A stretch of 49,477 bases of DNA, taken from assembly GCA_017479425.1 (NCBI GenBank), contig JAFVCD010000041.1, forward strand, positions 1 through 49,477, written 5' to 3'. Shown piece after piece: positions 1 to 49,477 of this stretch; the stretch's first letter is position 1, and every line of letters begins with the position of its first letter. The notes under the pieces were generated by a model. It did not search any database and had not been told where the DNA came from. It was given only the letters and a program-made list of their open reading frames with translations. The translations under genes and the position numbers were made by a program. The stretch is from Oscillospiraceae bacterium. Lineage in GTDB: Bacteria > Bacillota > Clostridia > Oscillospirales > Oscillospiraceae.

Positions 1-837
<837 letters not shown>

Positions 838-1545
838 TTAATATTCAAAGCCGCGTGCCGGGTCACTGAATTCCCTGAGGCGGGTTTCATAGACCGCGAA
901 CGCCTCCTTTTCAAAGGCGAGGGCCGGATTTTCAACTCCCATCTCACCTAAAAGCCACTTTGCAAAGGGCGGATTGAGAATAACGAGCGGCCCTAAGAGA
1001 TAAGTCAGGAGCATTCCTCCCCTTCTCAGTCCCTCAGCGCTCGTTTCCTTATTGAGAGCGGCGCCGCGAATGGTTTTGAATAGTCCTTCGCCTGTCTCAC
1101 CGTAGGAAAACGAGAACTGACTCTTGAAGCCGACTATCTTCATATCCTCAAATTCTCCGAGATAGAGAGAATTGAAGCGGTGCATCATATCGCGCTTGGC
1201 GTGGGTGCGGAAAGCTCCAAGCATCGGGAGCTTTTCGCCGCTGTCGGTTTCGATATACTCTCCGAACAGCTCGACGGCGTTTCCCGTCACAAGCACAAGC
1301 CCGCCGTTGTCAGCGCGCTTAAGAAGCTCCGGAAGCCACGGCTTCAGCGCGTCGCGCGCTATGAGCTGACCGCGCTCAGTTGTGCCTCCGAGGCAGACGA
1401 GGGCAACGTCATTGTCGATAAAATGCGGCTTTTCCGAAAGAGAGGTGCGTATAAGCTCAGCTCCGCAGGAGCGCGCGAGATACTCGGCGTTAGCGAGATC
1501 GCCGAAGAGGTTGCAGAGCTCCGGATAGAGAATTTCGATCTTCAT
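838..1545 (-). CDS. gatD: GatD-like class I glutamine amidotransferase subunit, catalytic Cys and His apparently lost
   Basis: Partner of MurT in amidating the D-Glu of lipid II. The 235-aa protein starts MKIEILYPELCNLFGD, typical of GatD/CobQ-type amidotransferases, and overlaps murT by 4 bases (ATGA) behind GAGGAGG, as expected for a two-subunit enzyme. Known GatD uses a Cys nucleophile in an ICGGYQ-type elbow and a His in TYLHGP. Here the elbow reads VTGNAVELFG, with Thr87 where Cys is expected, and the His motif reads TYLLGPL, with Leu184 for His. Both readings come straight from the codons. The fold is recognisable but glutaminase chemistry should not work as known, so it may be a structural subunit using free ammonia or do something else. 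The gene symbol rests on family and context. Confidence 0.85.
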   Translation of the reverse strand: MKIEILYPELCNLFGDLANAEYLARSCGAELIRTSLSEKPHFIDNDVALVCLGGTTERGQLIARDALKPWLPELLKRADNGGLVLVTGNAVELFGEYIETDSGEKLPMLGAFRTHAKRDMMHRFNSLYLGEFEDMKIVGFKSQFSFSYGETGEGLFKTIRGAALNKETSAEGLRRGGMLLTYLLGPLVILNPPFAKWLLGEMGVENPALAFEKEAFAVYETRLREFSDPARGFEY

Positions 1546-2915
1546 TTCGCCGCCTCCTCGCAGATTGCCTTTATCTTCGCCTTTACGCGCATAGCAAGCG
1601 GTACGGTGTCGGTACCGTAGAACAGATAGATGTCAGTTCCCGGCTTGTGCCAGAGCTTCTCGGTCGCGGTAAGCTCGTCCTTCTCGCAGTCGATCTTCCC
1701 CTCCGGCACTCCCGCAAGCAGAAGTCTGAGGCGGTAGTCGAGCGCGCGCGGTCCGGTGCATATAATGTGAGAGATATTCTCGCGGTTCAGAAGCTCAAAG
1801 TCGCAGTCATAGAGCCAGCAGGTGTTTTCGCTCCAGCCTCGCTCGTCGTTCAGATTGTTCATCATGAGCAGCAGCTCCTTTTCGCCCTCTCTCGACTGAA
1901 CGTAGTCGAAGGCGCGAGAACAGGCAAGCGCGTTTCTGTCCTTCGCCATCTGCATAATGATGCGGTTCTTGCCGGCGGTTTCCTCATTGTAGCGGCTCTT
2001 GACGATCTCGAGCTTTTCAACGCGCTTTTCGATCTCCTCGTGCTCAAAGCCGAGCTCACGCAGGACGGCAACAAGCGTAACTACGTTGTAGATGTTGAAC
2101 ACGCTGTCAGAGAGTAGCCTGTACGTTCCCTCTCCCCTTGCGTCCTTCACCTTTATGCGCATATTCTTAACGTCGACTTCAGTTCCGGCGTAATCGTAAT
2201 CGGGACTTTTGAATCCGCACTTCGGGCAGTATGCCTTGCCGATGTGGTGGTAGCGGAGGTAATCGTATTTGAGCTCAGTCGAGCACTCCGGGCAGATACG
2301 GATATCGCGGATGAGGTTATGACACTCCGTAACGTCTGTGTCCATGCGTTCGATACCGTAATAAGCGCGGGGATTCTGCGGCGCAACGCCGACGGAAATG
2401 AGATCGTCAGCGTTCAGGACAAGCTTAGTCTTGGATGGAAAGCTCTCAGAGAGAATACCCGCGATGAACTCCGGATGCGCGTTTCGCATGATGGAGTCGC
2501 GGAAGAGATTGGTTATTACTGTGTAATCAGGCTGAACAAAGGGATATATCTTCTTTGACGAGCGCTCGTCAACCTCGAGAACGGCGGTTTCATACCTCTC
2601 GCGGTTGAAAATCGATACGCCGTTTATTAGGCTCGTAGCAATTCCGGAGTTGATATTCGACCCGGCGCGGTTATTGAGAATGCGAGTACCGTCCATCTCG
2701 AGCGCGTCGCAGATGAGGTTATTGACTGTGGTCTTGCCGTTCGTGCCGGTGACGGTAATGATGCGCTTCGGTTTTGCGATATATCTGAGAAAGTCCGGGC
2801 AGATTTTAAGCGCAAGCTCACCCGGGAAATTCGTTCCGTTGTGCTTTGTAATTTTCAGCACCGGCTGAGAAAACTTCGCCAGCCACAGCGCTATGAAAAA
2901 TCTCAGCTTACTCAT
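1542..2915 (-). CDS. murT: MurT-type Mur ligase, lipid II isoglutaminyl synthase subunit
   Basis: ATP-dependent Mur-ligase subunit that activates the alpha-carboxyl of D-Glu in lipid II so that GatD-delivered ammonia gives D-isoglutamine. The 457-aa protein shows the Walker loop TGTNGKTT (residues 56-63) and a four-Cys zinc ribbon CPECSTEL...YCPKCGF (Cys208, 211, 230, 233), a hallmark of MurT. The WLYDCDFE stretch near the C-terminus matches the region holding the Asp that completes the GatD triad in the characterised enzyme. The ATG at 2915 follows AACGGAGGCAGT; a longer reading from 2939 lacks a ribosome binding site. It overlaps trmB upstream by 8 bases and gatD downstream by 4, so the three are translationally coupled. 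Confidence 0.93.
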   Translation of the reverse strand: MSKLRFFIALWLAKFSQPVLKITKHNGTNFPGELALKICPDFLRYIAKPKRIITVTGTNGKTTVNNLICDALEMDGTRILNNRAGSNINSGIATSLINGVSIFNRERYETAVLEVDERSSKKIYPFVQPDYTVITNLFRDSIMRNAHPEFIAGILSESFPSKTKLVLNADDLISVGVAPQNPRAYYGIERMDTDVTECHNLIRDIRICPECSTELKYDYLRYHHIGKAYCPKCGFKSPDYDYAGTEVDVKNMRIKVKDARGEGTYRLLSDSVFNIYNVVTLVAVLRELGFEHEEIEKRVEKLEIVKSRYNEETAGKNRIIMQMAKDRNALACSRAFDYVQSREGEKELLLMMNNLNDERGWSENTCWLYDCDFELLNRENISHIICTGPRALDYRLRLLLAGVPEGKIDCEKDELTATEKLWHKPGTDIYLFYGTDTVPLAMRVKAKIKAICEEAAK

Positions 2916-3558
2916 TACTGCCTCCGTTTTTGATCGCAACGAAGCGGTTTATCGGCACGCCCTCGGCGTGGAATTTCATCTCGTAGTCGGTCATTACGCC
3001 CGTCTCGCCGTTTGCGTGGAGGTCGGTCGTGACCTCGTATAGTCCCCAGCCGTTCTGTGAGAAGCTCTCAACGCTCCAGAGCCACAGCGGGCGGTTGTCG
3101 GATTTGAACCACAGCTCGTGACCGGGCTTCAGCACAACCTCGTAGAGCCTGAGAAATCCCGGCGCGGTCAGGCGGCGCTTTGCCTGGCGCGATTTCTTCC
3201 ACGGGTCGGGGAAATTTATATAGATGCGGTCGATCTCGTTCTCCTCGAAGATATTGAGGAGGTTTGCCGCGTCAAAGTCGATAAAACGTACGTTCGTGAG
3301 CCCCTCCGCCTTGCATCGCTCCATAGCGACTACCATCGCGTCCGGCACGCGCTCTACGGCAATAAAGAACACCTCCGGGTTTTCCTTCGCCATTCCTGCG
3401 GTAAAGCGGCCCTTGCCGCAGCCGAGCTCAAGGTGCAGCTCCTTATAGCCGGGGAAAGCCTCGCGCCAGCGGCCCTTCAACTCCTGCGGCTCCTTAACCA
3501 AAAGCTCCTCGCACGCCGCCATTCTCGGCACGAGGTTTGGCTTTTTTCTCATTCGCAT
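2908..3558 (-). CDS. trmB: tRNA (guanine-N7-)-methyltransferase
   Basis: Makes m7G46 in tRNA variable loops from S-adenosylmethionine. The 216-aa protein has the SAM-binding motif HLELGCGKGRF near residue 50 and the family signature INFPDPWKKSRQAKRRL, with a C-terminal TDYEMKF motif. The ATG at 3558 was chosen over an upstream in-frame one (3588) because it sits 8-14 bases after AGGAGAAGG. It is the first gene of a trmB-murT-gatD unit driven by a promoter at 3595-3623, back to back with the tRNA-Pro promoter. No functional link to peptidoglycan amidation is known; the coupling looks positional. Confidence 0.95.
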   Translation of the reverse strand: MRMRKKPNLVPRMAACEELLVKEPQELKGRWREAFPGYKELHLELGCGKGRFTAGMAKENPEVFFIAVERVPDAMVVAMERCKAEGLTNVRFIDFDAANLLNIFEENEIDRIYINFPDPWKKSRQAKRRLTAPGFLRLYEVVLKPGHELWFKSDNRPLWLWSVESFSQNGWGLYEVTTDLHANGETGVMTDYEMKFHAEGVPINRFVAIKNGGSNE

Positions 3559-3594
3559 ATTATTGTACCTTCTCCTTATGGATTTCAAACAGTT

Positions 3595-3623
3595 ATTTTA
3601 CCACTAAATACACCACAGGTCAA
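3595..3623 (-). promoter_or_regulatory. Promoter of trmB-murT-gatD
   Basis: Minus-strand TTGACC (3618-3623), 17-base spacer, TAAAAT (3595-3600), about 37 bases upstream of the trmB start codon. Divergent from the tRNA-Pro promoter; the two -35 boxes are only 8 bases apart. Confidence 0.7.
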
Positions 3624-3631
3624 AATAATTC

Positions 3632-3660
3632 TTGAAATCCGATAAAAAATATTGTATAAT
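3632..3660 (+). promoter_or_regulatory. Promoter of tRNA-Pro
   Basis: TTGAAA (3632-3637), 17-base spacer, TATAAT (3655-3660), ending 12 bases before the tRNA 5' end. Confidence 0.8.
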
Positions 3661-3672
3661 GCAGTTTGTTAT

Positions 3673-3748
3673 CCGGGTGTAGCGCAGTTGGTAGCGCGCG
3701 TGCTTTGGGAGCACGATGCCGCAGGTTCGAATCCTGTCACTCGGACCA
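3673..3748 (+). tRNA. tRNA-Pro(UGG), CCA encoded
   Basis: A 76-nt cloverleaf. The 7-bp acceptor stem CCGGGTG/CACTCGG contains one G:U pair, the D arm reads AGCGCAGTTGGTAGCGC, and the T arm contains GGTTCGAATCC. The anticodon stem CGTGC/GCACG encloses the loop TTTGGGA, giving anticodon TGG. Discriminator A and a chromosomally encoded CCA follow. Confidence 0.97.
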
Positions 3749-3753
3749 TAAAT

Positions 3754-3786
3754 AGCGAGGCTCTGTCAAATCGACAGAGCCTCGCT
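3754..3786 (+). terminator. Hairpin after tRNA-Pro
   Basis: Perfect 14-bp stem (3754-3767 with 3773-3786) and 5-base loop directly after the tRNA. No strong T-run follows on either strand, so it may act as an RNA 3'-end or bidirectional stop between tRNA-Pro and the pseudogene read from the other side. Confidence 0.6.
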
Positions 3787-3802
3787 TGCTACCATTATAA
3801 GC

Positions 3803-3954
3803 TTATTTCAGATGCTCTATAAGAGTCATCTGGAAGCCTGACGGCGATGCCAAAGTTGCCGCTCTTGCGGATTTAGTAGTGGCAGAGCTGTCCTCTCCAG
3901 CGAGGTTGACAAATCCGCGCTCCTTGAGAGCGGGTTGAAACCTGTGATTTTCAT
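3803..3954 (-). pseudogene. Remnant of a VOC/glyoxalase-family gene with internal deletion
   Basis: The minus strand starts MKITGFNPL behind a GAGAGGAAAG ribosome binding site. After a shift of frame it continues as LKERGFVNLAGEDSS...LASPSGFQMTLIEHLK and stops. The intact VOC gene at 16650-17027 starts MKITSFNPL and ends LAERGFKNV...VSPSGFAFDLCQHIKD, so the beginning and the last ~40 residues are preserved while roughly 70-75 central codons are missing, and the junction is out of frame. A short CTC/CTCT repeat at the junction fits a slippage deletion. Upstream start signals remain but the product would be a 42-residue nonsense-tailed peptide. Confidence 0.7.
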
Positions 3955-4104
3955 TTTGACTTTCCTCTCTAAATAAATTTTTGAATATCTGCAACGGCTC
4001 CATGCCGGATAATCCTTTATTGACACCTTTTTAGCATACCGGTGCATATATGCCAACGATAATCACCCGATACGCAAAAACAGCTAATATGCTTATGCAG
4101 CCGT

Positions 4105-4134
4105 TTGACAAAACGACGCTTACACTGTTATAAT
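4105..4134 (+). promoter_or_regulatory. Promoter of lipoprotein gene 4235
   Basis: TTGACA (4105-4110), 18-base spacer, TATAAT (4129-4134); predicted start near 4141 leaves a leader of about 94 nt before the start codon. Confidence 0.75.
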
Positions 4135-4234
4135 TCCCTTTAGTTATGGGTAGTATTCTCATAACTGCTCCCCTATCTGCCGCTGAAAAGGGCAGAAATT
4201 TTTTAGCTCTGTTCTGAAAGTTGAGAAAAGAAAA

Positions 4235-4894
4235 ATGAACAGCAAAAAGCTAATCATCATCTCTCTATCGCTGATATTGATCATCGCCGCGCTCGCCGGC
4301 TGCAACAAGCCTGCAGCAGACGAAAAGCCCGTCGACGAGGATAAGCCCGTTGAAGCTACAACGTCTCCGGATACCGTCGAGCCCGAGGCCGAGACCGGCA
4401 TGAAGGACGGCGAGCGTTATGAAGCGACAATTCTGCTCGAGGGCTCTGAGGAAAAGGTCGGCTATGAGCACGCAATCAGCAAAAACGTCGGCTTTGAGAT
4501 TGATTATGAGTACGATTCTCTCGCCCGCGAGAGCGAAAGCGACCACGAGCGCTTCATATCCGTCTTTGAAACCGACGACGACGCGTGGAACTACCTCGAC
4601 GTAACTTCAAGCACCGAGAGCGCCGACTCCGTTGCCGAGGCGCTCACAGCCTCCCTCTCAAACGATTTTGATTCTGTTGAGAAGCACCCCATTACTCTCG
4701 ACAAGAGCGGTGAATGCGTTTACATCACCGCTTACGGCGCAAAGGACGGCTCCGGCAGAATGCAGACGGTCTACGTCGTTCCCGCGACCGACGGCTGCCG
4801 TGTCGCCGAGGCGCACTACACCATAGAGAGCGCCGAGGGCTTTGGCGCTCGCTTCGGTAATATGATGAACACCTTCTCCCCCATCGCAGAATAA
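4235..4894 (+). CDS. Predicted lipoprotein of unknown function
   Basis: A 219-aa protein with a type II signal peptide: basic MNSKK, a hydrophobic stretch to residue 19, and the lipobox LAGC with lipidated Cys23. An acidic Pro/Glu-rich linker (about residues 25-55) follows. The rest is a compact domain of some 160 residues rich in Glu, Asp and Ser, with no motif I recognise; short extracytoplasmic domains of this kind often bind ligands, but nothing here proves it. It should be anchored to the outer face of the membrane. It stands alone between its own promoter and a strong terminator (4935-4972). The ribosome binding site (GAGAAAAG) is weak. Confidence 0.85.
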   Translation: MNSKKLIIISLSLILIIAALAGCNKPAADEKPVDEDKPVEATTSPDTVEPEAETGMKDGERYEATILLEGSEEKVGYEHAISKNVGFEIDYEYDSLARESESDHERFISVFETDDDAWNYLDVTSSTESADSVAEALTASLSNDFDSVEKHPITLDKSGECVYITAYGAKDGSGRMQTVYVVPATDGCRVAEAHYTIESAEGFGARFGNMMNTFSPIAE

Positions 4895-4934
4895 ACCAGC
4901 AGATTGAAAAGGCGTTGAAAAAAGCTCCAAACGT

Positions 4935-4972
4935 AAAGTGAGAAGTCGTAAAAAGCGGCTTCTCACTTTTTA
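4935..4972 (+). terminator. Rho-independent terminator after lipoprotein gene
   Basis: A 14-bp stem (4935-4948 with 4956-4969, one G:U pair), 7-base loop and a run of T at the 3' side. Confidence 0.85.
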
Positions 4973-5100
4973 CATAATAGAAATGACCGTCCACTTATGA
5001 TATACCCCTCTATTGGAGACGGTGAAACGCAAAACAGTCACTGTAGAGGGCGCATAAAAGATCGCCGCATTCGTGATCATAATTAAGCCAGAAGTGATGA

Positions 5101-5286
5101 TCGGATAACCGAAAAGCGCTGTTAGCTGCGTCTATTGTTTCTGCGATAATCGTTTTCAGTGGGTTTTTCAGCAAAAGGGATGCATTGTGGCTTATAATCG
5201 TAGCTATTTAGTTAGGTGTACCGGGGCTGATTTTTTTCGCATGCCTAGTAGAAAAAGCGTTGAATAAAAGCGGTGGGGATCTGTAA
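5101..5286 (+). pseudogene. Possible decayed small membrane-protein gene
   Basis: One frame reads as a plausible membrane protein: SDNRKALLAASIVSAIIVF and on through a second hydrophobic segment LGVPGLIFFACLVEKAL, interrupted by one in-frame TAG (5209-5211) and ending in TAA (5284-5286). There is no start codon or ribosome binding site; stops lie just upstream. Two hydrophobic helices separated by a charged SKRD turn are unlikely in random DNA but not impossible. I do not recognise the family. Confidence 0.3.
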
Positions 5287-5375
5287 AGAGCCCCCTTCAC
5301 GTCGCAAGCAGGCCCGCAGGCGTCATATTTGCGGCTTGTGTATGCAAATTTGTTCGATGCGGAGACTTTTTCGGC
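5287..5375 (-). repeat. Dispersed intergenic repeat, copy A
   Basis: Read on the minus strand this stretch matches 11656-11745 on the plus strand almost base for base. Shared blocks are AAAGTCTCCGCATCGAACA, AAATATGACGCCTGCGGGC and GCGACGTGAAGGGG, separated by short variable stretches. No coding capacity. It lies between the decayed membrane gene and the glutaminase promoter. Confidence 0.75.
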
Positions 5376-5427
5376 GCAAAGAAAGGATTATGTGCATTGC
5401 ACATAATCCCATTGACACTTTCTTTGC
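5376..5427. promoter_or_regulatory. Nested inverted repeats across the glutaminase -35 region
   Basis: Outer arms GCAAAGAAAG (5376-5385) and CTTTCTTTGC (5418-5427) enclose an inner perfect 11-bp inverted repeat (5385-5395 with 5399-5409, arm GGATTATGTGC, 3-base centre). The outer right arm starts one base inside the spacer after the -35 box. The arrangement could be a repressor/activator site, or a hairpin ending transcription that comes from the left. Confidence 0.55.
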
Positions 5428-5439
5428 ACAGAGTATAAT
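5412..5439 (+). promoter_or_regulatory. Strong promoter of glutaminase transcript
   Basis: Perfect TTGACA (5412-5417) and TATAAT (5434-5439) with a 16-base spacer. Start near 5446 would give a leader of about 150 nt before the glsA ATG at 5599. Confidence 0.85.
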
Positions 5440-5502
5440 ATAGCTGAGAAGGCATAAGGTTGAAACATTATGACAATATTTCCGATCAGACGGATTTTCT
5501 CA

Positions 5503-5559
5503 AACATTAAAATAGAGTTTACCGGTCAATTCAAAAAAGACTATAAGCTTGCTATTAAG
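5503..5559 (+). pseudogene. Fragment of a YafQ/RelE-type toxin gene in the glutaminase leader
   Basis: In the frame upstream of glsA the leader encodes IKIEFTGQFKKDYKLAIK. This matches the conserved start of YafQ-family type II toxins, which typically begin with an (I/L)-(K/E)-(F/Y)-(T/S)-x-QFKKD(Y/L)K pattern. Only about 19 codons remain; no toxin body or antitoxin gene is present. An ATG at 5470 is in frame with it and runs into glsA without a stop, so a fused product is formally possible, but glsA has its own ribosome binding site. Confidence 0.5.
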
Positions 5560-5598
5560 TCAGTCGGGAATAGAAGCAATGTTTTTTGGAGGAAAAGT

Positions 5599-6558
5599 AT
5601 GTACTTTACTTATGAACAGCCGGAATTTGACCTTAACGATCTCGATGAGATCAGGCGCGTAATAGCGGAGGCCTATGAAAACGGCAGGGAGCACACTTCG
5701 ACCGGAAAGGTCGCCGATTACATTCCGGAGCTAGCCAAGGCGAACGCGAGCGATTTCGGCATCTGCGTAAAGAATATGTCCGGTGAAAAGCTCTCCTTCG
5801 GAGAAACTGAGAAGCGCTTTTCGATACAGAGCATAAGCAAGGTGATAAATCTTGCGGCTTCGTTGAAATTTCTCGGCTTCCGCGAAACCTTTTCCCACGT
5901 CAAGATGGAGCCGTCGGGCGACGCGTTCAACTCTATTCTGAAGCTCGACCTTGCGAGTGACCTGCCTTTTAATCCCATGATAAACGCCGGAGCGATCCAG
6001 GTAATGAGTATGCTCTCGAATTTCATGGACTACGACGATCTGCTCAGCTTTTCCAGAGCCTTCTGCATGGACGATAAAATAATGCTCAACGAGGAGGTCT
6101 ATTGCTCAGAGCGTGATACCGGCGACAGAAACCGCGCCATCGCGTATCTTCTAAAGAGCAAGGGCGTTTTGCAGGGCGACCCCGACAAGACCCTCGACCT
6201 CTATTTCAAAATGTGCTCGCTGAACGTGAACGCTGAATCGCTCGCGAATATGGGTCTGCTCATCGCAAACGGCGGAACTAACCCCTTTACCGGCAAGCAC
6301 ATAATCCACCCGGGGTACATCCGTACCATCAGAAGCCTGATGTACACCTGCGGACTATACGATGAATCCGGAGAATACGGCGTGCTCGTCGGTATACCTT
6401 CAAAGAGCGGCGTCGGCGGCGGCATCGTGGCAAGCGTAAAGGAGCGCTGGGGCATCGGCACCTATGGCCCGGCGCTGAACGAAAAAGGAAACAGTGCGGG
6501 AGGCATCGCCGCCTTGCAGCATATGTCGCATCTTCTGCGGCTCAATGCCTTCTGCTGA
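5599..6558 (+). CDS. glsA: Glutaminase A
   Basis: Hydrolyses glutamine to glutamate and ammonia in the cytosol. The 319-aa protein belongs to the serine-dependent beta-lactamase-like glutaminases: SIQSISKV carries the Ser-x-x-Lys catalytic pair, followed by FNPMINAGAI, NGGTNPFTG and SKSGVGGG, all family blocks. The ATG at 5599 (MYFTYEQPEF) sits 7 bases after GGAGG and gives the usual ~310-residue length. An in-frame ATG at 5470 would add 43 residues derived from a toxin-gene remnant and is rejected. It is followed 23 bases later by the radical SAM gene, so co-transcription is likely. Confidence 0.95.
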   Translation: MYFTYEQPEFDLNDLDEIRRVIAEAYENGREHTSTGKVADYIPELAKANASDFGICVKNMSGEKLSFGETEKRFSIQSISKVINLAASLKFLGFRETFSHVKMEPSGDAFNSILKLDLASDLPFNPMINAGAIQVMSMLSNFMDYDDLLSFSRAFCMDDKIMLNEEVYCSERDTGDRNRAIAYLLKSKGVLQGDPDKTLDLYFKMCSLNVNAESLANMGLLIANGGTNPFTGKHIIHPGYIRTIRSLMYTCGLYDESGEYGVLVGIPSKSGVGGGIVASVKERWGIGTYGPALNEKGNSAGGIAALQHMSHLLRLNAFC

Positions 6559-6581
6559 ATAAACCCCGGGGAGGAAAAGAA

Positions 6582-7670
6582 ATGTTCGACATTCAGGATT
6601 ACATGACACGCGGCGTGGAGCGCGTTGTCGCAGACGCGCTGAAGGCTACTCTGACAAACCCGCGCGAGAGCGCATTCATGCTCACCTTCGCCGCCTCATC
6701 AGCCGCCGCTTCGAGAAAGCGCAGGATAGCTGAGGACAGAGGCGAGCACATACCGCCATTTCTTATTGCGAGCATAACGAGCCGGTGCAATCTCCACTGT
6801 GCGGGCTGCTACTCTCGCTGCAACAACGCGACAGTCGACTCAGAGCCTGTAAGCCAGCTCACAAGTGAGGAGTGGTTTCGCATTTTCGACGAGGCGGATG
6901 AGCTTGGAATAAGCTTCATTCTTCTCGCTGGCGGCGAGCCGATGATACGCCGTGATATAATCGAGGCAGCCGGCAAAAAATCCGGTATTCTCTTCCCCAT
7001 ATTCACTAACGGCACATATATGGATGCGCGCTACTTAGACCTATTCGATAAGCATCGTAATCTACTGCCCATAATGAGCATTGAGGGCGACAGAGAAAAG
7101 ACCGATTCTCGCCGCGGCGCCGGAATATACGACAAGCTCATTGAGAATATGGATAAGCTCCACTCCCGCGGTCTCATTTTCGGCGCCTCTGTAACTGTCA
7201 CGACGGAAAATTACAGAGAGGTTACGTCTCCTGAGTTTCTGAAGGAGCTCTCCGGCCGTGGCTGCAAGGCGGTCATCTACGTCGAGTTCGTACCGGTTAC
7301 TGATGAGAGTCAGGAGCTCGCGCCGGGCGACAGTGAGCGCGAATACCTCGCCCGTGAGATAGAGCGCCTGCGCGAGGAGGCGCCCGAAATGGTGTACATA
7401 TCCTTCCCCGGCGATGAAAAAAGCTCCGGCGGCTGCGTTGCGGCGGGTCGAGGCTTCTTCCACATAAACTCCCACGGCGGCGCTGAGCCCTGCCCCTTCT
7501 CGCCCTACTCCGACGTGAACGTGCGGAATACCTCTCTGCGCGAGGCTATGCACTCACCGCTCTTCACTGCCCTGCGCGACGGCAGCATTCTCCTCGATGA
7601 CCACGCCGGCGGCTGTGTCCTCTATGAAAAGCGCAGCGAGGTTGAGGCAATTCTATCAAAAAATAAATGA
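6582..7670 (+). CDS. Radical SAM protein with partial SPASM-like C-terminus
   Basis: A 362-aa radical S-adenosylmethionine enzyme. SITSRCNLHCAGCYSRCN holds the CxxxCxxC cluster motif (Cys69, 73, 76), and LAGGEPMIRRD is the GGE motif. The C-terminal part has further cysteines (GGCVAAGRGF, AEPCPFSPYSD, GGCVLYEK) in a shortened SPASM-like arrangement that may hold a second cluster. An N-terminal helical stretch of about 55 residues precedes the barrel. No peptide substrate gene is apparent nearby, so the reaction is unknown. The stop overlaps the dinB start (ATGA) and glsA lies 23 bases upstream, giving a glsA-rSAM-dinB transcript; the functional logic of that trio is unclear. Confidence 0.9.
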   Translation: MFDIQDYMTRGVERVVADALKATLTNPRESAFMLTFAASSAAASRKRRIAEDRGEHIPPFLIASITSRCNLHCAGCYSRCNNATVDSEPVSQLTSEEWFRIFDEADELGISFILLAGGEPMIRRDIIEAAGKKSGILFPIFTNGTYMDARYLDLFDKHRNLLPIMSIEGDREKTDSRRGAGIYDKLIENMDKLHSRGLIFGASVTVTTENYREVTSPEFLKELSGRGCKAVIYVEFVPVTDESQELAPGDSEREYLAREIERLREEAPEMVYISFPGDEKSSGGCVAAGRGFFHINSHGGAEPCPFSPYSDVNVRNTSLREAMHSPLFTALRDGSILLDDHAGGCVLYEKRSEVEAILSKNK

Positions 7671-8875
7671 TAATAATCCACGTCGATATGGACGCCTTTT
7701 TCGCCGCCGTCGAGATACGCGACGATCCATCTCTGCGCGGCAAGCCGCTCATAATCGGCTCGCTGCCCAATGAGTGCGGGGTCGTGGCAACCTGCAGCTA
7801 CGAGGCGCGGAAATACGGCGTTCACTCCGCGATGAACATCAAGGACGCATACCGTCTTTGCCCGAACGGGATCTATATGCACCCGCACATGGACAAGTAC
7901 AAGGCGGTATCCGACGCTCTGCACGTCATCTGGAACTCCTACGCCACAGCGCTTGAGTCCGTCGCCTACGACGAGGCGTACCTTGACGTAACGGAACGCG
8001 CCAAAAACTTTGACGGCGCGCGTGAGATAGCGTACGAGATAAAGCGCCGCACCCGCGAGGAACTGGGACTCAGCTGCTCTGTCGGGGTCGCCTACTCCAA
8101 GAGCGCCGCAAAGACCGCGAGCGAGGAAAAGAAGCCGAACGGCTACTTTGAAATTCTCACTCCCGAAGCTTTTGTGTCGCTTATGCGGGATCGTGACGTG
8201 CGTGCACTCTACACCGTCGGAGAAAAGACCGCCGAAAAGCTACACCGAAGCGGCATACGCACCGTCCGCGACATTCAGGAAAGGCGCGAGGAGGTCGTTA
8301 TGCTCCTCGGAAAGCAGGGTCAGTGGCTCGCCTCTCTCGCCTTCGGCATAGACGACCGACCCGTAACTCCGTATCGCCCCGAGGATGCGAAGAGCATCGG
8401 GCGCGAGGTGACATTTCAGAAGGACGTAGATAATTACAGCCTTCTTAAGGACATTCTTCTCCTTCTTTCCCTCAGCGTCGACAGACGCGCAAAGCGCGTA
8501 GGACTGCACGGCAGGGGCGTTTCTCTCAAAATCACCTACGCCGATATGAAGTCGATAACCCGCTCTCAGCTCGTATTCTCGACCGACTCTCCGCTTGAGG
8601 TTTACCGCACCGCCGCAAGGCTTCTCGACAATGTCGAGCACCGCCCCGCGCGGCTTATCGGCGTTTCGATCTACAACCTCTCAGCCGAGCGCGAGCCGCA
8701 GATAAGCATTGACGAGCTCATTGAGGAGAAAACGCATCGGAGTGAAAACGAGCTCTCGGCGCTTCTCAGTTCGCTCGGAGCGCGCTACGGACTCGACTTT
8801 GCAGGCAATCTCGACAAGCTTTTCAAGGCGGACACACTGCACAAAACAATCGAATATATGCGAAGGCACAGTTAA
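7667..8875 (+). CDS. dinB: Y-family DNA polymerase IV
   Basis: Error-prone translesion polymerase. The 402-aa protein opens with HVDMDAFFAAVE (first metal-binding Asp) and has SVAYDEAYLDVT with the catalytic Asp-Glu pair, a helix-hairpin-helix region (TVGEKTAEKLHRSGIRTV) and a C-terminal little-finger domain (IGREVTFQKD onward). Its ATG overlaps the stop of the radical SAM gene by 4 bases. No LexA box was identified upstream. No beta-clamp-binding peptide is obvious at the C-terminus (ends TIEYMRRHS). Family certain; paralogue numbering uncertain. Confidence 0.95.
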   Translation: MIIIHVDMDAFFAAVEIRDDPSLRGKPLIIGSLPNECGVVATCSYEARKYGVHSAMNIKDAYRLCPNGIYMHPHMDKYKAVSDALHVIWNSYATALESVAYDEAYLDVTERAKNFDGAREIAYEIKRRTREELGLSCSVGVAYSKSAAKTASEEKKPNGYFEILTPEAFVSLMRDRDVRALYTVGEKTAEKLHRSGIRTVRDIQERREEVVMLLGKQGQWLASLAFGIDDRPVTPYRPEDAKSIGREVTFQKDVDNYSLLKDILLLLSLSVDRRAKRVGLHGRGVSLKITYADMKSITRSQLVFSTDSPLEVYRTAARLLDNVEHRPARLIGVSIYNLSAEREPQISIDELIEEKTHRSENELSALLSSLGARYGLDFAGNLDKLFKADTLHKTIEYMRRHS

Positions 8876-8908
8876 AGGGCGACTCATATGATGAGCCGCC
8901 CTTGTATT
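8875..8908 (+). terminator. Terminator after dinB
   Basis: Stem AAGGGCG-CTCAT paired with ATGAG-CGCCCTT (one internal A/C mismatch) followed by TTGTATT. It begins in the dinB stop codon and ends at the border of the MITE-like element. Confidence 0.7.
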
Positions 8909-9073
8909 ATACTAACCCCTGATTAAAAGCTTTAACCGAGCGCGCAGAATTTTTCGCGTCATACAAGGCGTCCGGTGAAGACAATACTTTGTGTATTATC
9001 AAGCCGGATAACGAAGTATGACGCGAAAAGGGCAAGCGCGAATTGAAGATTTTGATTAGGGGTTAGTATTATA
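8905..9073. mobile_element. MITE-like hairpin element, copy 1
   Basis: About 169 bp with terminal inverted repeats TACTAACCCCTGATTAAAA (left) and the complement of TACTAACCCCTAATCAAAA (right). Internal subterminal arms around TTTTCGCGTCATAC are also inverted, so the whole element can fold into one long imperfect hairpin. No ORF. A second copy in reverse orientation is at 17086-17249. It sits between the convergent genes dinB and 9069-9413, and its right end supplies the TAA stop of the latter. It may be a non-autonomous transposon relic or a bidirectional terminator. Confidence 0.75.
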
Positions 9074-9413
9074 TTGTTCTTTCAATGTAATCTGCTCCGC
9101 GCAGGATATATTTCGTATCCGCGTTCTTCTCATCTATTGCGCGAAGTATGCCGGAAAGATGCCAGCCGGGGCTTTCAAGCGCGCCGCCTCTGAATACCAC
9201 CGCGAGCTTCGTCACCTCAGTGTCGCCGCGCTGAGTTAGCCTTTCGGCAAGGTCAACGTCGGCTCTCCAGCGTGAAATAAGGCTCTCTCCCCTCGTTTCA
9301 GCGTAATTATTTCCGTTTTTCGTAATAAGCGCAATGGCAAACATCGCCTCAGGACGCTCCTCAAGGAGCTTATTTGCGCTCTCGATCAATTTATCGTATA
9401 TCTGCACGCTCAT
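9069..9413 (-). CDS. Hypothetical protein, last gene of the SPFH operon
   Basis: A 114-aa, probably cytosolic protein with no membrane segment; I do not recognise the family. It starts MSVQIYDKLIESANKLLEER and ends GADYIERTI. The ATG at 9413 follows GGAAGGGAG and overlaps the 3' end of the protease gene by 23 bases; an upstream TTG at 9449 is less likely. The TAA stop lies inside the terminal inverted repeat of the MITE-like element. The predicted alpha/beta character (ILRAIDEKN, TKLAVVFRGG) is only an impression. Its position suggests co-expression with the SPFH/RHH/protease genes. Confidence 0.75.
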   Translation of the reverse strand: MSVQIYDKLIESANKLLEERPEAMFAIALITKNGNNYAETRGESLISRWRADVDLAERLTQRGDTEVTKLAVVFRGGALESPGWHLSGILRAIDEKNADTKYILRGADYIERTI

Positions 9414-10107
9414 GCGCTCCCTTCCACAATGTATAACAAAGCCACGCAAGCATAGCCGTCAGGACCGCAGTAGCGACTTCAGCCCATATAATGCCGAAGA
9501 AATTGTTTATCAGAACTACCGCACCGTCAAAGACAGCGTGGAGCGCGATAGCGAGGAAAAGGAACGCGGGCTTTTTCTTCTTCGCGCCGAAGAATACTAC
9601 CACGCTGAGGGAGATGTGGACCGCGATCGCAAACAGCCGTTCGACTACCGCAATGAGAGCGTCGGAAAAACCGATCGACATATACATATCAATCGCCTCC
9701 CTGTACTCCTCGCCCGTCACGGTTGACGCAATAAATATGTTCAGAACAACGCTTGCGAGAACCATAAACGCTTCCATGCCGCCGTGACCCGCGCCGTATG
9801 ATAGCGCCGTTCTGTCATTTTCGAGGTCTTTTTTAAGAAGCGTACTGAACGCGATAAACCGCCCGACCTCCTCGAAAACGCCAGCCATAAGACCGCCGTA
9901 GACGGCGTAAAACCATATGTTTTCAAACGCCTTCGGGAAAAACGTACTCACCGCCGCGTTTATCGCGCTCTCTAAAACGAGGGCGAACACAAAGAACGTG
10001 CCGCAGCCGACAAAGTACGATTTCGGGCGCGCCTTCATTATAAAGTACGCCGCCGCAGGTATAATGAGCGCCGAAGCAAGATATATTACGATAACCGCGA
10101 TATTCAT
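9391..10107 (-). CDS. YhfC-family intramembrane metalloprotease-like protein
   Basis: A 238-aa integral membrane protein with about seven hydrophobic segments. Motifs FEEVGRFIAF, GAGHGGMEA and HAVFDG carry the Glu/His residues that define the YhfC (DUF2324) group, related to the CPBP-type intramembrane proteases. Substrates are unknown. The start ATG overlaps the stop of the small RHH gene (ATGA) and the 3' end overlaps the following gene by 23 bases, so it is translationally embedded in the SPFH operon. The membrane-remodelling context (SPFH scaffold) fits a membrane protease, but this is inference. Confidence 0.85.
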   Translation of the reverse strand: MNIAVIVIYLASALIIPAAAYFIMKARPKSYFVGCGTFFVFALVLESAINAAVSTFFPKAFENIWFYAVYGGLMAGVFEEVGRFIAFSTLLKKDLENDRTALSYGAGHGGMEAFMVLASVVLNIFIASTVTGEEYREAIDMYMSIGFSDALIAVVERLFAIAVHISLSVVVFFGAKKKKPAFLFLAIALHAVFDGAVVLINNFFGIIWAEVATAVLTAMLAWLCYTLWKGAHERADIR

Positions 10108-10268
10108 TTCGTTTTTACCTCGATTCTGCCGTTTTTAATCTCGTAATTGCGAACTCTCTCGCGGATGAGGCGGTTTATTTCGCAGTTTGCACTTCTCGCC
10201 TCGCTGTCCGCGACGTAGTGCAGCTTTTTCAGAAGCTCCTCATCGATACGGACGGAAAAGTTTTTCAT
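10104..10268 (-). CDS. Small ribbon-helix-helix (Arc/CopG-like) protein
   Basis: A 54-aa protein starting MKNFSVRIDEELLKKLHYVA. The pattern beta-strand (FSVRID), helix A (EELLKKLHYVADSEA), turn, helix B (CEINRLIRERVRNYE) is that of Arc/CopG/MetJ-type DNA-binding dimers. It overlaps the larger RHH gene upstream and the protease gene downstream by ATGA junctions, so it is genuinely translated despite its size. A palindromic site at the operon promoter (11566-11584) is a candidate operator for it or its neighbour. Confidence 0.8.
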   Translation of the reverse strand: MKNFSVRIDEELLKKLHYVADSEARSANCEINRLIRERVRNYEIKNGRIEVKTK

Positions 10269-10501
10269 TTCTTTCTCCTGTTTACCGCGTCAGTCAGTAT
10301 ATACTCGATCTGCCCGTTGATACTGCGGAAATCCTCGTCCGCCCACTTCGCTATATCCGCCCAAAGGCTTGGAGATAGCCGCAGAACTATCTGCTTGCGC
10401 GCGCTCTCCTTATCCTTGAGCGCCTTTTCTCTTGTGCGAACCTCCTCCTCGAGCGCCTTTATTCTCTCTAAACGCTCGCGGAGTGCCTCTTCTCTGTCCA
10501 T
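10265..10501 (-). CDS. Coiled-coil plus ribbon-helix-helix protein
   Basis: 78 aa. Residues 1-35 form a highly charged heptad-like helix (MDREEALRERLERIKALEEE), followed by IVLRLSPSLWADIAKWADED and SINGQIEYILTDAVNRR, a strand-helix-helix unit of the Arc/CopG type. The ATG lies 1 base after the SPFH stop codon and the stop overlaps the next RHH gene. Two adjacent RHH proteins could form a heterodimeric regulator; alternatively the coiled coil could mediate contact with the SPFH protein, whose C-terminus is also helical. Both are inference. Confidence 0.82.
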   Translation of the reverse strand: MDREEALRERLERIKALEEEVRTREKALKDKESARKQIVLRLSPSLWADIAKWADEDFRSINGQIEYILTDAVNRRKK

Positions 10502-10502
10502 T

Positions 10503-11552
10503 TTAATAGATGCTGCCGGAGTTGACTACCGGCTGAGCGTCCTTGTTGCCGCAGAGTACAACGAGAAGATTCGATACCATCTGCGCCTTTCTCTCCTCGT
10601 CAAGAGCAACGATCTCGTCCTCGGAGAGCTTGTCGATTGCCATCTTGACCATGCCGACGGCGCCGTCGACTATCATCTGACGGGCGGCGATTATCGCGCT
10701 TGCCTGCTGGCGCTGAAGCATTACGGAAGCTATTTCCGGAGCGTAGGCGAGGTATGTAATGCGAGCCTCGATTATCTCAAGTCCGGCCTCTTTCACCTTC
10801 TCCTGAATTTCATCCCTTATGCGCTGAGCGACGACCTCGCTTGAGCCGCGGAGCGAGCCCTCGTCTGCAATTCCGTCGCCGGTGGTGTCGACGTTGGGCG
10901 CGACGTCATAGGGATATACGCGCACGATGTTTCTGAGCGCGGAGTCGCACTGGAGCGAGAGATACTCCTTGTAGTTATCGACGTTGAACACCGCCTTTGC
11001 AGTATCCACTACGCGCCACATTACGGCGATGCCGATCTCGATAGGATTGCCGAGGCAGTCGTTGATCTTCTGGCGGTTGTTGTTGAGGGTCATAATTTTG
11101 AGGGAAATTTTGTTGTTTACGCTCTGAACCTCGACATTTGCGCCCGAGGCGTTCAGAACGATGCCTGCGCCCTTGCCGCCGTCCACGTCGCCGGACTGAT
11201 TGAGCTTCGTCTTTGCCGCGGGGTTAATGGAGGAGCAGAACGGGTTTACAAAGTAGAAGCCCTCGCCCTTTAGCGTTCCGATGTACTTGCCGAAGAGCGT
11301 CAGCACCAGCGCCTCCTGCGGCTTCAGAACCTTGAGTCCGCCGTAGACTATGCTGAGCGCGACGCAGGCGACGATGCCGACTATGAGCAGTATAACGCCA
11401 AGCACGAGTTTTGAGCGGATGCCCATGTCATCGCCGATACCGATGTTGATTCCGCCGAGGATAATAAGCGCGACGGAAGCGAGCTGCGCGATGATCGTGA
11501 TAAGAAGAACAGCCATGCCGTTTTTCTTGCCGGAGATGATTTTCTCTGTCAT
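10503..11552 (-). CDS. SPFH/Band 7 domain membrane scaffold protein
   Basis: A 349-aa protein of the stomatin/prohibitin/flotillin group. Two N-terminal hydrophobic segments (about residues 13-36 and 45-75) are followed by the SPFH domain (KPQEALVLTLFGKYIGTLKG onward) and a helical tail containing QRQQASAIIAARQMIVDGAV. Such proteins oligomerise on the inner membrane and organise microdomains or regulate proteases. The ATG at 11552 has AGGAGG 8 bases upstream; an in-frame upstream start (11615) would begin inside the promoter and is rejected. It is the first gene of a five-gene operon (SPFH, RHH, RHH, YhfC protease, hypothetical) with 1-bp gaps or overlaps throughout. Confidence 0.9.
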   Translation of the reverse strand: MTEKIISGKKNGMAVLLITIIAQLASVALIILGGINIGIGDDMGIRSKLVLGVILLIVGIVACVALSIVYGGLKVLKPQEALVLTLFGKYIGTLKGEGFYFVNPFCSSINPAAKTKLNQSGDVDGGKGAGIVLNASGANVEVQSVNNKISLKIMTLNNNRQKINDCLGNPIEIGIAVMWRVVDTAKAVFNVDNYKEYLSLQCDSALRNIVRVYPYDVAPNVDTTGDGIADEGSLRGSSEVVAQRIRDEIQEKVKEAGLEIIEARITYLAYAPEIASVMLQRQQASAIIAARQMIVDGAVGMVKMAIDKLSEDEIVALDEERKAQMVSNLLVVLCGNKDAQPVVNSGSIY

Positions 11553-11565
11553 TTGATTTACCTCC

Positions 11566-11615
11566 TGATATCTTTTTGATATCATCATGTTAGCACCTCC
11601 GGCACGTATTGTCAA
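11566..11615 (-). promoter_or_regulatory. Promoter and palindromic operator of the SPFH/RHH operon
   Basis: Minus-strand TTGACA (11610-11615), 17-base spacer, TAACAT (11587-11592). The predicted start site near 11580 lies inside a perfect inverted repeat TGATATC-TTTTT-GATATCA (11566-11584), which ends at the ribosome binding site. A repressor bound there would block initiation; the operon's own RHH proteins are the obvious candidates. Confidence 0.7.
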
Positions 11616-11619
11616 GAAA

Positions 11620-11650
11620 AATCGGAGGGATTTTTCCCCTCCGGTTCAAT
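11620..11650. repeat. 31-bp palindromic unit, copy 1
   Basis: AATCGGAGGG, T-rich loop, CCCTCCG and TTCAAT form a small hairpin. A nearly identical unit lies at 11810-11840 in the same orientation; the two flank copy B of the dispersed repeat. Confidence 0.7.
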
Positions 11651-11655
11651 GCGTC

Positions 11656-11760
11656 GACAAAGTCTCCGCATCGAACATATTTTGCACTCTCAGAGTGCAA
11701 AATATGACGCCTGCGGGCGGATTATGCGACGTGAAGGGGCCTCTTGGCCGGCCCCTTCAC
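11656..11760 (+). repeat. Dispersed intergenic repeat, copy B
   Basis: Same core as copy A at 5287-5375 (other strand). This copy holds a perfect 15-bp-arm palindrome at 11676-11706 (arm CATATTTTGCACTCT, one-base centre) and a second GC-rich palindrome around GGGGCCTCTTGGCCGGCCCC. No ORF. It occupies the gap between the DUF4173 gene and the SPFH promoter; the rest of 11553-11841 holds only the promoter/operator and the two 31-bp hairpins. Confidence 0.75.
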
Positions 11761-11809
11761 AGAACCCCGCCACCTTTATCCAACTCTGTTCTTCTTTGTC
11801 TACAGTCTG

Positions 11810-11840
11810 AATCGGAGGGTTTTTCTCCCTCCGATTCAAT
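11810..11840. repeat. 31-bp palindromic unit, copy 2
   Basis: AATCGGAGGG, loop TTTTTCT, CCCTCCGATT; directly downstream of the DUF4173 gene (stop at 11842-11844, minus). It may serve as its transcript 3' end, though no T-run follows. Confidence 0.65.
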
Positions 11841-11841
11841 A

Positions 11842-13128
11842 CTATATTAAAGTTAAAGCGCAGAGGCTCACCGCGGAGTAAATTGCCCACCAACGGGTCG
11901 TTCTCTTGTCTGCAATCACGCTCACAAGCGCGGCTATACATCCGGCAAACAAAACGCTCACAAGCCACGCGGACTGCAGTCTCAGCGGCGTGAAGCCGAA
12001 GCAGTCGATATACAGCCAGAGCTTCGAGGCGGCGATGATTGCGAATACCATGCTCTCGACAATAAGCAATATAGAGGCAATTCTCAGAGATAAGTTCTTC
12101 CTCGCATTTCCTGCCGAGGTTCTTAGCACAAGCCACAGCAGTGTGAAGTTTATCGCCATCACCTTGCATAGCTCGAAAAACCCCTGCCGCGCGTATTCGG
12201 AGACGATAAAGCCCTCGGGCAGAGTGCGCGTAAACGCGCCGAAGAGGTATTTCGACTGGAGTGCGAAGAAAAACGCGTAGACGGCGCAGAAGACTATCGC
12301 AATAACAAGCCACGCCGCAGCCGGAACCTTGCCGAGGCGCGCGAGAAAGCCGTCGAGGGCGTTGCGCTTCCGGTCAATTTCATCGCGCTTCTCCCTCGCC
12401 ATACCGCACATAACGCCGAAAAGATATGCGCCGCAGGGTATGCTGAAGAATACTCTGTACACCGTCAGCTCGTCGACGTCGAAGGAAAACCACTGCGAAA
12501 AACTCTCGACGATACTGCCGAACTCATCGTCCGCCAGCGAGAGCATATTGACCGCACCGGCAAGCAGAATGCCGCCGAGCGCGACCGCCGCAAGCACCCA
12601 GAGGAGCTTTTCCCAGTCCTTTTTTTCTCTGCCGAGGCTCGAAATACCGTACCATATCGTGCGGATGCGCAGGAAGTAATGCTTGAATGGGTAGACCACC
12701 GCGCCGAAAAGTGCGTCCGCCGGCAGGAATCTCCCTGTCTTGCCCTCAAAAAGCGCGTCTGAGCGGCTTAACGCGTACCATATCGCCTCGCCGTGGAAGA
12801 TAAAGAGCGGCAGAAATTCGTCCTCAAAGGCGTTATGTCTGTGAAAAACGCTTCCAGCCCAAAGCATAAGAAAGCACGCGAGCCAGATATAATCCTCCCA
12901 TTTGCGCTTTTTCCCCCAGTTTGCAATCTCAACGCAACCGAGAAATCCAAGTGGAAATGCTATTTTTTCAAAAAGATTGCAGCCGAACGCGAACTCAATC
13001 CATATATACGCGAGAACGTAGGACAGACACGCCGCGACGATTTCGAGCGGTTTTGCGGTAAATTTGGGCGCAGTAATCACACCGGCGGGATTTTCGCCCT
13101 CCGGCAATTTCAATTCTTCCATATTCAT
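11842..13128 (-). CDS. DUF4173/DUF4153-like multi-pass membrane protein
   Basis: A 428-aa membrane protein with about ten hydrophobic segments. The block EYARQGFFELCKVMAINF is the most characteristic stretch of the DUF4173 group; function unknown. A cytosolic basic loop (MAREKRDEIDRKRNALDGF) lies mid-protein. It follows the XRE regulator with a one-base overlap (TAATG); a second ATG at 13122 has better spacing (8 bases) from GGGAG and may be the true start. It probably belongs to the DUF2975-XRE-DUF4173 transcript starting at 13799. Confidence 0.85.
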   Translation of the reverse strand: MNMEELKLPEGENPAGVITAPKFTAKPLEIVAACLSYVLAYIWIEFAFGCNLFEKIAFPLGFLGCVEIANWGKKRKWEDYIWLACFLMLWAGSVFHRHNAFEDEFLPLFIFHGEAIWYALSRSDALFEGKTGRFLPADALFGAVVYPFKHYFLRIRTIWYGISSLGREKKDWEKLLWVLAAVALGGILLAGAVNMLSLADDEFGSIVESFSQWFSFDVDELTVYRVFFSIPCGAYLFGVMCGMAREKRDEIDRKRNALDGFLARLGKVPAAAWLVIAIVFCAVYAFFFALQSKYLFGAFTRTLPEGFIVSEYARQGFFELCKVMAINFTLLWLVLRTSAGNARKNLSLRIASILLIVESMVFAIIAASKLWLYIDCFGFTPLRLQSAWLVSVLFAGCIAALVSVIADKRTTRWWAIYSAVSLCALTLI

Positions 13129-13331
13129 TACTCCCTGTATTCGAGTATATCGCCCGGCTGGCAGTCAAGCTCTCTGCACAGTGCCATCAAGGTTGAAAAT
13201 CTGATGGCCTTCGCCTTTCCGGTCTTGAGAATTGAGAGATTCGCCGGAGTTATTCCGATGCGCTCGCTGAGCTCGGTGGACGATATCTTGCGCTTTGCCA
13301 TCATAACGTCGAGGTTGACTATAATCTCCAT
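13128..13331 (-). CDS. XRE-family helix-turn-helix regulator (YozG-like)
   Basis: 67 aa, essentially one Cro/C1-type HTH domain: MAKRKISSTELSERIGITPANLSILK...KAIRFSTLMALCRELDCQPGDILEY. Small regulators of this type are commonly encoded next to DUF2975 membrane proteins, as here. The ATG lies 9 bases after the DUF2975 stop and follows GAGGCGGCG. DNA target unknown; autoregulation of the operon is a guess from context. Confidence 0.93.
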   Translation of the reverse strand: MEIIVNLDVMMAKRKISSTELSERIGITPANLSILKTGKAKAIRFSTLMALCRELDCQPGDILEYRE

Positions 13332-13340
13332 CGCGCCGCC

Positions 13341-13781
13341 TCATATCGTCAGATCCAGCTCTGAGCGCATTTCAACCGCCTGCTGGAACACATTTTTAAC
13401 AACACGCATCATAATCGCAACAAAGCCGCTGGCGGCAAAAAGAACGAGAAACGGAAAATAGAAAATTCCGCACACGAAGCAGATAACCGCCGCGCCGACC
13501 ATGCACCAGCTTATGTGAAAGCAGTGCATATAGTTTTCCTTTGTGAAGATTATTCCCTGCTTGATATTCGCCATAAACTTCCAAAGGCGCCACAGAACTA
13601 TCCACGCGAATACGCTTATCCCGTAGCCCGAGACCATAAGAAGCGCGAAATGCACCATCCTCGTCTCCTCCGTCCAGCGCGCGACCCAATACATACCGAT
13701 ATCGAGCGCAAGAAGGCAAATTGCAAATACTATCAGACACGCCTGAGTAAGAATTATGCTCTTATCCTTATTCCAATTCAT
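13341..13781 (-). CDS. DUF2975 membrane protein
   Basis: A 146-aa protein with four predicted membrane helices (residues about 10-30, 40-63, 86-110, 110-130). It ends in MRSELDLTI, matching the conserved C-terminal (N/L)DLTI signature of DUF2975. Function unknown; it typically pairs with a small XRE regulator. The ATG at 13781 follows GGGGAGAGGC; a GTG at 13799 would sit at the predicted transcription start and is rejected. First gene of a three-gene operon. Confidence 0.88.
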   Translation of the reverse strand: MNWNKDKSIILTQACLIVFAICLLALDIGMYWVARWTEETRMVHFALLMVSGYGISVFAWIVLWRLWKFMANIKQGIIFTKENYMHCFHISWCMVGAAVICFVCGIFYFPFLVLFAASGFVAIMMRVVKNVFQQAVEMRSELDLTI

Positions 13782-13805
13782 GCCTCTCTCCCCTTTCACG
13801 GCGCT

Positions 13806-13834
13806 ATGATAGCACAGGTGGAATTGATTGTCAA
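13806..13834 (-). promoter_or_regulatory. Promoter of the DUF2975-XRE-DUF4173 operon
   Basis: Minus-strand TTGACA (13829-13834), 17-base spacer, TATCAT (13806-13811); start near 13799, 18 bases before the first ATG. Confidence 0.8.
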
Positions 13835-13924
13835 GAATTATTTATCGTTTTTCAATAAGTTTTTGCCGATAAAGAAGAGCCGTTATTGGTAACCGCTCAA
13901 TAGTAAATCGTTGCAAGCGCAAAT

Positions 13925-13995
13925 GGGCGGGTGTGGAAGCCCGCCCCTGCAAAAAATCATACGCATAGCCGTAGGGGCGGTGAGCGTGCCCGCCC
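13925..13995. repeat. GC-rich double-hairpin intergenic repeat
   Basis: Two hairpins: GGGCGGG/CCCGCCC (13925-13931 with 13940-13946) and GGGCGG/CCGCCC (13975-13980 with 13990-13995), linked by an A-rich stretch. They lie just after the DUF3021 gene. Repeats of this look (GTAGGGGCGG...CCCGCCC) are often scattered between genes in Clostridia. The rest of 13835-14021 shows nothing else. Confidence 0.6.
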
Positions 13996-14021
13996 TATGT
14001 TGTCTAAATTCTTTTTGCCGT

Positions 14022-14825
14022 TTATTCAGCTCTCTTCTCCTTTGATTTTCTGATTGCAGCTCCCGCAAGGTTTCCTATTAGCGCCAAAGCCGCCGGGATC
14101 GCCGCACCCCAGCCAAAGCCGAGATTGAGTCGAAGGGCAAATATCGTAATTCCTAAGCCAACGATAACTGCGATTTCGGCTATTACAATAAAAGCCGGCG
14201 TAAATCCATTATGCTTTCCAAGAACAACACCATTCCAGAAAACGCCCGCAGGAATGATTATGGCCGTTATTATCGACCCGACCCAGCCGGTGCGGTCAAG
14301 CGCATAGCCCGCATAGCTCACGATGAATGAGGTGAGCAGCACAAGCACCGCGTAAGGCAGCGCTTCGACTATTCCGAGCGGCGAGCGTTTTGGCTTAATG
14401 CCGAGCTTTTCGCGTATATCGCTTATCTCGCCGAGCCAGGCTATCCACCGTGCAAGCCAGATCGTCAGATAGAACACTGCGAGCATTCCGATGAAGAAAA
14501 GGAGCGTATCCCATCTGCCGCGGTTCCAGCCGTTCACAAGGCATATCGCGCTGAACGCGAGTGCCGTCAGCGCGTAGTGGATAACAGAGCGGACGACAAG
14601 CTCTTTTCCCGTGTCAGCAAATGGCAAGGTGGCTATTCCGGCAAGTGCGCCGATAACAAAACATAATATGTAGGATATAATGAGAGCCGGCGTTCCGCCC
14701 TCACCCGCATCTATGATAATGCTGTTAAACATCTCTCCGAAGCGAGGCAGAATCAGCAGTCCAAGCGCGCCGCCGATGCCTCCGCGTATGATATGTTGTC
14801 TGAGCGAATATTTTTCCTCTGTCAT
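14022..14825 (-). CDS. DUF3021-like membrane protein with extra C-terminal membrane region
   Basis: 267 aa with about eight hydrophobic segments. The N-terminal half (IIRGGIGGALGLLI, FADTGKELVVRSVIHYALTALAF, VFYLTIWLARWIAWLGEI) resembles DUF3021, a four-helix membrane protein usually encoded beside LytTR regulators. The C-terminal ~120 residues add four more helices not normally found in DUF3021. The start overlaps the LytTR stop (ATGA). The pair may act as a membrane-controlled regulator, but no mechanism is visible. Confidence 0.78.
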   Translation of the reverse strand: MTEEKYSLRQHIIRGGIGGALGLLILPRFGEMFNSIIIDAGEGGTPALIISYILCFVIGALAGIATLPFADTGKELVVRSVIHYALTALAFSAICLVNGWNRGRWDTLLFFIGMLAVFYLTIWLARWIAWLGEISDIREKLGIKPKRSPLGIVEALPYAVLVLLTSFIVSYAGYALDRTGWVGSIITAIIIPAGVFWNGVVLGKHNGFTPAFIVIAEIAVIVGLGITIFALRLNLGFGWGAAIPAALALIGNLAGAAIRKSKEKRAE

Positions 14826-15256
14826 ACTCCCACCGCCTCCTTAAGCTTTTTTATGTATCTGCGCGAGGAGAAAACGAGCCGCCCGCCGGTAAGCGTTAGG
14901 CGCACCGTTCCGGTAAATGAGAGGTCGATTGCCGTTATGCGCCGGATGTTCACGATCTCAGAATTAGAGATGCGCACAAAATCGCTTTTAGGAAGCCGCT
15001 CTTCAAGCTCGTAAATGCGCTCGCGTACGGAGTAAACGCCCTTTTCAGTTTCGAGCGAAACGCCCTTGCCGTCGGTGTAAAAGCGCAGAATATCGGCAAG
15101 CGGTATTATCTCCACCTCGCCGCCGTGCCAGCCGCGGATCGGCTCGTCTGACGTGAGCGAGGCGATGAGCTTCGATATCTCCGGCGTAAGCTCGGGCGCG
15201 CGGACGGTGATCTCCGGTTCGGTGAGCTCCGGGCTCTTTATAAACTCGACCTTCAT
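14822..15256 (-). CDS. LytTR-domain DNA-binding protein without receiver domain
   Basis: 144 aa. Residues about 45-144 form a LytTR domain: GEVEIIPLADILRFYTDGKG, a RERIYELEERL helix, DFVRISNSEIVNIRRI and a SSRRYIKKLKEAVG end. The short N-terminal part is not a response-regulator receiver. Such stand-alone LytTR proteins generally pair with DUF3021 proteins. The ATG at 15256 follows GGGAGGGAGAAA. Its own promoter is at 15278-15305. Confidence 0.92.
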   Translation of the reverse strand: MKVEFIKSPELTEPEITVRAPELTPEISKLIASLTSDEPIRGWHGGEVEIIPLADILRFYTDGKGVSLETEKGVYSVRERIYELEERLPKSDFVRISNSEIVNIRRITAIDLSFTGTVRLTLTGGRLVFSSRRYIKKLKEAVGV

Positions 15257-15277
15257 TTTCTCCCTCCCCTCAGTTCT

Positions 15278-15305
15278 ATTATACAATAAAGCTCAGAGCT
15301 GTAAA
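15278..15305 (-). promoter_or_regulatory. Promoter of LytTR-DUF3021 operon
   Basis: Minus-strand TTTACA (15300-15305), 16-base spacer, TATAAT (15278-15283). Confidence 0.7.
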
Positions 15306-15344
15306 TAATATCTGGACAGGCGGTAAAATAGCGCCGACAGACGG

Positions 15345-15371
15345 CAAAAAAGGCGGGCAAAACGCCCGCCC
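15345..15371 (-). terminator. Rho-independent terminator of ilvE
   Basis: Minus strand: GGCGGGC, 5-base loop, GCCCGCC, then six T. Begins 6 bases after the ilvE stop codon. Confidence 0.9.
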
Positions 15372-15376
15372 TTATG

Positions 15377-16447
15377 TTAGTCGCATACCTTCTGAGTCCA
15401 GCCGCGCTTGTCGGGCCTTGTGCCCCACTGTATGCCGGTGAGCTCATCATAGAGCTTCTGCGTGAGCTGACCTATGCCGCCCCCGCCGATTTTGAGGCTC
15501 TCGCCCTCGAATTCGATCTGACCGACGGGCGACACCACTGCCGCTGTGCCGGTGCCCCACATCTCCTGCATTCTGCCGTTCTTCGCGGTCTCGATGACCT
15601 CGTCAACGCTTATAAGGCGCTCCTCGACCTCATAGCCCCAGTCGCGGCACACTTCGAGAATGCTCTTGCGGGTAATGCCCGGAAGCACGCTTCCCTGGAG
15701 CATCGGGGTGACGACCTTGCCGTCGATTTTGAACATAATGTTCATCGAGCCGACCTCTTCGATGTACTTGCGGTGAACTCCGTCAAGCCACAGAACCTGA
15801 CTGTAACCGCGCTCCGCAGCTCTCTCGCTGGCGCGGATGGAGCCGGCGTAGTTGCCGCCGCACTTTGTGAAGCCCGTGCCGCCGCGAACCGCGCGCACGT
15901 CCTCATCCTCGATGGCGATTTTTACGGGGTTCAGACCCTCGGGGTAGTAGTTTCCGCTCGGCGAGAGGATTATGCAGAATATATAGGTCTTCGACGCGTG
16001 AACACCGACGGCGTAATCGGTCGCAATGATGAACGGACGGATATACAGGCTCGCCGCCTCCTGAGTCGGCACCCAGTCGCGCTCGAGCTCAACGAGCTGC
16101 TTTAACGCCTCAACGCAGAAATCTACGTCGACCTCCGGGATGCACATTCTTTTGGCTGAGTTATTCATGCGCTTGAAATTCTCCTCCGGTCTGAAAAGCC
16201 AGATGGAGCCGTCGGCGCGGCGATAAGCCTTGAGGCCCTCGAAAATCTCCTGCGCATAGTGGAAAACCATGCAGCTCGGGTCGAGCGTAAAGGGGCCGTA
16301 GGGCACGATGCGCGGGTCAAACCAGCCTTTTCCCGCCTCGTAGTTCATCATGAACATGTGGTCTGTAAAATACTGACCGAAGGGCAGGGGATCGACAGTC
16401 GGCTTCGGCTTGCGGTTGGGGTTCAGCACTACTCTGACTTTATCCAT
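15377..16447 (-). CDS. ilvE: Branched-chain amino acid aminotransferase
   Basis: PLP enzyme for the last step of Leu, Ile and Val synthesis and the first step of their breakdown. The 356-aa protein has FHYAQEIFEGLKAYR, the PLP-lysine region GTGFTKCGGNYAGS, and the family signature YIEEVGSMNIMFKIDG. This length and order match the type II bacterial/eukaryotic-like BCATs. The start ATG is about 10 bases after GGAG. Monocistronic, with its own promoter (16485-16513) and terminator. No T-box or leader peptide was found upstream. Confidence 0.96.
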   Translation of the reverse strand: MDKVRVVLNPNRKPKPTVDPLPFGQYFTDHMFMMNYEAGKGWFDPRIVPYGPFTLDPSCMVFHYAQEIFEGLKAYRRADGSIWLFRPEENFKRMNNSAKRMCIPEVDVDFCVEALKQLVELERDWVPTQEAASLYIRPFIIATDYAVGVHASKTYIFCIILSPSGNYYPEGLNPVKIAIEDEDVRAVRGGTGFTKCGGNYAGSIRASERAAERGYSQVLWLDGVHRKYIEEVGSMNIMFKIDGKVVTPMLQGSVLPGITRKSILEVCRDWGYEVEERLISVDEVIETAKNGRMQEMWGTGTAAVVSPVGQIEFEGESLKIGGGGIGQLTQKLYDELTGIQWGTRPDKRGWTQKVCD

Positions 16448-16484
16448 AGGTAAAAATCTCCTTTACCGAAATATTCCGAAGATT

Positions 16485-16513
16485 ATTTTACCACTTTAAA
16501 TCGCCGATTACAA
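16485..16513 (-). promoter_or_regulatory. Promoter of ilvE
   Basis: Minus-strand TTGTAA (16508-16513), 17-base spacer, TAAAAT (16485-16490). Confidence 0.65.
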
Positions 16514-16568
16514 GCTATTCCTGCATATTTTCACAACAGAGCCTCTCGTTTTTTATGACGAAAAGCAC

Positions 16569-16597
16569 TTGTCCGATTCATTTGCGTATGTTATAAT
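16569..16597 (+). promoter_or_regulatory. Promoter of VOC-family gene
   Basis: TTGTCC (16569-16574), 17-base spacer, TATAAT (16592-16597). Confidence 0.7.
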
Positions 16598-16649
16598 CAC
16601 AAAGCAGACCGATTTTTCAGCCGGTGATAATATTTCAGGAGGAACTGAT

Positions 16650-17027
16650 ATGAAAATAACTTCCTTTAATCCCCTTATCGTGACTAAGGACGCGGACGCC
16701 GCCGTCGCTCTCTTCGAGGCTCTCGGCTTCAAGCGCGCTCATTCCATCAGCGCCGTCGAAAACAACGGCACCGAAATCAAAAACGTCACTCTCAAGAACG
16801 CCGAGGGCTTTTCCGTAGACGTTTCCGAGGCTCCCGTTCCTCAGGATATTCCCCTTATTCGCATGAATGTCGATAACTTCGACGAGGCGCTCGCATTCCT
16901 CGCCGAGAGGGGCTTTAAGAACGTAAAGGGCACCGACGAAACGCTCGACACCAGTACCAACAGATCCGCTATGATGGTTTCGCCCTCCGGCTTCGCCTTT
17001 GATCTCTGCCAGCACATCAAGGACTGA
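16650..17027 (+). CDS. VOC (glyoxalase/bleomycin-resistance fold) family protein
   Basis: 125 aa with the paired beta-alpha-beta-beta-beta modules of the vicinal-oxygen-chelate fold: ITSFNPLIVTKDADAAVALF, EALGFKRAH, FSVDV, then LAFLAERGFKNV and VSPSGFAFDLCQH. Substrate unknown; metal ligands cannot be assigned safely. The ATG at 16650 follows AGGAGG by 7 bases; an upstream ATG at 16569 lies in the promoter. A deleted relative remains at 3803-3954. It is terminated by a hairpin at 17046-17090 and converges on sigG across a MITE-like element. Confidence 0.88.
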   Translation: MKITSFNPLIVTKDADAAVALFEALGFKRAHSISAVENNGTEIKNVTLKNAEGFSVDVSEAPVPQDIPLIRMNVDNFDEALAFLAERGFKNVKGTDETLDTSTNRSAMMVSPSGFAFDLCQHIKD

Positions 17028-17045
17028 AAAAATTAACAGTAAAAT

Positions 17046-17090
17046 TCAGAGGACGTGCCGTAAATCGCACGCCCTCTGAGTGTTTTATAC
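17046..17090 (+). terminator. Terminator after VOC gene
   Basis: Stem CAGAGG-CGTGC with GCACG-CCTCTG (one mismatch bulge), 8-base loop, followed by TGTTTTAT at the edge of the MITE-like element. Confidence 0.75.
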
Positions 17091-17249
17091 TAACCCCTGA
17101 TCAAAATCTTCAATTCGCGCTAGCCCTTTTCGCGTCATACTTCGTTATCCGGCTTGATAATACACAAAGTATTGTCTGCACCGGACGCCTTGTATGACGC
17201 TAATAATTCTGCGCGCTCGGTTAAAGCTTTTAATCAGGGCTTAGTATTA
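17086..17249. mobile_element. MITE-like hairpin element, copy 2
   Basis: About 164 bp, the reverse complement of the element at 8905-9073 with small differences. Terminal repeats are TACTAACCCCTGATCAAAA on the left and the complement of TACTAAGCCCTGATTAAAA on the right. The inner block CGCGTCATACTTCGTTATCC is conserved between copies. It lies between the convergent VOC and sigG genes and its right end provides the TAA stop of sigG (17247-17249). No ORF. Confidence 0.75.
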
Positions 17250-18011
17250 CAGGCTCATTTTTATGCGCTCGACGGCATTTTTCTCGAGCCGCGAGACCTG
17301 TGCCTGACTGATGCCGACAATTTTCGCCACCTCGGTCTGCGTTTTGCCGTCGAAAAAGCGGAGATTTAGTATTCGCTTTTCCCGCTCTCCGAGCTCCTTT
17401 ACCGCGTCCGTAAGAGCGATCTCATTGAGCCACGCCTCGTCGGTCTGCCGCTCGTCGCGAATTGAATCAATGGCGCTCTTCTCCTCGCGGTCGTCGGAGA
17501 ACACCGGCTCGTTGAGGCTCACCGGCTCCTGCGCGGCGTCGAGCGCGATGACAACGTCCTCGCGGCGCATACCGATGGCCTTTGCGATCTCCTCGATGGT
17601 CGGCTCGCGCCCCGTTTCGCTCGTCAGCTTTTCCCGCGCCTGCAGAACCTTGTACGCCGTATCTCTCAGCGAGCGCGAGACTCTTATCGGCGCGCTGTCG
17701 CGCAGGAACCGCCGCACCTCTCCGGATATCAGCGGTACGGCGTAGGTTGAGAACATCACGCCGAAGCCGAAATCGAAGTTCTCGATTGCCTTCATAAGTC
17801 CGATACATCCTACCTGAAAGAGATCGTCAGCGTCGTCGCGCCCGCTGAAGCGCTGGATCACCGATAAAACGAGCCGCAGGTTGCCCTCGACTATCTCCTC
17901 GCGCGCACGCTCGTCACCCGCGCGCACGCGCTTTAAGAGCGCCTCGTTTTCCTCCTGCGTGAGCCGCGGCAGACGCGAGGTGCTGACCCCGCAAATTTCC
18001 ACTCTTGCCAA
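17247..18011 (-). CDS. sigG: RNA polymerase sporulation sigma factor SigG
   Basis: Late forespore sigma factor. The N-terminal VEICGVSTSRLP is diagnostic of SigG; region 2 (DDLFQVGCIGLMKAIENFD, FSTYAVPLISGEVRRFLRD), region 3 (SETGREPTIEEIAKAI) and region 4 (FFDGKTQTEVAKIVGISQAQVSRLE) are complete. The frame is open to an ATG at 18086, but that codon has no ribosome binding site and abuts the -10 box of the divergent dapL promoter. A TTG at 18011, preceded by GGTGATGAAGTT, gives 254 aa, close to the usual 260, and places three residues before VEICGV as in relatives. The stop codon lies in the MITE-like element. Unlike many Clostridia, sigE and spoIIGA are not adjacent. Confidence 0.93.
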   Translation of the reverse strand: MARVEICGVSTSRLPRLTQEENEALLKRVRAGDERAREEIVEGNLRLVLSVIQRFSGRDDADDLFQVGCIGLMKAIENFDFGFGVMFSTYAVPLISGEVRRFLRDSAPIRVSRSLRDTAYKVLQAREKLTSETGREPTIEEIAKAIGMRREDVVIALDAAQEPVSLNEPVFSDDREEKSAIDSIRDERQTDEAWLNEIALTDAVKELGEREKRILNLRFFDGKTQTEVAKIVGISQAQVSRLEKNAVERIKMSL

Positions 18012-18063
18012 AACTTCATCACCGAGGTCATTATTGCCGCTTTCGCTGTTGATAATACCGCCC

Positions 18064-18092
18064 TTGACAATGGAAAAATGCGGCATTATAAT
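18064..18092 (+). promoter_or_regulatory. Consensus promoter of dapL
   Basis: Perfect TTGACA (18064-18069), 17-base spacer, TATAAT (18087-18092), about 30 bases before the dapL start codon. It overlaps the longest reading of the divergent sigG. Confidence 0.88.
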
Positions 18093-18122
18093 TTATACAT
18101 ACCCTATTGAGGAGGAAAACCT

Positions 18123-19334
18123 ATGATGAAAATCAACGATAATTTCCTGAAGCTTCCCGGCGGATACCTCTTTCCGGAGATTGGCCGCCGTGTAAGAGCA
18201 TACACTGATCCGAAAATGCCGCTCATCCGCCTCGGAATCGGCGACGTTACTCAGCCTCTCGCGCCCGCGGTAGTCGAGGCGATGAAGAAGGCGAGCGCCG
18301 AGATGGGCACAAAGGAGGGCTTCCGCGGCTACTGCGAGGAGAAGAACGGCGCCTACGACTGGCTCCGCTTCGCCATCGCAAATGATTACAAGTCCCGCGG
18401 AGTTGACATCGCCGACGACGAGATCTTCGTCTCCGACGGCGCAAAATCCGACTGCGGCAACATCGGTGACATTTTCTCCGTTGACAATGTGGTCGCCGTC
18501 TGCGATCCGGTCTATCCCGTCTACGTCGACACGAACGCAATGGCGGGCAGAGCCGGAAACTATGTCGACGGCAAGTGGGATAACCTCGTCTATCTCCCCT
18601 GCACTGCTGAAAATGACTTTTTCCCCGCTCTCCCCGAGAGAGTTCCCGATATAATCTACATCTGTTCGCCGAACAATCCCACCGGCACCGCGGCGACGAG
18701 GGCTCAGCTCAAGGTTTGGGTCGATTATGCGAACGCCCACGGCTCCGTCATTCTCTACGACTCCGCCTACGAGGCATACATTCAGGAGCCCGACAAGCCT
18801 CACTCCATCTTTGAGGTCGAGGGCGCCAAAACCTGCGCCATCGAGTTCCGCAGCTTTTCAAAGACCGCCGGCTTCACCGGCAACCGCTGCGCCTACACCG
18901 TAATCCCGAAGGCGCTCGAGCGCGGGGGCGCGAGCCTCAACGCGCTCTGGAACCGCAGAATGGGCACAAAGTTCAACGGCGTTGCCTACGTCATTCAGCG
19001 CGCCGCCGAGGCGTGCTTTACCCCCGAGGGCAAGGCGCAGATACAGTCCACCATCGACTTCTACCACGAAAACGCCCGCATCATCTCCGACGGGCTCAAG
19101 GACGCCGGTCTCACCGTTTATGGCGGCGTGAACGCGCCGTATATCTGGTTCCGCACGCCTGAGGGCTACGGCAGCTGGGAGTTTTTCGACAAGCTCCTCT
19201 ATGACGCCTGCGTTGTCACCACGCCGGGCGCGGGCTTCGGTCCCAGCGGCGAGGGATATATCCGCCTCACCGCCTTCGGCGGCCGCGACGCCACAGTAGA
19301 GGCAGTCGAGCGCATCAGAAAATTGCTGAAATAA
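18123..19334 (+). CDS. dapL: LL-diaminopimelate aminotransferase
   Basis: Converts tetrahydrodipicolinate directly to LL-diaminopimelate, the one-step aminotransferase route to meso-DAP and lysine. 403 aa; class I/II PLP fold with the N-terminal [20 protein letters not shown] characteristic of Dap[12 protein letters not shown], and the PLP-lysine motif [23 protein letters not shown] lies just upstream of a double ATG (18123/18126); either could be used. It has its own promoter and is separated from the aro operon by the attenuator region. The route matters for peptidoglycan and spore dipicolinate supply. Confidence 0.96.
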
Positions 19335-19346
19335 GGATTTTTCCTC

Positions 19347-19375
19347 TTTACTTTTAGCAAATAAAGTGTTAAACT
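19347..19375 (+). promoter_or_regulatory. Predicted promoter of the aro operon
   Basis: TTTACT (19347-19352), 17-base spacer, TAAACT (19370-19375). Start near 19382 would place the leader peptide ATG about 22 bases downstream. Boxes are imperfect; read-through from dapL is also possible. Confidence 0.5.
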
Positions 19376-19403
19376 ACGGATATATTTTTCAAGGAGACCG
19401 ATT

Positions 19404-19487
19404 ATGAAGAGTTTTGCCAATCGTGAATACGGATATTATTATTTCAGCTTTACCTTTTTTGGTAAGGTCAATCCGCGTTTGGCATAA
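19404..19487 (+). CDS. Tyr/Phe-rich leader peptide of the aro operon attenuator
   Basis: A 27-residue ORF with a good AAGGAG ribosome binding site 7 bases upstream. Its middle reads YGYYYFSFTFF: 4 Tyr and 5 Phe within residues 9-19 (plus Phe4), far beyond chance, and it sits before a Phe/Tyr biosynthetic operon. It ends GKVNPRLA and stops at TAA 19485-19487. The last codons (19473-19483) form the 5' arm of the antiterminator. By analogy with the pheL, trpL and hisL leaders, ribosome stalling at uncharged tRNA-Tyr or tRNA-Phe should expose that arm and allow transcription into aroF. The peptide itself probably has no function beyond being translated. Confidence 0.88.
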   Translation: MKSFANREYGYYYFSFTFFGKVNPRLA

Positions 19488-19554
19488 TTTGGGTATATCG
19501 GCATATTTTTGAGCCAGAAAACCCCATCGCCGAACGCGGTGGGGTTACTTTTTT
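19473..19554 (+). promoter_or_regulatory. Antiterminator/terminator switch of the aro operon
   Basis: Two mutually exclusive stems. Terminator: 19520-19530 pairs with 19536-19546 (AACCCCATCGC with GCGGTGGGGTT, one G:U), loop CGAAC, then ACTTTTTT. Antiterminator: CCGCGTTTGGC (19473-19483) pairs over 11 bp with GCCGAACGCGG (19529-19539, one G:U), taking the terminator loop and part of both arms. A ribosome stalled at Tyr/Phe codons (19428-19460) leaves 19473-19483 free. A ribosome at the stop codon (19485) covers it, so the terminator forms. The aroF ribosome binding site (GGAGG at 19557-19561) follows directly. Confidence 0.87.
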
Positions 19555-19569
19555 GCGGAGGAAACGAAT

Positions 19570-20589
19570 ATGATAGTCATTCTTAAGAAAAATCCCGACC
19601 AGAACCAGCTCGACAATCTGAAGCGCTGGCTTCGCTCTAAGAACATCGACATCCACGAGTCCACCGGCGTCGAGAGCACGATTCTCGGGCTTGTCGGCGA
19701 TACCACGACCATCGACATAAATCTTCTGAACGCGCTCGACATAGTTGAGGACGTTAAGCGCATTCAGGAGCCGTACAAGAAGTGCAACCGCAAGTTCCAC
19801 CCCGAGGACACCGTTATCAAGGTCGGCAATACGCAGATTGGCGGAGGCAATCTCACGCTTATGGCGGGTCCCTGCGCCGTTGAGAGCGAGGAGCAGATCC
19901 TCTCGGCGGCAAGAGCCGTAAAGGCAGCTGGTGCGACGATGCTTCGCGGCGGCGCGTTCAAGCCCCGCACCTCGCCCTACTCCTTTCAGGGTCTGCGCGA
20001 GGAGGGCATCCGCCTTCTTGAGCTTGCGAAAAAGGAAACCGGCCTCCCCATTGTGACTGAAATCATGGACGCGAGCCAGCTCGACTGCTTCGAGAACGTC
20101 GACGTCATTCAGGTCGGTGCGAGAAATATGCAGAACTTTGAGCTTCTCAAGGTTCTCGGCAAGACGGACAAGCCCATACTTCTGAAGCGCGGACTTGCGA
20201 ACTCCTATCAGGAGTTCCTTATGAGCGCGGAGTACATCATGGCGGGCGGCAACGAGAAGGTCATCCTCTGCGAGCGCGGCATCCGCACCTTTGAGACCTA
20301 CACACGCAATACGCTCGACATCGCGCTTGTGCCCTCGATGAAGCAGCTCAGTCACCTGCCCATCATCATCGACCCGAGCCACGCCGCGGGCAAATACGCG
20401 CTCGTTCCCTCTCTCTCCTGCGCCGCTGTCGCCGCGGGCGCAGACGGACTTATAATCGAGGTTCACTGTGACCCCGAGCACGCGCTCTCCGACGGCCCGC
20501 AGAGCCTCAAGCCCGACGTATTCGGCCGCCTTGCGAAAAAGCTCTACGCCATCCATGACGTTATGGGCTCGATGGAGGAAGTGCTATGA
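19570..20589 (+). CDS. aroF: 3-Deoxy-7-phosphoheptulonate (DAHP) synthase, type I-beta
   Basis: First step of the shikimate pathway: phosphoenolpyruvate plus erythrose-4-phosphate. 339 aa. Residues 1-70 are a ferredoxin-like regulatory domain (MIVILKKNPDQNQLDNLKRW) as found in I-beta enzymes that bind Tyr/Phe; the barrel follows with LMAGPCAVESEEQI, LRGGAFKPRTSPYSFQG, IQVGARNMQNFELL, LLKRGLANSYQEFL and IIDPSHAAGKYALV. So feedback inhibition at the protein level could add to attenuation. GCGGAGGAAACGAAT precedes the ATG. The stop overlaps tyrA (ATGA). Confidence 0.96.
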   Translation: MIVILKKNPDQNQLDNLKRWLRSKNIDIHESTGVESTILGLVGDTTTIDINLLNALDIVEDVKRIQEPYKKCNRKFHPEDTVIKVGNTQIGGGNLTLMAGPCAVESEEQILSAARAVKAAGATMLRGGAFKPRTSPYSFQGLREEGIRLLELAKKETGLPIVTEIMDASQLDCFENVDVIQVGARNMQNFELLKVLGKTDKPILLKRGLANSYQEFLMSAEYIMAGGNEKVILCERGIRTFETYTRNTLDIALVPSMKQLSHLPIIIDPSHAAGKYALVPSLSCAAVAAGADGLIIEVHCDPEHALSDGPQSLKPDVFGRLAKKLYAIHDVMGSMEEVL

Positions 20590-21422
20590 CTGTCGGCGTA
20601 GTGGGTCTCGGACTTATCGGCGGCTCCTTCGCCCTCGCCGCGGCAAAGAAAACTCAGCACCGCGTTCTCGGCTTCAACCGCAACAAGGACACGCTTGAGG
20701 AGGCGCTCCTCTGCGGCGCTATCGAGGCGGAGCTCAACGAATACAATCTCCCCGAGTGCAACGTAGTTATCGTCGCCCTGCCTCCGCAGGCGACTGTCGC
20801 GTGGGTCGATAATTACGGAAAATATCTCAAAAGCTCCTGCGTGCTCGTCGACGCCGTCGGCGTGAAGCGCGTTATCGTCGAAAAACTCAGCGCCGTCGCG
20901 GACAAGTACGGCTTTACCTACATCGGCGGGCATCCGATGGCAGGAAAGGAGGTCGCAGGCTTTCCGAACAGCGACGAAAATCTCTACCGCGGCGCCTCAA
21001 TGATTCTCACCCCGCGTACCGGAACGGATATCGCCATTGTGGACGATTTAAGGATTTTCTTTCTCTCCCTCGGCTTCGGCAGAGTCACCATCGCCACCCC
21101 GGAGGAGCACGACAAGGTCATCGCCTACACCTCTCAGCTCGCACATATCGCCTCGAGCGCATATATAAAGAGCCCCTCCGCGCAGGTGCATTCCGGCTTC
21201 TCGGCCGGCTCGTTCCGCGACCTTACGAGGGTCGCAAGGCTCGATGAAAACCTCTGGACAGAGCTTTTCCGCGACAACAGGGACTATCTTACAAGCGAAT
21301 TAAAGGAGCTCATCGCGCACCTGAACGAATATCTCGTCGCGCTTGAGAGCGAAAACTGGGACGAAATGCGCGCGCTCTTAAAGGACGGGCGCGAGAAAAA
21401 GGAGTCGAGCGGCAGAGCATGA
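20586..21422 (+). CDS. tyrA: Prephenate dehydrogenase
   Basis: NAD-dependent oxidative decarboxylation of prephenate to 4-hydroxyphenylpyruvate on the tyrosine branch. 278 aa, with the N-terminal dinucleotide motif VGVVGLGLIGGSFALAAAK, GGHPMAGKE (conserved active-site His), and the helical C-terminal dimer domain (YTSQLAHIASSAYI, FRDLTRVARLDENLW). No ACT or chorismate mutase domain is fused; those are in pheA. Overlaps aroF and aroB by 4 bases each. Confidence 0.95.
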   Translation: MTVGVVGLGLIGGSFALAAAKKTQHRVLGFNRNKDTLEEALLCGAIEAELNEYNLPECNVVIVALPPQATVAWVDNYGKYLKSSCVLVDAVGVKRVIVEKLSAVADKYGFTYIGGHPMAGKEVAGFPNSDENLYRGASMILTPRTGTDIAIVDDLRIFFLSLGFGRVTIATPEEHDKVIAYTSQLAHIASSAYIKSPSAQVHSGFSAGSFRDLTRVARLDENLWTELFRDNRDYLTSELKELIAHLNEYLVALESENWDEMRALLKDGREKKESSGRA

Positions 21423-22474
21423 AAACCGTCAGAGTAAACGTCCGCGAGGGCTACGATGTAAATATCGGAAGCGGCATTCTCCCCGAGTTCGGCGCGATGC
21501 TCGCCGAGGTGGCAAAGCCTCCGAAAAAGGTCTGCATCGTTTCCGATTCCAATGTTGCTCCATTGTACGGTGAAACGGTGCGAAAAAGCCTTGAAAGTGC
21601 GGGCTTTTCGCCCTTTACTATAGTCTTTCCCGCGGGCGAGCAGAGTAAAAACATGACAACTCTCGCCTCGATTTTAGAGGAGATGGCCGACGCTTCCCTC
21701 ACCCGCTCCGACCTCGTCGTCGCCCTCGGCGGCGGCGTGACCGGCGATATGGCGGGGTTTGCGGCGTCAATATATCTGCGAGGGGTCAAATTTGCCCAAA
21801 TACCGACTACGCTGCTTGCGGCGGTGGATTCCTCCGTCGGCGGCAAGACGGCAGTCGACCTTAATCACGGCAAGAACCTCGCCGGAGTGTTCGCGCAGCC
21901 CATTTTAGTCTGCTGCGATACCAACGCCTTTAAGACCCTCACGCCGGAGATTTTTGCAGACGGCGCCGCTGAGAGCATAAAGTACGGAATTCTCGACGAC
22001 AAGCCGCTTTTTGAGGCTTTTTCCGGCGGAACCGTTCAGAATATAGAAGATATCGTCGCCTCCTGCGTTCAGCACAAGGCGGACTACGTCGAGCGCGACG
22101 AGTTTGACCGCGGCGATAGGAAGTTTCTCAATCTCGGCCACACGATGGCTCACGCCATCGAAAAGCTCTCCGGCTACACCTTCCCGCACGGTCACGCTGT
22201 CGCTGTCGGCACCGTGATGATTGCCCGCGCGGGAGAGAAAATGGGCGTCACCGAAAAGGGCACGACCGATGAGATAATAAGGATTTTCATGGAAAACAAT
22301 CTACCCGTCGCCTCGCCCTATGACGCCGAGAGCCTTTTTACCGCCGCCTGCGGCGACAAGAAGCGCGAGGGCGGCACGATAACCGTCATAATGATAGAAA
22401 AAATCGGCAAATGCTTCCTCAAGACCGTTCCGGTCGAGGAGCTCCGCAACATCGCAATTTTGGGTAAAGAATAA
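21419..22474 (+). CDS. aroB: 3-Dehydroquinate synthase
   Basis: Cyclises DAHP to 3-dehydroquinate using NAD and Zn/Co. 351 aa, with the N-terminal IVSDSNVAPLYGE, FPAGEQSKNM, VALGGGVTGDMAGFAASIYLRG, PTTLLAAVDSSVGGKTAVD and the metal-binding NLGHTMAHAIEK and FPHGHAVAVG blocks. It overlaps tyrA by 4 bases and shares one base with the aroA start (TAATG). The pathway order on the chromosome does not follow the reaction order but all seven steps are present in this operon. Confidence 0.96.
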   Translation: MKTVRVNVREGYDVNIGSGILPEFGAMLAEVAKPPKKVCIVSDSNVAPLYGETVRKSLESAGFSPFTIVFPAGEQSKNMTTLASILEEMADASLTRSDLVVALGGGVTGDMAGFAASIYLRGVKFAQIPTTLLAAVDSSVGGKTAVDLNHGKNLAGVFAQPILVCCDTNAFKTLTPEIFADGAAESIKYGILDDKPLFEAFSGGTVQNIEDIVASCVQHKADYVERDEFDRGDRKFLNLGHTMAHAIEKLSGYTFPHGHAVAVGTVMIARAGEKMGVTEKGTTDEIIRIFMENNLPVASPYDAESLFTAACGDKKREGGTITVIMIEKIGKCFLKTVPVEELRNIAILGKE

Positions 22475-23637
22475 TGGATTACAAGGTCTATCCCGCGCAC
22501 CTTCGCGGCTCGATCGCCGCGATACCGTCCAAGTCCGATGTTCACCGGCTGCTTATCTGCGCCGCGCTGTCGGACGCAGAGACGGAGATCTTCTGTCCCG
22601 CCGTCAGTGAGGATATTCTCGCAACGGTGCGGTGCTTAGCCTCGCTCGGTGCCGAAATTCAATATAAAAGCGGCGTTTTTTCGGTTTTGCCGATAAAAAA
22701 GGTACCGGAAAATCCCACGCTCGACTGCGGTGAGTCCGGCTCTACGCTGCGCTTTATGCTGCCCGTCGCGGCGGCGATAAGTGATAGTACGACTTTTGTC
22801 GGGCGCGGCAGACTTCCTGCGCGTCCTATAGGAGAGCTAAAATCCGCAATGGAATCGCACGGCGCGCGTTTTTCCGCCGAAAGGCTGCCCTTCACGGTTT
22901 CCGGCAGGATGTCCGGTGGATTATTCACGCTGCCCGGCAACGTCTCGAGCCAGTACATTACGGGACTTCTCCTTGCGCTTCCGCTGCTCGGCGGCGGCGA
23001 GGTGCGGCTCACAACGCCTCTTCAGAGCGCCTCCTACGTTGATATGACAAGGCGCGCGATGGCGAAATTCGGCGTGCGCGTCGATAATCTCGCGGCTTCC
23101 GGCGCCTATCGCTCGCCCGGGCGCGTGATTGCCGAGGGCGACTGGTCGAACGCGGCGTTTTTCATCATCGCCGGAGCTGAGGTCACGGGGCTTGACCCCG
23201 CCTCGCCGCAGGGTGACCGGGTGATTTACGATAATATGGCGAAGCTTGACCGCGGTGAGACTGTCGACCTCACCGACACGCCCGATATGCTCCCCGCGCT
23301 CGCAATCTACGCCGCGATGCACTGCGGCGGCGAGTTTTCCGGCATTGAGCGGCTTCGCATCAAGGAATCCGACCGCATTCTGACGGTCAAAAGCATGATA
23401 AACTCTCTCGGCGGCGCGGCGCGCGACCTCGGCGAGCGCTTTTCTGTCGAGTCTCAGCCGCTAACGGGCGGTATTTGCGAGTGCGCGAACGACCACCGCA
23501 TAGCGATGGCGGCGGCAGTCGGCGCTTCCTTCGGCACTGAGCCGAGCGTAATCTGCGGCGGCGAGTGCGTAAACAAGTCCTATCCCGGCTTTTGGGATGA
23601 TTTCAGGCTCCTGGGAGGTAGATTCGATGTCCTCTGA
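22474..23637 (+). CDS. aroA: 5-Enolpyruvylshikimate-3-phosphate synthase
   Basis: Transfers the enolpyruvyl group of PEP to shikimate-3-phosphate. 387 aa. Signature blocks: PSKSDVHRLLICAALS, DCGESGSTLRFMLPVAA, GRGRLPARPIGEL, SSQYITGLLLALPLL, RLRIKESDRI and NDHRIAMAAAVGA. It is shorter than the usual ~430 residues and has Ser-Asp-Val-His-Arg after the catalytic Lys region instead of the common SKSxSxR, but the active-site residues look intact. The 3' end overlaps aroC by 11 bases. Confidence 0.94.
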   Translation: MDYKVYPAHLRGSIAAIPSKSDVHRLLICAALSDAETEIFCPAVSEDILATVRCLASLGAEIQYKSGVFSVLPIKKVPENPTLDCGESGSTLRFMLPVAAAISDSTTFVGRGRLPARPIGELKSAMESHGARFSAERLPFTVSGRMSGGLFTLPGNVSSQYITGLLLALPLLGGGEVRLTTPLQSASYVDMTRRAMAKFGVRVDNLAASGAYRSPGRVIAEGDWSNAAFFIIAGAEVTGLDPASPQGDRVIYDNMAKLDRGETVDLTDTPDMLPALAIYAAMHCGGEFSGIERLRIKESDRILTVKSMINSLGGAARDLGERFSVESQPLTGGICECANDHRIAMAAAVGASFGTEPSVICGGECVNKSYPGFWDDFRLLGGRFDVL

Positions 23638-24715
23638 ATTTGGAAAAGCGTTGAAGGTGCAGATTTTCGGCGAGAGCCACGGCAAGGCCATCGGCTGCGT
23701 TATCGACGGCATTCCCGCCGGCGAAGCGATAGATTCTGACGCGCTCTATGCCTTTATGGCGCGCCGCAGACCCGGCGGAAACTCTCTCGGAACAGCGCGA
23801 AACGAGGCTGACAGACCGGTTTTTCTCTCCGGCGTTCGCAACGGCGTGACCGACGGCTTCCCCATCTGCGCGATAATTGAAAATTCCGACACGAAAAGCG
23901 GCGATTACGCGGGCTTTCTCCGCACTCCCCGCCCATCTCACGCCGATTACACCGCGCTCCTGCGCTACGGAAAAAGTGTCGATATGCGCGGAAGCGGTCA
24001 CTTTTCCGGCAGGCTCACAGCGCCGCTCTGCATCGCAGGCGGCATAGCAAAGGAGCTTCTCAGCCGGCGCGGGATATACGTCGGCGCGCACCTTAAAAGC
24101 GTGGGCTGTGCCGAGGACGTGAATTTCCCGCTTCACCCCACAAAGGAGCTGTTCGAGTCCGTCGCCGCAAAGCCTCTCGCAGTGATTGACGAGGGCGCCG
24201 CGGACGAGATGCGCGCCGAGATCGAAAGCGCGCGCGCCGAGGGCGATTCCGTCGGCGGGAGCATCGAGTGCGCTATAACCGGACTTCCCGGCGGGGTCGG
24301 AAGCCCGATGTTTGACGGCGTTGAAAGCCGCCTCGCCGCAGTTCTCTTCGGCGTTCCGGCGGTGAAGGGGGTCGAGTTCGGCGCTGGGTTCAACGCTTCG
24401 CGTATGCGCGGGAGCGAACACAACGACCCGTATATAATCTCTGGCGGCAGGGTCACAGCTGAAAAGAACGACGCCGGTGGCATAGTTGGCGGCATAACAA
24501 ACGGAATGCCGATAGTTTTCCGCGCTGCGATAAAACCCACGCCCTCGATAGCAAAGGCGCAGCGGACAGTTGACCTCGAAGCTATGACCGATGCTGAAAT
24601 AGAAATCAAAGGCCGCCACGATCCGTGCATAGCAGTTCGCGCGGTGCCTGTTATCGAGGCCGCGGCGGCTATTGCAATTTTAGATTTACTCCTGGAGGAA
24701 AAGAAATGGAACTGA
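23627..24715 (+). CDS. aroC: Chorismate synthase
   Basis: FMN-dependent removal of phosphate from EPSP to give chorismate. 362 aa, with the N-terminal FGESHGKAIGCVIDGIPAG, RRRPGGNSLGTARNE, the VDMRGSGHFSGRLTAP block and the C-terminal GRHDPCIAVRAVPVIEA. The ATG at 23627 follows GGGAGG by 8 bases inside the end of aroA; the longer reading from 23597 has no support. Overlaps pheA by 10 bases. Confidence 0.95.
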   Translation: MSSEFGKALKVQIFGESHGKAIGCVIDGIPAGEAIDSDALYAFMARRRPGGNSLGTARNEADRPVFLSGVRNGVTDGFPICAIIENSDTKSGDYAGFLRTPRPSHADYTALLRYGKSVDMRGSGHFSGRLTAPLCIAGGIAKELLSRRGIYVGAHLKSVGCAEDVNFPLHPTKELFESVAAKPLAVIDEGAADEMRAEIESARAEGDSVGGSIECAITGLPGGVGSPMFDGVESRLAAVLFGVPAVKGVEFGAGFNASRMRGSEHNDPYIISGGRVTAEKNDAGGIVGGITNGMPIVFRAAIKPTPSIAKAQRTVDLEAMTDAEIEIKGRHDPCIAVRAVPVIEAAAAIAILDLLLEEKKWN

Positions 24716-25845
24716 ACGAGCTTAGAAACGAGATAAACAAGGTCGATGAGGAGCTTTTAGAGGCGTTTCTCAAGCGCATGAGGCTCTGCTGGGACATCGG
24801 CGAGGTCAAGAAAACCGAGGGTCTGCCCGTTCTCAACCGCGCCCGCGAGCGCGAGATCCTCGACAAGGTGCAGAAGGCATCCGGTGACCTCGCGCCCTAC
24901 TCGCACAGACTGTACACAACGCTCTTTGAGCTGAGCCGCGCTTATCAGTCGAGCGGACTTGACAAGGATACTAAGGTCAAGGCGCTCATTGAAAAGAGCC
25001 TCCAGAGCAGTGAAACGCTCTTTCCGCAGTCCGGCGCTATCGCCGTTCAGGGTGTCGAGGGCGCTTACTCTCAGATGGCGGCTGACCGCATCTTTCCGCG
25101 CGGGAGCCTCGTCTTCTTCAAAAACTTCGAGGGCGTGTTCGACGCCGTTGAGATGGGCTTCTGCGATTTCGGCGTGCTTCCGATCGAGAACAGCTCTAAC
25201 GGCTCAGTACGCGCGGTGTACGATCTTCTGCAGACGAAAAAGGTATCCATCGTGCGCTCCACTCGCCTCTGCATAAGCCACGAGCTTCTCGCGAAGCCCG
25301 GCGCAAAGCTCTCCGACATCACCGAGATACACTCCCACGAGCAGGCGCTCGGTCAGTGCAGTGAGTTCCTTAAAAAGCTCGGCGACAAGGTGAAAATCGT
25401 TGCCGATCCGAACACCGCGATGGCGGCTCAGTTTGTCGCGGAGTCTCCGCGAAACGACATTGCGTGCATAAGCTCCTCCGACTGCGCGAAGCTCTACGGA
25501 CTTAAGTCGCTCGATGTCAACATCCGCAACAGCGACAACAACTACACCCGTTTCATCGTCATCTCCCGAGAGCCGAAGGTCTATCCCGGCGCGAACAAGA
25601 TAAGCCTCGTTCTCGCCCTCGACCACAAGCCCGGCGCGCTCTACGACGTGCTGAGCAAGTTCGCCGCGCTCGAGGTAAACCTCCTCAAGCTTGAGAGCTG
25701 TCCGATGGTGGGTCACGATTTTGAGTTCCTATTCTTCTTTGAGATTGAAGCCTCCGCCGCCGACCCGAAGATCATCGGAATGCTCTCAGACCTCGAAACG
25801 AGCTGTCCCTCCTTCACCTACCTCGGCGCGTATCAGGAGGTATAA
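24706..25845 (+). CDS. pheA: Bifunctional chorismate mutase / prephenate dehydratase
   Basis: Converts chorismate to prephenate and then to phenylpyruvate. 379 aa: an AroQ-type chorismate mutase at residues 1-90 (LRNEINKVDEELLEAFLKRM, PVLNRAREREIL), prephenate dehydratase from about 110 (VQGVEGAYSQMAADRIFP, FGVLPIENSSNGSV, the NNYTRFIVISRE block), and a C-terminal ACT domain (SLVLALDHKPGALYDVLSKF, LESCPMVG) that usually binds Phe for feedback inhibition. The start at 24706 follows CTGGAGGAAAAGAA and overlaps aroC. It feeds both pheA and tyrA branches with prephenate. Confidence 0.96.
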   Translation: MELNELRNEINKVDEELLEAFLKRMRLCWDIGEVKKTEGLPVLNRAREREILDKVQKASGDLAPYSHRLYTTLFELSRAYQSSGLDKDTKVKALIEKSLQSSETLFPQSGAIAVQGVEGAYSQMAADRIFPRGSLVFFKNFEGVFDAVEMGFCDFGVLPIENSSNGSVRAVYDLLQTKKVSIVRSTRLCISHELLAKPGAKLSDITEIHSHEQALGQCSEFLKKLGDKVKIVADPNTAMAAQFVAESPRNDIACISSSDCAKLYGLKSLDVNIRNSDNNYTRFIVISREPKVYPGANKISLVLALDHKPGALYDVLSKFAALEVNLLKLESCPMVGHDFEFLFFFEIEASAADPKIIGMLSDLETSCPSFTYLGAYQEV

Positions 25846-27078
25846 ATGTACGCTCTCATCGGCAGAAAGCTTGGGCACAGCTTCTCAAAGCCAATTCACA
25901 ATGCGCTCGGAAACGCCGACTACTCGCTCCTCGAGCTTGAGCCGGAGGAATTGCACCGATTTATGCTCTCGCGCGAGTTTGACGGGCTGAACGTGACTAT
26001 CCCCTACAAGCTCGACGTTATCCCCTACCTTGACGAGATCAGCGACGGTGCGCGCGATATAGGCTCTGTTAATACGATAGTCAACCGCGGCGGCAGGCTT
26101 TACGGCTACAACACGGATATCGACGGATTTATTTACACTGTCAAGAGCGCGGGGATCTCGATTCGCGGGAAAAAGGTGCTCGTTCTCGGCTCCGGCGGCA
26201 CCTCGCGTACCGCCCGCGCCGCGGCAAAACAGCTCGGCGCTCGCGAAATTATTATGATCTCCCGCTCCGGCGAGAATAACTATGAAAACACCTCCCGCCA
26301 CTTTGACGCCGACGTCATCGTGAACACCACTCCCGTCGGAATGTACCCGAACTGCCCCGGCGCGGCGCTCTCGCTTGACGGGTTTACACGGCTATCCGGC
26401 GTTGTGGACGTCGTCTACAACCCCGCCCGCACCGGTATTCTCCTCGAAGCCGAGACGCGCGGAATAAAGTGCGCCGGAGGGCTCAGGATGCTCGTCGGTC
26501 AGGCGAAGAGAACCGAGGAGCTCTTCTTTGACCGCGCGATAGCCGACTCGGAGATCGAGCGCATCGCATCGGAAATGCGCCGCGAGACGGAAAATATAGT
26601 CCTTATCGGTATGCCCGCCGTCGGCAAAAGCACGGTCGGGCGCTATCTTTCCGCGCTGAGCGGCCGTGAGGTGCTCGATACCGACAAGCGGATAGTTGAA
26701 AAAGCGGGTATGACCATACCCGAAATCTTTGAAAGGTACGGCGAAGCGCGCTTCCGCGAAATCGAAACTGAGGTGCTCGCAGAGGTCGGCCGCCTCTCCG
26801 GCAAGATAATCACCTGCGGCGGCGGTGTCGTCACGCAGGCGCGAAATTACCCGCTCCTGCACCAGAACGGAGTTATAATCGAGCTCATGCGCCCGGTGGA
26901 CTCGCTCAGCATGAAGGGCCGCCCGCTCTCGAAGAGTGCGGACGCTCTGCGCGAGATGTTCAGAACGCGCCGCCCGATGTACGATTCCTTCCGCGACGCC
27001 GTTTTCTACAACATGGTGTCGAGCGAGGAAACCGCAAAAAAGATATGGAGGTATTTTAATGAAAATCCTCGTAATTAA
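25846..27078 (+). CDS. aroE: Bifunctional shikimate dehydrogenase - shikimate kinase (AroE-AroK fusion)
   Basis: 410 aa with two enzymes in one chain. Residues 1-245 are AroE: LIGRKLGHSFSKPIHNAL, LNVTIPYKLDVIPYLD, the NTIVNRGGRLYGYNTD block, the NADP loop LGSGGTSRTARAA, and GGLRMLVGQAKR. Residues 252-410 are AroK: IVLIGMPAVGKSTVGRYLS (Walker A), DTDKRIVEKAG, FREIETEVL, TCGGGVV and GRPLSK. The two catalyse consecutive steps (dehydroshikimate to shikimate to shikimate-3-phosphate), so the fusion may channel shikimate. The frame is continuous with no stop; there is no separate aroK in the operon. It starts immediately after the pheA stop behind AGGAGG. Confidence 0.95.
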   Translation: MYALIGRKLGHSFSKPIHNALGNADYSLLELEPEELHRFMLSREFDGLNVTIPYKLDVIPYLDEISDGARDIGSVNTIVNRGGRLYGYNTDIDGFIYTVKSAGISIRGKKVLVLGSGGTSRTARAAAKQLGAREIIMISRSGENNYENTSRHFDADVIVNTTPVGMYPNCPGAALSLDGFTRLSGVVDVVYNPARTGILLEAETRGIKCAGGLRMLVGQAKRTEELFFDRAIADSEIERIASEMRRETENIVLIGMPAVGKSTVGRYLSALSGREVLDTDKRIVEKAGMTIPEIFERYGEARFREIETEVLAEVGRLSGKIITCGGGVVTQARNYPLLHQNGVIIELMRPVDSLSMKGRPLSKSADALREMFRTRRPMYDSFRDAVFYNMVSSEETAKKIWRYFNENPRN

Positions 27079-27490
27079 CGGCCCCAACCTCAATATGCTC
27101 GGCATCCGCGAGCCGGATATCTACGGAAGCGCGACCTACTCCGACCTCTGCTCTCTTATCTCAGATAACGCTGAACGACTCGGCGTTGAGGTGGAGTTTT
27201 TCCAATCTAACCACGAGGGAGCGCTCGTCGGCAAAATCCAGGAGTCGTATAAAAAGATAGACGGCATCGTGATAAACCCCGGCGCGTATACCCACACCTC
27301 CGTTGCCCTGCTTGACGCACTGAAAAGCGTCGGCATACCGACAGTCGAGGTGCATATCTCCGACCCGGATACGCGCGAGGAGTTCCGTAAAATCTCCTAC
27401 ATCCGTCACTACTGCCTCGCAACCGTCAAGGGCAAGGGTTTTCCCGGCTATATCGAGGCTATGGAAATTCTCATAAAGGCGGCTGAGTAA
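27059..27490 (+). CDS. aroQ: Type II 3-dehydroquinate dehydratase
   Basis: Dehydrates 3-dehydroquinate to 3-dehydroshikimate by the type II (trans) mechanism. 143 aa: INGPNLNMLGIREPDIYG with the catalytic Tyr/Arg loop, INPGAYTHTSVALLDAL, VEVHISDPDTREEFR and the C-terminal ATVKGKGFPGYIEAME. The ATG at 27059 follows GGAGG by 7 bases and lies 20 bases inside the end of aroE-aroK. It completes the set of shikimate enzymes. Confidence 0.96.
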   Translation: MKILVINGPNLNMLGIREPDIYGSATYSDLCSLISDNAERLGVEVEFFQSNHEGALVGKIQESYKKIDGIVINPGAYTHTSVALLDALKSVGIPTVEVHISDPDTREEFRKISYIRHYCLATVKGKGFPGYIEAMEILIKAAE

Positions 27491-27493
27491 CCC

Positions 27494-28345
27494 ATGCAAT
27501 CCTCCGCAAAAACGCGATACGTGCTCTCAGTCGTGCTCTTCGGCACGATCGGGCTGTGTCTGAGATTTGTAAAGCTTCCGAGCGAGATCGTAGTCATGTG
27601 CCGCGGGCTTATCGGCTCGGCATTCATTCTTATCTTTCGCCTCGTCACCGGCGCGAAGCCAGACGCCGCGGCCATACGCAAAAATCTCAGGTGGCTGCTG
27701 CTCAGCGGTGCGTGCCTCGGCTTTAACTGGATCTTCCTCTTCGCCGCGTATCTTACAACCACCGTCGCGGCGGCAAGCCTCGTAAACTACACCGCGCCAA
27801 TAATGCTCGTCGCCGTCGCTCCGATTCTCTACAAGGAGCGCCTTGGCGGCAAAAAGCTTCTCTGCATACTTGCCGCGCTCATAGGCGTTGTGCTCATAAG
27901 CGGGCTTATCGGCGGAGAGAGCGTGCGGCTCGACGGCATTTTCTACGCTTTTCTCGCGGCTCTCGGCTTTGCCGCCCTCGTTGTGTTCAACAAAAAGCTC
28001 GACGGCATTACGCCCTACGACCGCGCGATAACCCAGCTTTTCATCTCCGCGCTCGTCGTTCTCCCTTACGTTCTGTGGCGCAATCTCGGCTCTTCGATCG
28101 AGCTTGACCCTCTGAGCGTCGGAATTACGATAATGCTCGGAGTTTTGCAAACCGGTGTCGCGTATATTCTCTACTTCGGCTCGATAACCGAAATTCCTGT
28201 CACCACCTTCGCCGTTCTCGGCTACCTTGAGCCGGCGATAAACGTTCTCGCCTCCGCGCTCGTGCTGGGTGAGCCGATGGGTCTTGCAGGCTGGCTCGGA
28301 GCCGCGCTTATAATCGGCGCCGCGGTAGTAAGTGAAATAATCTGA
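27494..28345 (+). CDS. EamA/DMT-family transporter at the end of the aro operon
   Basis: 283 aa, ten hydrophobic segments in two EamA repeats (residues 5-135 and 150-283), with FNWIFLFAAYLTTT, SLVNYTAPIMLVAV, the FFVILG-like inner helices and VTTFAVLGYLEPAINVLASAL. The family exports amino acids and other metabolites. It starts 3 bases after aroQ and no terminator separates them, so it is probably co-controlled by the Phe/Tyr attenuator. An exporter for aromatic amino acids or a pathway intermediate is a reasonable inference, but a controller that switches on under Phe/Tyr shortage would fit import or intermediate handling better. Confidence 0.88.
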   Translation: MQSSAKTRYVLSVVLFGTIGLCLRFVKLPSEIVVMCRGLIGSAFILIFRLVTGAKPDAAAIRKNLRWLLLSGACLGFNWIFLFAAYLTTTVAAASLVNYTAPIMLVAVAPILYKERLGGKKLLCILAALIGVVLISGLIGGESVRLDGIFYAFLAALGFAALVVFNKKLDGITPYDRAITQLFISALVVLPYVLWRNLGSSIELDPLSVGITIMLGVLQTGVAYILYFGSITEIPVTTFAVLGYLEPAINVLASALVLGEPMGLAGWLGAALIIGAAVVSEII

Positions 28346-28375
28346 GGCAGTTCACATACTTGATTTCAAAAATGC

Positions 28376-28404
28376 TTGCTGTTAGAGGTGAAAAGTGCTA
28401 TAAT
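28376..28404 (+). promoter_or_regulatory. Predicted promoter in front of degenerate region
   Basis: TTGCTG (28376-28381), 17-base spacer, TATAAT (28399-28404). It points into the remnant coding stretch at 28418-28869, with a small palindrome GTTATC-ACCCCT-GATAAC shortly after. Confidence 0.5.
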
Positions 28405-28417
28405 ACTCACAAACCAC

Positions 28418-28869
28418 TTGAGTATTATCCACGGTGCAACTATCGGAGTTATCACCCCTGATAACGAAATGATAACAGGAGCTTTTTAACTCAGGATAAT
28501 ACGGAGACATTAGATAATCAAAGCATCCAGAGCAATAAACGATAAGCAAAATGCGTTAAGTAAAGCGTAACCGTCAGCTATACCTCCGAGCCGAATGAGA
28601 TGTTCTTCCGCGCTGCAGCAGTAAGCTACGCCCAGAACGCGGCAAAGGCGGTGATAATGGCACAGAGAGGCGCGTTTTATGACCCTATCGGTGTCAAAAA
28701 TACTCTGCGGCACCTCGACAGTACAATGCTTTTTCCGTTTACCGAGAGCTACGGCAATACGATTCTCGTTATGAAAATCACCTCCGACGTTCCGGAGTAT
28801 TATCAGAGGAACAATATTATCATGTCGAGCGAGGTTTTCAGCTACAAATTCACTGTTTCGATCGGCTGA
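28418..28869 (+). pseudogene. Degenerate coding region, family not recognised
   Basis: Three pieces in shifting frames look protein-coding. 28418-28489 ends TIGVITPDNEMITGAF; 28514-28570 gives IIKASRAINDKQNALSKA; 28564-28869 gives VTVSYTSEPNEMFFRAAAVS and continues for about 100 codons to TGA. The last piece contains an ATG (28600) that would give an 89-aa protein, but no ribosome binding site precedes it. The pieces may derive from one gene broken by frameshifts, or 28600-28869 may be a short real gene. I cannot name the family. Confidence 0.35.
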
Positions 28870-28915
28870 TTTGCTTTTTTGCCAATTTTTTGCATTGACA
28901 AACCGTTGGCAAGGC

Positions 28916-28944
28916 TTGAAGCAAGGAGCGCTTTACAGTATAGT
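28916..28944 (+). promoter_or_regulatory. Promoter of SLH-domain gene
   Basis: TTGAAG (28916-28921), 17-base spacer, TATAGT (28939-28944), 36 bases before the start codon. Confidence 0.65.
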
Positions 28945-28980
28945 GAATATGACAAGCTCACAGAAAAGAGGTTACGTATC

Positions 28981-30036
28981 ATGTCAAGATTTTGCAATAA
29001 ATGCGGCGCACCGCTCCGCGATGGCATACGCTTCTGTACAAAGTGCGGCGCACCGATCACCGAAGCGCCTCAACCTCAGCCTCAACCTCAGCCTCAACCT
29101 CAGCCGCAATATCAACCTCAGTCTCAGCCTCAGCCGCAATATCAGCCGCAGGCGGCGAAGAAGTCCGGCAAGGGCGCCGTGATCGGCATAGTCGCGGGAC
29201 TTGTCGTTATAGCGCTCGGAGTAACGGGCTGGCTCGGCTTCCGCGAGGGCGGTTTTTTGCGCGGCGGCGATACCGCAGCGGAAGAGGTAAAGGAGTCTGA
29301 TAGCCCGGTCAAGAAATCGGAAAGCTCCGTAAAGCAGCCGGATGAGCCCGTAAAACAGCCGGATGAGCCTGTAAAGCAGCCGGATGAGCCTGTAAAGCAG
29401 CCGGATGAGCCTGTAAAGCAGCCGGATGAGCCCGTAAAGCAGCCGGATGAGCCTGTAAAGCAGCCGGATGAGCCCGTAAAAACTGACGCCCCCGAGCCGG
29501 ATGCTCCCGAGCCAGTCAGTGAAACATACATTTTCGATGACGTTTCCGAGTCCGATTGGTACTATGAAGCCGTACAGTGGGCAGCGGGAGAGAGCATAGT
29601 TTCCGGCACGACCTTCAATCCCACTGGTGACTGCACAAGAGCGCAGGCGCTGACCTTCCTCTGGCGGGCAAAGGGAAAGCCGGAGCCGAATCTCAAGGTC
29701 AGCCCGTTTATCGACGCATCTGATGGCGATTACTTCTATGCTCCGGTGCTCTGGGCTTTTGAAAACGGTCTTATTTCCCTCTCAGGCGACGGAAAGTTCC
29801 ATCCCGACGACGCTGCGACCCGCGCACAGGCGGTGACCTTCCTCTATCGCGCCGAGGGCAGTCCGAAAACGCACGGCACCTCGCAGTTTTCCGACGTCAA
29901 GGACACCGATTGGTTCGCTCCGCAGGCTGTTTGGGCGCTCGAAAAAGGTCTTCTCTCCTCCGGCGGCGCCTTCTATCCCGACGGAAAAGCAAGCCGCGCG
30001 ATTTACGTTACGCTCCTTTACAGGCTATATAAATAA
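28981..30036 (+). CDS. Zinc-ribbon, single-pass membrane protein with three SLH domains
   Basis: 351 aa. Residues 1-25 are a zinc ribbon (CNKCGAPL...CTKCGAPI), then a PQPQ-rich linker (30-55), a transmembrane helix (63-84), an extracellular acidic linker with seven exact VKQPDEP repeats (about 117-165), and three SLH modules (FDDVSESDWYYEAVQWA; a second around FIDASDGDYFYAPVLWA; a third around FSDVKDTDWFAPQAVWA). SLH modules bind secondary cell-wall polymers, so the topology is ribbon inside, SLH outside, tethering membrane to wall. The ATG at 28981 follows AGAGG by 9 bases. The repeats suggest a length-variable spacer. Function beyond tethering is unknown. Confidence 0.9.
   Translation: MSRFCNKCGAPLRDGIRFCTKCGAPITEAPQPQPQPQPQPQPQYQPQSQPQPQYQPQAAKKSGKGAVIGIVAGLVVIALGVTGWLGFREGGFLRGGDTAAEEVKESDSPVKKSESSVKQPDEPVKQPDEPVKQPDEPVKQPDEPVKQPDEPVKQPDEPVKQPDEPVKTDAPEPDAPEPVSETYIFDDVSESDWYYEAVQWAAGESIVSGTTFNPTGDCTRAQALTFLWRAKGKPEPNLKVSPFIDASDGDYFYAPVLWAFENGLISLSGDGKFHPDDAATRAQAVTFLYRAEGSPKTHGTSQFSDVKDTDWFAPQAVWALEKGLLSSGGAFYPDGKASRAIYVTLLYRLYK
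29329..29475 (+). repeat. Seven tandem 21-bp repeats encoding VKQPDEP
   Basis: Seven contiguous copies of a 21-bp unit (GTAAAGCAGCCGGATGAGCC plus C/T) differing only at two third-codon positions. In frame within the SLH protein; copy number is likely to vary between strains. Confidence 0.95.
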
Positions 30037-30044
30037 ATAAGGAA

Positions 30045-30100
30045 AAGCGCCATTCCCTACCGGCAATCGGCCGGCGCGGGAATGGCGCTTATTGCCTTTT
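30045..30100 (+). terminator. Terminator after SLH gene
   Basis: Perfect 13-bp stem AAGCGCCATTCCC (30045-30057) with 30078-30090, inner GCCGG-type hairpin in the loop, followed by ATTGCCTTTTT. Confidence 0.88.
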
Positions 30101-30102
30101 TC

Positions 30103-30131
30103 TTGCATTCTCTTCTCTTTTATGGTATGAT
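30103..30131 (+). promoter_or_regulatory. Promoter of the potassium-transport operon
   Basis: TTGCAT (30103-30108), 17-base spacer, TATGAT (30126-30131), about 33 bases before the trkA start. No c-di-AMP riboswitch is seen in this short leader. Confidence 0.55.
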
Positions 30132-30163
30132 AAATTTGTATAATATCGTTCAGGAGGACAGAA

Positions 30164-31555
30164 ATGTTCAAAACTGACTTGAAGCCCGATGAGCAGGGCC
30201 TTAATATAATAATCGTCGGCTGCGGCAAGGTCGGCTCGACCATCACAGAGCGCCTTTACGCTGAGGGTCACGACATAACTGTTATCGACAAAAACCCGGT
30301 TGCCATCGGTGCGCTCACTGACGCATATGACATTATGGGCATCGTAGGCAACGGCGCGAGCTACTCGACTCAGATGGAGGCGGGCGTTGAAAACGCCGAC
30401 CTCATCATCGCCGTCACCGACTCCGACGAGCTGAATCTCCTCTGCTGTACCGTCGCTCAGCGGGTCACGAACTGCGACGCCATCGCGAGAGTGCGCAACC
30501 CGGACTATGCCGAGGAGATCGACTATCTGCGCGAAAAGCTGGGTCTTTCCATCATCATAAACCCCGAGCTCGAGGCGGCGAATGAAATCGCGCGCATACT
30601 CTACCTTCCGACGGCGCTCTCCGTCAGTCCCTTTGCTCGCGGAAGAGCGGAGATAATCCGCTTCAAGCTCCCCGCCGACAATATGCTCTGCGACAAGCGC
30701 CTCATGGACATGGGCGCGCTCGTTAAAAACATCCGCTTCTGTGCCATTGAGCGCGGCGATAACGTCTACACGCCGGACGGCCATTTTATTCTCAAGGCGG
30801 GCGACACTGTTTCGTTCATCTCGACCGCACGCTCCGCCGCGAATTTCTTTGAAAGGTGCGGCATGAAGACTCACAGAGTAAAGGACACTATCATAATCGG
30901 CGGCGGCAAGAGCGCGTATTACCTCGGCAAGCAGCTTATCGGCATGGGCATCGGTGTAAAGATCATCGAAAAGGACCGAGAGCGCTGTCTTGAGCTTGAG
31001 AGCCTACTGCCCGACGCGATAATCATAAACGGCGACGGCAGCGACGAGGAGCTTCTCAAGGAGGAGGGCATCCGAAGCTGTGAGAGCTTCGTGCCGCTCA
31101 CGGGACTTGACGAGGAGAACATACTCCTCACGCTCTATGCGAGAGAGCAGTCCAACGCGAAGGTCATAACGAAGATAAACCGCATCACCTTCCGCAACGT
31201 CATAAGCTCCCTCGACCTCGGAAGCGTTGTCTACCCGAAGTATATCACCGCCGAGGCAATAATCGCCTATGTCCGCGCGAAGAAAAACTCCCTCGGAAGC
31301 AGTATCGAAACGCTCTATCACATGTTCGACAACCGCGTTGAGGCGATCGAGTTCAACGTCTCCGAGGATATCGAAAACCTCACGAACGTGCCGCTCAAGG
31401 ATCTCAAAAGCAAGGACGAGCTTATCGTAGCCTATATAAACCGCGGCGGTCAGAGCATAATCCCCGGCGGCCTCGACTGCATCAAGAAGGGCGACAACGT
31501 AGTTATCGTGACAAAGCACACCGGCTTCCACGATATCAGCGATATTCTCGCATAA
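30164..31555 (+). CDS. trkA: Trk system potassium uptake protein TrkA (two RCK domains)
   Basis: Cytosolic NAD(H)-binding gating subunit of a Trk potassium channel. 463 aa with two RCK-N/RCK-C units: the first at NIIIVGCGKVGSTITERL with acidic VIDKN, the second at TIIIGGGKSAYYLGKQL with IIEKDRERC. Length and double-domain layout match TrkA rather than single-domain KtrA. The ATG follows AGGAGG by 6 bases. trkH starts 10 bases downstream, so they are co-transcribed. Confidence 0.95.
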   Translation: MFKTDLKPDEQGLNIIIVGCGKVGSTITERLYAEGHDITVIDKNPVAIGALTDAYDIMGIVGNGASYSTQMEAGVENADLIIAVTDSDELNLLCCTVAQRVTNCDAIARVRNPDYAEEIDYLREKLGLSIIINPELEAANEIARILYLPTALSVSPFARGRAEIIRFKLPADNMLCDKRLMDMGALVKNIRFCAIERGDNVYTPDGHFILKAGDTVSFISTARSAANFFERCGMKTHRVKDTIIIGGGKSAYYLGKQLIGMGIGVKIIEKDRERCLELESLLPDAIIINGDGSDEELLKEEGIRSCESFVPLTGLDEENILLTLYAREQSNAKVITKINRITFRNVISSLDLGSVVYPKYITAEAIIAYVRAKKNSLGSSIETLYHMFDNRVEAIEFNVSEDIENLTNVPLKDLKSKDELIVAYINRGGQSIIPGGLDCIKKGDNVVIVTKHTGFHDISDILA

Positions 31556-31565
31556 GGGTGCCGCA

Positions 31566-33029
31566 ATGAACAGAAGAATGATATTTTACATCCTCGGCAT
31601 TGTGCTTCTCATCGAAGCGGCGCTGATGGTGATACCGGTCGCTGCTGGGCTTATATACCATGAAAAGAGCGTTGTGTGGTTTCTCACCGCGATGGCGATC
31701 AGCCTTGTCTGCGGTGCGCTTCTGCGCCTGCTGAAGCCGAAGGACACGGTGTTTTATCTCAAAGAGGGCTGCGTTGCTACGGCGATGAGCTGGCTCTGTA
31801 TGTCGCTCATCGGCGCCCTGCCATTCACGCTCTCGGGTCAGATACCGAGCTATGTTGACGCGCTCTTTGAAACCGTCTCCGGCTTTACGACCACCGGCGC
31901 GAGCATACTCGCGGATGTAGAGGCTCTCGACCACTGTATGCTCCTATGGCGCTCCTTCACTCACTGGATAGGCGGCATGGGCATTCTCGTATTTCTGCTT
32001 GCGATAATCTCTATGTCCGGCGGCAGCAATATGAACCTTATGCGCGCGGAGTCGCCCGGTCCGTCGGTCGGAAAGCTCGTTCCGAAGGTGCGGCACACCG
32101 CCTCCATACTCTATCGAATCTATATCGCGCTCACGGTGCTGATGTTCATTATTCTCGTCATCTTCCGTATGCCGGTATTTGACGCACTCTGCACCGCCTT
32201 CGGCACCGCCGGCACCGGTGGCTTCGGCATAAAGGCGGACAGCATGGCTTCCTACTCCCCCGCTCTCCAGTGGATAATAACGATTTTTATGATACTCTTC
32301 GGAGTGAACTTCAATTTCTACTACTTCCTCCTTTTCAAAAAGTGGCGCCAGGCGCTCAAAATGGAGGAGGTGCGCTGGTATTTCATCATCATCCTCTTTG
32401 CGGTCACGATGATAACCGGCAACATTCTCCGTCTCGGCGGCGGGGTCGCCAAATCCATACGCGACGCGGCGTTTCAGGTCGCATCTATTATCACTACAAC
32501 AGGCTTTGCCACCGTCGATTTTGACCTCTGGCCGAATTTTTCCCGAACACTGCTCGTAGTAATAATGTTCATCGGCGCCTGCGCCGGCTCCACGGGCGGC
32601 GGCATCAAGGTCTCTCGCTTTATTGCGGTCATCAAGGCTGTCGGCAGTGAGCTCTATTTCTACGTCCATCCCAAGTCCGTCCGTCAGACCCGACTTGAGG
32701 GAAAGACCCTTGACTCGGACACTATGCGCTCAATTTCAAGTTATTTTATACTGTTTCTGCTCGTTTTCGTCGCCTCGGCGTGCCTTGTTTCGCTCGATAA
32801 CTACGACCTTACGACGAATTTCACCGCAGTCGCCGCGACGCTCAATAATATCGGCCCCGGTCTCAATCTCGTCGGCCCGACGCAGAATTTCGCGCTCTTT
32901 TCCGATTTCTCAAAGTTCGTTCTTATGTTCGATATGCTCGCCGGAAGGCTTGAGCTTTATCCGATGATACTTCTGTTCTACCCCGCAGTGTGGAAAAATA
33001 CGCTGACAAAACGCCAAAGGGGTGAATAA
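31566..33029 (+). CDS. trkH: TrkH/TrkG-type potassium channel subunit
   Basis: Membrane pore subunit partnering the TrkA upstream. 487 aa, with the four filter-forming P-loops GFTTTGASI, TAGTGGFGI, TTTGFATVD and NNIGPGLNL, each with the conserved Gly, and a long hydrophobic framework. The SGGSNMNLMRAESPGP loop is typical of TrkH. Stops at TAA 33027-33029, next to the ribosome binding site of the second pore gene. Confidence 0.94.
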   Translation: MNRRMIFYILGIVLLIEAALMVIPVAAGLIYHEKSVVWFLTAMAISLVCGALLRLLKPKDTVFYLKEGCVATAMSWLCMSLIGALPFTLSGQIPSYVDALFETVSGFTTTGASILADVEALDHCMLLWRSFTHWIGGMGILVFLLAIISMSGGSNMNLMRAESPGPSVGKLVPKVRHTASILYRIYIALTVLMFIILVIFRMPVFDALCTAFGTAGTGGFGIKADSMASYSPALQWIITIFMILFGVNFNFYYFLLFKKWRQALKMEEVRWYFIIILFAVTMITGNILRLGGGVAKSIRDAAFQVASIITTTGFATVDFDLWPNFSRTLLVVIMFIGACAGSTGGGIKVSRFIAVIKAVGSELYFYVHPKSVRQTRLEGKTLDSDTMRSISSYFILFLLVFVASACLVSLDNYDLTTNFTAVAATLNNIGPGLNLVGPTQNFALFSDFSKFVLMFDMLAGRLELYPMILLFYPAVWKNTLTKRQRGE

Positions 33030-33091
33030 CGACGAGCAAAGCTAAATCAAGGCTCACCGCCGCTCAAATCCTTCCTCTGAGCTTTCTTGCG

Positions 33092-34402
33092 ATGATAGCG
33101 GTCGGAACCCTCCTCCTATGGGTGCCGTTCTCAACCGCACCCGGCGAGCGCACCGGATTTCTTACGGCGCTCTTTACCGCGACGACGAGCGTCTGCGTCA
33201 CTGGGCTTGTCGTGGTCGAGACCGCGGCTCACTGGTCGCTTTTCGGCAAGATCGTGATACTCGTGCTCATTCAGCTCGGCGGCATCGGCATTATCTCTGT
33301 GTCGAGTGCGGCTATCTTCGCCCTGCGGCGCAGAATGAGCCTCAATGACAGAGTTCTCCTCATGCAGTCCTTCAATCTCTCGCGCCTTTCGGGTTTGACG
33401 CACTTTCTCAGGAGAGTTCTGCGCGGGGTTTTCTCGATTGAGCTCATCGGCGCGGTTCTCTACTCCATCGCCTTTATCCCGCGCTACGGCGCGCTGAAGG
33501 GCGTCTGGTACGCGGTTTTCACCTCGATCTCCGCCTTCTGCAACGCCGGAATCGACATTCTCGGCGCTGACAGCCTTATGAGCTTCTACTCCGATCCGCT
33601 GGTGCTGATCACTACGATGCTTCTCATCGTAACGGGCGGCCTCGGCTATGCCGTTTGGTTCGATATCTGTGAAAAGGTAAAGCTCGCTATTGAGAAAAAG
33701 CGCTCTCTCGGCTTTGCCATTCACCGCCTGAACGAGCACTCGAAGCTCGTCCTCGCGCTGAGCGTTATTCTTCTCTTCGGCGGCGCTGTTCTCGAGCTGA
33801 TCTTTGAATTTTCAAATCCCGCGACACTCGGCGAAATGAGCTTCGGCAATAAAATTCTGAACGCGCTTTTCCAGTCGGTGACCTTCCGCACTGCCGGCTT
33901 TGCCGCTATCAGTCAGAAGGCGCTCACCGAGCCGAGCGTACTGTTAGGATGCGTTCTGATGTTTATCGGCGGCTCGCCGGTCGGAACTGCCGGCGGCGTA
34001 AAAACAGTCACGCTCTACATCGTTCTCAAGAACACAGTGAGCTACATTCTGAACCGTCACGACACCGTGATTTTCAACCGCAAGGTGCCCTCACGCCTCA
34101 TCCGCGAGGCGACCGCCATCGCGCTTGTGAGCCTTATGATTGCCATCGTGTTCACCACTATGCTCATGCTTACAAACGGCACGACGCTGAACGACAGCGC
34201 CTATGAGGTCATTAGCGCCATCTGCACCGTCGGTCTTTCCCGCGACCTCACGCCGTCGCTCAATACCTTCGGGCGGCTTCTTATAATCGTTTCTATGTAC
34301 CTCGGGCGTATCGGCCCCATCTCTCTCGCCCTCTTCTTCCGCACACGGAGCGAGGCTAAAAACGTCGTCCGCGACGCCGACGGAAAATTTATCGTAGGTT
34401 AA
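33092..34402 (+). CDS. ktrB: KtrB-type potassium channel subunit; true start probably upstream at a non-canonical codon
   Basis: Second potassium pore, related to KtrB. 436 aa from the first ATG, with P-loops TSVCVTGLVV, SAFCNAGIDI, TFRTAGFAA and CTVGLSRD, GIGIISVS and GRIGPISLALFF. The ATG at 33092 has no ribosome binding site and falls inside the first membrane helix. In-frame codons upstream (33026-33091) encode TTSKAKSRLTAAQILPLSFLA, which aligns with the normal KtrB N-terminus (RFTPPQVLAIGFF in Bacillus). AAAGGGGTGA precedes an ATA at 33026-33028 that overlaps the trkH stop as ATAA. The translated start may thus be ATA or ACG. Coordinates give only the canonical-start reading. Confidence 0.88.
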   Translation: MIAVGTLLLWVPFSTAPGERTGFLTALFTATTSVCVTGLVVVETAAHWSLFGKIVILVLIQLGGIGIISVSSAAIFALRRRMSLNDRVLLMQSFNLSRLSGLTHFLRRVLRGVFSIELIGAVLYSIAFIPRYGALKGVWYAVFTSISAFCNAGIDILGADSLMSFYSDPLVLITTMLLIVTGGLGYAVWFDICEKVKLAIEKKRSLGFAIHRLNEHSKLVLALSVILLFGGAVLELIFEFSNPATLGEMSFGNKILNALFQSVTFRTAGFAAISQKALTEPSVLLGCVLMFIGGSPVGTAGGVKTVTLYIVLKNTVSYILNRHDTVIFNRKVPSRLIREATAIALVSLMIAIVFTTMLMLTNGTTLNDSAYEVISAICTVGLSRDLTPSLNTFGRLLIIVSMYLGRIGPISLALFFRTRSEAKNVVRDADGKFIVG

Positions 34403-34411
34403 GGTGATACT

Positions 34412-35053
34412 ATGAAAAAAAATTATGCTATTCTCGGCCTCGGCTCCTACGGCAAGTACCTGACCGAAAACTTGTACGCAGCAGGCGCTGACGTGCTCAT
34501 CGCTGACTCTGACGAGGAGCTTGTGAGCCAGTTTGCCGACAAGTGCACCTACGCCGTCACCGCTGACCTCTCCGACCCAGAGGCGATAAAGGCGCTCGGC
34601 ATCAAGAATATGGACGTCGTCATCATCTGCATGGGGCAGTCACTCGGCCCGAGCGTTATGTGTACGATGGTCGCAAAGGAGCTTGGAGTGCCGCTCGTCA
34701 TTGCGAAAGCGACAAGTAAACAGATGGAGGCAATACTCTACAAGGTCGGCGCCGACAAGGTCATAAACATTGAGGAGGACGCGGCTTACCGCGCCGCAAG
34801 GCGATTCCTCAGCGAAAACTTCCTCGACTACTTCGATTTTGGCGACAACCTCGCCATCGTCGACCTCTACCCGAGGTCCGAGTGGGTCGGAAAGAATCTC
34901 AAGGAGCTCCATCTTCGTGAGAAGTACAACATAAACGTCATCGCCGTCAAGTCCGACAACGAGATGTCGAGCCATATCGACCCGATGCTGCCGCTCACAA
35001 GCGATTCGCGCCTTGTGGTGGTCGGCGATAAGAAGGATATTTCCAAGCTTTAA
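34412..35053 (+). CDS. ktrA: KtrA-type potassium channel gating subunit
   Basis: 213 aa, a single RCK unit: YAILGLGSYGKYLTENLYAAG nucleotide-binding loop, VLIADSDEELV acidic strand, KVINIEEDAAYRAARRF, and a C-terminal RCK-C domain (LKELHLREKYNINVIAVK). It lies 9 bases after ktrB behind AAGGTGATACT. Together with ktrB it makes the second complete potassium uptake system in the same transcript. Confidence 0.94.
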   Translation: MKKNYAILGLGSYGKYLTENLYAAGADVLIADSDEELVSQFADKCTYAVTADLSDPEAIKALGIKNMDVVIICMGQSLGPSVMCTMVAKELGVPLVIAKATSKQMEAILYKVGADKVINIEEDAAYRAARRFLSENFLDYFDFGDNLAIVDLYPRSEWVGKNLKELHLREKYNINVIAVKSDNEMSSHIDPMLPLTSDSRLVVVGDKKDISKL

Positions 35054-35064
35054 GGAGTTATGAA

Positions 35065-35487
35065 ATGCAGAGTTTTTTTCAGAAAAACGCGGGCTTTATC
35101 TCGCTTTTCGTCGGTATCGCACTGATCGTCGTCAGCGTCATAATGGTCATCAACGCAGATGTCTACGGCGAGACCGCAGCGATTGTCACAGAGCGCTGGG
35201 ATAACTTCGGCGACGACACCCCCGCCTACGGATACCGTCTCAGATACGAAGTCGACGGAAAGACCTACGAAACGACGACAAACACCTCGGAATGGATGGA
35301 GCTCGGTACGAAATACGGCCTCTACTACGATAAGAACAACCCCGAGATAACTATGGACGTTGACAGTGTTAACAACATTTTCCTCCCCGTAGGAGCGGGC
35401 ATTCTCTTTAGTATGATCGGAGTTCTTTTTATTCTGAAGCGCTTCAGGCCCGAGCTTCTTCCGGGCTGGATAAAATTCGAGCAGTAA
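35065..35487 (+). CDS. DUF3592-like membrane protein
   Basis: 140 aa. Two transmembrane helices (residues about 10-30 and 105-128) frame an extracytoplasmic beta domain with YGYRLRYEVDGKTYETTT and YYDKNNPEI, the pattern of DUF3592 proteins. Function unknown. It follows ktrA by 11 bases behind AAGGAG and ends the potassium operon at a strong terminator. Whether it modulates potassium uptake is unknown. Confidence 0.8.
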   Translation: MQSFFQKNAGFISLFVGIALIVVSVIMVINADVYGETAAIVTERWDNFGDDTPAYGYRLRYEVDGKTYETTTNTSEWMELGTKYGLYYDKNNPEITMDVDSVNNIFLPVGAGILFSMIGVLFILKRFRPELLPGWIKFEQ

Positions 35488-35493
35488 AAAAAG

Positions 35494-35531
35494 AAGATGA
35501 TTTGCATTTTGTGTGCAGATCATCTTTTTTT
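35494..35531. terminator. Bidirectional terminator between DUF3592 gene and minus-strand lipoprotein
   Basis: Stem AAGATGATTTGCA with TGCAGATCATCTT (one G:U pair), flanked by A-run on the left and T-run on the right, so it works on both strands. Confidence 0.88.
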
Positions 35532-35535
35532 CTAT

Positions 35536-35943
35536 TCAGCCGTTCAAAAAGCGCAAAGCAAGACCATGCAGCGAATCGCCGCTCAGCGTCAGCGTATAGA
35601 TATTTCCCGCCTGCGGGTGTTCAATCGACGCGCTTCCGCAAAAAGAATAGTCCTCACCGGCTTTTTCCGCGGCATACAAATCGAGCTTTATTGAGTCGAT
35701 GCGCTCTGTCGGCAATTCATCGGTAAGAAAGATCAGTTCATACCCCGATGATATTCTCTCGCAGACCTTGCTGCCAAGCGTTTCGCCGTCGAAAGAATAG
35801 CTTGCCGCGATGCTGTAAAGATTCACTTCGCTCTGATTGACAATGCGGACGGTCAGAACGCTTTCCTTGTTTTCAGACGCCCCGCAGCCCATCAGCGCGG
35901 CAAGGATCACGACTGTCAGCAATATAGAGATCTCACGTTTCAC
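35536..35943 (-). CDS. Predicted small lipoprotein
   Basis: 135 aa. A short basic start VKREIS, a hydrophobic segment and the lipobox LMGC (lipid Cys about residue 20) predict a membrane-anchored outward-facing protein. The rest (VLTVRIVNQSEVNLYSIAAS...NIYTLTLSG) looks like a beta-sandwich; family not recognised. The GTG at 35943 was chosen because it overlaps the nucleotidyltransferase stop (GTGA) and follows GAGAGGGGAC; longer readings begin inside that gene. The pairing with a nucleotidyltransferase is unexplained. Confidence 0.72.
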   Translation of the reverse strand: MKREISILLTVVILAALMGCGASENKESVLTVRIVNQSEVNLYSIAASYSFDGETLGSKVCERISSGYELIFLTDELPTERIDSIKLDLYAAEKAGEDYSFCGSASIEHPQAGNIYTLTLSGDSLHGLALRFLNG

Positions 35944-36629
35944 GGGTCTTGTCCCCTCTCCTGCGCAAGTATATCTATACGGGCAAAAGCTGACTGACAC
36001 CATTCAAACAGGACAGAAAAAGCCTGCTCAAAATCAAATCCGTCCGGCAGCTTCTCCAGCTCAAGCACCCTCCGGTCTTTCTCCGAAACAGCTCCTCTGA
36101 GCTCCTTTTTTGTGAGAATAAAGCAGCCGCTCTCCAGATAATGGAGATTCTGTATCAGAAAAAACGCGCCTTTGCAGGTGCTGCGGAACTTTGCGGCGTT
36201 TTTATCTCTGTCAGCATGAATATAGCGATGGCAGATCTCGTGATACAGATTACCCAGGCTCAGCTTGACGTAGTTTATTTCGTCCTCTCTCGCCGCAGGC
36301 GGAAGATGATCGGTCAATACGCCGTGCAGATCTTTCGTAGTATGGCGAAGCTGGCAGACTTCCAAAGGATTCCAGTGATTCATTTCCTCGCGTCCGCAGA
36401 TAAATCCGCAGGATTTCTCATAGAAGCCCGTCTTTTTCAGGATCTCACGATACCTATCCATGTCCTCTACGGAAAACCGATCCAGAATCACCATAACGTC
36501 AATATCGCTGTTTTCGTCGGCTTCACCGCGAAGTTGGCTGCCTTGAAGCCCCACATACAGCAGCCTTTCACCGAAGACAGACCGACAGCCCGAAATAAGC
36601 TCATTCAGATAATTGTTCAGATCAAGCAT
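35940..36629 (-). CDS. Nucleotidyltransferase-domain protein
   Basis: 229 aa. The N-terminal half has LYVGLQGSQLRGEADENSDIDVMVIL, the GS-x(10-12)-D-x-D motif of pol-beta-like nucleotidyltransferases (DID/DVM pair), followed by a helical C-terminal domain with conserved His/Glu (YHEICHRYIHADRDKNAAKF, FFLIQNLHYLESG). Similar proteins modify aminoglycosides or other small molecules, or are antitoxin-like MNT proteins, but no HEPN partner gene is visible. The ATG at 36629 follows GGAG. Expression is from a perfect promoter covered by a 16-bp-arm palindrome (36654-36693). Confidence 0.85.
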   Translation of the reverse strand: MLDLNNYLNELISGCRSVFGERLLYVGLQGSQLRGEADENSDIDVMVILDRFSVEDMDRYREILKKTGFYEKSCGFICGREEMNHWNPLEVCQLRHTTKDLHGVLTDHLPPAAREDEINYVKLSLGNLYHEICHRYIHADRDKNAAKFRSTCKGAFFLIQNLHYLESGCFILTKKELRGAVSEKDRRVLELEKLPDGFDFEQAFSVLFEWCQSAFARIDILAQERGQDP

Positions 36630-36653
36630 ATTCGCTTCACTCCATAGGAAATA

Positions 36654-36700
36654 GTGACCGTTCGTTCTCATATTATAGAGAACGAACGGTCACTTGTCAA
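36654..36700 (-). promoter_or_regulatory. Promoter with palindromic operator of nucleotidyltransferase-lipoprotein operon
   Basis: Minus-strand TTGACA (36695-36700), 17-base spacer, TATAAT (36672-36677). A perfect inverted repeat (36654-36669 and 36678-36693, arm GTGACCGTTCGTTCTC) is centred on the -10 box with an 8-base middle. The ACCGTTCGTT half-site looks like those of TetR-family repressors. The regulator is not encoded next to it. Confidence 0.85.
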
Positions 36701-36707
36701 GCGTTTT

Positions 36708-37313
36708 TCACTTTGCAAGCGAAGCCTCAGCGCCGCCGCGGACGCCGCCGAGTATCAGGTCGGTATGACCCGGCTCGAGGGCGCGCGGAAGTTCAAGCGA
36801 GGTCGTCATGTTGTAAACTGCGCCCTCCTTGGAGGACTTGTCAAGTCCGCAGAGCAGCTCCATCGTGTGAAGCCCAAGCTCCGCGGAGGCGCGGTGCGGG
36901 CGGTCACAGATCATCGACCACGCCATTTCAGCGGCGCCTACGCCGCGATGCTGACCGTAATCTGCGGGAGTCTCAGGTCCGTAAAGCGGCGCACCGGTGT
37001 AACCGTGGGTAAACGGAATTTTCATCTCAGGCGTGTTCTTGGGGATAAGGCGCACGCTGCCGCTAAAGGAATTCGGGTCGCCGGGCTTGAGAATGCCCTC
37101 GGTGCCGTAAATCACAAGCGCAGGCTGCTCCTCGTCGATACTCTCGCCGTCGAGGTGGAGAGTTCCGACGGCGCCGGAGGCGAATTGAAGCGCGCCGGTG
37201 TAGAGGTTGTTATCGGCGGTTTTCCACTTTTCACCCGCCTCTGAGGCGTAGTACAGCTCGCTTTCGTGCTCCATCGCCGGAACTGCAAAGCCGCTGACGC
37301 GCTTTATCCACAA
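36708..37313 (-). pseudogene. Truncated Gfo/Idh/MocA-type oxidoreductase (C-terminal half only)
   Basis: About 200 codons matching the C-terminal alpha/beta domain of Gfo/Idh/MocA sugar dehydrogenases: ALQFASGAVGTLHLDGES, LVIYGTEGILKPGDPNSF, RGVGAAEMAWSMICDRPHRASAELGLHTMELLCGL. The N-terminal Rossmann domain (GxGxxG) is missing and a stop codon lies just upstream; the only start is a TTG without ribosome binding site. Most likely a relic of a once full-length ~370-aa gene. It is just upstream of the nucleotidyltransferase promoter on the same strand. Confidence 0.75.
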
Positions 37314-37360
37314 TACTAAATATTACAACGAAAACTGAGCTTTATGAGGCTTATGTTGCA

Positions 37361-37408
37361 TAAAAAGCACAAGATCCCGCCTTCTTGACGAGATCTTGTG
37401 TTTTTTTA
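37361..37408. terminator. Terminator at the end of the glycosidase operon
   Basis: Stem CACAAGATC (37368-37376) with GATCTTGTG (37392-37400), T-run on the right, A-run on the left; works for the minus-strand GH30 gene as well as for plus-strand transcripts. The rest of 37314-37434 shows nothing else. Confidence 0.8.
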
Positions 37409-37434
37409 TCGCTGTTTTTTACAGCGCCTTATTC

Positions 37435-38736
37435 TTATTCAATTTCAATGATTGCGGAGGTGATCGATTCCGGCCACAGAATTGCGTCCGCCTCCTCGCC
37501 GTACAGTCTGACGCACACCGGGGAGTTTTTCTCTCCTCTGTTCAGCATCACGAGCGCAAATTTGCCGTCCGGCCGCTTCCACGCAGTCGCGTCGATATCG
37601 TCGCTGTACTTCGTCGCGGCGATCCTTACCGATCCCGCCGGTATCGCCTTCGCGATGACCTCGACGTATTTTCCGAGGAGCGTTTCTGTGAGCTTGTGCG
37701 CCTTCGTATCGTACATAAACGGCGCAAGGCAGTAGTTTCCGACGTAGTTCGGGCCGCCGTTCTCATCGAGCAGAATGTTCCAGTCGCCGAATGCGACCAT
37801 GCCGCAGTTGAGGTCGCCGATTATCTCGTGACTGAACTTCTCCGCAGAGCCGAAGGCGTCTGAGATGTCGAACTTGTAGTACTCAATACAGCTCTCCGAG
37901 ATCATCAGCTTTTTCGTCGGGAACCTCTCGCGGCATAGGTCAAGCGCCTCGAAGTGATCGCCGGAGTACCAGTGGAACGCGATGCCAGAAACCATTTTAT
38001 CCGTATCCTCATCGACAACGTCGCGCAGCCACTCATAAACCCGCTCCTTGTTGTGATCCCAGAGGTATATCTCAATATCAGCGAGTCCGCGCTTTACCAT
38101 CTCGGGGTACATATAGTCTCTCAGAAATTCCTTCTGCTCCCCCGCCGTCCACACGCACGAATCCCAGGTCTGAACGGCGTGGGCTTCATTCTGGAGCGAC
38201 AGACGCGTAACGCAGAAGCCCTGAGCCTTGTACCACGCGATATAATCGCAGAGATATGCGGCGTAGTCGCCATAGTGCTCGCGCTTCAAGGCGCCGCCGA
38301 ACTGGCGGATGCCGTTAGTTTTCCATTTTGCCGGAGGCGACCACGGCGCCAGCATAATGCCGAGCCTCTCCCCATGCGCCTTCTCAGCGTCGCGGAGCAT
38401 GGGAATTATATATTTTTCGACACGCGCAAAGCCCTCGTACTGACCGAGCGAGAAGTCGCAGCTGTCGATCGGTATCCGCACAAACTGATAATTCATTCCC
38501 TTCGAGCTGAAATACGACTGCATCAGCGCGTTTTTGTCACTCTCACTCATCTGCGAGTAGACGTAACCCGCCGCCTCGGTTATAGCGCCTCCAAAGCCCT
38601 CAAAGATCTGATATTCCGCCTCTGGGTAGAGGTTTATTACGCGGTTTTCACTCTCTCCCGCGCGAAAAAGTACGCTCTGGCTGAATTTTTCGTCCCACGC
38701 GCCGGAGCCGTAAAGTGTATTCAAGTGCATTTCCAT
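37435..38736 (-). CDS. Glycoside hydrolase family 30 (beta-glucosidase/glucosylceramidase-like)
   Basis: 433 aa without signal peptide. GH30 features in order: FEGFGGAITEAAGYV, YQFVRIPIDSCDFS, MLAPWSPPAKWKTNG, the acid/base region LSLQNEAHAVQTWDSC, GIAFHWYSGDHFEAL, the nucleophile region LMISESCIEY, and a C-terminal beta domain (LVMLNRGEKN). The subfamily acts on beta-linked glucosides (beta-1,6-glucan, glucosylceramide or related). Cytosolic location suggests imported substrates. It lies 2 bases after the GH5 gene behind GGAG; last gene of the operon. Confidence 0.92.
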   Translation of the reverse strand: MEMHLNTLYGSGAWDEKFSQSVLFRAGESENRVINLYPEAEYQIFEGFGGAITEAAGYVYSQMSESDKNALMQSYFSSKGMNYQFVRIPIDSCDFSLGQYEGFARVEKYIIPMLRDAEKAHGERLGIMLAPWSPPAKWKTNGIRQFGGALKREHYGDYAAYLCDYIAWYKAQGFCVTRLSLQNEAHAVQTWDSCVWTAGEQKEFLRDYMYPEMVKRGLADIEIYLWDHNKERVYEWLRDVVDEDTDKMVSGIAFHWYSGDHFEALDLCRERFPTKKLMISESCIEYYKFDISDAFGSAEKFSHEIIGDLNCGMVAFGDWNILLDENGGPNYVGNYCLAPFMYDTKAHKLTETLLGKYVEVIAKAIPAGSVRIAATKYSDDIDATAWKRPDGKFALVMLNRGEKNSPVCVRLYGEEADAILWPESITSAIIEIE

Positions 38737-38738
38737 TT

Positions 38739-39857
38739 TCAGTTCTCCATCATTTCCTTAGTGATCCAGCCGTTTTTGATGCTGCGGCATAGATCCCAGC
38801 TCTCCTTCCACGGAAGGTCAGTCGGCACGTCGCGGTCGCGCAAAAGCTGATAGTTCCAGTAGAACCACCCCGCCGTCTCCTTCCACGCGTCGAGCTGAAT
38901 GCGCGCGATCTCGTTGTAGCGCCTGCGGCACTCCTCCTTATCGGACTGCACGTTGTTCGCGTACTTGTTGCAGATGCACCACTCGCCGACGATGACCGGA
39001 ATATCCCTCTGCGCCCTGCGAATCTGACTCATAACGCCCGCAAGGTAGATTTTATACGCCCACGGCTTTGCAAACGGCACGAAATTTTCCATAGCAAATA
39101 TATACGGATGCGTGTCGAGCGCGACGTTTTTAAAGCCCCTCTCGCGGAAAAAATTCTTCCAGCTTGTGCAGCGGAAGCCGTCGTGAAAAACGATTACCTT
39201 CTCCTCCGGCAGAATCGCGCGCAGGGCAATATAGGCGTTCGTGTAGAACTCTCTGAGGAACGTCAGAGGAACGTAGCCGGAGCCCTTCGCCTCCTCCTTG
39301 TTGACCGCTTTTCCGGTCGACGGCGCGGTGACGTACACTATCCAGCTTATCGGCTCGTTCAGTACCTCGATTCCGTAGAGCCCTTTACGCTCTCCGTAGC
39401 GCTTTGCGAGGCGCTCGAGGACTGTGAGCGCGAACTCCACCTCGTCCGGGTGCTTATACCAGTGGCACACTCCGGTAAGTCCGCCGTTATCGTAGCCGTT
39501 CTGACTGTACGGCACCGTGTGCAGGTCGAGAAGTATCTTCAAATCATACTTCTCCGCCCAGTCGAACGCCTTGTCTATCCACTCCGTCGCGTCAACGAAG
39601 GGCGGGCGGTCGCCGAAGGTGAAATAAGGCACCGGCAGGCGCACCATATTGAGTCCCTGCGAAGCGATAAACGCGAAGTCCTCCTCAGTGACATAGGTAT
39701 CGCGGTGCTCCTTTATGAGCGCGGCAAACTCGTCCGGCTGCATTTTGCGGCCGAGCCACGTCTCGTCCTCGGTTTCAGTGGAAGCAAAAAGGTCTGGCTT
39801 CATCCATTTTTCAAGGACGAGCCAGTTGCCTAGATTCGTTCCGTGAATTTTTCCCAT
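38739..39857 (-). CDS. Glycoside hydrolase family 5, exo-beta-1,3-glucanase-like
   Basis: 372 aa, no signal peptide. The N-terminal GTNLGNWLVLEKWMKPDLF resembles exo-beta-1,3-glucanases of GH5. Barrel motifs: MVRLPVPYFTF, LDLHTVPYSQNG, the acid/base LYGIEVLNEPIS, ALDTHPYIF and the nucleophile VIVGEWCICN. A beta-1,3/1,6-glucan oligosaccharide is the likely substrate, inferred from this and GH30. AAAGGAGCAGAAA precedes the ATG. Part of the tetR-GH3-repeat protein-GH5-GH30 operon. Confidence 0.9.
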   Translation of the reverse strand: MGKIHGTNLGNWLVLEKWMKPDLFASTETEDETWLGRKMQPDEFAALIKEHRDTYVTEEDFAFIASQGLNMVRLPVPYFTFGDRPPFVDATEWIDKAFDWAEKYDLKILLDLHTVPYSQNGYDNGGLTGVCHWYKHPDEVEFALTVLERLAKRYGERKGLYGIEVLNEPISWIVYVTAPSTGKAVNKEEAKGSGYVPLTFLREFYTNAYIALRAILPEEKVIVFHDGFRCTSWKNFFRERGFKNVALDTHPYIFAMENFVPFAKPWAYKIYLAGVMSQIRRAQRDIPVIVGEWCICNKYANNVQSDKEECRRRYNEIARIQLDAWKETAGWFYWNYQLLRDRDVPTDLPWKESWDLCRSIKNGWITKEMMEN

Positions 39858-39910
39858 TTTCTGCTCCTTTTGAAAAGGGCGCGGTTTATCGCCGCGCCCT
39901 TATTCTATCC

Positions 39911-42877
39911 TTAAAGCTTCGATAGGTCAAGTGTGAAATCGCCGGTCAGCTGCTCTGAAACGCCTGAGACGTAATGGAGCTTGCCGTCAGCGGTTGTCAT
40001 TTCAAGCCCTGTGGAGTTCACAACAGTGAGGGTCGCGCCGTCGAAGGCGTAGGTACCCGCGTCCTGAACTCCATAAGAAGCAAATTCGAACATATACGTT
40101 CCGTCGCCGTTGAAGGTTATGGTAGTCGCGCCGTCGTCAGAGGGTACGATGTACGGCTCCGCAGAAGCGCCGCCGGAGGCGGGCATCTCAAATGTGAAGT
40201 CGCCCGTGAGCTGGTCGGAAACGCCGGAGATATAGTGCAGCTTGCCGTCCTCGAGAGGCATTTCAAGTCCGTTTGCGTTGACGAATACCGTCTTACCATC
40301 AACAGTTGACCAAGTGCCGGGGTCCTCGATGCCATAGCTTTCAAAGGCAAATACATACGTACCGTCGGGGTTTACTGTCAGCTTTGTGCCGCCATCGTCG
40401 GAATCGACTGTGAACGCGTCGAAGCCGCTTGCTTCTGCGGCGCCGGCAGCGGGCATTTCAAAGGTGAAGTCACCTGTAAGCTGTTCAGATACGCCGGAAA
40501 CGTAATGAAGATGTCCATTTTCAAGCGGCATTTCAAGTCCGTTTGCGTTGACGAATACTGTCTTACCATCCACAGTAGACCAAGTGCCGGGATCTTCAAT
40601 GCCATAGCTTTCAAAAGCAAATACATACGTACCGTCGGGATTGACTGTCAGCTTTGTGCCGCCATCGTCAGAATCGACTGTGAACGCGTCGAAGCCGCTT
40701 GCTTCTGCGGCGCCGGCAGCTGGCATTTCAAACGTGAAGTCGCCCGTAAGCTGTTCAGATACGCCGGAAACGTAATGAAGATGTCCATTTTCAAGCGGCA
40801 TTTCAAGTCCGTTTGCGTTGACAAATACTGTCTTACCATCCACAGTAGACCAAGTGCCGGGATCTTCAATGCCATAGCTTTCAAAGGCAAATACATACGT
40901 ACCGTCGGGGTTTACTGTCAGCTTCGTGCCGCCATCGTCAGAGTCGACTGTGAACGCGTCGAAGCCTCCCTCAGAAACCTGAGCGAAGTCAAACGCCGCG
41001 GCGGGGATCGTATAATCGCCCGCAAGCTGCTCGGAAACTGCGGTGACATAGTGGAGTGCCATCGGGTCGCCCTCTGCGGTGAAGCTGTCGCCGTTCGGGT
41101 TAGTCACTGTGAGCACGCCGCCCTCGTAGACGTATGTGCCCTCTTCGTGAACGGAATAGGCGTCAAAGTCGAATGCAAAGGTTCCGTCCGGATTGAAGGT
41201 TATCGCCGTGCCGCCGTCATCGGAGGCGATGGTCACGCTCTCAGCAGCTGGCGTTGCCGGTGTATCCTCAGAAGGCTGCTCTTCGGCAGGTTCCTCTTCA
41301 ACAACAGGCGCATAATCAACTATCTCGGTGCCGGAGAGTGTCCAAACAGTTTCCGGTATGCAGTTGAGGAGCTCAGGCTTCTCTGCCGAATCATAGCTTC
41401 CGTTTTCAGAAATACCGTAGTCGCCGAGCTTCATCATCTGCTTCATCTGGTCTGAATAGGTGTCAGTTTCAAGCTCAAGCGTCGCATGGGTCGCAGGCTC
41501 TGTTGTTACAGTGCCGTCGCCGTTATCGGTGTAGCTTCCCTCTCCGGTAACTCGGTAGACAAGCGCAAGTCCGCTTGGATCTCCTATCTCAGCTCTCTTG
41601 CCGGAATCGATAACGTATGCGTCGGAAATGAGCTTATAACTTCCCGCTCCGTCAAGACTGAGCGTAATATCGACATAGAAGCGGTTATCTGCGTTCATAA
41701 GTCCCTTCATGCCTGCGGTAAGGAACTGAGTGTCACCCATTTCAGCGTTGCCGTAGTCTTTATTAAGCGTAACCTTGAACTCACCCTTAAGCGCGCTTCT
41801 TCCGTAAGAGAGAATCTTGCCGTCAGCAATAGTCCACACAGTTTCGGGAACAAGATCAAGCACCTCGGGATAGTCATTGGAATCGTAGGTACCGTCCTCC
41901 TCGTGGTCGCCGACCTTCATCTTGGCGGGCGATTTCATCTGAGTTGAATAGGTATCTGTCGCCATCTCGGAGACTGCGTGAGTTGCCGGAGAGGTCGTAA
42001 CAGTTCCGTCGCCATTATCCACATATGTACCCTCAGCAGTTGTGGTGAGGATAAGACCGAGACCCGTATCATCGCCGATCTCGGCGCGCTTGCCGCCCTC
42101 AACGCAGTAGGAGTCGGCAAAGAGTTTATAATTTCCTGCGCCGTCAAGGGTTAGCGTGAGGTCGAGGAACAGGCGGCTGTCTGCATTAAGAAGTCCCTTA
42201 ACAGTCGCCGGAATGAACTCATAATCACGCACGGAATCAACGTTGCCGTTGTTGCCGTTAAAGCTTACGGTGTAAGTGCCGCTCGCCATCTCGCCGGTTG
42301 AGACTCCGCCGGGGCCTACGCTCGTGCCGCTGGTAAGATTAACACCGACGAGGCCGAGAGTGGCAACAATCGCCGCAACGGCGACAACGCCGCCCGCAAT
42401 CGAGAAGCCGAGAGTTTTCGCTCTGGGAGCAGGCTGTGTGATATCCTTATGGAAAAGCCCGATAATGAGATAAATAATCGAAACAAGAAGGCTTACTGCG
42501 CCGACGAGCGACATATATATAGCTTGCTCGCCGCCGTGACCGGAGTCGTAATCGGTGATGATGCAGTTGCCGATGCCCTCTACCCTGTCGCCGACGATGA
42601 GCATACTCGCCGCGGCAAGAAGTCCTATCGCGGCAAAGGGCATAAGCTTTGCCCAGATTTTATCGGGGTACTTATTAATAACTGCGGCAGAGGCGGCTAT
42701 TGCAATGATTGCTAATACTATAAACACCGTGATGAGTATGGAGTTCATGCCGCCGAAGGTGTAGTAATTCGTTGTGAAGCCCAAAAGGAACAGTACGAGG
42801 CCGAGGAGTGCGAACGCTCCGGCGATAATGGCAATCGTCAGGTGCAGACCAAAGCCCTTTTTCTCAGTTTTAGCCAT
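39911..42877 (-). CDS. Large repeat protein with four N-terminal membrane helices
   Basis: 988 aa. Residues 1-180 hold about five hydrophobic segments. The extracytoplasmic part has two kinds of repeats. Two ~165-residue units (about 195-380) share GLLNADSRLFLDLTLTLDGAG, GKRAEIGD and YVDNGDGTVTTSPATHA. Five ~90-residue units (about 560-988) share SDDGGTKLTVNPDGTYVF, a GTWSTVDGKTVFVNANGLEM strand pair and HLHYVSGVSEQLTGDF. The middle three of the five are nearly identical in DNA. A Pro/Glu-rich linker separates the two parts. No catalytic motif. It could bind glucan or hold the neighbouring surface GH3; both are inference. GGAGG precedes the ATG. Confidence 0.85.
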   Translation of the reverse strand: MAKTEKKGFGLHLTIAIIAGAFALLGLVLFLLGFTTNYYTFGGMNSILITVFIVLAIIAIAASAAVINKYPDKIWAKLMPFAAIGLLAAASMLIVGDRVEGIGNCIITDYDSGHGGEQAIYMSLVGAVSLLVSIIYLIIGLFHKDITQPAPRAKTLGFSIAGGVVAVAAIVATLGLVGVNLTSGTSVGPGGVSTGEMASGTYTVSFNGNNGNVDSVRDYEFIPATVKGLLNADSRLFLDLTLTLDGAGNYKLFADSYCVEGGKRAEIGDDTGLGLILTTTAEGTYVDNGDGTVTTSPATHAVSEMATDTYSTQMKSPAKMKVGDHEEDGTYDSNDYPEVLDLVPETVWTIADGKILSYGRSALKGEFKVTLNKDYGNAEMGDTQFLTAGMKGLMNADNRFYVDITLSLDGAGSYKLISDAYVIDSGKRAEIGDPSGLALVYRVTGEGSYTDNGDGTVTTEPATHATLELETDTYSDQMKQMMKLGDYGISENGSYDSAEKPELLNCIPETVWTLSGTEIVDYAPVVEEEPAEEQPSEDTPATPAAESVTIASDDGGTAITFNPDGTFAFDFDAYSVHEEGTYVYEGGVLTVTNPNGDSFTAEGDPMALHYVTAVSEQLAGDYTIPAAAFDFAQVSEGGFDAFTVDSDDGGTKLTVNPDGTYVFAFESYGIEDPGTWSTVDGKTVFVNANGLEMPLENGHLHYVSGVSEQLTGDFTFEMPAAGAAEASGFDAFTVDSDDGGTKLTVNPDGTYVFAFESYGIEDPGTWSTVDGKTVFVNANGLEMPLENGHLHYVSGVSEQLTGDFTFEMPAAGAAEASGFDAFTVDSDDGGTKLTVNPDGTYVFAFESYGIEDPGTWSTVDGKTVFVNANGLEMPLEDGKLHYISGVSDQLTGDFTFEMPASGGASAEPYIVPSDDGATTITFNGDGTYMFEFASYGVQDAGTYAFDGATLTVVNSTGLEMTTADGKLHYVSGVSEQLTGDFTLDLSKL
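40154..40963 (-). repeat. Three tandem 270-bp repeats inside the repeat protein
   Basis: Units 40694-40963, 40424-40693 and 40154-40423. The first two are nearly identical; the third diverges towards its end (EMPLEDGKLHYISGV, then EMPASGGASAEP). In frame, 90 residues each. Recent duplication is implied. Confidence 0.92.
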
Positions 42878-42879
42878 TT

Positions 42880-45852
42880 TTACTGCCTCCTTTCCTTACG
42901 GTCAAATACAATTGTCAGTGCTGTGAATGCGATAAAGCCAAGCGCGCTCAAGCCAACGATGACCTCGAACATTATTACCCACCAGACCTGCCCGCCGGAT
43001 GCGGCGGAGGCGGCGTCGATGCCGTTCATCGTGGCGGCGTTGACGTAGGCGTACAGTTTTCTGTGATAGCTCTCTCTGAGCTTCGACTGGAGAACGATGT
43101 CCTTTTCCACTTCAGCCTGTGTTAAGTTCCAGACGGTTGCGTTATTGGAGCCGCCGAGCATCTGATCGTTGCCCGCCATCGCGGTCTCACGCGGCAGGAA
43201 GTAGGCGGTACTCTTTACGGAGTCCGTCATCATAAAGCCGTTCCAGCCCCATTCGCCGCGGAGAATACCGAGCATAAGTCCCTCATCAGCGCCAACGTGA
43301 GTGCAGCCGATACGGTTAAAGGCGCTCATAAGACCTTTTATGTCGCCGTCGCGGATACCGATTTCAAAGCCACGCAGCTCATTTTCACGCGCCGCCTGCT
43401 CATTTAGGAACACCGCAAGACCGTCGCGGTTAGTCTCCTGATCGTTAAATGCAAAGTGCTTGACGTTAGTAACCACGCCGTAGTTATTTAACGCGTTGTG
43501 GACATAGGCTCCGGTGTTGCCGGTGAGAACAGCGTCCTCAGAGTAATATGCGATATTTCTGAGGTTATAGGGAGTTCTGTGGATGTTCATGCCGGGGCCA
43601 AACCAAGTGTCGTAGCCCGTCCAGAGGCAGTCGTTGCCGACAAGTCTTCCGAATTCGCGCTGGAGAAGCGGTGAGAACGAGGCGGCGACAACGGGTCCGC
43701 CGGGATAAACGTCCGTCATGTGCTTGTAGGCGGGATCGTCCTGACTTACCTCATAGATAGTGCCCTTCGTGCGCTGACCGATGTAGCCTATGATTCCAAG
43801 AGGTGAATCTGCGCGGCTCTCGATAGGCATTGCGATCTCCTCGATCTCCTCGAAATACGCAATGTACTGATTTATGTAATCCTGAAGGGAAACCTCGTCG
43901 AGAACGGTGTCATATAGAGGATCGTCATACGCAAGACCCCTGAGGGCAATGGCGTTCACACCGCTGTCCTTGCCGTAGTTGAAGCTTTCGGGGCCGGTGT
44001 AGGCGGCTTTCGCCTTTTCGAGGTCATATGTGTTGTTGCGAAGAAGAGTGATCATTTCAGCCGTTGCTGTGAGGCTGTCAACGCTCTTCGGGAAGGTGCC
44101 GAACCAGTCGCTTCTCGAGAGATAGGTCACGATGAAGCCGAGATTATTGAGGTCAGCGCCGGAAAGCTCGTTCTGAATCGTAACGCCGTTTGCGCTCTCC
44201 TTGTAGATATCGGAATCGTTCGTCGCCTTGTACGCCGTGCCGTCAAGAACGCTTTTTACCGCCTCGTGAGCATTGCCCGTGGCAAAGTAATAGTCGCCCT
44301 TTTCGAGGATCCATGCGCCCGTAACGCCGTCGTGTGAACGGGTGCGGTCATAGGAATAAAAATCCTCAGCGTTGAATGAAACGACAACGTCCTCACTCTC
44401 GCCCGGGTTAAGGAGTACAACGTCGGCAAAGGTCTCTTCCTTCGCCTCGCCGGTTTTGGCATAGCCTATGAGCTGTACGGCGCTCTTTTCAACGCCGTTC
44501 TGCTTATCGTAATCGGTGTACGGTGCGGATACGTAGAGCTGAACCGCGTGCTTTGCGGCCTTATCGCCGGTGTTCGTGACCTTCACGGTTACGGTTGAGG
44601 TGCCGAGCCAGTCGATGTTAACGCTCGTTATCTCCTCAGTAAAGGTGCTGCCCTCAAGGCCGAAGCCGAAGGGGAAGCTGACCTCGCTGTCGTAATTCCA
44701 GCTCGTTCCGGTGGTGGACTGACCAGCGGCAGCCTTATTGGCGTTGCCCTGACCCTTTTCAGCGTCGAAATAACGGGTTTCGTAGTATTTATAGCCGTTG
44801 TAGATACCCTCGAGCTCGACGAGATACCAGCTTGAGCGAAGGCCGTTGTTGTTGGTTGTCTCGATTTCCTCATAGTTATCGAAGGTATAAATGCCGAGGT
44901 TCTGCGCGGCGGGGCTGAGCGCGGAGTTTACAGCCCAGGTGTCGGGCAGATGGCCGGATGGCAGCGTTGTGCCCTTCAGAAGGTCGGCTATTCCGTAAGT
45001 GCCGTAAGCGCCGGGGTTGCCGATCCAGAGCATCGCGTCAACGCCGGCGTCACGCTTGAGCTCCTCAACCTCCATCGAGGTGCCGGAGTTGAGAAGTACG
45101 ACTACCTTGCCGAAGCCCTGCGCCTCGACCCAGTTTACAAGGTCGCGCTCCTCATTTGAAAGAGAGAAGATATTTCCGGTGGGGCTCTGAGTAAACTCCT
45201 CCGGCTTTGCGATTCCGTTTGCTCCGGGGTAGAAGCAGGCGCTCTCACCCGCATCGCGTCCGAGAACTATGATCGCAGCGTCCTTATAGTCGCCTATTTT
45301 GGCGGCGTCGAGAAGGCTCGCCGGAACCTCGTTTATCTCCGAGCCCTGCTCCTCATAGTCGAAAACAACATTGCCGCCGGATGACCTGGAGGGAGCATAA
45401 TCCGCCTCCATGTCCTTATAGAACTGCGTCATTTCCGGGTTTACGGCAAAGCCGCGGTCGGTGAGAGCCTCGCCGAGAGTTACGACATTTCCGGCGTCGA
45501 TGAGCTCACCCATTGAGCCTCCGAACTGCATCTTCGCGCCGCTGCGCATTCCGAAGAGCGTTACGCGCGTACCGCTGATCGCGGGTTCGCCCTTGAGAGC
45601 AACGCTTCCCTCGGCCGCGAGACGGGTCGAGTAGGCGATCTCGGCCGCGATGAGCTCAGAGCCCGAGGCAAAGTCGGACTTGAAGTAGTAGTCATCTGGG
45701 TTGAGACTCCTCGTAATCGTCGCGGTCTCAGTGCCGAGCAGCTCGTTTACCTTGCCCGCCCATGCGTTCGCAACGCCGAATACGACGCTGAACATCACAA
45801 GCAGAGCGAGGAAGATACCGGCAAAGCCGCGAAATACGTGACTTCTTTTCAT
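42880..45852 (-). CDS. Membrane-anchored glycoside hydrolase family 3 with permuted domain order
   Basis: 990 aa. An N-terminal signal-anchor helix (residues about 8-30) and a C-terminal transmembrane helix (MFEVIVGLSALGFIAFTALT) before DRKERRQ anchor both ends. In GH3 the catalytic barrel normally comes first. Here the alpha/beta sandwich comes first (EGSVALKGEPAISGTRVTLFG, SGHLPDTWAVN), then an FnIII-like part (AVQLYVSAPY, LNPGESEDVVVSF), then the barrel (GPGMNIHRTPYNLRN, NVKHFAFNDQETNRDG, GFMMTDS with the likely nucleophile Asp). This C-FnIII-N order is known from some Ruminococcus and Butyrivibrio beta-glucosidases. The ATG at 45852 follows AAGGAGGAGAAAA. It probably hydrolyses beta-glucosides at the outer surface. 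Confidence 0.93.
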   Translation of the reverse strand: MKRSHVFRGFAGIFLALLVMFSVVFGVANAWAGKVNELLGTETATITRSLNPDDYYFKSDFASGSELIAAEIAYSTRLAAEGSVALKGEPAISGTRVTLFGMRSGAKMQFGGSMGELIDAGNVVTLGEALTDRGFAVNPEMTQFYKDMEADYAPSRSSGGNVVFDYEEQGSEINEVPASLLDAAKIGDYKDAAIIVLGRDAGESACFYPGANGIAKPEEFTQSPTGNIFSLSNEERDLVNWVEAQGFGKVVVLLNSGTSMEVEELKRDAGVDAMLWIGNPGAYGTYGIADLLKGTTLPSGHLPDTWAVNSALSPAAQNLGIYTFDNYEEIETTNNNGLRSSWYLVELEGIYNGYKYYETRYFDAEKGQGNANKAAAGQSTTGTSWNYDSEVSFPFGFGLEGSTFTEEITSVNIDWLGTSTVTVKVTNTGDKAAKHAVQLYVSAPYTDYDKQNGVEKSAVQLIGYAKTGEAKEETFADVVLLNPGESEDVVVSFNAEDFYSYDRTRSHDGVTGAWILEKGDYYFATGNAHEAVKSVLDGTAYKATNDSDIYKESANGVTIQNELSGADLNNLGFIVTYLSRSDWFGTFPKSVDSLTATAEMITLLRNNTYDLEKAKAAYTGPESFNYGKDSGVNAIALRGLAYDDPLYDTVLDEVSLQDYINQYIAYFEEIEEIAMPIESRADSPLGIIGYIGQRTKGTIYEVSQDDPAYKHMTDVYPGGPVVAASFSPLLQREFGRLVGNDCLWTGYDTWFGPGMNIHRTPYNLRNIAYYSEDAVLTGNTGAYVHNALNNYGVVTNVKHFAFNDQETNRDGLAVFLNEQAARENELRGFEIGIRDGDIKGLMSAFNRIGCTHVGADEGLMLGILRGEWGWNGFMMTDSVKSTAYFLPRETAMAGNDQMLGGSNNATVWNLTQAEVEKDIVLQSKLRESYHRKLYAYVNAATMNGIDAASAASGGQVWWVIMFEVIVGLSALGFIAFTALTIVFDRKERRQ

Positions 45853-45863
45853 TTTTCTCCTCC

Positions 45864-46403
45864 TTAAATGCTGCCATATATTTTTTCGCTGAATTTCTCC
45901 AGCAGTTGTGCCATCTTTTCGGGCTCTATCGGCTCTTGGGCGTGCAGCCATTCGGTTATTGTGCCGGTGCAGCCCGCGAATATGTAGTCAAAGGCAATTT
46001 CAAGCTCCGTCTCGCTTCTGTCCGGGTATCTCGCCTCAAGGTGTGACCTCATTACATGGAACGATCTGATTTTCACGCCTCTCAGAAACTCAGGGTCGCC
46101 GTTGCGCCCCATCACAGCGGCGTACTCCTCCCTGCGCTCGAGTATTTTTCTGAGCTTCTCAGCAAGCAAAGCCTCGCCCCCGGAAAAATCGAGCATTCCC
46201 CCGCCCGAAAGCTCCTCCTGCAGCTCTCTAAGCACATCCATCGGCGCGGAATAGTGGAGATAGAACGTGCCGCGGTTTAATCCCGCCGCCTCGCACAGCT
46301 CCTTTATCGTAATAAATCCGATGGCTTTTCTCCCGAGAAGCTCCGTCATCGCGGCAAACAGCCTGCTTTTGGTGAATTGAATTCTTGTGTCTAAAACAGC
46401 CAT
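45864..46403 (-). CDS. TetR-family transcriptional regulator
   Basis: 179 aa. N-terminal HTH: TKSRLFAAMTELLGRKAIGF, ITIKELCEAAGLNRGTFYLHY, the typical TetR DNA-binding helices. The C-terminal helical domain (LLAEKLRKILERREEY...FDYIFAGCTGTITEWL) would bind the inducer. It is the first gene of the glycosidase operon, 11 bases before GH3, and divergent from the sugar symporter, so it is the likely local repressor of both directions. AGAGGACATAT precedes the ATG. Confidence 0.93.
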   Translation of the reverse strand: MAVLDTRIQFTKSRLFAAMTELLGRKAIGFITIKELCEAAGLNRGTFYLHYSAPMDVLRELQEELSGGGMLDFSGGEALLAEKLRKILERREEYAAVMGRNGDPEFLRGVKIRSFHVMRSHLEARYPDRSETELEIAFDYIFAGCTGTITEWLHAQEPIEPEKMAQLLEKFSEKIYGSI

Positions 46404-46490
46404 ATATGTCCTCTAATTAACATTGTGTTGATTATATTTTATAGCGTTTGACATTATGATACTATCAGCACTGCAAAAAAGCAAGGATTT

Positions 46491-46542
46491 TTTGTGAATT
46501 TGCACAAATTTGTTTGACTTTTTCAATTTGCACTGCTAAACT
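46491..46542 (+). promoter_or_regulatory. Promoter of the sugar symporter with adjacent palindrome
   Basis: TTGACT (46514-46519), 17-base spacer, TAAACT (46537-46542). Just upstream, TTTGTGAATTTGCACAAA (46491-46508) is a palindrome, and AGCACTGCAAA (46467-46477) mirrors TTTGCACTGCT (46527-46537) with one mismatch. These are candidate operators for the divergent TetR regulator. The minus-strand tetR promoter is less clear; a TATAAT lies near 46430. Confidence 0.6.
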
Positions 46543-46577
46543 AAGCAAGTAATTACATAGCTTTGGAGGTAATCTCG

Positions 46578-48218
46578 ATGAAGCTCGCTCTTTTTGACTC
46601 GCCCGCGCTCGGCTCTCGCATAAAAAACGAAAAGGTAACGCTGTTTCCCGAGGGAGCGCTCGGTTATCTCGTCGGCCCTACGCTTGCGATGCTTACAAAC
46701 TCGATTATGGCAAACTACTTCAACGCCTATATGTCGAACGTGCTGAACATAAACAAGTGGGCAGGGTGGTTTTTCACCTCGATACCGGTCGTGAGCGTAT
46801 TTTTCGTCATTCTCGGAAATATCCTCGTCGGGCGGCTTATGGACAGCATCAAGACGAAAGCCGGCAAGGCCCGTCCGCTGATACTTCTCAGCATACCTGT
46901 AAATATAATTGCGCTCGTCATACTCTTCATTCTCTCGCCCTATGTCAACGAAACAATGCAGGATAAACAACTCATAAGCCTCATTCTCATCTCTATCGGC
47001 TACATACTTCTCTTTGCCGTGGCGTATCCGATGTATTCAACACCCCACGCCGCCATCGTTTCGCTCTCGACACGTGACAGCAAGGACAGAAGCCTGCTTG
47101 CTACGATATCCAACGCAACGGCGCTCGCCGCAATGGGCGTTGTCAGCATGGTGCTTCCCTTCTTCCTGCGCCTTTTGTTCGTCTACGATATGTCCGGCGC
47201 AGGAACTCCGGTCTACAACGACGCCGGTGCGATAGAGTACTATGTCGATTCCTCCGGAGCCGCAATTTACGACGGGCTTGCAAGCTATAATCATTGGAAA
47301 ATCTTCGTCATCGCCCTTATTTTCATAACCGCAATCGGCGCAGTTACCGAATATTTCTTCACCCGTGAAAGAGTCACCGAGGAGGGCATGGGCGGCGAAA
47401 AGCCGAAGGATGCGCTTCCGGTGCGTAAGCAGGCAAAAATCTGCTTTAGTGACAAATATTGGATAATCATCATGCTTTTCCTCCTCTGCTATCAGCTCGG
47501 TGGAATGCTCAAAAACGCCTCTCAGCTCTACTTCTGCCAGGCGATGTTCACAGACGCTCAGGGAAACTACACCACAGCAAACGGCGGCGCAATTCAGGGT
47601 ACGCTCTCGATAATCGGCGCTGTGCCGACGGCGCTCGGAATGCTTGTGGCAGTACCTCTCGCAAACAAAATCGGGAAGGCCCGTGCGATACTTTTCGGCT
47701 CTGTTCTTGCAGTCGCCGGCGGCGTGCTGGGAATGCTCTTCCCGGATAACCTCACTATCGTGATTGCTTCGTTTGTAATTAAGGCTCTCGGCTCAACTCC
47801 TGCTATGTATCTTCTCCTTGCGCTCCTTGCAGATGTGCTTGACCACCAGGAGGCGGTCTACGGCGCGCGCACCGACGGCTTTTCAATGACCATTTACGGC
47901 GCAATTTTCTCCGGCTGTACCGGGATTGCAACAGGACTTATGAACGGCGTGCTCGCCGCAGTCGGCTACTCCTCCTCAAACATCTCCTCCGACGCTATCA
48001 GAGCCGCAATGCCGTTGATATTCATCGGCGGCGAGACCATCGGCTATGTTGCGATTTTTGCGATGTTCCTCTTTATGAGCGTTGAAAAGTTCGGCCCCGC
48101 CGACCGTTACGCTATCGCACTCCAGAACGGCACAGAGCTGCCTGACCGACCGGATGATAAGCTTCTCGGCGAGTTCAACACTCTCCGCAAAAAAGCCGGC
48201 AATAAAGAAATCCGATAA
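46578..48218 (+). CDS. GPH-family (glycoside-pentoside-hexuronide:cation) sugar symporter
   Basis: 546 aa, about 12 membrane segments. Features of the MelB/GPH branch of the MFS: YLVGPTLAMLTNSIMANYFNAYM, GRLMDSIKTKAGKARP (loop 2-3), YPMYSTPHAAIVSLST, and GARTDGFSMTIYGAIFSG in the C-terminal half. A ~60-residue periplasm-side insertion after helix 6 (TPVYNDAGAIEYYVDSSG) is unusual. It likely imports a beta-glucoside with a cation for the cytosolic GH5/GH30. The ATG at 46578 follows GGAGG by 8 bases; the longer reading from 46563 is not needed. Confidence 0.93.
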   Translation: MKLALFDSPALGSRIKNEKVTLFPEGALGYLVGPTLAMLTNSIMANYFNAYMSNVLNINKWAGWFFTSIPVVSVFFVILGNILVGRLMDSIKTKAGKARPLILLSIPVNIIALVILFILSPYVNETMQDKQLISLILISIGYILLFAVAYPMYSTPHAAIVSLSTRDSKDRSLLATISNATALAAMGVVSMVLPFFLRLLFVYDMSGAGTPVYNDAGAIEYYVDSSGAAIYDGLASYNHWKIFVIALIFITAIGAVTEYFFTRERVTEEGMGGEKPKDALPVRKQAKICFSDKYWIIIMLFLLCYQLGGMLKNASQLYFCQAMFTDAQGNYTTANGGAIQGTLSIIGAVPTALGMLVAVPLANKIGKARAILFGSVLAVAGGVLGMLFPDNLTIVIASFVIKALGSTPAMYLLLALLADVLDHQEAVYGARTDGFSMTIYGAIFSGCTGIATGLMNGVLAAVGYSSSNISSDAIRAAMPLIFIGGETIGYVAIFAMFLFMSVEKFGPADRYAIALQNGTELPDRPDDKLLGEFNTLRKKAGNKEIR

Positions 48219-48225
48219 AAAAAAG

Positions 48226-48257
48226 ACTGTCAGGAAACTTTTTCCTGACAGTTTTTC
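48226..48257. terminator. Bidirectional terminator between symporter and sirtuin genes
   Basis: Perfect 12-bp stem ACTGTCAGGAAA with TTTCCTGACAGT, 3-base loop, A-run on the left and T-run on the right. Confidence 0.92.
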
Positions 48258-48266
48258 ATTGTCGAT

Positions 48267-48983
48267 TTATTTTAATTGTGAGAACACCTTGCCGATCTTA
48301 TCTGCGATAACAAGGTCAGCCTCATTGTCTAGACCGGTGGGGGACATATTTATTACTACAAGGTGCTTGCCTCTGAAATAACGCACAAGTCCGGCGGCCG
48401 GATAAACGACAAGGCTCGTCCCGCCGACGATAAGCATATCGGCATTCATAATCGCGTTTACTGATTCTGTAAGAACCCGTTCGTCAAGTCCCTCCTCATA
48501 AAGCACGATATCAGGGCGGATCAGTCCGCCGCAGGAACAGCGTGTAACGCCCTCTGTACGAATTATTTGGTCTGCAGAGTATTCTTTACCACATTTCGAG
48601 CAATAATTGCGCAGGAGCGTTCCATGGAGCTCGTAGACGGCTTTGCTCCCCGCCTTTTGATGTAAGCCGTCAATATTCTGAGTTATTACCGCCTTAAGCT
48701 TGCCTTGCTGTTCGAGCTTTGCAAGGTATCTGTGTGCTGCGTTCGGCTCTGCGTCTCCGACAACGAGCTTATCGCGATAGAAGCGATAGAATACCTCAGG
48801 ATTGCGCTCAAAAAAACTGTGCGAGATTATAGTTTCCGGCGGGTAGTCGTATTTCTGATTATAAAGTCCGTCGACTGAGCGAAAGTCTGGTATTCCGCTC
48901 TCAGTCGATACTCCGGCTCCGCCGAAAAATACGATATTGCCGCTCTCGTCGATCCATTTCTGAAGAAGATCTATTTTATCCAC
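48267..48983 (-). CDS. cobB: Sir2-family NAD-dependent protein deacylase
   Basis: Removes acyl groups from protein lysines using NAD. 238 aa. Motifs: VFFGGAGVSTESGIPDFRS (NAD loop), ITQNIDGLHQKAGS, catalytic His in YELHGTL, zinc ligands YCSKCGK and TRCSCGG, LVYP-type LIVGGTSLVVYPAAGL and VVINMSPTGLD. The GTG at 48983 follows GAGGTGATAAGC, and the hydrophobic extension to 49031 is unlikely. It stands alone; targets unknown. Confidence 0.94.
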   Translation of the reverse strand: MDKIDLLQKWIDESGNIVFFGGAGVSTESGIPDFRSVDGLYNQKYDYPPETIISHSFFERNPEVFYRFYRDKLVVGDAEPNAAHRYLAKLEQQGKLKAVITQNIDGLHQKAGSKAVYELHGTLLRNYCSKCGKEYSADQIIRTEGVTRCSCGGLIRPDIVLYEEGLDERVLTESVNAIMNADMLIVGGTSLVVYPAAGLVRYFRGKHLVVINMSPTGLDNEADLVIADKIGKVFSQLK

Positions 48984-49020
48984 GCTTATCACCTCATAGA
49001 AAAGAATACCGCGGATAAAA

Positions 49021-49053
49021 GAAAAAAGCAAGCGAAAATCGCTTGCTTTTTCT
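49021..49053 (-). terminator. Terminator of the rRNA operon
   Basis: Minus strand AAAAGCAAGCGA, TTT loop, TCGCTTGCTTTTTTC; directly after 5S. It also lies just upstream of the sirtuin gene. Confidence 0.88.
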
Positions 49054-49055
49054 TT

Positions 49056-49169
<114 letters not shown>

Positions 49170-49176
49170 CAACTAT

Positions 49177-49252
49177 TGGTACACCTTCAGGGACTCGAAC
49201 CCTGGACACCCTGATTAAGAGTCAGGTGCTCTACCAACTGAGCTAAAGGTGC
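49177..49252 (-). tRNA. tRNA-Lys(CUU), CCA encoded
   Basis: A 76-nt cloverleaf on minus. Acceptor GCACCTT/AAGGTGT (G:U at position 1), D arm GCTCAGTTGGTAGAGC, anticodon stem CCTGA/TCAGG with loop CTCTTAA (anticodon CTT), T arm CAGGGTTCGAGTCCCTG, then ACCA. Lies between tRNA-Glu and 5S in the rRNA operon. Confidence 0.96.
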
Positions 49253-49275
49253 ATTTTAGGGTTGCAGTTCTGATT

Positions 49276-49350
49276 TGGTGACCCGAGGGAGAGTCGAACT
49301 CCCGATTGGGGCGTGAGAGGCCCCCGTCTTGACCACTTGACCATCGGGCC
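49276..49350 (-). tRNA. tRNA-Glu(CUC), CCA encoded
   Basis: A 75-nt cloverleaf on minus. Acceptor GGCCCGA/TCGGGTC (one G:U), anticodon stem GGGGC/GCCCC with loop CTCTCAC (anticodon CTC), T arm GGGAGTTCGACTCTCCC, then ACCA. Lies between 23S and tRNA-Lys. Confidence 0.96.
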
Positions 49351-49438
49351 AAATATCAGAACTGCTTATTTACACCCTAAGAACCGAACAAAATGAAGAT
49401 CAAAGATTTCAGCAAAGTATTCAGAGCTTGCTAATTCG

Positions 49439-49477
49439 TTAGGTCAAGCCCTCGGGTTATTAGTATCGGTCAGCTGA
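49439..49477 (-). rRNA. rrl: 23S ribosomal RNA, 3' end only
   Basis: Minus strand reads TCAGCTGACCGATACTAATA and continues to CCCGAGGGCTTGACC, the conserved 3' terminus of bacterial 23S rRNA. The rest lies beyond the right edge. Confidence 0.9.

Follow-up and report, generated by a model that had tools for sequence, protein, structure and literature searches.

Leader region and downstream operon

The window, which is the whole stretch of 49,477 nucleotides analysed here (contig JAFVCD010000041.1 of the Oscillospiraceae bacterium assembly GCA_017479425.1), carries eight genes whose frames abut or overlap and which together encode all seven steps of the shikimate pathway plus the Tyr and Phe branches (tyrA and pheA). 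A sequence-only reading of this DNA had proposed a complete shikimate operon with tyrA and pheA 3' of a leader, and every one of these genes was found. The spacing of an EamA-type transporter gene that follows closely suggests that it, too, is a member of the operon. A seven-fold QPDEPVK repeat (29335-29481) was observed within an ORF (28879-30036) further 3' of the operon. The features considered here are as follows:

19347..19375, forward strand: putative sigma-70 promoter (TTTACT at 19347-19352, 17-nt spacer, TAAACT at 19370-19375)
19391..19399, forward strand: Shine-Dalgarno sequence AAGGAGACC of the leader ORF
19404..19487, forward strand: leader peptide ORF, 27 codons, 9 Tyr/Phe, read from the sequence and conserved in relatives
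19415..19425, forward strand: region 1, predicted to pair with region 2 (anti-antiterminator) when free of the ribosome
19447..19468, forward strand: P1 hairpin over the control codons (19447-19454 with 19461-19468), covarying in relatives
19473..19484, forward strand: region 2, 5' arm of the antiterminator, overlapping the last leader codons
19520..19554, forward strand: intrinsic terminator (3:4), stem 19520-19530/19536-19546, T-run 19549-19554
19529..19539, forward strand: region 3, 3' arm of the antiterminator, spanning the terminator 5' arm, loop, and first 3'-arm bases
19570..20589, forward strand: aroF (DAHP synthase), Pfam PF00793 and PF18152
20586..21422, forward strand: tyrA (prephenate dehydrogenase)
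21419..22474, forward strand: aroB (3-dehydroquinate synthase)
22474..23637, forward strand: aroA (EPSP synthase)
23627..24715, forward strand: aroC (chorismate synthase), start chosen at ATG 23627
24706..25845, forward strand: pheA (chorismate mutase-prephenate dehydratase), start chosen at ATG 24706
25846..27078, forward strand: aroE-aroK fusion (shikimate dehydrogenase-shikimate kinase)
27059..27490, forward strand: aroQ (type II dehydroquinase), start chosen at ATG 27059
27494..28345, forward strand: EamA-type transporter, close 3' of aroQ

The leader ORF extends from the ATG at 19404 to the TAA at 19485-19487 and encodes the peptide MKSFANREYGYYYFSFTFFGKVNPRLA, with five Phe and four Tyr among its 27 codons. 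As judged from the sequence, it has the properties of a leader ORF, being a short frame with a ribosome binding site that is kept as a frame, and its Tyr/Phe codons stand upstream of aromatic pathway genes, as they would in an attenuator that responds to the end products of the pathway. The sequence-only reading had placed both this ORF and the terminator hairpin with its T-run at exactly these positions. The TTTACT/TAAACT pair, located 3' of an aminotransferase gene (18123-19334), is putatively the promoter of the leader; inspection by eye revealed similar boxes in the close relatives L004-L006, and a consensus promoter scan made no call at 19347..19375. A comparison of four leader peptides with NCBIfam and Pfam yielded no match.

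The terminator consists of an 11-bp stem with a loop of 5, followed by AC and six T. A scan of 18500-20500 returned two terminator-like sites, both of which are this hairpin, and because shuffled sequences give 2.3 on average, the hairpin by itself is unremarkable in that interval. Its alternative pairing is more distinctive. CCGCGUUUGGC (19473-19483) can pair with GCCGAACGCGG (19529-19539) over 11 bp, including one G-U, and the duplex of 19471-19490 with 19520-19539 has a predicted energy of -21.5 kcal/mol, which none of 5000 mononucleotide shuffles equalled. Since region 3 falls within the terminator 5' arm, loop, and first 3'-arm bases, the terminator and the antiterminator are mutually exclusive; thus, an intrinsic terminator and an antiterminator that excludes it, as claimed in the sequence-only reading, are both present, with the overlap and the duplex energy bearing the claim out. 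The leader RNA as a whole is predicted to fold with a z-score of -3.9 (0/200 shuffles equally stable). Two further elements were absent from the sequence-only reading: the P1 hairpin over the Phe codons (-9.8 kcal/mol), and region 1, which pairs with region 2 around P1 in the minimum-energy fold. The 1:2 duplex in the window has a predicted energy of -17.2 kcal/mol, and 7/5000 shuffles were as good.

Distribution of the leader among relatives

Within the genus, aroF matches were obtained in 30 of 34 genomes (4 had no match), and once a locus cut at a contig end (L030) was left out, the leader was present in 29/29 aroF loci with upstream DNA. The exact P1 pattern occurred in 16/400 family genomes from 4/106 genera, including eight loci outside the genus, all of them before aroF. 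A covariance model of the leader core, R1, built from 34 sequences and ending at region 2, matched 40/250 family genomes and 23/106 genera at E 0.1 (own genome and genus included) and, at E 0.01, 39/295 genomes and 22/148 genera of the order (own included; 30 of 41 matches inspected). Inspection by eye led to the rejection of three family matches (L083, L085, and L087) as false, and these stand outside the 94-locus set described below. L230, a second model match from the own genome (E 0.0096), appeared by eye to be a chance match at a gene start. A broader model, R2, matched 19/291 class genomes and 13/249 phylum genomes at E 0.01 (own included in both). Of the matches other than the own one, 10/19 in the class and 5/12 in the phylum have aroF downstream; the remainder (9/19 and 7/12, respectively) are mostly chance-like, with leader-like ORFs seen by eye in two of them (L122 and L127). 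The best four R2 matches beyond the class (E 7.6e-10 to 4.4e-9) all precede aroF.

A pattern scan of named genomes gave 81 stretches. Among the 80 listed, 70 precede aroF, 2 tyrA, and 1 a PaaK-like gene, while 7 look like chance matches inside other genes; the tyrA and chance calls were made by eye, and some of the contigs are loci counted in the other searches. Carriers include Oscillibacter valericigenes Sjm18-20 (AP012044.1), Oscillibacter ruminantium GH1, and Dysosmobacter MAGs. A leader followed by a partial aroF at 56% identity was also observed on a contig labelled Synergistes (L194, JAEEYY010000013.1), which may reflect either transfer or misbinning.

An additional 60 aroF upstream regions from 60 family genera were collected, one of which was too short. 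The remaining 59 comprise 56 from genera without an R1 match and others from genera g3, g4, and g29. Here, an aromatic-rich leader was defined as an ORF 10-50 codons long that has a ribosome site and in which aromatic codons number at least 6 and make up at least 20%. Such ORFs were found in 47/59 regions, as compared to 1/59 reverse strands and 12/590 dinucleotide shuffles, and 12/59 had none. A leader with a terminator after it was found in 44/59 regions, 0/59 reverse strands, and 0/590 dinucleotide shuffles. R2 matched 17/59 of these regions at E <= 0.01, a threshold that applies to a small search space. Nine regions (L261, L264, L266, L268, L270, L276, L279, L284, and L287) form what looks like a second leader subfamily before aroF, with a core like SFxFGWARFMGAGFF that combines Phe/Tyr codons with one Trp codon; most members have a similar terminator around CATTGATTTCATCAATG. 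A separate observation concerns a block, TTGTGCAA..TGCCA, that directly precedes a promoter-like TTGTCT box in 19/29 genus upstream regions, about 240-255 nt upstream of aroF (for example in L029). It is possibly a regulator site, and none was seen upstream in the window.

Conservation and coevolution of the leader RNA

Structural conservation was evaluated across 94 loci from 39 genera, 84 of which are located before aroF. It should be noted that two of these loci (L079 and L082) are possibly not true members, the alignment of their P1 and region 2 being doubtful. In 90 distinct sequences, 98.1% of the P1 cells are paired and 7/9 pairs have changed on both sides; the covariation was matched on no measure by any of 500 shuffles, and structures slid along the alignment were 26-63% paired, figures that refer to loci chosen by a model containing P1 and that count one spurious row (a second match in L100). 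The codons within P1 follow the same constraint. The 5' arm encodes Phe by TTT in 91 cases and by TTC in 1, compared to 299 TTT and 123 TTC among the other leader Phe codons, and the flanking codons covary (ACC/GGT, ATC/GAT, ACT/AGT, GTC/GAC, ACG/CGT), even where the encoded amino acids are altered as a result. Judged by these substitutions, P1 is constrained at the level of RNA. Its relation to translation is also kept: the P1 loop is a multiple of three in 86/94 loci, and a start codon led by a Shine-Dalgarno sequence is in frame with P1 in 94/94, the leader frames having been picked by aromatic content and two of them (L034 and L086) set by hand.

The terminator scored at least 20 in 94/94 loci, as compared to 15/940 shuffles. 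For the antiterminator, with one locus per genus (39), cognate regions 2 and 3 paired with a mean of -15.75 kcal/mol and non-cognate regions with a mean of -10.48 kcal/mol, a difference reached in 0/20,000 permutations. This coevolution test is independent of R1, because the model ends at region 2. Compared with mononucleotide shuffles of region 2 from the same locus, the pairing was significant at p <= 0.01 in 80/94 loci, and the median p was <= 0.05 in 34/39 genera. The sequence-only reading had asked for leader ORFs and covarying arms in related Oscillospirales, holding that their loss would speak against it; the ORF is present in all 29 genus loci, the arms coevolve over 39 genera, and both are conserved through the 94 loci.

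The pairing of regions 1 and 2 is patchier. Across genera, it was equalled in 0/20,000 permutations with genome composition uncorrected, and individually it was significant in 13/39 genera and in 28/94 loci at p 0.05. The sequences therefore support 1:2 pairing in sum, and in some lineages only. Across loci, the position of the stop codon relative to the 3' end of P1 varies between 7 nt upstream and 45 nt downstream, and significant 1:2 pairing (p 0.05) was found in 3/21 loci with the stop before region 2 and in 25/70 others. On these counts, region 1 may have been lost wherever the stop codon precedes region 2, a point that stays a suggestion because one clade dominates.

Comparison with known regulatory RNAs

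Neither the window leader nor 28 other genus loci nor the 59 other aroF regions matched any Rfam 15 family at gathering score; at permissive E-values, only weak unrelated matches were obtained (best E 0.095). For the T-box (RF00230) specifically, no match at gathering score was obtained at aroF in the window, in 0/28 genus loci, or in 0/59 other regions. T-box matches were, nevertheless, obtained somewhere in 20/20 genomes searched (own included), with 15/20 over the cut-off. Because T-boxes occur in the same genomes, the leader peptides stand beside T-boxes and do not replace a missing system. The sole T-box-like match in the own genome (L291, contig C15, 69118-69361) scores 75.3 bits, short of the gathering score (93), and the ORF behind it reads like what we take to be a transporter binding protein, perhaps for Trp.

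In the trp, phe, and his attenuators of enterobacteria, a short ORF with codons for the end product, three alternative pairings (1:2, 2:3, and 3:4), and a terminator precede the first structural gene. The leaders reported here share the end-product-rich ORF, the 2:3 and 3:4 pairings, and the position of the terminator, with 1:2 pairing strong in the window and supported in sum across genera. They differ in sequence and lineage, in matching no Rfam family at gathering score (the pheA leader, Phe_leader RF01859, included), in combining Tyr and Phe codons, in having P1 as an additional covarying hairpin within the 1:2 loop, and in preceding a whole shikimate pathway. T-boxes, common in Firmicutes, likewise place terminators of amino acid genes under the control of tRNA charging. 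The proposed leader mechanism would share that logic, whereas the aroF leaders have no match to RF00230 at gathering score.

According to an earlier study, leader-peptide attenuation is usually seen as proteobacterial or actinobacterial, with T-boxes prevailing in Firmicutes (PMC2965389). The study describes leader peptides with His codons that precede hisS*/hisZ in Bacilli, and its authors state that they knew of no earlier leader-peptide system beyond Proteobacteria and Actinobacteria, the atypical ermC leader excluded (PMC2965389). Like the leaders described here, they are cases of leader-peptide attenuation from a group, Firmicutes, that usually relies on T-boxes; they differ in their His codons, their genes, and their lineage (PMC2965389). 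A closer precedent is uORFC-13-1, described in PMC8632094 as an upstream ORF with Phe codon(s) before aroF and directly 5' of an intrinsic terminator, for which attenuation was proposed. It also has another base-paired substructure and comprises 24 sequences, stated to be from Acholeplasma and unassigned environmental DNA only (PMC8632094). By description, which is the level at which the two were compared, the window leader is likewise an upstream ORF that contains Phe codons and precedes both a terminator and aroF. A mostly open-access literature search on leader attenuation in Clostridia or at aroF returned these two, one close precedent and one general. The view that the leader belongs to no standard family, taken in the sequence-only reading, consequently holds for Rfam and gives way, for the literature, to the published candidate before aroF in Acholeplasma. 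The mechanism is a textbook one, and the aroF leader family seems to be undescribed in the searched literature and in Rfam 15, with the exception of that related candidate.

Proposed mechanism of attenuation

It is highly probable (about 90%), from the sequence evidence assembled above, that the operon is controlled by a four-segment, ribosome-mediated transcription attenuator that senses charged Tyr- and Phe-tRNA. The codons, position, and pairings of the leader point to Tyr and Phe charging as what sets transcription of the shikimate-tyrA-pheA genes and, because the arms have changed together in many relatives, the operon is very probably switched on when Tyr or Phe is short. The ORF, pairings, conservation, and coevolution rest on sequence, and from them we infer the stalling, the order of folding, and the termination.

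RNA polymerase would start near 19382, and a ribosome would then begin the 27-codon leader. If Tyr-tRNA or Phe-tRNA were short, the ribosome would stall in the Tyr/Phe cluster at 19428-19460, thereby blocking region 1 from pairing and opening P1; region 3, on emerging, would be captured by region 2, no terminator would form, and the operon would be transcribed. With both tRNAs charged, the ribosome would reach the stop codon at 19485 and cover region 2, such that the 3:4 terminator would form and the transcript would end near 19554. In the absence of a ribosome, region 1 is predicted from the nascent-RNA fold to hold region 2, and termination would be expected. By analogy with the trp leader, P1 is most likely a polymerase pause hairpin that synchronises ribosome and polymerase, and no clear G-10/Y-1/G+1 pattern of a consensus pause site was seen in it by eye.

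This scheme was examined in a stall simulation of the 94 loci, in which only RNA 3' of the ribosome was folded, before region 4 is made. With footprints of 10, 12, and 15 nt, 73, 83, and 91 of the 94 loci, respectively, permitted the antiterminator with the ribosome on at least one aromatic codon and blocked it with the ribosome on the stop codon, a region 2 covered or passed by the ribosome being unavailable by construction. Permissive codons accounted for 734/855 aromatic codons and 1240/1907 others. Three loci (L079, L082, and L106) failed at every footprint tried, except that L106 passed at 10 nt. Ribosome-free nascent folds of the same loci contained 1:2 pairing (>=5 bp) in 60 and the antiterminator in 35. 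Direct masking of region 2 by the ribosome would be expected where the stop codon precedes or falls within region 2. Many lineages would need another route, because a ribosome at their stop codon sits past region 2; in these, termination might proceed via 1:2 pairing behind the ribosome, or through kinetics.

Three other explanations were weighed. The nascent peptide itself might sense free Tyr or Phe and arrest the ribosome in the manner of TnaC, with no sensing of tRNA charge. A peptide core, SFT-aromatics-FGKA, that is kept over many genera would fit such a role, yet its conserved residues follow the changes in RNA pairs, with Thr/Gly becoming Ile/Asp and Gly becoming Ser, Tyr and Phe replace each other freely, and the stop codon lies at varying distances, all of which makes peptide sensing very improbable. 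The preservation of P1 as a structured element and the T-box matches in 20/20 genomes could instead be taken to indicate a tRNA- or metabolite-binding RNA, be it a T-box or a riboswitch, that controls the terminator and to which translation is irrelevant. The coupling of P1 to the reading frame (loop length in 86/94 loci, start codon in 94/94) argues against it, as do the window leader, 28 genus loci, and 59 other aroF regions that match no Rfam family at gathering score, and we regard such an RNA as extremely improbable.

It is also conceivable that the ORF arose by chance or encodes a small protein and that the hairpin terminates the upstream aminotransferase gene. Intrinsic terminators are common between two same-strand genes, and the scan of 18500-20500 was not above shuffles. 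The hairpin 5' arm and loop, however, coevolve with region 2 over 39 genera, and aromatic-rich leaders before 47/59 other aroF genes far exceed those on reverse strands (1/59) and in shuffles (12/590), leaving this explanation very improbable. The attenuator thus remains the preferred reading, and sequence evidence identifies it as a genuine, conserved, and coevolving leader-peptide attenuator that combines a classical mechanism with a wide lineage and a family that is new as far as searched.

Such a family places leader peptides at the first aromatic-synthesis gene in many genera of one order, with scattered matches in the class and phylum. It provides a model-ready RNA family, unmatched by any Rfam model at gathering score, and a large set of natural examples of switch arms that coevolve. 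Because cultured strains such as O. valericigenes Sjm18-20 carry the leader, the attenuator is testable.

Genes other than aroF under the leader

The ten loci of the 94 that do not precede aroF are followed by tyrA (L058 and L108), aroB (L079, L080, L082, and L084, with L079 and L082 doubtful members), or genes for trpB2-like, AMP-binding, or PaaK-like proteins. Pfam was run on L108 (tyrA), L080 (aroB), L070 (PALP), L071 (AMP-binding), and the ligase and ACT protein of genome G204; reading of the sequences supplied the remaining gene assignments as well as the names trpB2 and PaaK. In L071, a Tyr-rich leader (MLNRFYAGYYYGFVYYYGTGFNKVG) precedes the gene for an AMP-binding, acyl-CoA-synthetase-like enzyme. 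The second leader copy of genome G204 (L077/L227) is followed by a PaaK-like ligase gene and then an ACT-domain gene, and similarly, in L209 (JAHAWY010000002.1), a Tyr/Phe leader precedes a phenylacetate-CoA-ligase-like gene and then an ACT-domain gene. The placement of a PaaK-like gene behind a Tyr/Phe leader suggests that aromatic amino acids are made there from aryl acids, in a form of salvage; a narrow literature search on PaaK-like aromatic amino acid synthesis from aryl acids found no paper. Gene function might in such cases be read from leader codons, this possible salvage being one example.

A broader interpretation is offered tentatively, at slightly less than even odds. The leaders may constitute an old, phylum-wide RNA family for aromatic amino acid genes, in which P1, over the control codons and separate from the 1:2 pairing, times the polymerase to the ribosome, and which has been moved to and retuned for other genes, with Trp codons before the trpB2-like gene and Tyr/Phe codons before the phenylacetate-CoA-ligase-like gene. 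If true, this would mark the PaaK-like enzyme as one of Phe/Tyr synthesis from aryl acids and not of their breakdown.

The leaders that precede the trpB2-like PALP enzyme gene (L070 and L073) contain Trp codons in addition to Phe/Tyr codons. Between the terminator and the gene, L070 also has another tiny ORF, which contains two Trp codons (MYLLTKRWRLWRHI).
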